Positions 1 to 64,000 of a stretch of 64,000 bases of DNA are shown piece after piece. The first letter of the stretch is position 1. Every line of letters starts with the position of its first letter. The notes beneath the pieces were generated by a model. It did no database searches. It was given only the letters and a program-made list of their open reading frames with translations, and had not been told where the DNA came from. Source of the stretch: Owenia fusiformis (lineage: Eukaryota > Annelida > Polychaeta > Sabellida > Oweniidae); contig CAIIXF020000007.1 of NCBI GenBank assembly GCA_903813345.2, forward strand, positions 26,585,564 through 26,649,563, given 5' to 3'. The position numbers were made by a program, and so were the translations under genes.

Positions 1-1016
1 GTCCCCATATAAAGTTTAAACCACTTTGGCTTGTATTGTAGTCTTATCCAATGTTATCAAAGTGTGAAACTTTTTTTTTTAATTTCAAAAAGTGGTTTTT
101 GATTGACTTTTTGTTCCAAAATTTGTGAATTGATTTAAAACTAACTTTTAGAGGTGACACATATCTTTTAATTCGCCACAATTCATACCAACGCATAGCA
201 TTCATCCTGGCATGTTTTTTGCTAAAAAAAATTAAGAAAATCGGTTCATAAATAAGCGAGATATGAACTCATCAATGCATGAAAATGGTTCCGAAAAAAA
301 TGCATTTCAAAATTTTAGTTCTCATAGAAACCAATGGTACAATGATATCTAAAACATAATATATTCTTCTTTTTAACCTGGTTAGACAATCAACATTGGT
401 TTATTATTGAAGTCTAGCATATTTAGAAAAGATTGACATCGAAAAAAAAAATCAATTTTTAAAAAAAAGTTTTTGCTACCTTAGTGACATCACTAATGTT
501 GCAAAATATTTTTGATATGCTAAAACATTGAAGTGGCCCATTAAATATGGCATTATATGAAATAGTGTGTCCTTTGTTCAATCTTTAAAAATTTCAACTT
601 TTTTGAAAAATGGTGGGAAATTTGAATATTTGAGAAATGAAATGCTCATAACTTTTTTTTCCAAAAAATTTTATTTTCAAAAATCTTTAAAATAACTTTT
701 TAATCATGACAAATAGTAAATGAATGATAAAAAAATATTTTCAAACTTTAGACAGGGACTTTAAATCACCAGTGCTAACTATTTTAGATTATACATCTTA
801 TCATTTAAAGGAATACAAACTCCCTGATATTTTTAAATGAGTACTCCAACCCAAATTCCAACAAGTTTTGTCTTGAAATATGTTAGGATGGATGAAATCT
901 TGACCAGACTAAATCTATAGATAGTAAAATATATGACCCTTATTGAGATGTACTATGCGATCTCGTAGTTAAGTATAATGCCTCAATTTAACTTCATGTA
1001 TATAATCTACATTTAG
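1..1016. other. ATG9 intron (partial)
   Basis: AT-rich DNA with many A and T homopolymers. I see no exon and no recognised repeat, and read it as the intron before the first visible ATG9 exon. Confidence 0.6.
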
Positions 1017-1151
1017 AATATGGTGTGGTGTCCAGAGACATTGATGACCAATGTGCTAGCCCAGGTGCACTATATCCCAGACTCTTGGAAAGGCAATGCA
1101 CACACCTTCAAAGTCAGAGATGAGTTTGCACAGGTGTTCCAGTATAAAGCA
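1017..1151 (+). CDS. ATG9A: ATG9 exon (core, FQYKA region)
   Basis: This exon has 45 codons and is phase 0 on both sides. The acceptor is a TTTAG at 1012-1016 and the donor is GTGAGT at 1152. It reads NMVWCPETLMTNVLAQVHYI and then PDSWKGNAH...RDEFAQVFQYKA, which is the cytosolic core segment of ATG9 just before the last hydrophobic stretch. Confidence 0.93.
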
Positions 1152-4100
1152 GTGAGTAATCATTTTTATTTTTTATACTGAGAATTTGTCACGGGGGGTG
1201 GTGGTTGAAAATGTTACAAGCAATATTTACTTTTCATTTACTTTTTATTTAGAACTGCAACCAATGTGTTCTCAAATGTAATCAGTGATCTATATTACAA
1301 AGCCAAAAAGATTCTGAAATTGAAAAAATAACAATTGATACATGGTGAAATCTAGTGTGTAAAGGGTCAAAAGTTAAATGATGAGGTTTTATACCAGTTA
1401 CTAAATTGTTGAATTTTAATATAAAGGCTTGCTGTTATTTAAGAATTATAATGTTTTCTCGCCATAAAACAATCACATCATTTCACTCTTTATCATGAAA
1501 TCCAGTATGCTGAGAGTGTAAAAAGGTCAACATAAATCAATGATATTACTCAATCGTTTTGGCCATTAATAATGATACATTTGTATCAGTTAAGTTTCTT
1601 AATTTAAAAATGCTAATGTGAAGGATTTCTTTTATCTTAGTATAATACTGCTTCTTTGTTCTGAAACTAACACATCATTTCACTCTTCTTCTCTAGGTGT
1701 ATTTATTAGAAGAGCTCCTGAGTCCCCTTATAACTCCACTGGTGCTTCTCTGTGATATCAGACACAAGGCCCAAGATATAGTGGACTTTTATCGCAACTT
1801 TACAGTAGAGGTTACTGGGGTCGGGGATGTCTGTTCATTTGCGCAGATGGATGTCCGTAAACATGGAAATCCTCAGGTTAGTGAGCAGTTAATTCATTTA
1901 CAGTGAGCTCGACTGTATTAATAGGATGGTGGGTCCTGTTAGAATTCTGAAATTACAAATTATCCTGTTTGAAATATATTTGTACCTTGGGAAAATGAAG
2001 AAAGATTAAGATATGTCCATATGGGTAAAATAATTAGTATGTAGCACCAGTTGCTCCATATTGGGAAATCATCTTTCAAAATTTAAACAAATGGTTACAC
2101 TTTTCTAGCTGCATTCAGATGGTGACATTTTGACAAGCACAGTTAATATCTACCTTTACTTTTTAAATTGTACATGTAAAACCAGATGTTTGTATTGCAT
2201 TGAAATAAATTGAAACAATTGTTACAGTGGGTAGAGGAGGGTGAGACCCAAGCTAATCAAAAGCAACAAGGGGAAGATGGGAAGACAGAGCTGTCCTTAA
2301 TGCACTTCCATCTAACCAATCCAGAATGGAAACCCCCAGCAGACTGCAGCCTCTTTCTCAATAATATTAAGACAAATGGTGAGTGATCTTTATTCTAATC
2401 TAGGAGTACATATTCTGAAACATTGGTGAATTGTGGGATTTCCATTGTTCACTTATCATGGTATCACATTTTCCTTTTTATAGATTAATTTTCCCAATTT
2501 GTCACAAATATACAAAGACATAATAATAAGTTATATTTCCTTTAAGAGAAAAATATTTATTTATTAATTCACTACATACAGGTTTTACTGTAAATTGTTA
2601 ATGAGATATGAGTAACTTGAAATTAGATCAAAATGCACCTTACTTTGTATTATTTACCTGCTACAACATTTATATGATGTTTATACAGAATTTTAATCAA
2701 ATACCAAATAAAAGTCCCAACTCCAATTGGAGTATAAATCATGAAAAGATTGAAATAAAAAAAATCACTTTTTTAAATTTAAGTTAATTTGTTTTGTCCA
2801 TGTTCACATATAAAATATTCACTATGCCGTGTGTTTCAGAGAAATGCATCTGCAGTTCAGTCATTGTCATTACATTGTTTACAAAGGTTTCCTGCATTTT
2901 ATTACACAGGGTATATGTTATCTGTGACTCATCATCGAAAAAATATTGGTTAGTCTCTCTGGCTATAAGTCAAAATATATCATTACTTCCTCCTTTTGAT
3001 AAGATCATGTGACAGGGTGACATGTATTTTCAAATTTTCAAGAGGGTTCAGCACCTGGTTGATCTAGTCCTTGGGAGATTGCTGTCATATGATGATTTTG
3101 AGTAATATCATTCCTATCAGTGAATTAACCAGTAGTCTTGTTAGTCTCTTTCATCATATTTTGACAAAGTAAGTGTATATGATAATCAGAAAGAAGTTTT
3201 GTGAGTTTAACCATGATACTTGGCAAATCAATGTAACTTTGGATATGCTTTAAAATGATATATGACACATACTATGGAGACATTGGTATATGTCTGCCCA
3301 TGGGGAGGGGGCATACTATACTTTCGAGACACCCTGTACATGTACTGGAATTTTCGAATATTTGTTTAATGAGATAAACAACAACTGTAAAACATTGAAA
3401 TTGACACATGTGGCAATGTGCTTTCTATTTCAAGAAGGTTTATATCATAGAGACATTTAGAAGTGCAATCATACTCATAACATTAATTCTATCTTTGTTT
3501 TAGTTCTCAAAAGATATCCTTGTATCATATATAACATTTCTTGCATGATTATGTGGTATTAAAACTGGTTTTTGATCATTTTCTAAATGAATCACGTACA
3601 TATTTTATTACAACACAGTTTTGGATAAAATATGTATGCATTGTGAATCAGCACTTTATTTTTAGCTAGAATATCAGTCATTGTTTATCACTGTCATTGT
3701 TTTATCTCTTATCATTGTTTCTCACCAATCATTGTTTTTCACTGATTATTGCTTTATATACAATCATTGTATTGTCATTGATCAGTGTTTCATCACCATT
3801 CATTGCTCATCATGATCATTGTTTTATTTCGAATCATTGTTTTAATTGTTTTTTTTCCAATTGTTGGTTTACCACCGAGCATCATCGTGTTATTATGATT
3901 ATTGTTGGTTTACCACCGAGCATCATCGTGTTATTATGATTATTGTTGGTTTACCACCGAGCATCATCGTGTTATTATGATTATTGTTGGTTTACCACCG
4001 AGCATCATCGTGTTATTATGATTATTGTTGGTTTACCACCGAGCATCATCGTGTTATTATGATTATTGTTGGTTTACCACCGAGCATCATTGTGTTAATA

Positions 4101-7100
4101 TGATTATTGTTTTATCACCAATTCTTTGCTCTTGAGGTTTTTTATCTCCAATTAATATTTTATCCTGGATCATTATCCCATTGAACGAAGTTCGGTATTT
4201 TTTACATATTTGCCTTATGGTGGTAGAAGTTCTGCCCAAAAGCCGATTTTCAAAATGACCACTCCTTTTAAAATGATTTTACAGTAATTGAGGTACGATA
4301 TGTAAAACTGTAATAACAATATGTTTTAAATGTAAAAAAGCATAGTAAAGGTAGAAATGGAGATATTTAAGAAATGCATGGCAGCCATTACGATTTTGCT
4401 ATAACTTGAAAAGTAGTGGAGCGATTTTCATTTTCATTTCCATTTTCAAAATGGCTGTCATTTTTATGTTTGTTGTTTTACATGTTTTACTATAACTCAA
4501 AGAGTGTTTTATTTTGTTCATATTTGATATATGAATACTCATAAGCATGGCAAACTCTATTATGACACTTTGGCTAGCATGCTGCCATTTAGAAAAATGG
4601 CCACCATTTACATGTACATTTGCAGGCCCGTAGCCAGGATTTGCCAAGGGGGGGTTCATTTTTCAAAAATTTCCAGGGGGGGTTCACATTTGACAAATTT
4701 GGCTCAAATATGGCTAAAATCACTTGAGAAGTGCTCAAAATGGTGAAAAACTGCATGATTTTGAAAGAATTTTTGGCCAGGGGGGTTCGCCCGAACCCTG
4801 CGAACCCCCCCTGGCTACGGGCCTGCATTTGTACTATTTTGTTGAAAGTTTATATGTGCTATTAACAATTCTCATAACAATTCTCATGACAATTTGGCTA
4901 GTGAGTGACCATTTTCATGTATGTTATTATTTTACAATTTTTACTATAACTGAAAAATTAGTACATGTAGAAGGATTTTGTCCTATGGGATTTGCTACCC
5001 TTTGGCGTAACTGTTATCTAGTTGTTTTATCTCATGTCATTGTTTTATCACGGATCATTGTTTTACAACCAATCTCTATTTTTTATCTCTTATTATTGTT
5101 TTGTCACCAATCCTGTCTTATTGCCAATAATTGTTTTATCATCAATCAAAGTCATAAAATCCTATAAGAAAGTATTGTTTTGGTTTCCTTTTTTTATCTC
5201 ATCATTATTCTCGCCAAAGGTGAAATAATGTTCATCACAATTGAACAGGCAGTTTTTATGGTAAATCCATTTCCGTTAAGTGCTAGAATGGTTTGCACAA
5301 TTTCCTGTGGAATCACTATTAGTTCTATTCCGTCAAGTATTGGATTTGACCAGCTTGTGAATATAAAATAAATCTGGACAAATGCAACTACGATACCAAA
5401 GACCGTACATACAAGATGCACTATATCCAACCATCCAAAGTTTGTATTTTGCCATGCAATGTACTCTTCATCTACTCGTAAATGGCAATGGATGTCACAA
5501 ACAATTTCAATTAATATCACGATAATTAAAAATGCTTGCTTGGACATTTTTCAAATTATGATGTAACTTTTTAGATGTTGTCCTTTAGTCTAAGTTCTCA
5601 AACAACAATGGTTGTAATTAACCAGTCATTTCGTAGTAAAGGCTATCATATCAAATGTTTGCTTCCTCATATGGTGTTTCAATCTGACTATATTTGGTTG
5701 CATCCAATAAATTTCAAATCGTAAATACTGTATCGAGTATACATACATAGGCACATGACATGAAGAGTAGGTGATAAAACGTGTCATTTACTATTTTACA
5801 AAGTCGTTAAAGTGGTCCTTGTTTTATTGGATCATATTATTTTCATTTCTTTGAAGATTTGCTTGGAACTGTTCATTGAATTATTGTCTTATCTTGATTT
5901 TTTCAATGAAAAATGATGATTGGCAGTACCGTCCAAGCTCATCTACAAATTGTATTCTCATTGGTTAATCCTGTTTCAAACATTTAACAAACTGCATTAT
6001 TTTCTGGCACATACTATTATATTCATTTATATTTGACTCGTTTATATATTACTTCCTTGACGATTTGACATACGTTTATGGCACTTATTGTTGTTGGGAG
6101 TTGCTACTCTGTACAGTAGCTGTTATACTTCATCAGCCTTGCAATTCCTAAATGTTCTTAGTAATGTTCTGTAAATCACGAAATATTTTATTCCTTTATT
6201 TATATTCTTTTTTATTGTAATTTCAGTTCCTGGATATTGTTACGTGTCATTCTCTAACTGGTGTTCGTAATCATTGATCATCAATATGCAGTTCTGCATT
6301 GTTAAGTAGTACGTAATTGCGTCATTGATTTTTATAACAGTTTCAGTTCTGGGAAGATTTGCTTCAACTGTGACTGTTTAACATCACTTACATGGCATTA
6401 TCAATATTGACTTTTCTTTGTTATTTTGTATATACTTTTCAAGGAAGGAATGCATAGTTATGCCTATCTAACCATACTTGTACTATTTGCCTTGAACAAT
6501 GGACTTTGTGTAATGTTTCACATCCAAGCATCAAGTTGAAAAATATTCTCTTGATGATATAAAAGGTGAATGCTACCATTTACCTGCATTACATATTGGC
6601 CCAATTGACTATGACATGCAAGAAGTTTTTAGTGTTTTATAAGTTTGGACCATACTCAAGTGCAAAATTATGAAATATTTCTCATTCTTTCTATCATGAT
6701 GAAAGTGAATCAGTGGAAATTTTTGGATCCCATAATTTTTACTGTATGTTAAAAAGGGACAATATTGTTGCCAACTTCTGACAACAGGTTGGCATTCGAG
6801 TGGTGGTGTTTCACTTTTTATCTGCACATTTCCAGACAAACCACTTGACTGATTGATTTGGAAATTTTAAAGGGTGTTTCCTGGCCTGAAAATTTGGAAC
6901 TAATTAACTGAACTAATGCACTTGTTTTTGATCCTTTTCTGAATGATTCACATATTTTATATCACAACAAACATAGTTTCAGAGAAAATATCTATGTATT
7001 GTGGGCAACTTAAAACTTACAAGCCTACTACTACATATTGTGCAACATCACAGTGCATTTAGCAAAATTCTGCAAAATTGGGATATTGTTATTGATGTCT

Positions 7101-10100
7101 CCATATTGAACAAATATTTCACTCTATTGAGGTGAATACCTGTACATCTTTCACAAGTGATATTCCACGAAGCCCGAAGGGCAAGTGGAATATCACCTTG
7201 TGAAAGTGCTACAGGTATTCACCGAAAATAGAGTGAAATATTGACCAATCATACTGTCGCTAGCTAGATAGTGATATAATAAGAAAAATTATTTATTAAA
7301 AGTAATTTCGACATTGCAAGATATATTTCTATAGTTTCTAAACAATCTTGATCCTACTAGTATTTGTGCATTATTTACAAAGCTGGAGCATTCATTGCTT
7401 ATTTGTCATTTATCACATTGTCTTGGAATAAAATCAATATTCATTGCCTCATGGTAAATAACCACATTATGGATGTCCAATCATTTTTTGTCACATACAG
7501 TTATTGCCAATCAGTGCCATGAAGTTCTGGTAGCAGTCAAATGTATTTCCTTTGCACATGCATATTGTTATTTCTTTGTGTTTCCCACAAGTTGCTCAAA
7601 GTGCATAGTACAGGCCTCTTATGAACAAACCGATTAAGATTATTAAGCATACTATAATCATGAATCTCAGGCGATCTTCATGCTCATTTCTCATTACTTT
7701 GTATTTCATACACGAACATGTGCATGCCATCAATATACGTATGATAGGCGAGAAGACATTGAAGAAAAGTTCCGCTTCAGTTGTAACATAAGATGGACCA
7801 TCATACATGTAGAATTGTGTTGAAATTGATTGTACTAATTCAATGGCAACTACTATAGATAATTCTGTTTCTAAATGTACTCCTTCACTCCCGTCGCAGA
7901 TGTTGATAATCTGGAAAACTGCAAATATCCCGCCAATGACTGTAGTGAAAATAAGCAAGTTTTTATGCCAACCAGTGCTTGACACACAATAGTCAAAATA
8001 GCAGTCAAATGCAAAGTCCACAATTATTACAAGAATCATTATTAATGATGCAATTCCTTGACAACAGTCAGGTGATTCCTCTTGTTTCCTCATTTTTCAA
8101 ATTGTGATGTATTTTCTAACAATAAACTTAATGATTATAATTATAAATACAATAATTTCCAATTATAATCTAACAATAACGTTATATTCTTTATTATGTT
8201 TTTATCATCTTCTATTATTTAGTGTTCACTATTTATTCACAATCTTTTGCAGAATTTTGCAGAATTGTTCCTGTATTTCACTGATGAAGTGTTTTCCTAT
8301 GTTTGTCACAGTTCCTCACTCAAATTTACAATAATTTAGGAAACGTAATTCCAGACTCACATATGTTTTTTTGTTATACGTGTCTCCCTCTTATTGGGTA
8401 TCTAAAAATGTCGATATCTGTTACGCATGTACAATGAGGCTAGCAAATGTATTGGTTATATCTAGCTGAATGGTGGTTAAGTACCTTTGATTTTATAAGT
8501 TTCAGTTCTAAGAAGGTGTACTTGTATCTGGGATAGTTTTTACGTTATACTTATTATGTTTTTCTAAAAATTTTTAGAAGTAGGTCTGTTATAAATACAG
8601 AGTCAAAGGTGGATAGGAAGGGTATGGTTATCTCCCTTAGCTTATTTTTAACTCAAAATTAAGCGAATTGACTAACAATTCTTCATGTTTGATATAATAG
8701 GTATTTTGTGGCATGTCACAATGGATCTTGTTATTTCATGTTGGTCCTTTTGATATGTCAGTTATATTTCATTTTATTATCCCACCGAACGAAGTTCGAG
8801 AGGGATATAGGAAAGCTGTCCGTCCGTCCGTCCATTCGTCGGTCCATCCGTCTGTTTGTCCGGGCGATAACTCAAATACCGTTTCACGGATTTGATTCAA
8901 ATTTTATAGGCTTATGCCTTATGGGTGTAGGACCTCTGCTCGAGAAGGAATTTTGGCCACTGAATTCAAAATGGCCGCCATTTTTCGTAAAAAATGTAAT
9001 CTTTAATAACTCAAATACTAGTTTGCGGATTTGGTTCAAATTTTATATGCTAGGGACAAAGGAGTTTCGCACAAAAAAGCGATTTTCAAGATGGCCGCTT
9101 AATTTCAAAATGGCGGCCATTTTTTTGTAAAAATATGTTATCTTTTATAACTCAAATACCAGTGAACGGATTTGGTTCAAATTTTATATGATGATGCTTA
9201 GGGACACAGTAGCTATGTTCGACAAAACATTTTCAAGATGGCCACTTAATTTCAAAATGGCGGCAATTTTTCGTAAAAAACGTAATCTTTGATAACTCAA
9301 ATACCAGTGAACAAATTTGGTTGAAATTTTATATGGTTATGCCTAGGGACACAGTAGCTCTGTTCAAGAAATAATTTTCAAGATGGCGGCTGAATTTCAA
9401 GATGGCGGCCCAAATTCCTTAAAAAACGTAATCTTTGATAACTCATATACCAGTGAACGGATTTGGTTCAAATTTTATATGCTGATGCCTAGGGACAAAG
9501 GAGTTTCGCACAAAAAGAGATTTTCAAGATGTCCGCTTAATTTCAAAGTGGCGGCCATTTTTCGTAAAAATATGTAATCTTTGATAACTCAAATACCAGT
9601 GAACGGATTTGGTTCAAATTTTATATTATGATTATTAGGGACACAATAGCTATGTTCGACAAAACATTTTGAAGATGGCCGCTTAATTTCAAAATGGCGG
9701 CAATTTTTCGTAAAAAACGTAATCTTTGATAACTCAAATACCAGTGAACAGATTTGACTGAAATTTTATATGATTATGCCGACACAGTAGCTCTGTTCAA
9801 GAAATAATTTTCAAGATGGCGGCTGAATTTCAAGATGGCGGCCCAAATTCCTTAAAAAACGTAATCTTTGATAACTCATATTCCAGTGAACAGATTTGGT
9901 TCAAATTTTATATGATGATGCCTAGTTCACAATGGTATAAACTAACTTTGTGCCAAATTTCATGCTTCTATCTCAAAGTGCACAAACATTTCAACATTTA
10001 CACTAGCTATAATAAGCATAATATATGTTTTGTTCGGTGGGATTTGCTACTCCGTGGAGTTGCTGTTTTTCTAGTTGAAATATAAATTATATATGTCACC

Positions 10101-12986
10101 TTTGAATTTCTATTTGAATTAGATAGTACTGGGCTGAAAGCAAGTAACGTAGTTCTGGGAATAACTTGACGGTATCACGCAAAACAACAATTGAGTATTC
10201 TAGTTTTTAAAACCATAAACACATAGTTCCACATGAAATAAATATTCTATTCTATTAGTTCTACCTATATAATAGCCAATTCAAGTTATAAATCTATGTT
10301 TTGCAAACTTTTATCAAAACATACTCTAAATAATAAAGTATAGGAATTGCATGCCTCAGAATACATAGAAAATGGTAAATGTATGTGAAAGTGTATCGAA
10401 ATCTATATAAAGTTCTTTCATAGTTTGCATGTGACAAGACATAGACTTTAGTTTTATAAAATAGTTTTGATTTTGTATTTTTATACAGTTTATAATCATT
10501 TTACTTATAGATGACAATCATTCATTTATTTCTACCTTTTACTGTGTAAAAGTAGACATTAAGGACAATCTGTATTTCTACCATTTTGATGACCATGTGC
10601 TTTTTTCAGATGAACATAATTCATTTCAAACATGGCCTAAATCATTCATTTTTTCATAAAGGGTGCTTTGGTGTACCAAGATTATTAATTGAGTGTTAAC
10701 TTTTCTTTAGAATGTATATAACTAGAAAATTGAGCAGTCTTCTTTTCAAAATTGTAAAAGTTTCTCATCATGCAGATTTGCCTTAATGTATTTAAGTGGT
10801 ATATATTCGCTATACCTCCGTTTAACTTAAATTTAGAATGTGTAAATAACTAGAAAATTGAGCAGTCTACTTTTCAAAATTGTAAAAGTTTCTCATCGTA
10901 CAGATCTGCCTTAATGTATTTAAGTGGTATATATTCGCTATACCTCCGTTTAACTTAAATTTAGAATGTGTAAATAACTAGAAAATTGAGCAGTCTACTT
11001 TTCAAAATTGTAAAAGTTTCTCATCGTACAGATCTGCCTTAATGTATTTAAGTGGTATATATTCGCTATACCTCCGTTTAACTTAAATTTAGAATGTGTA
11101 AATAACTAGAAAATTGAGCAGTCTACTTTTCAAAATTGTAAAAGTTTCTCATCGTACAGATCTGCCTTAATGTATTTAAGTGGTATATATTCGCTATACC
11201 TCCGTTTAACTTAAATTTAGAATGTGTAAATAACTAGAAAATTGAGCAGTCTACTTTTCAAAATTGTAAAAGTTTCTCATCGTACAGATCTGCCTTAATG
11301 TATTTAAGTGGTATATATTCGCTATATCCTCAGTTTAACTTAAATTTAGAATGTGTAAATAACTAGAAAATTGAGCAGTCTACTTTTCAAAATTGTAGAA
11401 ATTTCTCATACGATTTTGATCACCATTAATACCAATGACCCAGTGATACTACAGTGTATGTGTTATATACAATGAGTTTATATACAATTAGGTTGTATTG
11501 TATACAATGAGATTAAATGCAATGATGTTAAATTCAATGATGTTATATACAATAAGGGAATATACAACATTGTTATATATAATAAGGGAATATACAATTA
11601 TGTGATATACAATAAAGGAATATACAATGAGGTTAATTAGTACAATTGTAAGGAATGAGATTAAATACAATGAGGTTATATACTACTAATGGGTCATTCT
11701 GCATACACTGTTTATACTCCGATCATATGGTATATTCCTGAGTAGGTGAAGCTGTATATGTTTACATCATTCAGTAGGAAACTAGTTTAAATGAAAAACT
11801 TATTTAGAATATTCCTGGTTAGTTGGCCCGGAATTTAATGGATTCCCAATGATGTTATTACTAACGTCAGCTATATTGATTAAAATTAAATTGTTACCAT
11901 AACAGTGTTACCATAATAGGATATGTGGATGCAGACTATTTTCATAAGTGTAAATTATTGTCACAATTTAATCAAAGCTCTTTCTTTATCTTTTTTTTCT
12001 TTATACTTTCAGTCCAGAAAGATGCCCTGGCAATGACAACCTTGCAGGCGATGCAGACAGACAACCCCCTGGTCAACTCCCTTCACTCAATGTCTTCCAT
12101 GGGAGGGGGCTATAATAGTATTGTCTGTAGCGTCCTGCAGCCTAATCTTGCTGCTGGAGGTGTAGATCGGGCCAACCTTGCTTCCGTCATGTCCCCACCC
12201 ATTTCTGTTACCCACCAGGGAGCAGCACTGGGATCATCTATGAGGAATGCGCAGCCTCGGTTGCGGGGTGGAGTGTCGAAAACGGAGGGCCCCCTCCAGG
12301 GTAGTGGTGGAGGTATGCTGACTAGTGTGAATGATCAAGTTACCGTTAGTCAAATTCCTGGTGGAAGTTCCATATACGCTAGCGCCATCGGGAGCCCAAC
12401 TGGAGGTTCGCCACTTGTAGCTAGCAATGTGAACATAAAACACAATGAAGGTGCCCTGGAGATGCTGTCAACAGAAATGAGCTTCAGTGCCCTCTATATG
12501 CATGGTTTGCATAATCGACGACTCCACGGAGGACAGTATGAAAGCTTGGATGATTATCACGCAAGGAGAATCTGGCAGAGACAAGATAGTAGCAATATGC
12601 CAAGTATACTAGAGACTAATGAACACAGTAACCAAGGTCAGGCTGACCAAGGTCAAGGCCACCCAGGTCAAAGTCATCTAGGTCAAAGTCACCAAGGTCA
12701 AAGAAACTTGGGTCAAAGTCACCAAGGTCATGCTGAAATAAGTCAAGGTCACAATCGACTCACTCAAGACCAGATACAACCATCACAGGACGAATATTTT
12801 CAAACTCAGACCTACCAGGGTCAAGGACAGAGGCCTCAACTACAGCTGCCGTTGCTTAAATCGAACACAGTGGAAGATCCAGATCAAGAGCCTACTTTTA
12901 TACCTCCTCATTTAGAACCTTTAGAGTCAATCAATTTTGTGCCAAACTCTGAGGACACTTCAAGCAGACTCACTAAATCTAGTTAA
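1017..12986 (+). CDS. ATG9A: ATG9 autophagy protein, C-terminal four coding exons (5'-partial gene)
   Basis: ATG9 is the multi-pass lipid scramblase of autophagy, carried on Golgi/endosome-derived vesicles that seed the phagophore. Four exons join in matching phases: 1017-1151, 1697-1876, 2228-2378 and 12013-12986, giving 563 codons before the TAA. The protein matches what I recall of vertebrate ATG9A through the end of the conserved core: CPE..., HY(I/M)PD.W.GNAH, RDEFAQ.FQYKA, EELLSP..TPL, FTVEV.GVGD.CSFAQMDV, EDGKTELSLMHF. The long, probably disordered tail then repeats the family motif STEMS..ALYMH. The N-terminal half, with the first membrane segments, lies left of the window. The last intron is unusually long (9.6 kb) and hosts two antisense genes. 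The neighbour, AMPK gamma, is convergent. Confidence 0.95.
1697..1876 (+). CDS. ATG9A: ATG9 exon (EELLSP...CSFAQMDV)
   Basis: This exon has 60 codons and is phase 0 on both sides. The acceptor is CTCTAG and the donor is GTTAGT. It begins VYLLEELLSPLITPLVLLC and ends with CSFAQMDVRKHGNPQ. It holds the last membrane-associated helix and the highly conserved FTVEVTGVGDVCSFAQMDV block of the family. Confidence 0.95.
2228..2378 (+). CDS. ATG9A: ATG9 exon (EDGKTELSLMHF)
   Basis: This exon has 50 codons plus one base. The acceptor is GTTACAG and the donor is GTGAGT. It begins WVEEGETQANQ and contains GEDGKTELSLMHFHLTNPEW, one of the best conserved ATG9 segments. It is the end of the structured core. 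Confidence 0.94.
3675..3860. repeat. Degenerate TCATTGTTTTATCACC-type repeats
   Basis: Imperfect units of about 16 bp built on 'atcattgttttatc', before the 41-bp array. The same kind of unit returns at about 5020-5150, on the other side of a large element copy, so the element at 4172-5023 may have split one tract. Confidence 0.6.
3861..4106. repeat. 41-bp tandem repeat, six copies
   Basis: Unit starts are at 3861, 3902, 3943, 3984, 4025 and 4066, all beginning TTGTTGGTTTACCACCGAGC. The first five copies are virtually identical and the last diverges. Confidence 0.9.
4172..5023 (+). mobile_element. CCCACCGAAC-type dispersed element, diverged copy
   Basis: The left end ATTATCCCATTGAACGAAG and the right end GGGATTTGCTAC...CTAGTT match the ends of the copy at 8771-10077. 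Inside are 'gccgattttcaaaatg' and similar blocks also seen there. It is older or more decayed than the 8771 copy and is interrupted by a MITE at 4621-4827. Class unknown; it has short terminal inverted repeats but no visible transposase. Confidence 0.6.
4621..4827 (+). mobile_element. MITE family A (GCAGGCCCGTAGCCAGG), 207 bp
   Basis: Terminal inverted repeats TGCAGGCCCGTAGCCAGG and CCTGGCTACGGGCCTGCA are perfect over 18 bp. G-rich and C-rich runs lie just inside. The sequence ATTT on both sides could be a target-site duplication. It is inserted in the 4172-5023 element. Diverged relatives lie at about 19779, 20046, 36619, 52862 and 61103. Confidence 0.8.
5194..5547 (-). CDS. Small multi-pass membrane protein, unknown (short paralogue), nested in ATG9 intron
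   Basis: An intronless 117-aa frame, antisense to ATG9. Hydrophobic segments lie at about residues 4-22, 41-65, 73-92 and 98-113. It aligns with the 165-aa protein at 7596-8093: the segments IELIV..QEIVQ and N(I/V)(I/F)SP..RI are shared, and 13 bases of leader up to the start codon are the same in both genes but for one. It ends right after SPLARIMMR and so lacks the last 45 or so residues, with the final hydrophobic segment, that its paralogue has. I do not recognise the family. It may be a real short gene or a truncated pseudogene. Confidence 0.5.
   Translation of the reverse strand: MSKQAFLIIVILIEIVCDIHCHLRVDEEYIAWQNTNFGWLDIVHLVCTVFGIVVAFVQIYFIFTSWSNPILDGIELIVIPQEIVQTILALNGNGFTIKTACSIVMNIISPLARIMMR
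7110..7243. mobile_element. 134-bp near-perfect palindrome (MITE-like)
   Basis: The left arm from CAAATATTTCACTCTATTGA matches the right arm ending AATAGAGTGAAATATTG, through TGAATACCTGTA and TGATATTCCAC. The centre GCCCGAAGGGC is itself palindromic. The arms are about 65 bp with few mismatches, so the transcript would fold into one long hairpin. Probably a short non-autonomous DNA transposon. Confidence 0.75.
7596..8093 (-). CDS. Multi-pass membrane protein, unknown (full-length paralogue), nested in ATG9 intron
   Basis: An intronless 165-aa frame, antisense to ATG9. Hydrophobic segments lie at about residues 13-35, 44-66, 75-94, 106-125 and 142-163. The Cys-rich patch CTCSCMKYK and the charged loop RNEHEDRLRF separate the last two. 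A frame of 165 codons in DNA this AT-rich, with a homologous neighbour 2 kb away, argues that it is or was coding. The leader TACATCACAATTTGAAAA before the ATG is nearly the same in the neighbour, which points to tandem duplication. No known family recognised; function unknown. Confidence 0.6.
   Translation of the reverse strand: MRKQEESPDCCQGIASLIMILVIIVDFAFDCYFDYCVSSTGWHKNLLIFTTVIGGIFAVFQIINICDGSEGVHLETELSIVVAIELVQSISTQFYMYDGPSYVTTEAELFFNVFSPIIRILMACTCSCMKYKVMRNEHEDRLRFMIIVCLIILIGLFIRGLYYAL
8771..10077 (+). mobile_element. CCCACCGAAC-type dispersed element with internal higher-order repeat
   Basis: The left end is ATTATCCCACCGAACGAAGT and the right end has GTTCGGTGGGATTTGCTACT, giving inverted termini of about 10 bp. 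A TCCG microsatellite follows the left end (8818-8870). Then come about seven units of roughly 143 bp, each starting near 'TAATCTTTGATAACTCAAAT' and containing 'AAGATGGC(C/G)GC' blocks. No transposase frame is visible, and the small open frames inside are products of the repeats. Confidence 0.75.
10705..11405. repeat. 128-bp tandem repeat, about 5.5 copies
   Basis: The block TGTAAATAACTAGAAAATTG recurs at 10841, 10969, 11097, 11225 and 11353 (exact 128-bp steps), with a diverged copy at 10713. The inner copies are almost identical, which suggests recent expansion. It lies in the ATG9 last intron. Confidence 0.92.
11460..11690. repeat. Degenerate TATACAATGAGGTTA-type repeats
   Basis: Imperfect units of about 15-20 bp ('tatacaatgaggtta', 'tatacaataagggaa'). 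Confidence 0.7.
12013..12986 (+). CDS. ATG9A: ATG9 last coding exon, disordered C-terminal tail
   Basis: The acceptor TTTCAG ends at 12012. The exon enters in phase 1 as VQKDALAM, where human ATG9A has VQRDG, and runs 323 codons to a TAA at 12984-12986. It is rich in S, G, Q and P and holds STEMSFSALYMHGLHNRRLH, matching STEMS..ALYMH..H of ATG9A. From about 12631 to 12770 an in-frame, roughly 15-bp minisatellite encodes repeated GQSHQ / GQ.. units, which looks species-specific. The open frame runs upstream of the acceptor to 11925, but that part is intronic. Confidence 0.92.
12631..12770 (+). repeat. In-frame 15-bp minisatellite in the ATG9 tail
   Basis: Units of the type GGTCAAAGTCACCAA are repeated in the coding frame, giving Gly-Gln-Ser-His-Gln blocks. 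The length stays in frame because the unit is five codons. Confidence 0.75.
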
Positions 12987-13843
12987 ACTTTTTCTCACTT
13001 CAGGCCAACCAACTTAAAGTGCCACTTTCTTGACAAATATAAAGAATCTATATTTTGAGATAAGTGTTCTGAGACATTATACTTTAAATACTTTTGATGT
13101 TCTTGTGTCTATGAAATGAAAGGTTTCCAAAAGGAAAATAGCTAGCTTCCAATCAAATATTGCTAATAATAATTAATGCATACAAACAGAACATCGACTT
13201 AATTTGAAATATTTCTTGGATATTCAAGCTACAATATGACGACTATATAATATGTATAATTTTGATTGTCATGTTGTTTTTCATGTTTGAAGAATGTTAA
13301 ATACATGAATCCCTTAGTGAAAATGACATGATATACTAAGTATATAAAGGAGTGTTTAAGACATGAAGGGCATGTTGAAATAATATTATTTTATATATTG
13401 AGGAGTGTCTCATTTATTAAATTAAACGAAGGACACCATGAAATAATATTATTTACATGTATATGCATTATTCTGAGATTATTTAGTAATATTTTAGAAA
13501 TGATTTGGTATATTAGTAGGGATTTGGAAAAAATAATAACAAATAAATAAAAAAGATGGCTCTGAAATGACATATGGTTACAATATAAACAGAGTAAAAA
13601 CATGTATAATCAGGTCAACTGCCATTAATGTACCTTAAATCAATTTTATAGAATAAATATCATGTTATAAAAAGATGTGATGTAGGAAACATATATTTAA
13701 GGATATTTTAGTGGAAACAATATAAATATACTCTTCTTCAAATTATATTTTGACATCTATGACATCTCTGTATGTTGACATGTGAACTTCTGTATTTTTC
13801 TGATATATGGTTGATATATTTTAAATGTATAGAATATTCTACA
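12987..13843 (+). other. ATG9 3' untranslated region (extent uncertain)
   Basis: AT-rich sequence after the ATG9 stop codon. Candidate AATAAA signals lie at about 13542-13551 and 13652-13657. I cannot tell which is used. Confidence 0.45.
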
Positions 13844-15332
13844 TAAAGACCCGGTCACACCGCCCGGACGTTGCTGGAGCGTTCCTTGAACGTTGAAAAA
13901 ATTCATCAACGCTCGTCAACGCGCACAAAATGGGGAAAAAAACAAAAACACGGGCGTTGGCTTAGCGGTGCACCGCTGAAGCCGGCGTTGCTTTAGCGTT
14001 GGTTAAGCGGTTGCGAGCGGTAGCTAGCGTTTGTTTAGCGGTAATGCGAGCGTTAGTATAGCGGCGTTCTGCGCATGAGAGCGTTGCCTCGGCGTTGGTA
14101 TAAATAGCAGCAGCGTTGGTTTAGCAGCATATCGCGTTTGACTACTGGGAAATTATTTCAAGTGGGAAGTGTTTAAGAGTAAAGACCTTTATTGGAATTT
14201 GTAACTTTAACAAAAGTCCTTCAAGGATTAAAGAAGAAATGTTTTAAATCTAAAGTGCTTCTATTAATGTAATATGACATTAAGAATGAATAACATTACA
14301 ATTTTCTTTAATAATCTCTCATATCATTTCAAACAAACATATCACAATTTAATCATTGCATTTCCATTACTTGGAACCGATTTACGTTCAAATTGCTTTA
14401 ACAATGTCAAATAACATTTACAGCAAAGTAATAATCATGACCCGTGACAAATTTTTGCATTGCTGTGCGCGCATCAACTTTTTGTATAATACCATGACGA
14501 GTGCAACATTTTACAAGCTGCGCAGAAAATTCACAGATAATTTATTGAATTGCTTGACGTAAAAACGTATTTGAATAAAGGTCTCAGTAAAAGTCTATTT
14601 GTATTAACATTTAATGAAAAACAAAAATCGCATAATTCATCTTTTTAAAATCCAAAATCACAAACTTTGAGCTCTTAATTTAGGAATTTAAAATGCAAAA
14701 AATTGAAATGCCAGACATGAATATATATCAAATGTAAAATGCACAAGTGTCTCCACAGTGTTCTACACAGTGGTGCATTTCTCCACGTATTTATAGCCAA
14801 ATTCTTGTCCCGCTCCGACACCTCTATACCAACGCCAAAGCAAAGTTCATCGCCGCCATGGAACGCTGCGACAACGTCCGACACCGTTCCAACAACCCCA
14901 TGTACGCTGATAAAACGCTAATAACCGCTCCACCGACGTTTGTGCAACGTTTAATCGCCGCCCGGGCAACGCTGGCGAAGCAGCGGTGGTCCAGCGTTAA
15001 AGATTTCTGCGTTGGTCTAGCGGATTCAACCGTCCACGAACTTGCGTCTAGCGGTGCCAAACTTTGACTGGGCGTTGGTGGAGCGGTGATAAACTTTGCC
15101 AGGGCGTAAAATTGTCCCTTTTTCAACGCTCGCAATATTTTGAGCAGCTCAAAACTTTTGGAGCGTTAGGATGGCCACTCGAGAAACATCCGCGTTGGCC
15201 GAGCGTTTACAGCGTTGCTTTAACGGATGCCAACTTTTGTTAAACGGTGGTGAACTTTTACGAGTGTTGATGATTTTTTTCAACGTTCAAGGAACGCTCC
15301 AGCAACGTTTAGGCGGTGTGACCGGGCCTTTA
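13844..15332. mobile_element. 1.49-kb foldback element with GCGTTG-rich arms
   Basis: Terminal inverted repeats of about 75 bp: TAAAGACCCGGTCACACCGC at the left matches TAAAGGCCCGGTCACACCGC in inverse at the right, continuing through GTTGCTGGAGCGTTCCTTGA. The inner arms are packed with GCGTTG/GCGGT words (left) and CAACGC/ACCGC words (right). The middle (about 14140-14740) is AT-rich. A TA lies at each border, which would fit a TA target-site duplication. No transposase seen, so it is non-autonomous. Confidence 0.8.
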
Positions 15333-16149
15333 CAGTGGAAGGAACAGAATGCTAACGGGACCAGCTGCTTTAAGTTTATTGATTCGAAGTTCAGATCACA
15401 AACATGGCGGTCGATGGTGGATTAGAACTGAGAGGCATTCACATGATAAAGTGATTTGTCTAGTGAGGTTTGCACATTCATAGATATAAAAATATGTATA
15501 TCAGTTTGTCCATCATGTATTATCATTTTTTGTAAGTATTGCCTCAAAAGCTGGAATTACAGGCCAATAAAATTCATCTGCCAATCACAGTTTTCATTTG
15601 TGAATATGATATTTATATTGATGTTTGATGTGCAATATATAAATTGACTACCTTTTCAACTAGGATGAATATTATTTTGAAGTGTCAATTTTATTGTGTG
15701 TGTATTTCAAGACACTTCTTGACAGATTGATTTGAAATTTGTAGGGATATTCTTTGCTATAGAAATCTGGAACTGATTATTTTTTGGGCATTTAAGGCAG
15801 CAATTTTGACTTTGGGTAAGATGAACCTTTTTTATTTATTCAAATTAGTAATCACAAAGAAAAGAAAATATGTTATGATTTTTGGAATATGTTTGGGCAT
15901 GTTAAGTCCACAAAAAATCATTACTCTGACAAATCTTGGATTCTGATTCAGAAATCAGTCAATAAAGTGCATTATGATAATACTAGTAGCCATTTAAAGG
16001 ATTTGATTGTCAAAGTAACGGGTGAGAATTTTATGTTGTACTTGTAATTTATCACAATGTATGTATAGGTATGTGTATAAAATCAATTGATTTATCTTAA
16101 TGTATAAATTGTACATTACTTTCATTTTGGGATTGTTTGAAACTTTTTT
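15333..16149. other. Intergenic, no feature seen
   Basis: AT-rich sequence between repeats. No exon, RNA gene or repeat family recognised. Confidence 0.5.
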
Positions 16150-16260
16150 TGTGACCACCAAGAAATTGTGACATATTGTTATGGCCATCATTATTGTGAC
16201 CACCATTTGGGATCTGTAACTTCTTGTAACTATTTTGGAATAACAACCAGGTGGTGACAT
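16150..16260 (-). mobile_element. Repeat family B (ATGTCACCACC ends), reverse copy
   Basis: It ends GGTGGTGACAT at 16250-16260 and begins GTGACCACCA, with 'atctgtaac' inside, the reverse of 'gttacagat' in other copies. Relatives: 22534, 24391, 43117, 53632 and 53981. Confidence 0.65.
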
Positions 16261-16563
16261 CTTTTGACGTTATTACATTGTTTATTTATTTAGTTGTTGT
16301 TGATTTAGAGTATTTACCTGTATAAAGGTTTCCTTCTGATAACACATTTTATGTAGAATTATATAAATCCATCAAAAGCAATCATTTTAATTTTGTAAAT
16401 AATTTTCCGAAATTATTGTTGTAGAGGATCCAAGTGTTATCTTGTTGCTAGTGTAAAAAGTATGTTGCCAGTGTAAAAATATGTAGGCAGTGTAAAATTT
16501 ATGTACAGACTATTTATTAAGTGTAATGCAATGGCAAATAATAAAATGCAGTAATTCCTGAAA

Positions 16564-16590
16564 AATAAAGTTGTGTTTTGTGTTGCCTAC
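16564..16590 (+). terminator. Candidate poly(A) site
   Basis: AATAAA followed at once by a GT-rich stretch (GTTGTGTTTTGTGTTG), the usual arrangement of a cleavage and polyadenylation site on the plus strand. If used by ATG9, its 3' UTR would be 3.6 kb and include the foldback element. Uncertain. Confidence 0.3.
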
Positions 16591-19349
16591 TTAATTGTTT
16601 AGCAAATTAAAATATTTAAACATTTACAAGTTCAACATGTTGTCATAGTCTGTCATTGCACTGTAAGCGGAATTATTTTGCATGGTTTAGTGATTGAGAT
16701 GGATTCATGGAATTCATACTTATGTGCTTATGAAAGTCATGAACTCCAGCTCCATGAAACAAAGAAACAAGACAATGAAATTTGGTTTTGTAAAAATCCA
16801 ATTGATTTTTATTGCCTTCATTTTTCGAAAGCATAATTTCTTACAGCTTCATATTTGGCTTTCATTATAAAAGCTCAATCTGTTGAGAATTATACAATAT
16901 TTATACAATTCGTCTATCAAACTAAATTATTTATACACAATACGTGATCATGGTACTTCACACTATATCTTGTTCATACATTGGAAAATAGTGAAATAAG
17001 CGAGGAATACAGTGTACATACATGAAATTGCATACTATATGAAGCTGTGTAGGGGTTGGCATGGTTACTTTGACAGTTATTTTTAATGTCAAGGCGCCAA
17101 CACTTTTTTTAATTGGCTGGTTGCAAACTCACATTTTTCGAGGTGGAGACATTTTGACATTTTAATATGACTTGATTTTATTTTGTGAATTAAGTTTAAA
17201 ATATGAATCGGCCAATTCAAAAAAAGTTAAAAAAGTGAAATCCATTGAAAATTGACCATTTTTGGTAAAAAAAGCAATACTGACAAAAAAAATTAACAAA
17301 CATAAACAAAAAACAATTTCAAAATAAATATCATCAATCTAACCATGCATATTTATAAGAAATATCATGATATTCAATGTAAAAGACAAGCATTTAATTT
17401 CATCACTTATCTTGTTTTGAAATACAACAAAGAGTGGAATAAGCAAGGAAATGTAAATAAAAAAACTGTCCTCTAGAGAACACTCTAAATTGTATAAAAA
17501 TGTAAGAAAACTGAACATTTCATACAAAGTCTTGAGAGAAAGGCTGTGAAATTTGCATGACCTGAATGATATTTTAGCATGGTTACCATGACCACAATGA
17601 AACGTTTATACAACTTAACAACCAGAAAGGAATCCTTCATCTTAATAATGTGTTGATTGCTACTACCCAGTGTTATTCCATATCTTGAGGGGGTAAGGTC
17701 AATGTATCAATATCAGTCAAATGCTGCAATTAAAACTTCACCAATCAACCAAAAAGGGTCATTTCCTTACATCAATACCTTGTCCTTTTGGGATATACAT
17801 GTACACTCACGTAAGACATTTTGTTTTGATAAAATTAATCTTGATTCAAGCCCTTGCCAACCCCTCCCCTGCACACATCTCACTTGGAAGGAGATGAGTG
17901 GGGGGGTCAAGCCATTTAGTGAAAAATGTCGATGACATTAACTAACTTATTTGAAGGATATTGATATTTTCACCATTACCGTCTTAAATGAGACTTACAC
18001 AAGAACAGGTTTCGATTGATAACTCATATGCATATTTTTAATCAAATTAGCATCATGTATCTATGCAACAATTTCTGTGCTAAAATATGATAACCATTTT
18101 TCATCTTTACCTATATGCATAGCCTACTTTGTGGCTCAATCACATTTGATTTATGGCAACCATACGGCAGCCATAGCTTCCCAAAATCGAGAGAAATATG
18201 CAGCATAAAATATAAGGATAAGCGGTACGATGTAACTTCTAGAGTGATTTGTGAATCTACACCTGCCATGGCCGCCATATAGCAAATGTGTATAGGCTGT
18301 ACACATAACAGTTGGTGCTTAATGTAGGTTAATGTTTACTTATTTTAGCGATGATTCTATCATCCCTGAATGTTTTACACTTGATGACCTATCTATATAT
18401 ACACGTTTATAAGCATATTTTAATTTCTACTGTCTAACAGTAGACCTAGAATGTGGTTTTGTTGGTGTTTAGACCCTCAAACACAGACGCACATTCTACA
18501 TTTAAAGGCCCTGGTACTCTAGGACCCGTTATGTATGTATTGCGACATCATACGTTCCTTAGCAACATAGGTTTGAATTGCTGAATCGATTTGAATATTA
18601 ACATAGAAACACACATATGAATTTGCAGCTCTTAAATCATGAAAAATAAATTTATACAGTTACATAGCAGACGCCTGATGTGTCACAAAAGCTCAAAGAT
18701 AAAATTGCAGAGGCCACAATAGTCACATAAGGCCTTTATCAAACTATGCAACATGGCACACATTTTGCTCTCACTCCGAACTAGGGCATCACATCAAAGG
18801 CTTCGTACTAATTTCTACGCAAAATCGCTTTTGTTTTTATTTTTAGGTAAAATGGAAATTTCAAAACCTGCCATTTTTATCCAATTTGAGTGTAAGTACT
18901 CTATTATCGCCCACTTGAATACTTTAGAAATTCTATCTTAGACATTTCCCTATATATTTCTTGACCTTTGTGAAGCGGGATGGGTGCTCATTAGGGGGTG
19001 GGCGTTAAATATGGTGATAACGATACGTAGAATTCAGCGCAAAACCTTTGACGTGATCTCTAAAAAGGGTTCAATGAGAGACATTGAGCATCCAACCTGA
19101 ACGTTCCAATGCAATACTAGTTAAAAATAAAATCCTCATTCCATAAACCTTTACACTTTACACTACTTTACACTATTTACAATTTACACTAGATACACTG
19201 ACTTATAAAGGGAGTGTACAATTTTACAAATTGATAGTCATGTACAGTACAATACATGTACAATTTCTTTTGAAAATTAATGCACAGTTATATATCATAT
19301 GGCATAATATTGCAATGTACTATACAGTCTCTTTCATATAGTACTCATT
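16591..19349. other. Intergenic, no gene seen
   Basis: Low-GC sequence without convincing exons. Short TTTACACTA-type repeats lie at about 19146-19195. Confidence 0.5.
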
Positions 19350-19445
19350 AAAACAAACCTGCCACATTTTTTATCATTTCGCAAAATTGCAAAAACGTGA
19401 CAAAAAATTATGCTAAAATGATATGAAATGTGGTAAGTTTTGTTA
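19350..19445. mobile_element. Small inverted-repeat element
   Basis: AAACCTGCCACATTTTTTAT and the inverse of ATATGAAATGTGGTAAGTTT form arms of about 30 bp around an A-rich loop. MITE-like. Confidence 0.5.
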
Positions 19446-19778
19446 TTTGATGTTAACATAATTAGGAAAAATGTCACAAACTTGCGCTAAAACATACTAA
19501 CATAAGACAACAGCAGAAATTCATTTTCTGGTATGCAGGTACAGCCACAAAACATGTGGAGACATCTATTATGCAAGCATTGCGATACTGTATTTTTATC
19601 GAAACCTTTATTTTTATGAATCATCTTTCTCATGGCACATTGATTTTCAAGGAAGGTAGGAGGCAATGTCAGCTCCCAATTGTCTAATAGCTTAAGATGG
19701 TTGCAGGAATTCTGTGGTCTAACTCAACACGTAAATGGTTCTCTTACATGTGACGCCCAATGGTTAAAATGGATTCTA

Positions 19779-19944
19779 TACAAGACCCCGCCTGGCCAAA
19801 TATCTTTCATAATCATGCAGTTTTTCACCATTCTGAGCATTTTTTAAGTGATTTGGGCAATTTTTGGACCAAAATTGTCACAAGTGAACCCCCCTGGAAT
19901 TTTCAAAAAGTGAACCCCCTTGGCGAATGCTGGCTACGGGCCTG
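19779..19944. mobile_element. MITE family A, diverged copy
   Basis: The right end TGGCTACGGGCCTGG and the inner 'catgcagtttttcaccattctg' blocks match the copy at 4621-4827. The left end is eroded. Confidence 0.6.
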
Positions 19945-20045
19945 GTACATATACAGAATACATCAAAATGGTGCCCATAACACAAGCAAAACTACAGTTA
20001 GGATAACAATTGATATGACAACTGTGAAACCATATGAACAATTGA

Positions 20046-20234
20046 CAGGTCTGTAGCCAGGGGGGGGGAGGTTGGGGAGTTCGAGTTAATCCCCTCCGTC
20101 AAAAATTCTTTCAAAATCATGCAATTTTTACCATTCTGAGCTCTTTTCAAGCGATTTTGGGCCAAAGTTGGCAAATATAAATCCCCCTAAATTTTTTGAA
20201 GTAAACCCCATTAGCAAAAGCTGACTTCAGGCCT
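20046..20234. mobile_element. MITE family A, diverged copy
   Basis: The left end is CAGGTCTGTAGCCAGGGG and the right end CTTCAGGCCTG. Inner 'atcatgcaatttttaccattctg' is shared with the 19779 copy 0.25 kb away. Confidence 0.65.
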
Positions 20235-20818
20235 GATTGAACATTACAAGGATATCTCAAAATAAGAATTTATTTCTGTAAGAGACATTAATGTTTCAGT
20301 ATGATAGCATTTTATTGCACTGATTGGCTTACTGGCGCCTGGTTGCATCCAGTACAAACAATCAACCAATTAAATCTCTCCTCCTCTCAATTACTGTAAA
20401 TTGGTTGAATTTGGCGGCATTTAATTCAATGAGAATGATTTAAATTGATGATCTGCAGTTCGGCCAAATCAAACTTACAGAATTTACAATACTGCAACTT
20501 ACATACAGTTTAATACACAGCCTCGTATCGAGGAAACTGGCCCTGTAAATGTATGGAGGCTTGCCAAGGCAGACTGTTTCTTTTTCTATAAGTTTGCACT
20601 ACAGCGAGCATATTCTGACAGTCTATCAATGTATATTTCAATGCTCTGTCACTTGATGTGTTCCTGCATAAGGTTTTGTTCATTCATATACTTCCTTAAG
20701 GTTACAGGCAAACAGCCATTCATGTAACCATCTTTAAGGCAAAAAACAAGTCAGTATCATCACGCTTTTATCAGTTAACTTGTGCCCACTCTCAACTTGT
20801 GCCCTCTCCCACTAGTAA

Positions 20819-21000
20819 TACAGTAAAACATGTCCAAGTGGAACACCCACAGCAACTCTAAACAGTGTTCCACTTGAGAGATGTTCCACTTATAGAGGTT
20901 CATTTAACAATAAGTCAGTTGGTCTTGGGACTATGAGAAATGTTTCACTAATAGAGATATTCCACCTCTACAAGTGTTCCACTTTACATGTTTCACTGTA
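20819..21000. mobile_element. 182-bp MITE-like element, TACAGT ends
   Basis: TACAGTAAAACATGTCCAAG at the left and the inverse of ACTTTACATGTTTCACTGTA at the right give terminal inverted repeats of about 26 bp that continue into GTGGAACAC. The interior repeats 'gttccact' words. Confidence 0.75.
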
Positions 21001-21252
21001 GTCATGCTAAAGATAAGAGATGAAATCTGGCACATTATAATCCAGCTCGAGATTACCCTGCTCATTTATATCTGAATCATGCTCATTCTAATCTGTTTAT
21101 AAGATATAAAACATGATAACGTTTTGTGCTAAAGGTTAGAAGTCAGTCGCAAAAGCATGCCAGCACCAAAAAATATTTTCTATTAGAAATTTGAACGTTC
21201 AATCCAGTATTTATCTTTCTCTCCAAGGCACAATATGTAAGCTCGTTGTACA

Positions 21253-21295
21253 TTCCAGAATGTTCCAGAATATTCCAGAATGTTCCAGAATATTC
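21253..21295. promoter_or_regulatory. Nine-unit perfect heat-shock-element-like array
   Basis: TTC and GAA triplets alternate at exact 5-bp spacing: TTC at 21253, 21263, 21273, 21283 and 21293, GAA at 21258, 21268, 21278 and 21288. This is the nTTCnnGAAn pattern bound by HSF trimers. It lies 0.8 kb beyond the AMPK gamma stop codon. It is also a 10-bp tandem repeat, so it may be a chance microsatellite. Confidence 0.5.
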
Positions 21296-21839
21296 CAGTG
21301 GTCCAGTTTGACAGATCAAGTAAACGAAATGCATGTTCACTTTATTCCTTGCTAATTTCTCATACTGTTCTTGAAAATTCCATGACTACAGGTACAATCT
21401 AATACACATTTACCTCAATTTTTATTTTGCTGGAATTCCTCTGTCCAGTTAATTGTATTTTAGCTGAATTGAAAACATTTACATGATATTATTCTTAAAT
21501 TGCTTTGACATGTTTTATCATACTGTATAATGTTAACAAAGTTTGAGGGATGAAATATTTTACTCTTCTAGCTTAAAGCACCTTAAATATTCAATTTATC
21601 TGATATTGTCTCATAGCATTACATTCAATGTACCCACTTCAGAACCTTTAATTCAAATAATCTTTAATTAGTTTAAATAGAATGACTGTAGTTGAATATA
21701 CGGGACACTTATTTATTGCCTTTAGTTTTACATATCTATATATTTTTCTTTAATATATTCCTTAATAATATGTGGCATTCTGCATTCCTAAATGTGTGAC
21801 ATCCTTTCTTCTCTCATACTGTACATCATATAGTTATGT

Positions 21840-22060
21840 AACACTGTGCATTCCAATACATTCTGTATCCTAAATGTGTAACATCCATGTATCCTAAATA
21901 TGTAACACCCATGTATCCTAAATGTTTAACATTGGGTATCCTTAATATGTAACATCCTGTATCCTAAATGTGAACATCAATGTATCCTAAATGTGTAACA
22001 CCCATGTATCCTAAATGTGTAACATCATGTATCCTTAATGTGTAACATCATGTATAAAGT
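21840..22060. repeat. Degenerate ATGTATCCTAAATGTGTAACATC repeats
   Basis: About nine imperfect units of 19-24 bp, built on 'gtatcctaaatgtgtaac'. They lie just past the AMPK gamma last coding exon, probably in its 3' UTR. Confidence 0.75.
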
Positions 22061-22105
22061 ATCAATAAATAATCCCTGGGTTGAATCAACTGTTTCACGT
22101 TATCA

Positions 22106-22131
22106 TCATGAAAACTTGGGCGGCAATTCTC
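22106..22131 (-). CDS. PRKAG2: AMPK gamma terminal coding exon
   Basis: After a TTTCCAG the phase-1 reading is (G)ELPPKFS and TGA at 22108-22106, giving the tail ...[11 protein letters not shown]. This matches the place where human gamma-2 has TPAG plus a few residues and stops. Inferred from phase and splice signal only. Confidence 0.6.
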
Positions 22132-25100
22132 CTGGAAATAAACAACAAAAACATTTTTTAGTACAGAAGTCAGTAATAGTGATTGACACATGTAACCTTC
22201 TTTAAATCAGCAGGTTTACTGGTCATAAATGAATGTTCAAATCGAATGAATGTTTCAAATTGAATTGAATGAATGTTCAAATTGAATGAATGTTCAAATT
22301 TTGGATTTTGGGAATTTACGATATCTCACCTACATGTACCTTGAGGCTTAGGGATATTGGGTATATCCATTGATAATTTATGCAAGTATAAATTTGAAAT
22401 AACACAAATTCTCCTGACCTTGTTTGGCCATTTGTTTTACAGCAATGAGCAAACAATGAAATTTGACCTACTTGACGCAATACCCAATGATTGGATGATG
22501 GTTTAATAAATATACAAGGTATTAACAAGGATAATGTCACAACCTGCCATTTGTTACAGATGCTGACCACTGAACACTGTTATACATGCCGAACACTGAA
22601 CACCAACCACATAAAAGTTGGAGATTATACTTCTGGTGGTGACATTATACAAAAGAAAATGTACATACCAGCTGGTGAAAGTACTAGATAGCTAAGAATA
22701 TCGGACAGTGAAACAACTCCTAAGACCTTATCCTTATCATCCACTATAACTAGTCTATGCACTTCAGCTTTCACTATTTTTTCCATAATAGCAGAAAGAG
22801 TGTCTGTTTGTAGGCACTTGGCCACTCCTTCAAAGTAATCAGTCCTATGCTGCAGCGCCTGTTCTATGGTTATATCTAGATTGTTATACGTCTTTTCAGC
22901 TGCAAGGTTCTGAAGGTCAAATGAACAAATGTATCAAAATCCCGGACTCGTAATGTCAAAATAACAATAGAGCTGTTCATTTTAAAATTCTGCTTGATGA
23001 AAACATATAGTTGTTAAGAAAACATCAACATACACTTTAAATGCATTTTAATTTAGGAAAAAAATTAATATCAAAATCGGCATAAATGTCTTACATAAGA
23101 ATAGTGGCAAGGGTTTTCTGTTTTGTTTCTAATATAATATCATGTTATATGATAACAATAGTTGAACTATGTTTTTAATCTCTTTTTAAACACATGATCC
23201 TATGACGACAAACAGTAAACTTATAAACTTACAATGACGTCGAATTTAGCGTAAATGTTCACAACTGTTCCTTTGCTGTCAACAACTGGGAGTGCGGAGA
23301 CTTTTCGCTCCACAAAGATGTTGAGCGCCTTGATAACTGGTGTATCAGGGTTCACCTGGAATTTAAAAATCGATGATTAAAAATGTACATGATATTACAG
23401 AGGTAAGGTTTAGAAAGTTCTAAGGCGTCAAGCTTGCAATCTTGCATCAAGGCGAACATATAAATGAATAGACTAGATGCGAGTAGAAATAATCTTCATT
23501 TACGTCATCAAATATTCAAAATTCAGTCAAAGTGATGTCATATTTTAAATCTACATGTAAAAGGTCATCTAGATATATGGTTTCTAAAATTGTTTGTCAA
23601 TTTTTTTGTGTGAAAATGTGGCTGCTAGTTCAGGGAGATTCTCCATGGACCCCATGTTATAAAATCACAAAAAGTGAAATATCTTTCCTTGTATTGGATA
23701 GATAACACTTTCTTTTACTTGACATATTTTAATTTGTATAACTATTAGATACATAAGGGTGATATGAAAATTGAACCATTAAAACTGATGAATATTTAAG
23801 TTAAAGGGAACTTTCTACTATATCCGCCATGCTATCTGACCCAAATGAGCAACCTGGTGGTGAAACTGGTAACTACCTACTCGCATCTGAGTTATTGTGA
23901 ATGAATAGGACAAGAGCATTGATGCTAACTAGATAAAGTGGAGATAGACTTACAGTTGCGATATCTTTGTAGGTACCTATATCTAGTTCTTCTAAGGTCT
24001 TCGACATGAAGGTTGGTGTGGGAAGGTCAGCTATCTGCAAAATGAGAGCCAGTTTTGTTAGAAAAATGAATTTTGCAAAAGAAAATGAATAAAAAAAAAT
24101 CTGATAAATAAGAATATATTTGTCACTTACTTTACGAAAATATTCAGCCCTATGCCTGTTCATTGACCACATTAAACAATTACCCGCAATTGATTTTACA
24201 TATGTGACTGTCTTGGTGTTATAAATACATTTTAATAATTCATTAAAATGCCGAGGTCTGAATCCTGGTACAGTTCAATCGATCATTATATTATTATTTT
24301 CAGAGCATGACGGAAGTGGATTGAATCAAAGATGTTATCAAATGCAATAGGGCAGGGTAATTGTCATTTAAAGAAATTAAAAAGGCATTTATTTCACCAC
24401 ATGCCATTTGTTACAGATGCCGAACACCAAACACCAACTGCTGAACATCATCCACAAAAAAAGTTACTATAGAGACTATAATAAACACTGTTGGTGGTGA
24501 CATGAAAAATAAAAAGTATCAACTTACATACAGATACAGGAATCGAAGTATTCGTTTGTGCGTCAAAACATAGATGGCATTACCCGTCTTGTAGTCGATT
24601 ACTGGCAATCGGTGGACTCTATTGTGGATCAGTGTCCGTATGGCATCGAATAAACTCGAATCGGGGTCTATACTGACTAAAGGCTTATAATCATCTTTTA
24701 GCACCTCTGAAAGGTAAAGTGTTAAATATGAGTACATATCATTTAAGTCTTTATTTGTGAGATTTTCTTTCTTTAGGAATTGAAGCAAAAATGGCAGAGA
24801 CCGATATTTATTCTATGTAATCAAAAAGGCTAGAACTGATGTATACGCGTGACATGCATTAAAAAGCATGTGCACACAAAACACAAAAAAATGAACATGC
24901 GTTAAATTATCAAACATGAAGTATGATTTATATCACCTGGTGAAAGCCCTCGCTCTTTGTCAAATAAAAAAAAACTGAAATGCAGACGTGGCTTATCTAA
25001 TGTAGTGAACGTCACAATCTAACCTGCACTTTAATTAACCCTCTGACAACCATATGGAGTAAAACTAACTCCCAGACTTCAAATTAGAACTCTAACGTAT

Positions 25101-28100
25101 CTAATACACCCAGGACAGGGAAGTGGGTGTCTAAAATAGAATGAAACTGCTAATCTAAGTTCTATCTAATTCAGTAAAACCCCTCTATGGTCAACACTTT
25201 CGGCACCTAACAAAAAGTGTTCAAGGGGTCTGGTGTTCACCAAAACCAAAAAGGGCAAATTTAACACAGAACTCAATGTGAGGTATAGAAATGGGACCGA
25301 TTTGCCTTATGGGACCTTCTAGTTTTACTGGTTTTACAAAGCAATGGTTATCAGAAGGGTTACACCTTAAAAGCATCAAATATATCCCAAACAAATAAGC
25401 ACCTAATATGTACCAAATATGCACTTAATATGTACCAAATAAGCATTAAACATACCAATGAATTTATTTAATAAGCAAGAAATATTAACAGAAAACATGA
25501 GTATTAACTAAATTATCACAAATTAGTGAGATATATGTAAGCAGCAGAATTACCATTAAACAAAATCATAAACAATTTAAGCTAATGATTACAATAGGCT
25601 CATGCACATGAAGCATACATGGGAAATAGGCATTTGCATTTTTATATCAATTTTGTTATTTCAATAATTTCTGTCAATGGTAAATTAGCATCTGGTTCTC
25701 TATTAAATACCTTTACCTGCTTATCATTATTGTCATATTTTTATATTAAAGGATATGTATCATTACAGTATATATTAAAGCTTGGCATATGCATAAATTG
25801 GCTACCAAACAAACTTAAGGATAACATGACAAAAGAGAAAGAATACGAAAAGAATAAAAGAAACTGATAGATATTATCTACACAGCCAAATCCAGCCTCT
25901 AGATCTACCAATGATTAGGAAAACATCACAAAAGGTTTAATATCTAAGGCATAATGGTAAAAATATTCAATATTGTTTGCAGGCAAATTATTATTTACAA
26001 ATCAAGTTTGCTCGCATAGCACAACATTGGAATATTTTCAGTTTGTGAGAGCATACATTATGCAGAGCTGTAAATATAGATGGCGCAGCTTACCTGCTAG
26101 CCTCAGGGTGATCACATGATCTGAAAATGGAGGCTCAGCAGGTAATCATCAGTAAATACAGTGATCATTTCTGATTGGAGTTGTAGTTGAAGGTACTGTT
26201 TGCATTCTTTGCCCAATAAACCAACCAAGAAGAAAGACACATTGAATTGAAGCAAATTATGTTGACGGTTAATTCTTCACAGTCTTTATACAAGTAATAG
26301 CCCGAAAACATCGATTTTTTTTACAAAACTGCCTTGCTATATATATGCTTTATATTATATTATGCAAAGCAGCCAAATGACCTTATATTAATTTAACACA
26401 TTTTTCTATACCATCTCTTTTTCTAAATTGTATAGAACAATTGGAAATGCTTATCGAAGTACATGTATTTATTGAGAAATGCATCAAAACATGACGCAAA
26501 TCATACACATGTACACATACATTACAATGACCCTGTAATTTATTGGGCAAAAAATACTTGAGCCAGATGAATGGTAATTCAGTTACTCTGATAGTCATTT
26601 GAAGATTAGTTCAACTTTTTTTACGAAGGAAGCTATACATCAAACAGAACTATATTCTACATTAATAATAACCTCGTTACGTGCAGAGGGAAATTCTCAC
26701 AAATAAAATCGAACAAAAATCTCCATATATGGTCAAGACTCGAAATAAGACAAACACTTGGATTATGATAAGTCCTATTCACTCATGCGTGAAATCAAAA
26801 ATTTGAATAGAACTCATGGAAATAATAGGTTAAAAAGACAAAATCAAACTACGCTTACCTCGCCATGTTTCTATTTTGTGTTCTTCGAGTTCGTCCATTT
26901 GCACTAGTGGTGATTTATAGTACTTCTGTAGAATACTGATAAAATCTGTTATAGTAAGCATACCTAAAAGAGAAAATTCAGTTTTTTGAAACAAAAGAGA
27001 TACGTTACTGCCATTCGACTTCATTTTCAGAGTTTTAGTGAAAACATATCTGAATAAATTCTTTTCTGTAAAATCTTAACACACTCGCCTACCTCATGTC
27101 TACACCTGTGTTAAAGTTAAGACACATGTTGTCATTTTCAGTATCTTTACATCTAGTATAATACCTTGTCATGTCTTCTTTCCAAAAAATCCATAACTTC
27201 ATGCCTTATTTAAAGAAATACGAAATCCAGATTTTATCAATTTGAACAATCCTAAATGACCCACAATTAATTATTTTTTCCCGCCATCTCTTTTTCTAAT
27301 TCTATCTTTAAATTCAGTCATTTCAACCCAAACTAGGACCCCAATTTCTGGTAAGGTTCAGACATGCACAATGCTTGTTATAAGTATCACAATGAATTGT
27401 TACAATCAAATTATGTAATAGCCGCAGCATGGTAAATGATCCACAATTAATTCATTGTCTTACTTGTTGCGGCTTTATTCATTCTTACCTACAAAGTCCT
27501 GTTTGTTAGAGTCCCATAGAGGTGCAGCTCTTACACCATTGTATACTAATGCGAAGAAGGCTTTCTTTACCTGTGAATAGAAATGTACAATAGGTTGAAT
27601 AAATGTACAATAGTTTGAATAGAAATGTACAATAGGTTGGATAAATGTACAATAGGTTAAATAAATGTATAATAGGTTGAATAAATGTATAATAGACTGA
27701 ATAATTATACAATATGTTAAATGATTGTATAATAAGTTGAACAATTATACAATATGTCTAACAATTATGCAATAGATTAAATGATTGTACAATAAACTTA
27801 TATGTAAAAACTTTCAAAATATATTATTACACTATGACATACATTCATTTGTTTTTTAAAAACTACAAAATATATACATTGAATAATACAATTTACAGTG
27901 AAGTCAAATACAGTGCTGACATATAATAAATGAGTAAAAGACAAGCATACAAGCAGGGAAAATATATTAATATTAACAGTTATTTGAGATGGACCTAGCA
28001 GTGAAGTCTATATGTGGAATGGATAGGTTAAGGCCCTAGGGTGACATATATCTGCAAGCTAAGAGGCTCTGAGCCGATTATTTTGATCTTACCCAGGTTA

Positions 28101-31100
28101 TTTTTTCAGGGTAACGTGACAATTAGTCTGATATTCAAATTTGATCTGTATGTCTGAAATCAGAGTGTGAAATAAGCACTGGTCCAGTGGCTCTGACCAG
28201 TTTCTTTTTCAGCAACTATGAGAAAGTAACATTGCAAATGGTCCATACTTCATCTCTGACCGCCATGTCTAAATATTTTGATGATGCACCCTATCTGAAA
28301 TCCTTAAGACGCACCCTGTCTAAAATCCTCATGACGCACCCTGTCTAAAATCCTTATGACGCAACCTGTGTGAAATCTTTAGGACTCACCCTGTCTAAAC
28401 CATTCTAAATATAGATTGGGGAATTCATCTTAATTTAGAGAAACAAAACAATATAAGTTATGGTGACCTCAGCATGCAAGAGGTAAACATTCTAGGGATA
28501 AATATTTTCGTCACTCAAGGGGTCTACAGTTAAATACATTTAAGTTAAGTGTTTGAGTTAAATGGTCAAATGCATTAAAAGCACTGGTATAACCAAATAC
28601 TAGCAAATATGGGTATTAAAATATTAAAGTCACATATTAAAAGAATAGGAACTAAGCTAAGGAAAGGTGAGAAATGATTGAAGTTTTGCAATTACAGACA
28701 AGTTTTTCTAAAAGACAATAAAATATGAGAAATAAATTTCTAGCAAGCGTCAGCATGAATCACAGGACAAATAGAAACAGCGATGCAATAGAAATTAACG
28801 GCGACGAGTCGAGCCACATTGAAGCCTATAGACATGTGACGCATTTTACATGCGTTACTCACATTCAACCGGATGTCAAAGGTGACAAGTTTTGAGCTAG
28901 TTGGTATTAAATCATAGCATTTGTGCGCCTTCATGAACTTGCAGAATATTAAATCTTCGTCTACATCTGCAAAATGAAATATGTGTCACCGGGCTAGAAA
29001 ACAGAAACAGAGATAGCTCGTACCTAAAAATCCCATGTTGGTCATGCTTTTACTTGTAGAAAACAAGAAAGAGAGAGAAATTGGAAAATCAAGAAGTGAA
29101 CAGACATAAAATTCACATTCATAATATATCAGAAATTCATAATTAACCTTTTGAATACTCAGACCATTTTTTCAGTTCAAGGTTTTTGGTATTTTTTATC
29201 TCAATACATAGTACTGTAGACAATGATGTTAATTTTGGAATAAGTTTTGATTTTAAATGATAATTTGCGTAAAGTGGGTACAATTTATGAATGTTTTTTT
29301 TTTGTGAAAATTTCTTCAATAAATTTTTGTCACTCTTGGTATTCAAATGGTTTTTAAAATCGAGTAGCATTCATGACAAACATGAGATTTTAAGCAAGTG
29401 GGTCTCGGGTATTAGAAAGGGTGCATACTGGGAAGTGTGCAAAAGACAACCGAAAATTTCTTGATTCAACAATCGTTTATTATTAATGTTTTAAAAAGAC
29501 ATTTTTAGTCATTCAGAGGATGTACTTTGCAGATAGTAATTTTTTGTACTTATATGCAGATCAAAACTGAAAGGGAGCTATCAAATTTGCCATGTTGGTA
29601 AATGTATGAGGTTGTAATGACATGACTTTATGCATCATCTAAATCTCAAACAGTAAGTTGATCAACAGATCTACTTTCAGGGGTTATTTTATGTCGTCTT
29701 GTGCACACATTAAACATCAGAAATGTTTTGCTTTAGAACAAATCTGAGCCACCCTATCTAACTGTATATATTCCAGGAGGGGAGTGTTGACTAAAGGAGG
29801 GGGTCCCTAGACCAAAGGGTGGGGCATCCCCAGACCAAGGGAGGGGGTCCCTAGACCAGGGTAAGAGTGCTCATATTTAAAACTAACATTGTGTGGTCAG
29901 AGTGGCCAACTTTATGTGAAAATTCACTGGAAAATATGCCAAGAATATCCATTGGTTTTGTCAACTGTTGGGGAAATCAACCAAAACCACAATGTTATTT
30001 TTAAGATGGCTTAAAAACATCACACACAACAACCATGTGATCCCAGCTTATGGGAGGGGGGTTACTCACATTTAACGTCGTGTCAAACACGATCAACTTA
30101 GAGCTAGTTGGGATAAGGTCATAACATTTGTGGGCCTTCATGAATTTAGAAAATGCGCAATCTCTATTTTGTTCTGCAAGAGAGTATAACAATGACATGC
30201 ATTCAAATATTCAAAAAATATTTTTAACGAGTCCAAGGATTTGTTTCACAACTGATATCACAACAACATAAACACATTACAAATGCATTACACTTTTAAA
30301 ATGTTTTAAAACTATTGAGAACATATTTAAATCTACATTTTTGAACAATTTGAAATAAATTAGAAAATATATATGGTTTGGAATACATTTCTTACATACA
30401 AACTTTTTTCAAATGGTGTATCAAAATACATGTTTCCATGTGTACTCTATTATGTATTAGCCAAACATGATAACACCTCTCTCAGACAAGTTTCAACTCC
30501 AAAAATTATTATTTTAGATGAACCGTTTTAACACGACTCACATATGTTGATTACTTTTCCTGGCCAATCTTTTTTTTAAATATGGAGAACCCCAATGTGC
30601 TATAGTATATTAATGAAGTTAAATAATTTATTTATCAGGATTAATATGATTGTGACCTTACCTAAATCTTCTATTTCCATAGCCTCAAGTTCAGCAGTAC
30701 TGCTTGGCAGCTGAAAAAATAACAACAAAAATATAAAAAAAATGTAAACATATATACAAACAATATATATGACATAAAAGCACTTATGAAATTTTTGGTT
30801 GGTGTGAAAGTTCCAATCAGTGTTTGAATAGTTCTCATGTAAAAGAATATGATGAAAGACTATGTGCCTTGATGAAATACCTAAATGAAAAACCTTGATA
30901 AACTTTAATGAATCACCCATCAATTTTCAGTATAAATGATCTTGAAATAAACACTAAAACCAATGAGTCTGTGAGAGACAAGTGATCTTGTAAAAAGGCA
31001 AGTATCCATATCCATGTGAACAGAAAGGTAATCATGTGAATGGACAAGTAATCTTGAGAAGAGGCAAGTAATCATGTGAATGGACAAGTAATCTTGAGAA

Positions 31101-34100
31101 GAGGCAAGTAATCATGTGAATGGACAAGTAATCTTGAGAAGAGGCAAGTAATCATGTGAATGGACAAGTAATCTTGAGAAGAGGCAAGTAATCATGTGAA
31201 TGGACAAGTAATCTTGAGAAGAGGCAAGTAGTCATGTGAATAGACAAGTAATCTTGAGAAGAGGAAAGTAATCATGTGAATAGACAAGTAATCTTGTCAA
31301 GAGGCAAGTAATCATGTGAATGGACAAGTAATCTTGAGAAGAGGCAATTAATCATGTGAATGAACAAGTAATCTTGAGAAGAGGCAAGTAATCATGTGAA
31401 TGGACAAATAGTCTTGAGAAGAGGCAAGTAATCATGTGAATGAACAAGTAATCTTGTCAAGAGGCAAGTAATCATGTGAATGGACAAGTAAGCTTTCATA
31501 TGAAGATACAAGTAAACATTTAAGATGTAAACTTTTCTACATTTCGTTAAGTCAATGACTTGGAACGGGACGAAATAAACCATATAGAAATCTAAAGATA
31601 AAATCATGTGATTTCTTCTGTCTATATATTGATTGAAACAACAGGCAAAGACACGGTGAATCACTGTTTGGTAACGATTGAATTCAATTTTCCTATATTA
31701 TAACATGTATTTTTGGTATGTGATATGTATGTTGCAATATTGCGCATCATGCTGTAAGTGGTTTATTTCTGTAAACAGTAATACCTGTGTATAATGAACA
31801 TTTTATTGCCAAGAAAAATGTTCAGTGTTGGTAGGTGTCAGTGGAGAATGTGCGGAGGAAGGGTGTTCACTGGAGACAGTTGTTCACAAGGGATGAGTTC
31901 ATGTTCAGTGTTGGTAGGTGTTCACTACAGAGAGGGTAATTTATTCAGAAGTCAGTAGGGTATGAGCGGAAGAAAGGTGTCGACTAAAAACAGGTGTTCA
32001 TTAGAGAGGTGTTCACCGGAGAGAGGTGTTCACTAAGACAGGATTTACTGTACTTAAACATTTAGGCAAATTCCTTCAATATTCCTTCAAGGATTCAAAT
32101 ATCTTTCAATAGAGCAGTTTATCTGCTATATAGAACATACTCAAGATTAGACTACTAGTTTTGATCTGAGAAATCACGATATATCCTGAAAATTATCTCA
32201 CTCTGACCAAACACCTAGTATATGAATATACTAGAATAGCATATATTAGATACATTTTTATATCAATCTCCCTTGAAGCCAAGATCTATTTGTTGTATTC
32301 CAACAATAAACGAGGCTATTAACACACAGTACAGAAAGGTTGATGAATGGTAGGATGAATTGTGTACAATCATGTGAAGACCCCTTAGAAACAAAATAAA
32401 ACAAAGTATTTTCTAAAACGACCAACTACTGCATGTATATTATTGATGAGCTGTTTAAAACAAATCGGGGATATTATTCTGATTTCCCAAATCCCAAGGT
32501 CCTTATATGATTAAATAAACTACCATTGAAATACCAAGTAGTGGGGAATAAATATATGAGATCATGCATAAGTGAGGAAAATCCTGGTATAGCAATCAAT
32601 CAATATAAAAATGTTGATGCATGACAAACAATAGGAACCTGTGTATCAAATATCATTGTGAGCATGTTTAAAATGAGAAATGTATAAAAAAAATGGTGGA
32701 ATCAACAAGGCATAAACAATATGAGATCCATACTCTAAAGCATATAGAAATGCCAGAATGTCAAACACCTTGTTCAAAAGATACGATCTACAGAAAAGTT
32801 TTTTTTCTCAATGGGTTTATTAGTTTAGCTTTATTTCCACGACAAGAATGAGCTTAAAACCAGTACTAATAATTAGACACCTTTATAGATTAGCAGGTGT
32901 TCCCATATTAACTTTTTAATATGGGAGTCAATGAAATAGAGAAGTGTTCACAGTAGAGAGGTATTCAGATTGGAGAAACATTCAAATTAGGGAAACATTC
33001 AAATTAGGGAAACATTCAAATAAGGGAAACATTCAGATTAGAGAAACATTCAAATAAGGCAAACATTCAAATTAGGGAAACATTCAAATTAGGGAAACAT
33101 TCAGATTAGAGAAACATTCAAATTAGGGAAACATTCAAATTAGGGAAACATTCAAATTAGGGAAACATTCAAATTAGGGAAACATTCAAATTAGGGAGAC
33201 ATTCAGATTAGAGAGACATTCAAATTAGGGAAACATTCAAATTAGGGAAACATTCAAATTAGCGAGACATGGATGCGAAGTTTTACTACACACAAACACA
33301 TTCAGTACCATCCAATAACCACAAAGGCTACAATGAATGTTTTCCTATTGATTTTAAAATTGTTCCCGTTATATGGTTACCTGGGAATCAGCTGATGTTC
33401 ACTACTGTATGATTCACTCTCATCAGTGTAAAACAGGCTGTTGCAATTTATTTATTCAAATCGGAAATGTTATGATGAATATCACTTTTGATTGGAATAA
33501 CCTTAACGAAATGAGATCTAATGTACACTTACTGCAAGATGTACTATACTGAGAATTATATCATATCATGCAATTCACCAATATTTTTGGACAATTCACA
33601 TTATTTGTTTCTCATTTGTCCTCCAAGAGATTCCAGGTTTTGCTATATGGTGCATCTTTCTTGTGTTGGCCTGAATTTGTATAGTCCAAACACAATTTGG
33701 TCAATTATGGAAACTCATTCCCGATTTGGAAGCCTCTAATACCTCACTGAAAGGGGTGGATTATATTGTTCTCTTCAGTTGAAAACTTCAAAGGCTGGCA
33801 AAGCTAGCTAATGCGAAGCTGCATCAATACAAGTGTAATAGATGGCTGTATTTATCATATACAGAGTTATTAATGAGTTCTCTACATCCAATCGTATTGT
33901 CCTCAAGTGAACTTATTTCAGGAAACAATGTACTTAAAACATTGATATTGAGATGGCAATGAATGCTGAACACAACTGAATGTGAATGTTCATGAAAAAA
34001 TGCTGTGAAGAGATTTTTGAGATCTTTCATTTTTTATGAATGGTGGCATGTTTTTTCTAAAGTATAATATTTTTAGTGTTTATTCCTTTCAAATCGTATT

Positions 34101-37100
34101 ACTATTTCTTTCATATTAAACAATGTATTTGTACCTGTAATTCAACAGGGATAAATAATTCTCATTTTCAAACAATTTTGATATAAATTTGATCCCACAG
34201 AGACCTTAATAACCAATAATCCAGCTTCAGTAAAGACAATAACATAATCCAATCTCAGGGAGGGGGGGTTGACTCACCCTGCTAGTGGAACCACTAGGTG
34301 ACCCAGACTTGAATATGATATAGCTGCCATGTGCGTCTCCTAGGGATTGTGACTTGGTCATTGGAGCACGGTGATCACTCCAACGCCTGTATGGCATAGC
34401 TGAAATACATAAACAAATACATAAATAAAACATTGGTGGAGTTGGAGTGGGTGGATTTCCAGAAAAATTTGTATTTCCTCTCTACCTATATTCTTGAGAT
34501 TTTCAATTAAGAAATGGGATGTGGATAAAAGTCACCTAAAATAAAACACATAAACAATTTATGTAGTCTTTCATTCTGAAAATGTAAAAACACATTTTCT
34601 AAGAAAAAATAAATCACAATATAATTTCTTACGATTCGAATCTGCATGCAAGAGAACAGATTGCAAACTGTCCAAACTCTCCCGAATTCTTGCTATCTCT
34701 TCTTCACTCATTGAGCTTGTATTGCAACATTTTCCAAAGAAATCCATAGTATTTATGACACCATGATTCACATCTTCAAAATTTCAGGTTCTACATAGAT
34801 GTGTTACTATGGTAACTATGACAATTGTGACATCATTTTGGGAATTCATATTTTAATGAAATACAATGAAATAATAGAAATAGCTATAAGGCCTGTATTC
34901 AATATAGTTTATTACAAATTCTAAAAATGCATATCAATAAGACCTAAGATGCAGTCATATACTATATGGTGTGGTGTGTCAAAAATAATCAAATGGTGCA
35001 AAAATGTGATCACTCTCAGTGTGTGGCATGAAAAAAATGTGATCTAATAATAATAATGGTTTCAGACAAGTATACAATTTGTTTGGACATAAAAGCACCT
35101 GTGTTATTAGTTTGTTGATTAAAATGTTAACAGTACCTAAATCTAAGGGCATTACTTCTTATATTACTATATTCCTACATTCCTTCACTGTTTGTACATT
35201 TATAAGCTGTTATTTCCCTAAACGAATGCATTATTCAATTGGATCACCAGTAAGGGGCAAATTCCAAACCCAAACCAAAATGAGATGTGCCAAATGAAAT
35301 GTCCTTTAAACTTAACAAAGAGGAGAAAAGTAATCCAAACCTTCTTTAAATTACTTTCCTGACAAAAATATTGATGGTTAAAACACTAATACAAGCTGAC
35401 AATGTTACTTTGGTATGATTCGCGAATTCAACTGCCAGTTGGTGGATTAACCTGCTATTTTATGGCCAACTATGTTTGATATGAATAGCACCTGCCATTA
35501 TTCCACTCCTTTAAATGAGTTGGCCAAAAAAGTAGGTCAAACTGTCAGCCGTTAGTTAATTGAATATTATACTTTTATATTGAGGCTGGAATACCTTGTG
35601 AGGTGGACATATTTATCTGGTCCTAACCATATCCATGGGCTTTCAATTATTTAGTTGAAAGCTCATGCCATATCATACTCCAAATGCAGGGTCCCCAACA
35701 GTATCTCCCCCGTTCCCTTCTTCAGAGTGGTTAATGTTTGGACCCCTGCATTTGGAGGATGAACCATATTCACTTTAGGAAACTTTACTGTATCTATATT
35801 AAAGGTTGACTTCACAATGCTCTAAACATAAAATGCAAGCGTGAAAAAAAATATGGCAAATGCAGGTTACCAAAATTAAAATACCATCATGCCTTATTAG
35901 GTAGGATAGACATCCACAGACAAACCAAATGGGACGATCTTTCCATATCCATGGCAACATTCAAGGCCTCTCCCTACTAAAAGCCTTTAAGTACCCAGAT
36001 TTGGGCTATTCACTTGACCTATTCCATTGTCTGCAAAACGAGGGGTCGGGGCTTCAATCCCTACTGGGGTGGACTGACTTTTTCACACCAGCCCTAAGAA
36101 CAGGATTTCATTCTGTGTTTTCATTAACCTATATGAAAAAGGCAGTGAACCCCATCATTTGCTGAACTGTAATATGCAGTCTCTGTATATCATGAGCAAC
36201 TCTACCTCAATGCATGTTAGAGAAAATAAAACAAAATATTATATACATGCTCAAGCTGTTAGTTTCCATCAAGCTATGTATTAAATCACATGGAATATGT
36301 ACATATTTTCTGTCACATGAGAAAGCAGTAACATTTTATGATGTTACAATTGGATTTTTTGTGATAAGTGATAAAAAGTGAAAATGGTGTATAACTCCAA
36401 TGTTTTTCAAGAGAAATTTTGAGAATTAATGGATTTCAAAAGTTCAAGCTCAAGAATTTTTGTATGACAGGTAATTCTATCTCGCGTGACAAAACATATT
36501 TCATGTGACAAACCCTAATATACTTTATCATGATGGTTTTGAATCAAAACAGTTCCCACGAAAAAATGCGTAAAACTGAGAAAATTATAGTCAAGTCATA
36601 AAGTTCTGATCTTCTTGGGCTTGTAGCCAGCAAAGCCGCCTGAACCCCTCGAACCCCCCCCCCCCCGGCTAAGGTGCTGTTGTACTGTCCCTTGTTTGGA
36701 GGATAGAAGGTGGAAGGGGAAAGCCCAGAATTCAAAGATGAACTTCTCTCTATATAAAAGATGAAGCTCTTGAGGTTAAACTTATGAACCTATTGAGGTT
36801 AAACTTATGAACCTCTTGAGGTTAAACTTATGAACCTATTGAGGTTAAACTTATGAACCTCTTGAAGTTAAACTTTTGAACCTCTTGAGGTTAAACTTTA
36901 TGAAGATGTCACATTTAGGCTGTGTGGGCTCACCGATCACCAAGGTGTAAATACTTTGGGGCAGACGGTGGGGCATGGCATAGATATATGGTAGCCAAAA
37001 CAAACAATTTTACAGGAAGATATCAGCTCCATTCACACTTAATTTTAAAAATTTAATCAAAAAATTAATGCCCAAAATTAGCCACATTGTGGTGAACGGT

Positions 37101-40100
37101 GAACACACACGGCTGATTTGACAGCTACATCACATGGAGAAAGGTTCATGTATGAATTCTTAAGGTAGATCGGTATTATATACATGGTCTAATCAATCTA
37201 ATGCTGATGCTGATCAGAGGATGTAATTTCTGAATTTCCTTTGGAATCATACAGAGAAACAAAGACCATCATGAAATTGCTATGAGGGCAAACGTGTACT
37301 CTGCGTGTACCTAGATGGGCAAGTCCCAAACTAATTGTAGGTGTTGGTGACGTTTCCAGGGTCGACTGAAAGTCGCTATGGCGACGTCGACGTTCATCTG
37401 TAAACACAAATATCAAATCAATTTACAATCAGCGAAATCAACAACAACGAAATCAACAAATTTTTGTCCAAATTTTATAATCTATTAGTAAATACCTAAA
37501 TCTAGTAATTCTAGTAAATCAATCAATTAGTATATCAATTAAAAATGAAAATTGGATATCAAGTTATTTCACTTTTCAGTAACTCTACTATTTTTTCTAG
37601 TAAGTGCACTTGTATTATTATGTAATAGCAAAAAAGCATAAAAATTATACATCAGAAAATATAAACTGTGAGACAAAATAAGAAAATCATGCATCAATCA
37701 TTAAAAACCAAAAAAGATATAAACAATCATGCAAAAAGAACAATTAAGTGCCATCAAAACACTGATTCATTAATATGGTAAATAAATATTCAAAGTACAA
37801 AAAGTTTCAGTGAAAACAATATTTTTTCAAGAAGGAATAGCCTGAAATAGAAAATCTTCAACCCTGATGCCATGTTAAATTTCCTCAAGAGTTTCATTAG
37901 TAATTCCTATAGTTTCTTTTTTAACAATACTAAATATTATAGTTTAGTTCTGATATGATGTGTTATAGTCGAGCATTATATATTTATTATTTAACTTTTA
38001 TGTTAGTATCCAAGCCTCCATTGGCCTCCATGTTTCCAGATAGAATTATTTTTTACCATAACATTTTGATCTAATTAAGATAAGCCCATGCAATAATGAA
38101 AGGCTGGTTAACACGATTGTTACACTTTTTGCTAGTGGTATTTGTCGAATATATTCCACATGTAACCTATCTTTGTAATCAATCTGATTGCCACATTCTA
38201 TTGTTAATCCTTCTTCCACTGTTAATCCTTTTCCATCATTAAACCATAATCCATTGTTAATCCACATTCCCTAATAAATAGATTAACACCTCCACCCCTT
38301 ATTACGCAACCTGTCTCAATAGACCACTCATCATGCTCATTTCAGAAATATTTCTTTCGTTAATTTTAGTGTAACTGAAGTTTGCAATGCTTTGGTCAAT
38401 CCACCCCTCCCATCCCTTTTGTTTCTATTTTTTAATTTATATGAGAGAATTTGCAGTTTTGTGCACGACAAATTCTTATTCCAATTTGAAATCGAAACAC
38501 TTTGGGTTTCAGCATCATCCAAACTAAAGCCTCCAGAACTCGTACCTCGTACTTTCAAGAAGAAGGAAGGAGCATCTAGCAAATGATGTCTGGAGTCCTG
38601 CGTTCAGAGGATGGGATTCAGAAACTATATGCTTAACATATATTTCTTACAAATTTCACTTGGTTTAATAAAATAAGCATGATGCACATTATGGACAGGT
38701 TTTAAACAGTTAAGACTTGGTCACCTTCCAAACATCGCTTCAGCTGAATTGGCGAAGTAGTTGGAGAAACAGATAAACTATGACGATGGTCGACTAGAGG
38801 AATAGAAATAGAGTGAAATATTAATATAAACACATTGATATTAAATACAAATGTATGTGCACTATAAATGATGTCATTCATCTTATTTGTTATACCTGAA
38901 TCTTCATACTTGAAATCTGAATGGCTTGAAAGTTGTCAATTGTTGAAACTATTGACAACTCAATACCATCAAAAAAAGAATTCAGCAATCATTCATTTTC
39001 CTCCATAAAAGTAATGAAATACATAGTAGCCCGGACAGAATTGTTCAATGGTCACTCTTTCTTTAATTACTTTTTTAATTTACAGTATTATCAAAATCTG
39101 ATTACAGATTTGAAAACTAGAGTAAAATTCTGACATACAAAAAAATATTTATGAAACATCTCTTAATTTAATGATATTATAGGCGTTCATAGTATGAGTG
39201 ACGCGAATACATAATTCACCATTTTGTCTCATACTTGTTCAAAAATGGCGGCATCAGGTTTTGTGGTTTGAATGTTCAATTGAAAATTAATATCTAAGAA
39301 ATATAGGCCTACGAAATCATGTAGACTGCTGCCTTGGTATAAGGTAATGACTGCATTTATAACCCTTTGTTTTAAATTGACTTGTATGTATACCAGTACT
39401 TAAAAAGGTTTGTACATTGTATGTACAGTATATTGGTAAGGTCGCAGGCTTAAAGATTTTTGGCCATTCCATTGTTACTCGTAGTGGATTAGCAACCCTA
39501 CATGTAGTTCGTTTAACCTGTGCAACTTTAGGGTCATACTGCCACAGTTTGTAATGTCTTTCCCAGTCACACGCCTCTTAACCCATCCTTGGCATGCATG
39601 TGAATTGTTCTTCAGCTTTTCAATGGCCTCTGAGATGGCTGTTTGGAGCTCTTGAAAAGATTGAGGACTTACTCTCATCACACCCCGCACATTGGGGCGC
39701 CACCTTTTCAAATCCTCTTGAACACAACCCCGAACATTTCAATAGAGTTGATTTCATAATTCATATAGCCTCAAAGGGAGTTAATTTATTGTATTTGATG
39801 AATGGTCAGTTGCTGCTGCATTACATCAGAATTGTAACGGTGGCCGCATGGCCCTATAGTCCTATGACAATTTTTAAATATTAACTTTCAACTGAACATT
39901 CAAATTCACAAAATATGCCGCCATTTTGAACAAATATGAGGCAAAATGATGAATTATGTATTTGCGTCAGTCATACTATGAACGCCTATAATATCAATAA
40001 ATTAAGAGATGTTCCTAAAATATTATTTTTGTATGTCAGAATTTTACTATAGTTTTCAAATATGTGATTAGACTATGATAATACTGAAAATTAAAAAGTT

Positions 40101-43100
40101 ATTTAAGAAAAAGTGACCATTGAACAATTCTGTCCGGGCTACTATATGTGCTCAATGAGATTCATTCAACCAATCAAATATGGCTGAAGACAGGAAACAC
40201 AAAACATCAATTTACTTCTTCATACAATACATTATTCACTAAAGATGACACTATATGTACATAAATATGTATAATACCTAGGAAAGAAACATGCAATTAG
40301 TTAACAATGGCCACATGTTTATGAACAAACGCATTACATATACATGTACTCATCATAAGAATACAAAATATCACATATAAATGTTTGAAAGTGACCCACC
40401 CTAGAAAGGTCATCAATTTGAAAAAAACGATTTCATCTGAAATGTGTCCAAATATTGATAACTGTGGAAAAACCAAGGTTAATTTCATAATGGTTTAACC
40501 CAGCACCCTCTCCAAAAAAATAACATAATTTGGAATCTTGATTCGATCTTTTATTTTACAATAAAACATTATACTCCGATGAAATCGTCATATACTCCCT
40601 CCTCCAACAAAAAATTAACCCTTTTTCCACAACTATTGATATTTTTACACACTCCCTTATGATTTTGATATTTTCTGTTTACAGTACCATCACTAAAGAT
40701 TACAACATTCATGTACTTATTATATTCATGTACTTAACAATTATTTTCACCAAATTTCATTTCATCTATTCTCATTTCCCTTTTTCCAAGACCCTGGACC
40801 AAGTTTGTTTAACAGCAATTGCTCATCATTAAAATATACTTATAAAAGTTAGCAATTATGTTGATCATTATAAAATAATTTAGAACAGGAAAAGTTATTA
40901 GGATGGTTTTACCCCATTATCCTGGACCCAATTTATAAAAAAATATGCTATCTATAGGAAACAATTTGCTCTACTTCTAAAAGCAGAGTTTGAAAATAGC
41001 CTTGTAAACAATTGAATGAATCCGTTTCAGAAACAAAAGTATGGTTGATTTTTTTCAGCAAAGCCATTTTCAAATCTCACTAAATGTTCATTTTGTGTGC
41101 TATATTTGGTGGAACTGTCACTATAGCAACAGAATAATAATGACATAGGCTATCATCACCATGGTACTGTGGATCACTATGGCAACTATGACAAGGAACT
41201 AAAAATCATATTTGTGTCTCCGTGCCAGATAAATAAATAGAAGCTGTTAGCAGTAGTGTTAAAATTGCAATGATAAATTCTACAATCTTCATTTCTATTA
41301 TTGGGTTTACAACCAATGAATTCTTTTGGGCTGAAACAAAAAATCGATTGCCATGAAAAACAAAAGTCACCTAAAATATAACTTAGTCATTTGCCAGTCA
41401 CTCCTCTAAGTCTACTTTCCAATGTACCTATAAGGGGACATCTCATATGCATTGAATTCTAAATGTCACCACAGTATGTGGTAAGAGGCTGTTTTTTAAC
41501 TTATTTGTTCTAAATTTTGAGATGACCCCTTTCTCCTCCCATCCCAAGAGTATGGTTATTTAAGATGTGAAATGTATAATGACCTGATGAATACAGTCTA
41601 CATATCAGTCCCCCTGTAGTCTAGCTCCAAGCCCCTGTGATCATGACCCCCTCTCCTGTACTTGACTACACACCTTCTCACACAGTTGGAATGGATAGCG
41701 GGGTGACAAGGGCTTGGTGCTAGACTAGTACCCCTGTCTCATCCCCTTGACTGGGATATAGATAAGGTGGAGGATATTTTGATCACGGATGTTTTCCGCA
41801 CAAAATGAAAACTTATGTTGCATCAGGTATCATACAAAGATGTTCAGACAAAATAAAACAAAACCAACACGTGTAACTGGTGCTACACAAAAATAAAAAT
41901 AAAAAGGAGACTTAATTAAGTATAACAAAGTGCTGAGTCGATTGAGGTCTTACGTTTGCCATCAGTCGACAATAACTGTGCCATTGGCATCGGCATCGCT
42001 GGCCCTTGTACGCTGTGGCGCCTCCTATTGTGCACTGTTTGGGCTAAAGAGCAAAGTATGATGTTAATCAACATGCAATGATTCAAGCTTAAGATTAGTT
42101 ACTTTCTAGCATATATCTACACTACCCTTTAAAAGGATATATCACACAATGCAGATTGTAATGTGTGGTATGCATGCCACAATGATATGTGGTTATTGTG
42201 TCTTAAGTTATGAAGGTCGACAGTGTTTTTATTTTCTGATGATTGCAATGATGAATGATCAACAATATGGTTCTATTAAACATCTAATCAGCATGATTCT
42301 ATTATACGAACCTATATACAGTATTGTATACATATATACATGTACAGCATATTTGTCTCATATATGTACTGTTAATTTCATTTTTCAATAACCCAGATGC
42401 GAGTAGAAATAATCTTGATTTACGTCATTAAAAATTCAAAATTCAGTCAAAGTAATATCATATTTGAAATCTACATGTAAAATTACATCTAGAAATGTGG
42501 TTTTAAAAAGTGTTTATCAACTTTGAAAAATTACTTTTCTTCGAATATGTGACTTCTAGCTCGGGGAGATTCCCCATAGACCCCATGCTATAAAATCACA
42601 AAAAATGAAATATGTTTTCTTTTAGTGGACAGATAATATTTTGCTTTACTGGACATATTTTCATTAGTATAAGTATTAGACACATAAGGGTTATATGAAC
42701 ATTGAGCCACTTAAATTGATAATATTCAAGTTTAAGGGAACTTTCTTATATACCTGCCATGTTAATTGACCCGAATCAGCCACCTGGTGGTGAAACTGGT
42801 AACTACCTACTCGCATTTGGGTAATTGAGGTAGTCTTGTATCAAGCCCCTTGTAGATTGCAGGGGCCCGATGCAAGACCACACTCTACAGTTATCTTTTA
42901 CTATTTAAAACCTAAGATTTGGCACTAATACGACATATCATTTTATCCAATTTGTTTTGCTATGCTAGATGGGATCACAAGGCAATTACTCATTCATTAT
43001 GTAATAGCCTGTGACATGATGGAAATATAAGATTAATCCGGTATCTTCCAAAGCCAAATGTTCATGATCAAGCAACTTATAGTCAACAAGGGGAAAACCA

Positions 43101-46100
43101 AGCATTAAAATGCACAATGTCACCACCTGCCATTTGTTACAGATGCTGACTGCAAACGCTGACTGCTGAACACCATCCACAAAAATTTGGAGACTAACAA
43201 TATGTCACTGCTTATGGTAGTGACATCACAAAACCATCAAATTACAAGACTTTCAGTACTAGTAGTACAAAAATATACCCCCACCTCAAAAAGAAGAGGT
43301 ATATAGGAAGTGGGGGGGGGGAGTTACAACATGGGTTTAAAGTAAGTATAAACAGGGTCTTGAAGTGAGACTATATCGATTATAACCTCTTCAATCAAGT
43401 TTACAGATTGACTGGGGATGTAAAACCTTCTTGCATGAATGATACATACAATTACTGCCTCCCCTTCAATCTCCTCTTTCAATGCGTACAACAGGAAAAA
43501 ACAGATCGATAGAGGGTAATTTTAAATAGCTTGAGATGAATGATATCAGTTCAAGTATGAATTATTTCATCCAGGGATGTGCCGACAATCATTCTTGGAA
43601 TTCAATTATCTTTCCCAATGTTAACACTTAAGCAAAATCGCATAAGAAAATTCAATTTGCCAAATCATGGACTAGAGACAATAAATTAGCACAGCCAATG
43701 GGTGCAGTCATGGTAAATGATGATGAAATAGTCCATGTTCTGTAATGTTTAACAACAAAGTGTGACTTTCAATTTCTGGTTTTCCCTGTTGATATGGCTT
43801 ATTGAGGTTCTGATTTGTTTGAGTTTTCAAATGTTGCCTCTTGTGCTAACCATCTTTAACTATTCATTTGAGTGCATTAAGCTTCTTTAACCACATTTGA
43901 GTGTTTAAAGCTTCTGTTTTATAACGGGTCCTGTTGACCTTATATAAGTTTAGTTGTCATGACTTTAAAAGTGTAAGTGACATAGACAGTTTTATGGGAA
44001 AATAGTTAAGTAACAAAACCGACAATAACAAAAGGACTGGGGACCAACCTTTGATCTTTTGCCAAAAATATGGACTAAATATCAAAGGCAAGAATACTTT
44101 TGCTTGAAAAGCCTTGCGTGCATATATCACTTTTGCTTGGAAAGGCTCACATGTATATATTTATATATTTCAGGCTTTGGTGAGAGAACAAATATTCTTA
44201 TTGAGGGGGAAGGAAGAGCTCTTAGTTCCTCTCTCCCAATATCAAATGGTCCACCCCTGATTTATTACTTACCTCCTTTCAACCTTATACTACCTTTTAT
44301 CAAACAAAGTTAAAAACAGGAAAGCAACTTCACTGAAGATCAATGAATGGAATTTTCAACAGTTTTTATATCCAGTTTTTGTATACCTAGTTATCACTTA
44401 CCAATAAACACCTGGTTCTCTGAACCTTTGCTTTCCTATATATATATATTTCCCTGTATACCTGCATGTGTATTTGCGCTAGCCTATGCAATACTCTGCC
44501 CTTTGAAGGTCTTTCCAAGGGTATCCCATGTACACTGGTTTTTCATGTACATGTAAAGCAGCTGGGAGGCATTTTCACCCTGAATGACCATTGACCGGCC
44601 ACACTGCCCTCTCAAAAATTACAGATGATTTTCAGTTTTAATCACAATGATCGCAAATGTAAACTTTTTATCTTTTATGAGAGTTTGCATGCAAAATGAA
44701 TGTTGGAAATATACAGATAGAAAGTTGTGATGTTTGGATAACATATTATATTCAGATATAGCCAAGGTTAAAATTTATCTAATTTCGAAGAGTGTTAATG
44801 AAATTATGCTATTATGAAGGGTAGACATTTTGATCTGAGAGAGTTATCCTAAGATGACACTATCATTCAAAATTTTCATTGGCTGGTTTCCAAAGGCCCT
44901 GAATAACTGGCCATCATGCAGCAATACGTATCACAAACATATATTTAGTCACCTTCGATAAATAAAATGGGTTCAATTTGGCCACCTATTTTGCTTCACG
45001 TGTCTAACCTCTCTAACAAGGAGACCCAAGTGACCACATTCAACATTTCCGATCATCGGAGATTCTCTAGCTCCCCTCCCTCAATTGTTTTTATGGTTGA
45101 AACATGCAATATACCTGGTATTTTAGGGAAATATTGAAACAATCCCTACTGCATGTGTTACACACTATAACACATGGAGAGGGATAGAAACAGAGAATGA
45201 CCGAAGATTTTATGTAAAACCTGGCCCACGCAAAGAGGTACTTCAGGAACATAATGAGAACATCCATCTTTAAAAATACTAGTGAAAACACTGATTAAGG
45301 GACAGATAACAGTTGATCACCCATTAAGTAAATTGTTGCAATGAATTAACCTGTCGCTGTGTCGTCCAGGTATACACTACCCTGTGCTTATTCATTGGTA
45401 TGCTCCCCTCTTACTAGGACTGATAATTTCACAGTTTGGCATTCAAAGAATCAAAATGTAACAGAGCCATGCTACTATATTCATATCAATAGTAACATAA
45501 CGTTGAAGAATGACAGTCTCTGATAGGTTGAGATCACAGACTTATCCATAAGGTAGAGTGTGAGGAAACTCAATCAGTCTTGCAAAGAGTAGGAAGGATA
45601 CATACAGGTGAATACAGGTAAATAACTGTCACATATGGTATGTGCCACTTTTATTTTAATCACTCTAGAATCTCATAAATGTCACTTACAAATGCCAAGG
45701 AAAGAAGACAAAACACATGAAATAAACAATATGAAAATCCTAACGATCTTTAGCGAGTAGATGAGAGAATGGATGATCGGCTAGCATACAAAATATGAAA
45801 AAATATTCAAAATCAAATATCTCTTTGAACTGATTATGGTCAGAAATCTGATGGGCTTAGGAATGAATTGTCAACAAACTAAAGATAGAACACCAGGCAA
45901 ACATTCAGAATCCAAACTTAGAATGATGATTTTAAGATATTGATATCAACCCATTTAATAAAAAGATGAGGTTTCCCCTGTCTAGCATCAAAGTGAGAAA
46001 TTAATGGCGTAATATTAACTGAATCATGATCTTATTAGATTTTCTGTAAAATAAATCAGTCAAGAAATTCATAACATATATCTAGAAACATTAATCAGAT

Positions 46101-46559
46101 GCATTGCATTTGGGAAAGATAAGAGCAACAGGAAATGAAGTTAATTTTCATGTCCAGGCTTTAAGATGTAGTTATGTCCAAAGTCAGGGAATTTGCAGAT
46201 CAAAATGACTGAGCTTCACAATGTAAAATGAAATGAGCAAACCAACTAATCATGAAGATCCTGTTGTTGAAGAAGTTAAGGGGGAAGGGGTCCGGGGTCT
46301 TGAACCAAGACTAGAATAACCATAGCACCTTGTCTTTACCAATACAGATGCTCTTCCAAGCATAACTGAAGGGACTGATGAGTCAGGGTACAATCATACC
46401 AGCAATTTGCGAGTAGAATATAAGCATTCTGATACCCATAGGTCATTACATCTTTCTGTGTCACCAGACACATATCAAAGCTGAGGAGAAATGAGATGTC
46501 ATGGTTTATCATGACTGAATATATATCTAACCGTTTAAGTGTTGAATTGGTCTTGGTAG

Positions 46560-46592
<33 letters not shown>

Positions 46593-49500
46593 TCCTTCAT
46601 TCTTATTTGTGTACATGTAAATGTAAATATAAATATGTACATGTAAATGTAATGCAATTAATAATATAAATAAAATTTACGTAGACAAAAAAATACACTT
46701 ATAGTTATGTTGTAAATGTATGTTGACTAAATGAATGTTGAATAAAATTGCAATTGTCATGATTGTTGTTGATTGTTGATTGATAAAAGAATGAGTAAGA
46801 ATAAAGTGTATGTAAAACCAATGCAAGGGGTGTGCTTTCCTATCCTATTTTGATGCTGTTTACTATATGTTGTAAAGGGATCTACAATGTTTTTATTTAC
46901 TGCTTGAATATCTTTTGAGCAGTTTTCCATGCTTTGTCATGGGCTTCTAACTTGTTATTCTTCTCTGCATTGCTTCTGCTTATGATTTCCTGGGCTTCAA
47001 CATATTTCTTGAGGCCTGTCATATTTGGTGGTTTATTGTCTAATTTGTTGAGATAGATGTAGTGTTTAACCAAGAGTAGCGTCAGGTTTTCTCCCAAACT
47101 GGTGTTCTCTCCTAGGAAGTATTTTGCTCTTGTCAGGTTTTGTATTTGACACAGTTGGGTGACCATCTCTATGAATGGTTTGACAGCTATACATTCGTAT
47201 AGTCCATGTTCGATGGTATCCTGTTTGTCTTCTTTACACAATTCACATTGTGGGCTTGTTTTGATTTTCATATTGTGTAGCATTTTGTTGAAAAATATTG
47301 TTCGAAGTAATATTCTATATTGGAAATATCTCAGTTTTGTTTCCTTTGTTGTTATGTATATTCTACAGTAGTTGCTTTTCCAGTTTATATTTGTGTTGTC
47401 TATCGCCTTTTCCCATAGTTGTTGTTGTTTTATTGGTTCTTCAGTGTGGCTTTTTATTAGTATGTTATATGTATCCTTATTCGTCATTGTTTGTAGTTCC
47501 TTTATAGAAATGGATTTTTCTTTCACATCAGTTTCTGTCTCGGTCCTTCTCGGTGTTTTTATTTGGTTTCTCCATTCAGCTGGTATGCTGTGTATGATGT
47601 GGTACCATTGAATGAATGTTGTGTTTATTAAATCAAATTTCCTTTTCAGTGCTTGGTACGGGATTAATTGATTGTCCTCATACAACTGTTTGATATATAT
47701 TATCCCTTTGGATTTCCACCCCTCTATATATAAGGTCTCTCTTCTATTTTGTACATGTCTATTGTTCCAAATTATCTGGTTTTCGGGTGTATGGATGTCC
47801 TTGTACTCCTTATAATGTATTGCACACCATGCATTGTATACGTCCCTTGCTGCTGTAAGTTTGATGTTGCTGGCAATCATCGGATTGATTTCTCTGAGGT
47901 TGTATTCCCATGCATGTTCTCTGATATCTTCAAACTGCTGTTGCCAGAGTATTTTCCACTTACTTTTTATGTTGTCGTCCGTTAATTTTTTAATCCATTT
48001 GAGTTTTAATTTATTAGCAAGTGATGGAATATGCGTCATTTCAAGACCTCCATAAGGTATTCCCCCTCTTAATGTTTTTCTTGCTATTTTGTCCGGTTTT
48101 CCGTCCCATATAAAATCAAATAGTATTCTTTCTAGTTCTTTGGTCATTTCAGCTGTTGGTGCTTTTAACACTGACATTGGATATGTTAACTGTGATAAAA
48201 GTAGTGACTTTATAACCACGATTTTACCCATCAGGGATAGATTTCTTTGCTTCCATATTTGTGCTAATCTTAGTATAGTCCTGATTGGTTTGCTATAGTT
48301 GATTTCTTCTATGTTTCTTCCATCTATCGGTATTGTTAAGCCTAGGAGGTTAATCTCCTTTTCTTCTAGATTCACTCCAATATTTGTGCATATTCTCTGT
48401 GTCTTTTGTTTGTTCATCTGGTTGTCTTTTCCAATGGTTACTACTGTTGTCTTTTCTTTATTGATTTTAAGTCCTGATATCATCTCAAATTTATTAAAAA
48501 GATCTAGTGCATTTTCTAAATATGAGGCGTCTTTAAGGAACAAGCAGGTATCATCTGCATATTGCGAGATTCTGAGTTCTTCTTTTTCTGTTAGATTGAT
48601 ACCTTTTATTTTGTCTGTCTTCCGTGTAGCATTGCTAAGAACTTCTGCACATAGGATGAATATGTAAGGACTCAATGGGCAGCCTTGTCGTACACCTCTT
48701 TCAAGGTTGAAGTACCTTGATGTGAAGCCATTGTTTATTATAGTGCTGTTTATTCCATTGTAGAAAGTTTCAACCCAGGCTATTAAGTCTGTGCCAAAAT
48801 TAAAATACTTCAAGGTTTTATAGATGAATTTCCACTCCAATGAGTCGAATGCCTTTTGGAAGTCGATAGTTGCCATAATGCCATTCTTTCCTTGTTGAGT
48901 CAAGTGTTCCATTACATCTAGTGATAGTCTTATGTTCTCACCTATGTATCTGTTTGATATAAATCCTGTCTGGTCTACGTTGATAAGTTTGTAAAGAACT
49001 TTTTTAATGCGTTCTGCTATGGCCTTTGTCATTATTTTGTAGTCGTTGTTAAGTAGGGTTATGGGTCTCCAGTTCTTTATTTTGTTTGGATCTTTACCTT
49101 TTTTGGGTATTAGAGTAATTATTCCTCTTTTTTGTTCTATCGTCATGTCTTTGTTATTTTTTGAGTAGTTGAAGCTTGCACACATTGGGTCTATGATGTC
49201 ATCTACAAATGTTTTATAAAATTCACTGGAGAGTCCATCGCTTCCTGGGGTTTTGTTGTTCTTGAGGTTTGAAATTTGTTTTCTGCATTCATCTGCTGTT
49301 ATATGCCCTTCACAATTTTGTTTTTCATCTTTGTTTAGTTCCAGGTTTTCTCCTTTTGGGAAAAAGTCTTTATCAAATTTAGTTGTTTCTACAATTCTTG
49401 TTTTATATAATTCACTGTAAAACTTTGCTTGTTCTTCACTTATTTGTTTCTGGTCTGTTATTAGGACGCCTTCTTCATCTTCAATGGTTGTCATGGTTTT

Positions 49501-52500
49501 GTTTATGTAATTGTGTTTTTCAAGATTTAGGAAGTATCTTGTTGGCTTTTCTCCTTCATCTACCCATTGACATTTACTTCTAAAGATAGCGCTTTTAGCC
49601 TTCTCTTCTTGCATTAAGTCTATTTCGTTCCTTATTTTTTCAGCTCTGTCTGTTAACTTCTGTCTTTCTGGATCGGCGAGTGATTTATTGTTTTCCTGAT
49701 GTTCAATCATAATTACTTGGCCAATTTTAATATCAAGTTCTTGTTTTTTCTTCCTCTTTTTCTCTGTTGCGTAGCGTCTTGTCTCCATTTTAATGTTAAA
49801 TTTGATTAATTCCCATAAACTATTTGGGTTGAGGTTTTCATTGTTCTGCTTTACATTCCCCTCCTCTGGTTTAATAATTTGAGTTCAAGTTTTACTGGTC
49901 TATGGTCAGCAATTTTCCTTTTCACCATCGTTTCACTTAGAATCTCTGTATTCTTTGTTTGCTGGTAGATGTCTCTAGTTACTAGAAAATAGTCTAGTCT
50001 ACATTTAATTGTGTTGTCGTGATTGTTCCAAGTGTATTTTCTACTATGTGGATGTTTTTGTCGCCATACATCGCATAGGTCGTGTTCCTCTATCATATTT
50101 GTAATAAGCGCCCTTGTTTTGATATGTGAAGCTTGTCTTCCACCTTCTTTGTCCTTTGATATATCTAATGGGACATTGAAATCTCCTCCAATAATGATTG
50201 AGTTTTCATTTTTGTCTCTTAGTTTTTCTTTAATATTTTGAAATAGATTGCTGTCGTCATGGTTGTGGCCGTAAACATTTACCAGTGTAATGAGTTTGCC
50301 TTTTAAGAGGCAGTCCATGATGATGAATCTCCCGTCTTTGTCGATATCACAGTTTATGATTTTAGGATTAGGAATACATTTTTTGTTTATTAATGTTGCT
50401 ACTCCAACTGAATTTGTAGCTGTAGTTGTGAAGTAGGCTTCTCCTCCCCATTGTTGCTTCCAGTTCTTGTCTTGCCCTTTTCCGCAGTGCGTTTCTTGTA
50501 AGAATGCGATGTCAAAATTATCTTCTTGTATATATGTAAATATTTTTTTACGTTTGACCTTGTCCTGTAGACCCTTTACATTAACTGATACTATTCTAAT
50601 TGACATTTATACAGATTTGTTATGTTACCCTTGCATTGGTTTATACATTTAATTATTATTTTAATTGAAATAAATTTTGCTGAAATCTTATATAAAGAAT
50701 GTTGCTCGTAGAGCGTATTGGGATGATAGTGGAATTCTACCATCTCAATAAGAGGTCGAGATAAAAGCTTTAGGAGTGCGTTGAACTTACATTAAAGAGG
50801 CAGGTTTAAATAAATTCTTACTGTTTGATTCTAACTCAAAAGTTGTTGAGAATTTGATTTGCTGTACGCTAAAAAAAAATAGTTGCATAAATTGAATAAA
50901 AGTTAGTCTTGGTAGTCTTGCACAAAGGCTTTTACCCCCTCCCCAAGAAAGTTATCCATTTCCTGATAATATAGAAGTATACATACATATTGGTGAGATG
51001 GGGTGATACACATATTTAAGGACTTGATGCTATTTACAAGGATCAAAATTGGTCCCTGGTTCTGTAAACTAGTGATCAGACTGCTTTTATCCCTGGGCTT
51101 TTATACCATTATAACCTGGGACTCTATCATCATGAATTTAAATTACAATTGACAATTTGATTATGGGTTATGAAAGTTCAAAACGATGTTAAACATGTCA
51201 GAGTAACAGTATACATTATATTTCAAAACCACAAAACCAAAAAAACAACCTTTGAAATCAGTTTTGTATCCTTGTGCTGCGGAGGTTTAATGATATCATC
51301 AAAAAGCATTTTAATGGCATCATAAAAATAGGACCTGGTTGTTTTATAGGACCTGGTTGAATATGAGCCTATGGCTATGGAGCACGTTAACAGTACCTTT
51401 AATTTTCAATAACCTTACATATAACCTAACTGAACACTATACATAATCGCAGTATAACTCATTATAAAATCAATCATACCATTTGACCTTCTAAAGGATA
51501 TATACCAGATACTGACCAATCACTGACCTGTATTTTGACCAAGCCCTCATTACTTAAATATATGCAAAAAACAATCAATATCATACACAGATACCACTGC
51601 ATATAGAACCTTTAGGTAGGCATTTATCAATGTCACAACTCATACAGCTTACCTTGCTTCAGATAGTTTGGTCTACCTGTGCCATCACTCACCCTGGCCA
51701 TGGTATACGTTTTACCCTGAGATGACATCAGATAATATCATACGTTCAGATCCAAGTCCTTATTTTCCACAATCAAGTCATTATATCTTGGCTTACATCA
51801 AGGTCATTTCTGCTTATATAGCCTCACTTTGAGAATTAGGTGAAAGACCCCTTAGAACAACACCTAATCATTTAGACTATATATATTATAATCAAATCAT
51901 TGAAGGTACTAAATGTACTTTTACATAAAATCCTGTTCATTCATGACCAAGGATCTAATAAAAACACAGTCTATGGTATTGATTTATCAATATTGGGATC
52001 AGGTTCTAAACAAGACAAGATGCAATGTCAAGATGACCTCCAGCTTATGATCTGAATGTTTTATTATGTCACCTAACACCATTGCAAGCAATATTACATG
52101 TAAGCTAACATGTGTGCCAAATCTATAATAACAATGTTTCATAATTTCGCATTTCGCAATTGTAGATTTTAAAGGATTTCATAAAATGTGTATAATCTTG
52201 CATCAAGCTTGTGCAACAACCCCCCCCATCCCGTAACCACATATACAACTACCTGCTCAAGGGAATGGAGGTATATTGGAGATAAAGAACAAAGTAATTT
52301 TTTCTCAAATATACTAATGAAGAATGGATTTCATACTTTATACTCAACAAATGAAACTAACTTCCTCCTTTTCTTTGCATTCATCATGATTAACAAGATT
52401 TAAGTTGTTCTAACATCACCTCAATGATGAACTTTTGCTTAAATGAAATAATCTGTTGGAACATACATCTTAACAGTTGTATTACATGCCAATAATAACC

Positions 52501-55500
52501 AGGAAGAAGTTTGATCACCCCTCCCCCAGTCCAAAATAAGCAATAAATCTATCTAAAATATTTGTCTTTATTTGCTGTTTTAACATTTTCTGTAATTTTG
52601 ATATAATTCAATATCTACAATTCTTCTTAAAAATTATAAATTACTTTCAAACATAAAAGTCATCATTTGAATTACCCCTGTGTGTATTTTTATTTTATTT
52701 TTTTAAAAATGAGGGTCTTTATTAAAATATGATAGACAGTGAAACTGAGGCCAAAGTCACTATGACATGATGATATCATTAGTAAATACTTATTATATTA
52801 GGGTACTAGGATATATTGCAGGATACCTATTATAGATGTCCCATATACTAACTATACTAATCAGGGGCATAGTCAGGGTGCGATTGTGGCATAAACAAGC
52901 CAAAAAAAGATTTATTTTGAATATTACAAAACTGGATGCAACTTCCTTCAAAATTGAGCTAGAAGCTTCAAATAAAAAGCATTTATGGTTATGGGGGGGG
53001 GGATGCACCCATCGCAACCCCTGGCTACGCCTATGCTAATACTATACATGACATACACAGTTGAGAGTGGAGCGTAGATAGTGGTAAGTTTACAATTTTC
53101 AAGACCTAAGAAATACAACTGAACCAAGCAAGTAGAACACTCGAGAATCTAAAATAAAGTTTAGCATAAAATGCTACAATAAAAACATCATAATGCATAT
53201 ATCAAGATTTTTATTTTTTCAAAAAATAATAGAAGACATTAAAAATGGTAAATAAAATAGAGGTTACTTTATCAAGGCCCCCCCCGCCCACCCCCCAATC
53301 CCCGCCCCTAGCCTCACATATTGCTGAGGCTATCAAGTCCCAACCTGGAAATGCTGTATCCGAGCCAAGATTAATGGTCATCCCATATCAAAATCACAGT
53401 GCAACTAACATTGTTATTAATGATTATGTTGACCCATTAATCAAGCTTTGGGACACGAGATGAATATTAAACAGTTACTACTTACCGAGTCTGTCTTTGA
53501 CTGGGGTTCTTGGAGAACCTGGTGGACTGGCTGCATTCTGAAACAAAAAGAAACAAGTTGTGATGATTATTAAAGGGGAAGTAGAATTGCCAACAAGAAA
53601 GGCAACATAACCAAGGCATTAACATGCAAACTGTTACCACCTGCCATTTGTTACAGATGCCAAATGCCAAAAACCAAACACCAACCACTGATTACCAAAC
53701 AACAACTGCCAAATGCCAAACACTATCCACAAAAAAAGTTTAAGATCATAACAATATGTCACTAATTGTGGTGGTGACATAAAAATGTACATTTGAATGC
53801 ACTATTAATCATCTATTTCTACCATACGTGGTACATATGCGAACTGGTTAAGTTTTTAGAATAACTTTTTTAAGATCCTCAAGATCCAATTTTATTATTT
53901 GTTTTATTGTATTATGCACCTTTAAAAATGTTGAATAAATATCATTGCTATAATACAGATACAAGGCGTTAACATGCAAAATGTCACCACCTGTCATTTG
54001 TTACACACATCCAACTCCGAACGCTGACTGCTGGATTCCAAATACCGCTCACAAAAGATTGGAGTTCATAACTGCATTATATGTCACTACTTGTGGTAGT
54101 GACATTAAAAACAAAAGTTTGTAAAATGTTTTGGTTAGAAGCATAGTAAATATGTTTGTAAAACTACTCAGTTTAGATTTTCAAGAGAAATAAAAGCCCA
54201 TGGCTTTAAACAGGACTACTAGTTCAAAAATTTTACAGCCAAGGGTTTTCACCTTTGCTCTTGTCTCCCTCTATTCAAATTCAGTGAAGACGAAACATGC
54301 AAAGGTAAAACAACCTTTTTATTCCAGTATATAAGGAAAGTATGATTTTTATGGAGTTGTTGACTGACCCAATTTTCTGTATTTATTACAATTTTATGTT
54401 TTATTCTAGGATTAATGCATACTTTAGGACTTGCACTTGCTCATGTATGAAATATTTAATCTACAGTATATGCTAAGAACAGCTCTGTAATGCCTAGGTC
54501 ACATTTGCTCGAACTCATCGGGCGGATCCCGGCCGATTGAGTACTTTGCTCAAAATTTAAGGTCAAATCTAAAATTTGAGGTGTACATGATTTTAAAAAC
54601 AGTTTGGTCAATTTGAAGCAAGTTGAAATCAGTTTTGAACAAAATATTGCAATCGATGAATTGGGGCAAATGTGACCTAGACATCAGAACAGGTTTAAAA
54701 AGTCCTGCAGCCCATTGACTCCATGTAAACGAACTTCTGTAGGTGGAACACCTCACATGTGGAACACTTACACAGGTTCTATTGTTAGTACCTCAGTGTA
54801 AATACTCGCATCTGATTGGTCAATTAGCGGTCAACATTTTTGCTTGTACCTCACCTGTGCATCTTGGGATATCATACTTACTATACTCGACTGTAAACCT
54901 TGAAACTACTGTTGGTCTCTGTCAACAGTAGTTTCTCGGTTTACAGTATACAATTTTGCCGGTTGACCTCTAGAGAGGTCAACAATTGTATACTGTGTAC
55001 TAATTTGGCATTGGAAGCTTACTAATTCAAAACTGGTGCACTCATTGCATAATCTTTGAACAACAATATAAATTGGTACCTTTGAATTGTTGGCACCTTT
55101 GTACTACTGGCACTTTTGAATTGCATATACAGTACATACAGTGCTCACCATAAATAAATGACACCTGGATTTGCTGAAGTGAGGATTTCAGCATGTTAAA
55201 AAGAAGAGAATTTTCAAGAGGCTATACATCGGTGGATGAGAGTATACAAAATGTAAAATATACAAAACTTAAGGGATGTGTATCTAGACATTATTGGAAA
55301 TTATGAAGTCTCAAATCACCATGGTCTGGAAATGGTGATAGAAAATCCAGGTGTCATTTACAATACAAATTGACACTTTTGAATTGCTGGCACCTTTGTA
55401 CTACTGGCACTTTTACATTGCATACACAAAAGTGCAAGAATTCTCTCCTAAATGATATTATTTTTCATATTTCTAAGAGTAACAGATATAATAAAACATG

Positions 55501-58500
55501 GTACAAATTATAACAATTATTTTCTTACTTTAATCGTATGCCGTGTTTTTTCCACCTTGTTGAATGACATACTTTTGACCAATGTACTTGGTTTACAAAA
55601 GCATGTTGTTAAGAGCATCATATCCTTTATATAATTCCATATTTCAGCGCTTGTCTCGAACCATGAAGCCATTGAAAATATTACTCCATTTACTAAATTA
55701 CTAAATTACTAGATTACTACAATAAATGATCTGTTGTACTTTTGTCAAGCTATGTTATTTTATCTAAATTTTTAAAAGTTTTTTATGCATTCATGCAGAT
55801 ATTTTATAACCTTTGAACGAGTGATCAACAGACTCTCTTTAAATAATTGATAATCCTCCAGAAGTGCAACCAGAGCTTGTCATCAAAGACGTTCTTATTA
55901 AAAGTAAACATATGAGCATTCAGCATTGTATATTACTAGATCTTATTGGTTGAATGACAATCTGTTAAATGTTCCATCCTAGTTAGAGTCTAGTACACTA
56001 AATGTAATCTCAGGGTAAGTCTTCCTTAGACAAATGATGTATTTCATCACATTACTTTAATAAAGTTTAATGCCAAAAATGTGATTAATTAACATTAAGT
56101 GATCCTTCACCATCTATTCATTCCTTCTCCTCTGACATGACTGTATTGCGAGACTGTTTTCTATTTACTAAAATTGCATCTTCATAAATTAATCCTTAAA
56201 GAATTATTGCATTAATATCAGTGCTTATATGTGTCTATATTGAATCAACAGGTGTCTCCAGGGTAACCGTCTCCAGCAACTAGAGTTTATCCAATCATAT
56301 AATATGGGTTTATATCATAATAATATGGGTCTATCTGGATCTATCTAGACAAATTCCAATTTCTGTCAACAATTCGTAGCTAAAGGGACAATAATCCATG
56401 TTCTGTTTGAGCGTGCGTCAATTTCTAAAGACTTCACATAAAATTACTAGACAACATATTGAGATAAGTTAAATTCACTGTCAAATTTCATTGCATCTGT
56501 TTGGTATTGAATTATGGCTTTCATATTCACAGTCCATATCGACATCGACAACAGTGGATGTGACAAAAATCCTAATTCCAGAAAAAATCTGGCTTTCTTT
56601 TTGTTGAAAGGTTCAGTTGTTCTCTTAAAGACCTCAAACAGCGCATCAATTTGTAATCGTGTATGTAAGAATGCTGGATTATTTTCTACTCAAAGCACAA
56701 CCTGCGAGTGATACATCACGGCATGCCTATTTCACGCTATTTCTCTTGAAAACTTTCATTTTTTCAACAGATTTTTTTAGATCATCACTCCATTTAAATA
56801 AGATCTGTGTTTTTTTATTCTCTGTTAATTCTCATTTTTCCCTCAGTATATCTTTTAACACTTTAATTCCTAAGTTATGTTTTATTAAAGGGTAGTTACT
56901 AAATTAGTGGTCCAATTGCATAAGATAGGGCAAGTACATAGTAAATCAAGCTCTGAAAATATTCAACGTCAAAAATAGATGAGAATAAACTAGACAAATA
57001 TAAACTCTGAGATGTCTTATCATATTTTAGTTTTAATATCTGATAATAGATTTTTCCGATAAATCTTGGCGATATATTGTAGTTTCTCTGATGGATCAAA
57101 AGATGGCACAGTTCACCAGAAACGTATATCAAATTCTTAAAAAATATTTTCATAAGTCATTGGTATTAATTATATTGTAAATCTATCTTTGGCAAGGGCC
57201 ACCAATGAGATCCTGTACACAGAGCCAAACAACACTCCAATGATCAATAATATTTAGATGTGATGCTAACACTTTAAACAATACCTATTAGCACTCCTAT
57301 CCATTCTGATAAATAAACTAAATTTAGGTTATTCTCCATTCAACTCTCATAAACAAAGAACATATATGATTTGTTCTTTAATTATTAATGTGTTCTGGAA
57401 GCAAAAATAGTATGGCATCGAATGGCATGGAATGTAACATATGGTATTGAATGATATATCAGTTATATTAATATGGTATGGTATAGTATGACACAGTATG
57501 ATATGGGTATGGTGTGCTTATAGCATGGTATGATATGATATGGCATTTTATGGCATGATATAGTATGTATGCAGTATGATATGATATGAAATAAACATGG
57601 TGTGATATAGTTTAACAAGGCTTTGTATGGCATTATTTAATCATTATGTCCCTACCATTGAATATATGCCTGCCTGAGGTCTGACATCAATATAGCCCAA
57701 GCTTGCGAGACAACACACGTCTGTATGCAAGTGGAATTTGGAAGAAATGAAACATGATGTCATAAGATTGTCATGGTAAAAAGTTTGGCGGCTATTCAGG
57801 AATATATAGCCGACCTTCAGCTCCATTGACTTCAATACAAATGCTTCGCTAGGTATGTAATATATCATGATATGGTATGATGTACAGTATGGTAAGATAT
57901 GGTGTGATGGTATATTATGGCATGGTATGATATGATATAACATGATATGGTATGGTACGAAATGGTGGTATACTATGGCATGGTATGATATGATACAGCA
58001 TGATATGGTATGATATAAAATGGTATGGTAGTATATTATGGTATAATATGTTATGATATAGCATGGTATGGTATATGACATGGTGGCATGGTATGATATA
58101 ACATGATATGGCATAACATTATATGGTGGTATATTATGGTATAATATGGTATGCTATGGCCAGGCTTTGTCATGGTATGGTACAGTAAAATAGGGCACAT
58201 TAAGATATGGCATGGTATGGTATGGCACAGTATGGTATGATATCATAGATTATTAATAATGTCATAGCAGGCTGACAAAAGCAATAGACCTTATTAATCA
58301 TTGAAATAGTCAATGTCAAGTCAAACAATCATTATTGGATTTGGGTAGTGAGTTCTGCAAGACAAACAGTATGTGATGAAATTCAACTATGGTTAGTGAC
58401 GATTAGCATGTCCCTAACCTTCCAAACACGTCATCAGACTGTATATCCATGCACTTCAAAACCCAGGGTAAACACCATCAGAAATCAGCTGTTTATTAAG

Positions 58501-59481
58501 GAAGCTGCCTTAAACAAGTATATTAGCAATGAAAGAACTATAGAATGAGACGCATAAATCAAATAGAGTGAATGAATATCTGATTGCGACATACCAAAAA
58601 TGGATAAACACTTAAATGAATGAATAAAAGAATGTACCAAAAACACATGCGAATGACCTGAGAATGACATAAAAAATTTACAGAATGATGTGATATAATT
58701 TTATTTTTCATTGCAGAGTGTTTTATGTCTTTAGTACCTGATGGGTGGGTGAAACAACATTTTGTGAACCAACACGTGTTTGGATGTTGAATATAAGAAC
58801 TTAGACAGTTACTTGTCTGATTAACATAGATAAATTGAAGAAGACTAGAAAACCTAATTTTCCTTATCACGTTACGCCATTCCTTTCACTATTCTCAAAA
58901 CTGCCTATTTTCTTGCATTTCTGTTATATCAAAGAGTGTTTTACTAAAAGAGCCTATCCTTTGCTGTGTCTTCTATCTAATTCTGCTTTACTTGATGATA
59001 AGTTTAACCTACTGGGAATACAATATACCACTTTGGATGAAAGGTCACCTTCAGCAACCTCAAGGCCAAACAAACATTCGATTTTGAGTATATATCTGAA
59101 CTAGCTAACCGTTATTTTAGATAATGAAGGAAAAGTATCAATATCCTCACCATGTAAATTGACTTCACCTTCAAATATCCTTTATTTATGAAGAACATGA
59201 CTGAATGAGGATCTGTGTTCAAACCAGTGAGATAATCAATAGAGAACAAAAACTGTTAACTAAGCAATAGTAGACATTTACACGTATATATTTCTTGTAT
59301 CGACCAGAATCAGTGTACTTACGCGATTATTTGGGGCACTTTTGACCTTATAAATCATGTAGTAGCGATGGGGTACACTCTGTTGAGAAGTATCCACAAT
59401 CTCCCCATGCTCGGGTTCCCGAATTTCAGGAATATCCTCCTTCATTGAATAATATTTCCCTCTTAGTTCAGCTAATATCAT
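22106..59481 (-). CDS. PRKAG2: AMPK gamma subunit (PRKAG2-type), complete, about 15 exons per transcript
   Basis: This is the regulatory, adenine-nucleotide-sensing subunit of the AMP-activated kinase trimer. The longest chain joins 59481-59323, 53537-53486, 42043-41954, 38793-38725, 37397-37311, 34399-34278, 30710-30662, one of two 104-nt exons, 27570-27489, 26963-26859, 24706-24528, 24034-23954, 23355-23233, 22909-22669 and 22131-22106. All phases fit, and the result is 522 aa plus stop. Four CBS repeats are complete. [25 protein letters not shown] and VHRLVIVDD carry the usual nucleotide-binding Arg/His positions. The CBS 'Asp' positions read TITDF, THKRIL (Arg, as in vertebrate gamma), YAKFD and SLSD. 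The Ser-rich N-terminal extension resembles long gamma-2. Alternative starts: 51701 (468 aa) and 34747 (408 aa). Confidence 0.95.
22534..22645 (+). mobile_element. Repeat family B copy beside an AMPK gamma splice donor
   Basis: It starts ATGTCACAACCTGCCATTTG and ends GGTGGTGACAT, with GTTACAGATGC inside. The upstream 'aaggtattaaca' also matches other copies. Confidence 0.7.
22669..22909 (-). CDS. PRKAG2: AMPK gamma exon, CBS4 ([13 protein letters not shown])
   Basis: 241 nt, phase 0 in and 1 out, with acceptor CTTCAG and donor GTATGT. It begins [20 protein letters not shown], with [20 protein letters not shown] and VVSLSDIL. The donor lies only 24 bases from a family-B repeat. If the intron is retained, the protein gains a short repeat-derived tail and stops. 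Confidence 0.95.
23233..23355 (-). CDS. PRKAG2: AMPK gamma exon, CBS3 (SALPVVD)
   Basis: 123 nt, phase 0 on both sides, with acceptor TTCCAG and donor GTAAGT. It contains [29 protein letters not shown] and IYAKFDVI. The Asp of KFD is the conserved third-site Asp. Confidence 0.96.
23474..23890. mobile_element. Repeat family C (AGATGCGAGTAG ends), copy 1
   Basis: The left end AGATGCGAGTAG and right end CTACTCGCATCT are inverted copies. The interior matches 42393-42822 along its length (e.g. 'attcaaaattcagtcaaag', 'ggtggtgaaactggtaacta'). It lies in the intron between the CBS2-3 linker exon and the CBS3 exon. Confidence 0.75.
23954..24034 (-). CDS. PRKAG2: AMPK gamma exon, CBS2-CBS3 linker
   Basis: 81 nt, phase 0 on both sides, with acceptor TTTTGCAG and donor GTAAGT. 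It reads [20 protein letters not shown] then TYKDIAT, matching FMSKSLEELQIGTY of human gamma-1. Confidence 0.95.
24391..24503 (+). mobile_element. Repeat family B copy
   Basis: It starts near TTTCACCACATGCCATTTG, with GTTACAGATGCCGAACACC, and ends GGTGGTGACAT at 24503, 25 bases from the CBS2 exon donor at 24528. Confidence 0.65.
24528..24706 (-). CDS. PRKAG2: AMPK gamma exon, CBS2 (HRLPVID, THKRIL)
   Basis: 179 nt, phase 1 in and 0 out, with acceptor TTTCAG and donor GTAAGT. It begins (E)[18 protein letters not shown] and carries [10 protein letters not shown] and [10 protein letters not shown]. It is the complete second CBS motif. Confidence 0.96.
24707..26858 (-). other. AMPK gamma intron
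   Basis: AT-rich intron. A partial 'cagtaaaacccctctatgg' repeat lies at about 25172-25230. Otherwise nothing recognised. Confidence 0.6.
26859..26963 (-). CDS. PRKAG2: AMPK gamma exon, CBS1 end (LTITDF)
   Basis: 105 nt, phase 1 on both sides, with acceptor CTTTTAG and donor GTAAGC. It contains [20 protein letters not shown] and [11 protein letters not shown]. The Asp of TITDF is the conserved CBS Asp. Confidence 0.96.
27489..27570 (-). CDS. PRKAG2: AMPK gamma exon, CBS1 ([11 protein letters not shown])
   Basis: 82 nt, phase 0 in and 1 out, with acceptor TTCACAG and donor GTAAGA. It begins [20 protein letters not shown]. The Arg of NGVR is the nucleotide-contacting residue (Arg70 of human gamma-1). 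Confidence 0.96.
27580..27790. repeat. Degenerate AAATGTACAATAGGTTGAAT repeats
   Basis: About ten imperfect units of roughly 18-20 bp. They begin inside the polypyrimidine side of the CBS1 exon acceptor and are intronic. Confidence 0.75.
28285..28405. repeat. Short tandem repeat, about 27-bp unit, four copies
   Basis: Units of 'atgacgcaccctgtctaaaatcctt' type in the intron downstream of mutually exclusive exon B. Confidence 0.65.
28863..28966 (-). CDS. PRKAG2: AMPK gamma mutually exclusive exon B (variant type)
   Basis: 104 nt, phase 1 in and 0 out, with acceptor TTTGCAG and donor GTGAGT. It reads [20 protein letters not shown] then [14 protein letters not shown]. It shares [18 protein letters not shown] with exon A but differs before that block and in the last residues (VTFDIR for IVFDTT). 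Both exons together would shift the frame, so they should be used one at a time. Confidence 0.93.
30070..30173 (-). CDS. PRKAG2: AMPK gamma mutually exclusive exon A (canonical type)
   Basis: 104 nt, phase 1 in and 0 out, with acceptor CTTGCAG and donor GTGAGT. It reads [20 protein letters not shown] then [14 protein letters not shown], very close to vertebrate SKLVVFDTTLQ. It makes the start of CBS1. An alternative exon of the same length and phase lies 1.1 kb downstream. Confidence 0.93.
30662..30710 (-). CDS. PRKAG2: AMPK gamma exon before CBS1
   Basis: 49 nt, phase 0 in and 1 out, with acceptor TTTTTTCAG and donor [22 protein letters not shown] corresponds to the acidic 'AEAGMLEKLEFEDEA' stretch of human gamma-2, where the short gamma-2b form begins. 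The internal Met could likewise serve as a short start. Confidence 0.88.
31010..31490. repeat. 40-bp tandem repeat, about 12 copies
   Basis: The unit pairs GGCAAGTAATCATGTGAATG with GACAAGTAATCTTGAGAAGA. The two halves resemble each other ('caagtaatc'), so the 40-bp unit is a doubled 20-bp unit. Confidence 0.9.
31779..32052. mobile_element. MITE-like element, ACAGTAA ends
   Basis: The left end is ACAGTAATACCTGTGTATAA and the right end TAAGACAGGATTTACTGTA in inverse. The interior repeats 'gtgttcact' and 'gagaggtgttca' words. Related in style to 20819-21000. Confidence 0.55.
32955..33270. repeat. 17-bp tandem repeat, about 17 copies
   Basis: The unit is AAACATTCAAATTAGGG, with variants AGATTAGAG and AAATAAGGG. 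It has no spacers, so it is a minisatellite and not a CRISPR array. Confidence 0.9.
34278..34399 (-). CDS. PRKAG2: AMPK gamma exon (Ser-rich linker)
   Basis: 122 nt, phase 1 in and 0 out, with acceptor TTTCAG and donor GTGAGT. It reads [20 protein letters not shown] then [26 protein letters not shown] is another basic-Ser motif. It is common to all three predicted starts. Confidence 0.8.
34633..34747 (-). CDS. PRKAG2: AMPK gamma alternative first coding exon 3 (short isoform)
   Basis: The ATG at 34747 has A at -3 and G at +4. Thirty-eight codons plus one base run to a GTAAGA donor. It reads [20 protein letters not shown] then [18 protein letters not shown] and joins the 34399 exon in phase 1. 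The helix-forming, acidic peptide differs wholly from the other two starts. It gives a 408-aa protein. Confidence 0.6.
36619..36684. mobile_element. MITE family A, short eroded copy
   Basis: GGGCTTGTAGCCAGC at the left, a C-rich run and CGGCTAAGGTGCTG at the right recall the ends of family A. Confidence 0.4.
36763..36905. repeat. 23-bp tandem repeat, six copies
   Basis: The unit is GAGGTTAAACTTATGAACCT plus three bases, alternately 'att' and 'ctt'. Intronic. Confidence 0.85.
37311..37397 (-). CDS. PRKAG2: AMPK gamma cassette exon, RRRRHS motif
   Basis: 87 nt, phase 1 on both sides, with acceptor TTTACAG and a weaker donor GTACAC. It reads [20 protein letters not shown] then ISLGLAHL. If the donor is skipped, the frame runs on for 38 codons to a stop at 37198, which would truncate the protein before the CBS domains. 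Confidence 0.72.
   Translation of the reverse strand: MNVDVAIATFSRPWKRHQHLQLVWDLPI
38501..38575 (-). CDS. Candidate extra cassette exon (low confidence)
   Basis: After a TTTGCTAG at 38576-38583 the phase-1 reading is [20 protein letters not shown] then AETQ. Donors after 30 nt (GTACGA, at 38546) or 75 nt (GTGTTT, at 38501) would both keep phase 1. The peptide vaguely recalls the FFS.SRKTSG segment of gamma-2. Both splice sites are weak. Confidence 0.25.
38725..38793 (-). CDS. PRKAG2: AMPK gamma cassette exon, DHRHSLS motif
   Basis: 69 nt, phase 1 on both sides, with acceptor CCTCTAG and donor GTGACC. It reads [20 protein letters not shown] then LE. Its symmetric phase lets it be skipped without a frameshift. 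Confidence 0.7.
39025..40145 (-). mobile_element. 1.1-kb DNA transposon with 273-bp inverted repeats and transposase remnant
   Basis: Arms 39025-39298 and 39873-40145 are inverted copies. The outer end is TAGTAGCCCGGACAGAATTG, and the inner parts share AATGGCGGCAT and 'gaatgttca'. The 575-bp middle holds minus-strand pieces of a DDE-type transposase C-terminus. Confidence 0.8.
39475..39771 (-). pseudogene. Decayed DDE transposase C-terminal fragment
   Basis: In one frame (about 39730-39770) the minus strand reads [12 protein letters not shown], like the N-P-I-E...LK.R box near the end of Tc1/mariner and related DDE transposases. After a frameshift the reading goes on as [20 protein letters not shown] and [13 protein letters not shown]...CQGWVKRR, the usual helical tail. 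The acidic residues of the rest of the catalytic triad are not visible. Family not resolved. Confidence 0.45.
40146..41616 (-). other. AMPK gamma intron
   Basis: Unique-looking AT-rich intron sequence. I see no exon or repeat family. Confidence 0.5.
41617..41735. mobile_element. Small inverted-repeat element
   Basis: TAGTCTAGCTCCAAGCCCCTG and the inverse of CAAGGGCTTGGTGCTAGACTA form arms of about 21 bp. Confidence 0.55.
41954..42043 (-). CDS. PRKAG2: AMPK gamma cassette exon, RRRHS motif
   Basis: 90 nt, phase 1 on both sides, with acceptor CTTTAG and donor GTAAGA. It reads (A)[18 protein letters not shown] then [11 protein letters not shown]. The basic NRRRHS motif is a plausible phosphosite for basophilic kinases and is echoed in two other exons. 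Confidence 0.8.
42393..42822. mobile_element. Repeat family C, copy 2
   Basis: The left end ACCCAGATGCGAGTAG and right end CTACTCGCATTTGGGT are inverted over 16 bp with one mismatch. The body matches 23474-23890 throughout. Confidence 0.78.
43117..43226 (+). mobile_element. Repeat family B copy
   Basis: It starts ATGTCACCACCTGCCATTTG and ends GGTAGTGACAT. The preceding 'ccaagcattaaaatgcaca' is also shared with the 53632 and 53981 copies. Confidence 0.72.
43227..46549 (-). other. AMPK gamma intron
   Basis: AT-rich intron sequence. No exon with matching phase or repeat family recognised. Confidence 0.5.
46550..46563. repeat. Target-site duplication of the LINE (left copy)
   Basis: GTCTTGGTAGTCTT, the same 14 bases as at 50906-50919. 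Confidence 0.9.
46897..49788 (-). CDS. LINE reverse transcriptase frame
   Basis: 963 aa from the Met at 49788; the frame is open back to 49884. The reverse transcriptase blocks are intact: [66 protein letters not shown] (catalytic YADD), GLKINKEKT and SLMGKI. Near the end, [19 protein letters not shown] is the C-x2-C...H...C zinc knuckle typical of the L1/Tx1 group. It is normally fused to the endonuclease as ORF2; here a frameshift separates them. Confidence 0.93.
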   Translation of the reverse strand: METRRYATEKKRKKKQELDIKIGQVIMIEHQENNKSLADPERQKLTDRAEKIRNEIDLMQEEKAKSAIFRSKCQWVDEGEKPTRYFLNLEKHNYINKTMTTIEDEEGVLITDQKQISEEQAKFYSELYKTRIVETTKFDKDFFPKGENLELNKDEKQNCEGHITADECRKQISNLKNNKTPGSDGLSSEFYKTFVDDIIDPMCASFNYSKNNKDMTIEQKRGIITLIPKKGKDPNKIKNWRPITLLNNDYKIMTKAIAERIKKVLYKLINVDQTGFISNRYIGENIRLSLDVMEHLTQQGKNGIMATIDFQKAFDSLEWKFIYKTLKYFNFGTDLIAWVETFYNGINSTIINNGFTSRYFNLERGVRQGCPLSPYIFILCAEVLSNATRKTDKIKGINLTEKEELRISQYADDTCLFLKDASYLENALDLFNKFEMISGLKINKEKTTVVTIGKDNQMNKQKTQRICTNIGVNLEEKEINLLGLTIPIDGRNIEEINYSKPIRTILRLAQIWKQRNLSLMGKIVVIKSLLLSQLTYPMSVLKAPTAEMTKELERILFDFIWDGKPDKIARKTLRGGIPYGGLEMTHIPSLANKLKLKWIKKLTDDNIKSKWKILWQQQFEDIREHAWEYNLREINPMIASNIKLTAARDVYNAWCAIHYKEYKDIHTPENQIIWNNRHVQNRRETLYIEGWKSKGIIYIKQLYEDNQLIPYQALKRKFDLINTTFIQWYHIIHSIPAEWRNQIKTPRRTETETDVKEKSISIKELQTMTNKDTYNILIKSHTEEPIKQQQLWEKAIDNTNINWKSNYCRIYITTKETKLRYFQYRILLRTIFFNKMLHNMKIKTSPQCELCKEDKQDTIEHGLYECIAVKPFIEMVTQLCQIQNLTRAKYFLGENTSLGENLTLLLVKHYIYLNKLDNKPPNMTGLKKYVEAQEIISRSNAEKNNKLEAHDKAWKTAQKIFKQ
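49851..50606 (-). CDS. LINE apurinic/apyrimidinic-type endonuclease frame
   Basis: 251 aa, starting [20 protein letters not shown]. The motifs of the LINE endonuclease fold are present in order: [45 protein letters not shown] and ADHRPV. The active-site Asn, Glu, Asp and His positions are all there. It ends in TAA shortly after [10 protein letters not shown], 64 bases before the next frame's first Met, and in the adjacent reading frame. Confidence 0.9.
   Translation of the reverse strand: MSIRIVSVNVKGLQDKVKRKKIFTYIQEDNFDIAFLQETHCGKGQDKNWKQQWGGEAYFTTTATNSVGVATLINKKCIPNPKIINCDIDKDGRFIIMDCLLKGKLITLVNVYGHNHDDSNLFQNIKEKLRDKNENSIIIGGDFNVPLDISKDKEGGRQASHIKTRALITNMIEEHDLCDVWRQKHPHSRKYTWNNHDNTIKCRLDYFLVTRDIYQQTKNTEILSETMVKRKIADHRPVKLELKLLNQRRGM
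50906..50919. repeat. Target-site duplication of the LINE (right copy)
   Basis: GTCTTGGTAGTCTT, identical to 46550-46563. Confidence 0.9.
51653..51701 (-). CDS. PRKAG2: AMPK gamma alternative first coding exon 2
   Basis: The ATG at 51701 has an ACC ATG G context, the best start context in the gene. Sixteen codons ([16 protein letters not shown]) plus one base run to a GTAAGC donor. The phase-1 end fits the exon at 42043, giving ...[15 protein letters not shown]. It cannot be an internal exon using the CAG 15 bases upstream of the ATG, since that reading meets TAA at once. Probably a separate promoter. Confidence 0.6.
51702..52861 (-). other. AMPK gamma intron or region upstream of alternative exon 2
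   Basis: AT-rich. It probably includes the promoter of the 51701 start, but I see no clear TATA box or GC-rich core. Confidence 0.4.
52862..53036. mobile_element. MITE family A-like copy
   Basis: The left end is CAGGGGCATAGTCAGGGTGC and the right end GCAACCCCTGGCTACGCCTA. A G run and C-rich stretch lie just inside the right end. Diverged from 4621-4827. Confidence 0.55.
53486..53537 (-). CDS. PRKAG2: AMPK gamma exon (N-terminal extension)
   Basis: 52 nt, phase 0 in and 1 out. The acceptor is TTTCAG and the donor GTAAGT. It reads [17 protein letters not shown], a Pro/Ser-rich segment with two SP/TP sites, like the extension of vertebrate gamma-2. Confidence 0.75.
53632..53780 (+). mobile_element. 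Repeat family B copy
   Basis: It starts TGTTACCACCTGCCATTTGT and ends GGTGGTGACAT. The interior has extra 'ccaaatgccaaacacc' units. The next copy lies 0.2 kb on, in the same direction. Confidence 0.72.
53981..54105 (+). mobile_element. Repeat family B copy
   Basis: It starts ATGTCACCACCTGTCATTTG and ends GGTAGTGACAT. 'ggcgttaacatgcaaa' before it matches the 53632 copy. Confidence 0.72.
54491..54683. mobile_element. 193-bp MITE-like element, TGCCTAGGTCACATTTGC ends
   Basis: TGCCTAGGTCACATTTGC and GCAAATGTGACCTAGACA are inverted repeats, 17 of 18 matching. Confidence 0.72.
54885..55003. repeat. Two adjacent hairpins
   Basis: CTGTAAACC..GAAACTACTGTTG pairs with CAACAGTAGTTTC..GGTTTACAG around 54890-54947. 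Next to it, GTATACAATT..GTTGACCTCT pairs with AGAGGTCAACAATTGTATAC. Probably parts of one palindromic repeat. Confidence 0.55.
55155..55360. mobile_element. 206-bp MITE-like element, TAAATGACACCTGGATTT ends
   Basis: TAAATGACACCTGGATTT and AAATCCAGGTGTCATTTA are perfect inverted repeats. It sits between two directly repeated stretches of about 60 bp (55073-55135 and 55370-55428). Confidence 0.75.
55436..57410 (-). other. AMPK gamma intron
   Basis: AT-rich intron sequence between the 59481 and 53537 exons. Nothing recognised. Confidence 0.5.
57410..58240. repeat. (A/T)TATGG-type pentanucleotide-rich tract with an insertion
   Basis: Imperfect 'atggtatgatatg' words fill the tract. About 57645-57855 is non-repetitive and looks inserted. 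A minus-strand open frame runs across both (57644-58114), but most of it is repeat. Confidence 0.75.
59323..59481 (-). CDS. PRKAG2: AMPK gamma first coding exon, long isoform
   Basis: 53 codons, ATG at 59481 with an in-frame TAA directly upstream, and a GTAAGT donor after the Arg codon (phase 0). The peptide [20 protein letters not shown] then [12 protein letters not shown]... is acidic and not one I recognise from vertebrates. The start context is weak, with T at -3. Assigned to this gene by phase and by direction. Confidence 0.65.
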
Positions 59482-62400
59482 TTATCCAATCTATGTTTAG
59501 TACGCAAGCACATTCCCTTCAACATTGAAGCATCGAGAAATTCAACCAATATCACACCGATTCTGTGTTAAGTTAGAAAAATCAATTTCCAATATGTAGT
59601 AGAGATCTATGTATTTTCCATATCAATAATGAACCGTAGCCTCGATTTCTAAGAGCTGATTTTTATTCTAATGTTTTTCTAAATTGAGGCAGGATTCATT
59701 CTGCACTGTTTGAATATGCTGATATTGCTGTTAATGTGCCAGTGTTAGACTTTGCTATTTTGGCATGTACTTGTAACAAAAACAAGAACAGCTAAGAGGA
59801 AGAAGAAGGTCACATTAATCTATAGAACTGGGGTAAAGTACGAAAACATGGATTGGTTATGACACTGTTATAAAACTCAAAATAATCATAAATGGATAAA
59901 AAATAAAGTTGACATAAAAACCATCAAAACAACATAATTTCTGCAAGATCTGTTCTGCTTCTGTGATGGATGATCTAATCATAACTTAGTAGATGCAGCT
60001 ATCTTGTAGCAAGGCCATGAAAAGTGCTTATTCCAGGACCATGGATTTTGTTTTTTGGCCCAAAATTTTAGGTAGTGGTAACAATTAGAGGTGATATTTA
60101 AGAGATCTCAATATAGTGAGAAGCCTAAACTAAACTGACGGATCTGGGGGAGGGGCAGTCCCCCTTCTGTATAGGATATGTTTGGATTTTTTTTAAAGCC
60201 CCAATTTTTTTAAAGCCCCAATTTATAAGCCTTTTGGTGCTTATTTTTAATTTTAAGCCAAAAATCCAAGAAAATGGTTTTAGGGGCCCTAAATTTTTTT
60301 CCAAATATTTTTTTTCAGACTTGAAATGTGGAATCCCAAGTTATTTTTCAACTGCCTTTGGTGTATAATAAGACCTTTAGCCATTTTAAAGGGGGGGGGG
60401 GGGGGTTATAGAGGGGTAAAGAGTTCATGGCAAATGTGAACATTGATTAGTGGCTTTAGAGGCAAACACAGTTTACCATCATAGCTTTGAAAAATAAAAT
60501 AACCTTGTACAATAAAGGCACATATATAACTCAACCTCCCAACATACCACAACCCACCACAAATCCAGGTCTCAGAATGAAAGATGAATATGCTACCCTT
60601 ATAATGAACTAAACTGTGTAATTGAAACTCCTAGTTACATGTACTTTTAAAGGTGTATCTCTGCCCTTTTTCACAAAGAAAGGTGAATAATATGCATCTA
60701 TTTTCCAAGCAATTATTGGGAACTTCCTACAAGCTAATTTAATAAGTCACGCATACAACCCTGGAAAAGTACTGACATGAGCTTATTTATAAGGCTGCTC
60801 AGTTGAAGTTGCTTATATTTTTTTGACTTGTTTGCAGGACTGTGTTTAGGTAGCTATGGGATAACATCTCTAAGTATTGTTTGCTCATTTTCTCAAGTTA
60901 ATTACTCAGATATTATTTACTATACATGCCTACCTTAAACTTCTCAGCATGGATTTAGCCAACCATATCAAACCAACCATATCATTTTAATGAGAATTCT
61001 GTACTTTCTACTGAAACACTTTCCTGACTCCTGAGTATCAGAAGAATCCAGCTTGCCTTTCTAGAAGATGAAACTACATTCTGGAGAATATAATGTTAGC
61101 TTTCAGGCCCATAGCCAGCTTAAAAAATTCCAGGGGGGGGTCAAATGTGATATTTTTGTCCCAAACCATTGAAAGGTACTCTAAATGGTGAGAAACTGCA
61201 CGATTTTTAAAGAATTCTTGGCCATGGGAGGGCAGGAGGGTCACTCTCTTTTTTACCTTAGATCCATATTATATAATATCTATATTTTAGACACCTTTAA
61301 CTTATCTCATTTTAAACCCTACTCCATATTAAGGTAGGACACACACCGGAATACCTCTTGTGATGATGTATCATATGAAATCCCAATTTCAATCAAATTG
61401 GGTCGGTCGTGAATCGCCACAATATAGCGTCTTCGATATCGTCAATGACAACAGAATCTGAATTTTAAATAATTTACCATATGCCGTTGTCTTTGTAAAT
61501 TATCCCAAAAATTTAAATAATCAATCCAGAGGCTTTCAATTTGACCTTGTTGGTGCATATTGGCACCATAATGAATATACCCTCAACTTCTTAAACACGA
61601 AAAAAATGAGAAATACTAGCAGAGCGGTGTCAGGAGGCGAGGCTTAATATAAGACTACGGGATAATACGCTAATCTATAAAAGTAATATTCTTGTAGAGC
61701 TGCATCAAGTAAAAAGGCTTCAAAGATTGTGATTTAGAGGTTTTTCAATGCCTGATGTTGTTTTCAATAGGCTGCCACTTTGAACTGCCTCTTGAAGACA
61801 TGACAAGATTCACATCCGGATTCATGACAAGATTCATATCATGATTCATGACAAGATTCATCCTTGGTTAGTTTACGAATGAGAAAATCCATTTCATGAT
61901 TTTAGCAATGACAATAAACCTTTTATTTTCTGTTATGTTATTGTCAAAGCCTCCTTTTACGACTATCTTTCCAAGTAGTAATTGGTCCAATATGAGATTT
62001 GAGAATTTCTGAGTAGGTATTCGTTGCACTTGTTAGATTTTTTGATGAATATTTCTCTTACGGATTGTATAATGTGATGTATTCAGAGAAAATGTGTGTT
62101 TCATTGAGATATATATGTTCTTTGTACGAATATCTATTTTTTGTAGATATATCTAGATGATTCATATTTAAGCTTCACTCGACAATGCATGTGTTGTCTT
62201 CAATCAAATAAATAAATGTATTATTCCGTGTATTATTCAGTCTTTAATATAGATAAATGTGTGATTTAATCAGGTGAATATATGAATACATGTAATTGCT
62301 ATATTTCGATTTGCAATCACTTTATTTAGATGAAAATTTGCTGCATTCAGATGTGCCGAGAACAAGAATGAAATAATCCTTTAAGAGTGGAATATGAGTC

Positions 62401-64000
62401 ATTAAGGTGACATCTAATCCTTGATTGCATCTGCGGATTACACAGAATAAGATCTTAATCCATTGTGCTCATGACAAGAAAAATGTTATCTATTGTAATG
62501 ACAAGAACAATATCCTCTATTTGAGGATAATAAAATGTTGCTAATTTTGATTTTCCATGGTACGACGTGATTGAAAATGGCTGAGGAGCTAGTAGTGAGG
62601 AGACTGGAAATTGCTCGCTCTAAATCTAAATCTTGGACAAAAGTTGATATAGATTATATATCATAATATTTATTAATCATTATTTCATTGTTGTGGCTTC
62701 TAAATGCCATCATATTACATATATATACGCCCTCATGATCTATTTTGCTAATAATTAATAAATTAAATATGATGTAATAACTAATACTGTTATTTTTTGG
62801 CTTTTAATCAATTATTTCATGAAATAACTTACGTAAATAATTAAGTCAGAAAAAATACATTAGAGGTTTTAAATTCAAGAAATATGACTGAATATGAAGA
62901 GACGAAAGTTATATAAATCAATATGTACTTAACAAGTTCTGCGAGATCAATAAATTGCTAATATAATTTTCTGGTTTGGTAGCCAATGATTAGAAAATGT
63001 AGATCAGATCTAGAATTGAGCACTTATAGATTGGATCTCGATCACCTTCAACCCACGCAAATTATATCATAAATGGTAATGAGTTTTAAATCATATCTAA
63101 TTTATCTAAGAGTGTAAAGCAATTTATAACAAGAAATGGAGATTATAAGAATGATAGAGGAAGACATAGGGGTGTTTAATATGATAGATATCATGCTCAT
63201 GGCCTTAGCACTAAATTCTAACATCTCATATCATTCATTTTAGAGACTGTATTCACCAGAGACTGTATTCACCAGAGACCTCTTTAAATACATTAACACA
63301 CTAAAAGTATGAAACATAGTAAGCTTCTCTTTTATTTTACATAAGAGACAACAAGCAGTACGACTAGCAAAAATAACATCACTGAAAACTATATATATTT
63401 CTGTATAGACTTTGCAGATGTTTAAACATTACATTTCCATAATGACACAGACAACAAAAGTAGTTTTTTGTAGAAGCTTCATTAGAAAGGCTGAATAATA
63501 ATTGCCGTTTGCCTAATGACTTGGAGGAGTGTCCGTAACTTTTGTTGAGATCCAGACACTAAAACATAAGATTTATTGCGGCAAAGTAAAATACTTTTTG
63601 ATAAGCAATGAATATATTTCAACTTGGAGTTAAGCTTTGAAGGTATTGTTCACAGTTTCCGGTTGGCGTAATAGCTTTATTGAGTGATTTATGATAATTG
63701 AATAGAATAATTGAACCAGGAAAAATAATAAAACGATACCAAATATTTGCAATATTACGTATAATCTGATAAACAAAAATAAAATGAGTCAGAAAATACC
63801 ACAATTACAACATAATAACATGGACATTAAGAATGTCCGTGATGATAACATTTTCGTATTCATAGAAAACCCTAACATCATCCAACTATTGATAATCATT
63901 ATTTAAAAAGACTCTAATGTTACATTGTAATGAGTTAGGCCTAACAGCATTGGAATTTCATACATAATAGAATTGTTTTTGTCTACGTCAGTTGACACTG
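59482..64000. other. Upstream / intergenic region
   Basis: Presumed 5' flank or 5' UTR intron of the AMPK gamma long form. I see a 15-G run at 60391-60405, a family-A-like repeat at about 61103-61235, a short 'ttcatgacaagattcat' triplicate at 61798-61862 and a duplicated 'gagactgtattcacca' at 63244. No exon recognised. Confidence 0.45.
61103..61235. mobile_element. MITE family A-like fragment
   Basis: TTCAGGCCCATAGCCAGC, then a G run, and later 'gaattcttggccatggg'. It shares the 'agaaactgcacgattttta' block with 4621-4827. The right end is unclear. Confidence 0.5.

Follow-up and report, generated by a model that had tools for sequence, protein, structure and literature searches.

The minus strand of the window, i.e., the whole 64-kb stretch of DNA analysed here, carries an AMPK gamma gene, whose exons we assembled from the sequence between an upstream coding exon, U2, and exon E9; sequence 5' of U2 lies outside the model. 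The protein spliced from U1 through exon A (form A) aligned with the gamma-1 chain 2v8q_E, which we take to be rat, over residues 15-319 at E = 2.1e-137. This whole-length similarity to gamma-1, together with four CBS repeats and a conserved 17-residue segment preceding CBS1 that is common to exon A, exon B, and gamma-1, places the gene in the PRKAG family. All of its exons are read on the minus strand. U2 (34278-34399, 122 nt) has one open frame with AG/GT borders; it encodes a serine-rich, basic stretch and, standing ahead of U1, points to a long N-terminal extension, which we liken to the N-terminus of mammalian gamma-2. In the intron before U1, two short tandem repeat arrays were seen by eye on the minus strand (~31040-31490 and ~32970-33260), with units like TTCACATGATTACTTGCCTCTTCTCAAGATTACTTGTCCA and TTTGAATGTTTCCCTAA. 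The shared upstream exon U1 (30662-30710, 49 nt), placed by the model and its splice sites, runs from phase 0 to phase 1 and is followed by exon A (30070-30173) and exon B (28863-28966), each of 104 nt with 34 whole codons. Downstream of the pair are the shared exon E4 (27489-27570, 82 nt), which belongs to CBS1, E5 (26859-26963, 105 nt), E6 (24528-24706, 179 nt; CBS2), E7 (23954-24034, 81 nt), E8 (23233-23355, 123 nt; CBS3), and E9 (22669-22909; CBS4), the last of which extends 241 nt up to a possible GTATGT donor, the point to which the model reaches.

A preliminary description of this DNA had proposed that A and B are a mutually exclusive pair, and the coordinates, lengths (104 + 104 nt), sequences, and phases it gave (both exons enter in phase 1 and leave in phase 0) were all reproduced on recheck. 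Also borne out were the shared donor, in that AAT followed directly by GTGAGTAA closes both A and B, and the 18 common residues with divergent ends on either side (VDEDLIFC in A vs. QNRDCAFS in B before them, VTFDIRLN vs. IVFDTTLN after them). Since U1 leaves in phase 1 and E4 begins in phase 0, the four junctions that had been named for the pair (30662>30173, 30662>28966, 30070>27570, and 28863>27570) are compatible in phase; the first codon, which is split at the U1 junction, becomes Glu with A and Asp with B. The argument that the reading frame accommodates only one of the two exons also held, as joining A to B brings a stop at codon 2 of B, while leaving out both shifts the frame and brings a stop within E4. 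A and B are adjacent, homologous exons of equal phase whose double inclusion and double skipping both break the frame. Both appear open, constrained, and spliceable, and from this frame logic it is very likely that they are used mutually exclusively.

When exon A was used as a tblastn query on the window, B was found at E = 1.9e-13, which excludes a chance resemblance. The two exons are the same at 69/102 nt, and 16 of the 33 differences fall at third positions. At the protein level, 24/34 residues are the same, 11 of them with different codons, i.e., the 34 whole codons comprise 13 that are identical, 11 with silent differences, and 10 with residue changes. These changes are confined to the ends (6/10 within the first eight residues and 4/10 within the last eight), and the 18-residue core has no residue change despite 11 nucleotide changes and nine differing codons. 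When 33 random changes were placed on A, at least 13 residue changes resulted in 20,000/20,000 trials, compared with the 10 observed, and a stop arose in 69% of the trials. Nei-Gojobori dS was undefined both for the whole exon and for the core, and the maximum-likelihood dS was at least 9.5, a value readable only as "saturated." Intron sequence next to A and B (150 nt) aligned no better than single-base shuffles (184/200 as good on each side), indicating that neutral DNA as old as the duplication has decayed. Considering the unchanged core in the face of nucleotide changes, the saturated synonymous divergence, and the decayed flanks, this pairwise comparison inside one genome indicates that B is old and constrained. 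In simulations of a neutral exon B, core and frame survived four substitutions with P = 0.08, six with P = 0.02, and 10 with P = 0.002, which, together with the decayed flanks, points to an old duplication with both copies kept by selection. Both exons are under protein constraint, weakly so at their variable ends, where Nei-Gojobori values for the two ends together (dN 0.62, dS 1.22) show far less constraint than in the core. These values fit a divergence in function, but also a loose constraint. A pattern search for relatives of the pair gave 21 matches in viral_contigs and six in genome_contigs, collections of viral and prokaryotic sequence, and none was confirmed.

In the protein, A and B each correspond to gamma-1 23-56 as numbered in chain 6c9j. 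Of the 34 exon residues, 22 lie before the Pfam CBS match and 12 inside it, the match opening at residue 23, and pre-CBS1 segment thus makes up about two thirds of the exon; the CBS profile scored A at 23.6 bits and B at 22.8 bits, both slightly below the curated cut-off of 24. The preliminary description had put the difference exactly where the first nucleotide-sensing CBS repeat begins, which is correct for the 12 residues that enter CBS1 but not for the 22/34 that precede the match. Before the core (gamma-1 23-30), A and B differ in charge and hydrophobicity, and after it they differ at gamma-1 49, 50, 53, and 54, where CBS1 starts. From the geometry of CBS domains, site 2 would presumably be lined by the strand that enters CBS1. 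Among the nucleotide sites of gamma, 1, 3, and 4 are described as occupied and site 2 as empty (review), and the alpha-RIM1 motif is described as lying on CBS2, close to site 2 (review). To bind the beta subunits, gamma has been reported to need the stretch directly ahead of its Bateman domains (Viana 2007), and it is portrayed as contacting alpha-beta mainly through a sheet formed by two beta-subunit strands and one gamma strand (commentary). Since 22/34 residues lie before CBS1, in sequence with a reported beta-binding role, the effect of the swap is better sought in contacts with beta and in the packing of CBS1 than at the nucleotide. Tuning of assembly or of CBS1 packing is likelier, judging from the positions of the differences, than altered nucleotide contacts; taken by itself, an effect on the docking of beta or the packing of CBS1 is a proposal that we hold to be less likely than not.

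Searches of the animal's own genome with protein queries returned only exons of the gamma locus (4/4 and 8/8 matches). With the DNA of exon A as query, the genome returned the self match alone, and since even B was missed, such a search detects close copies only. The CBS family profile gave four matches, three in the gamma gene and one on contig C6, and two matches to the beta subunit family, ~200 bases apart on contig C8, were taken as exons of one locus. These searches found a single AMPK gamma locus and no other copy in the genome; they scored the best candidates only and read masked stretches as N, so that further gamma copies may have been missed. Retrocopies or paralogues recording the splicing of the pair were also sought, and none was found in the protein and DNA searches, the latter covering near copies only.

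These observations make it probable, in our judgement, that A and B are a functional exon pair of which one or the other is used. The pair would have originated long ago, when one internal exon of the single AMPK gamma gene found in the genome was duplicated in tandem. Each mRNA would then include either A or B, as both or neither would break the frame, and the swap may tune the docking of gamma on beta and the packing of CBS1, so that one gamma gene could give rise to two AMPK trimers. A splicing factor, a regulator whose existence we infer, might make the choice between the exons according to tissue or metabolic state. The isoform diversity of vertebrate AMPK is attributed to gene duplicates (review). 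The gamma locus described here suggests another route, i.e., a single gene with a swappable, constrained exon where beta binding meets CBS1, and the free and fixed residues of A and B offer a testable surface for how the assembly of gamma or its response to nucleotides can be tuned.

In a simple frequency-based scheme, the donors and acceptors of A and B scored within the spread seen for the eight other exons modelled in the gene. The splice sites of both are GT-AG with U2-like flanks, and the introns around the pair measure 488 nt (U1-A), 1103 nt (A-B), and 1292 nt (B-E4). With introns of these lengths and such sites, neither steric closeness nor a U2/U12 clash, one possible mechanism of exclusion, is likely to enforce the choice. 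As for docking and selector pairing between introns, the best duplexes reached -27.3, -25.8, and -33.2 kcal/mol, vs. -33.0, -28.5, and -31.5 kcal/mol for the best of six shuffles per pair; the value of -33.2 vs. -31.5 kcal/mol belongs to the A-B intron with the intron after B, the one combination of the three that slightly surpassed its best shuffle, and no clear regulatory structure emerged. Just upstream of A is a TGCATG (30196-30201, minus strand), a candidate repressor site, and 10 nt downstream of B is a GCATG (28849-28853, minus strand), a candidate activator site, both weak and noted post hoc; we take these to be Rbfox-type motifs. Rbfox proteins follow a positional rule, by which a site upstream represses an exon and a site downstream favours it. 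The TGCATG before A and the GCATG after B would suit a candidate Rbfox-type factor that represses A and favours B, but a third GCATG, 81 nt upstream of B, is at odds with so simple a scheme. GCATG was present in 3/4 of the 100-nt flanks of A and B vs. 2/16 flanks of the eight other modelled exons (Fisher P = 0.03), a post hoc comparison in which the motif was picked after looking.

Other explanations of the pair bear on the same evidence. B might be a dying duplicate, with A the exon used and B included rarely or in error. The last eight residues of B depart from gamma-1 at 50, 53, 54, and 56, vs. 49, 54, and 56 in A, and its acceptor is slightly poorer in pyrimidines (11/17 vs. 12/17), as such decay would have it. 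However, the core residues are unbroken under saturated synonymous change, the simulations tolerate few neutral substitutions in B, and B retains the same donor as A along with an intact frame and splice sites, which makes its decay very unlikely. We likewise consider it highly improbable that A and B belong to transcripts with different starts, the promoter rather than splicing making the choice. Most short forms of mammalian gamma-2 and gamma-3 appear to use alternative start sites (review), and in the fly, a neuronal form of SNF4Agamma is described as having an N-terminus of its own. Before B, moreover, a short frame opens with ATG and closes in phase 1 (29045-29024), but its donor is weak (2.5 bits) and its use would leave an intron of 57 nt. 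In the introns before A and B, no exon was found that begins with ATG, ends in phase 1, and has a donor score of at least 4, and A and B both enter in the exit phase of U1.

An explanation that has the exon pair itself in common with the one we prefer is that A and B are both used, that the difference between them is neutral for the protein, and that the pair controls expression through a frame-breaking, poison outcome. The identical core and the similar CBS1 scores of A and B would agree with this, double inclusion or skipping would indeed yield premature stops, and a transcript of the fly SNF4Agamma is listed as a target of NMD. Considering, however, that 10/34 residues differ, at both ends and with charge changes included, in a segment reported to bind beta, expression control as the sole purpose of the pair seems unlikely, and we favor a functional choice between A and B.

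Mutually exclusive exons in a metabolic enzyme are known from PKM1/PKM2, which resemble A and B in this respect and belong to an unrelated gene. The preliminary description knew of no such pair in AMPK gamma, and in agreement with this, none like A/B was found among the matches listed from the literature on AMPK gamma and AMPK splicing, a body of sources that leaves most subscription journals uncovered. The Drosophila gene SNF4Agamma is, like the present one, a single AMPK gamma gene; 16 transcript isoforms are given for it, and an insect EST-graph study lists it among genes with mutually exclusive exons, so a related pair may exist in insects. Unlike for A and B, the place and homology of those exons are unstated in the part of the study available, and the neuronal form is distinguished at its N-terminus. 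In mammals, the products of PRKAG1/2/3 and the gamma-2 short forms are described as differing N-terminal to the CBS repeats, as A and B do, but these variants come from separate genes, alternative starts, or a spliced N-terminus and not from the exchange of an exon spanning pre-CBS1 and CBS1 sequence.

Exons 6a and 6e of coq-2 are similar to A and B in being tandem, homologous, alternative internal exons of an energy-metabolism gene with few changes in a conserved core; they differ in that gene and protein are not the same and in that their effect on the quinone was demonstrated by experiment (eLife 2020 e56376). The a and e exons are reported there to differ by F204L and A243S, and the e exon to occur only in rhodoquinone-making helminths, annelids, and molluscs (eLife 2020 e56376). 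In the genome studied here, a locus of the UbiA family (L001, G000 C2:21735500-21745400) contains two homologous exons (3090-3220, 131 nt, and 6720-6853, 134 nt), which differ in LTLNWG vs. MTFNWG and in IYSHQ vs. IYAHQ. These F/L and A/S differences resemble F204L and A243S of the coq-2 e and a forms; the assignment to COQ2 of L001, the one locus examined among those of the UbiA family, rests on those exon motifs. The pair suggests that the same genome uses the alternative-exon device in another energy-metabolism gene and that the animal can make rhodoquinone, and it would by extension suggest a lineage able to live with little oxygen.

If the choice of A or B retuned the sensor, at beta docking and CBS1, whenever a facultatively anaerobic invertebrate with one gamma gene passes between aerobic and anaerobic conditions, and did so alongside the coq-2 a/e switch from ubiquinone to rhodoquinone, splicing would reset electron carrier and fuel gauge together; we think this quite unlikely. 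No GCATG was found within 200 nt of the two L001 stretches, which start 7 nt before the settled exon starts, and joint control of A/B and the coq-2-like pair is therefore only an idea; co-regulation through GCATG was set aside as unsupported. The flanks of A/B and of the L001 pair have 7- and 8-mers in common, a comparison made with no control and not used as evidence. The preliminary description had assumed a molluscan context for this DNA, which is not supported; weak markers point to an annelid as the likely source. The molluscan hemocyanin family had no match in a genome profile search run without a positive control, and the erythrocruorin linker family PF16915, which we take to be annelid, had three matches (G000 C6:27033687-27048438), one of them with an internal stop.
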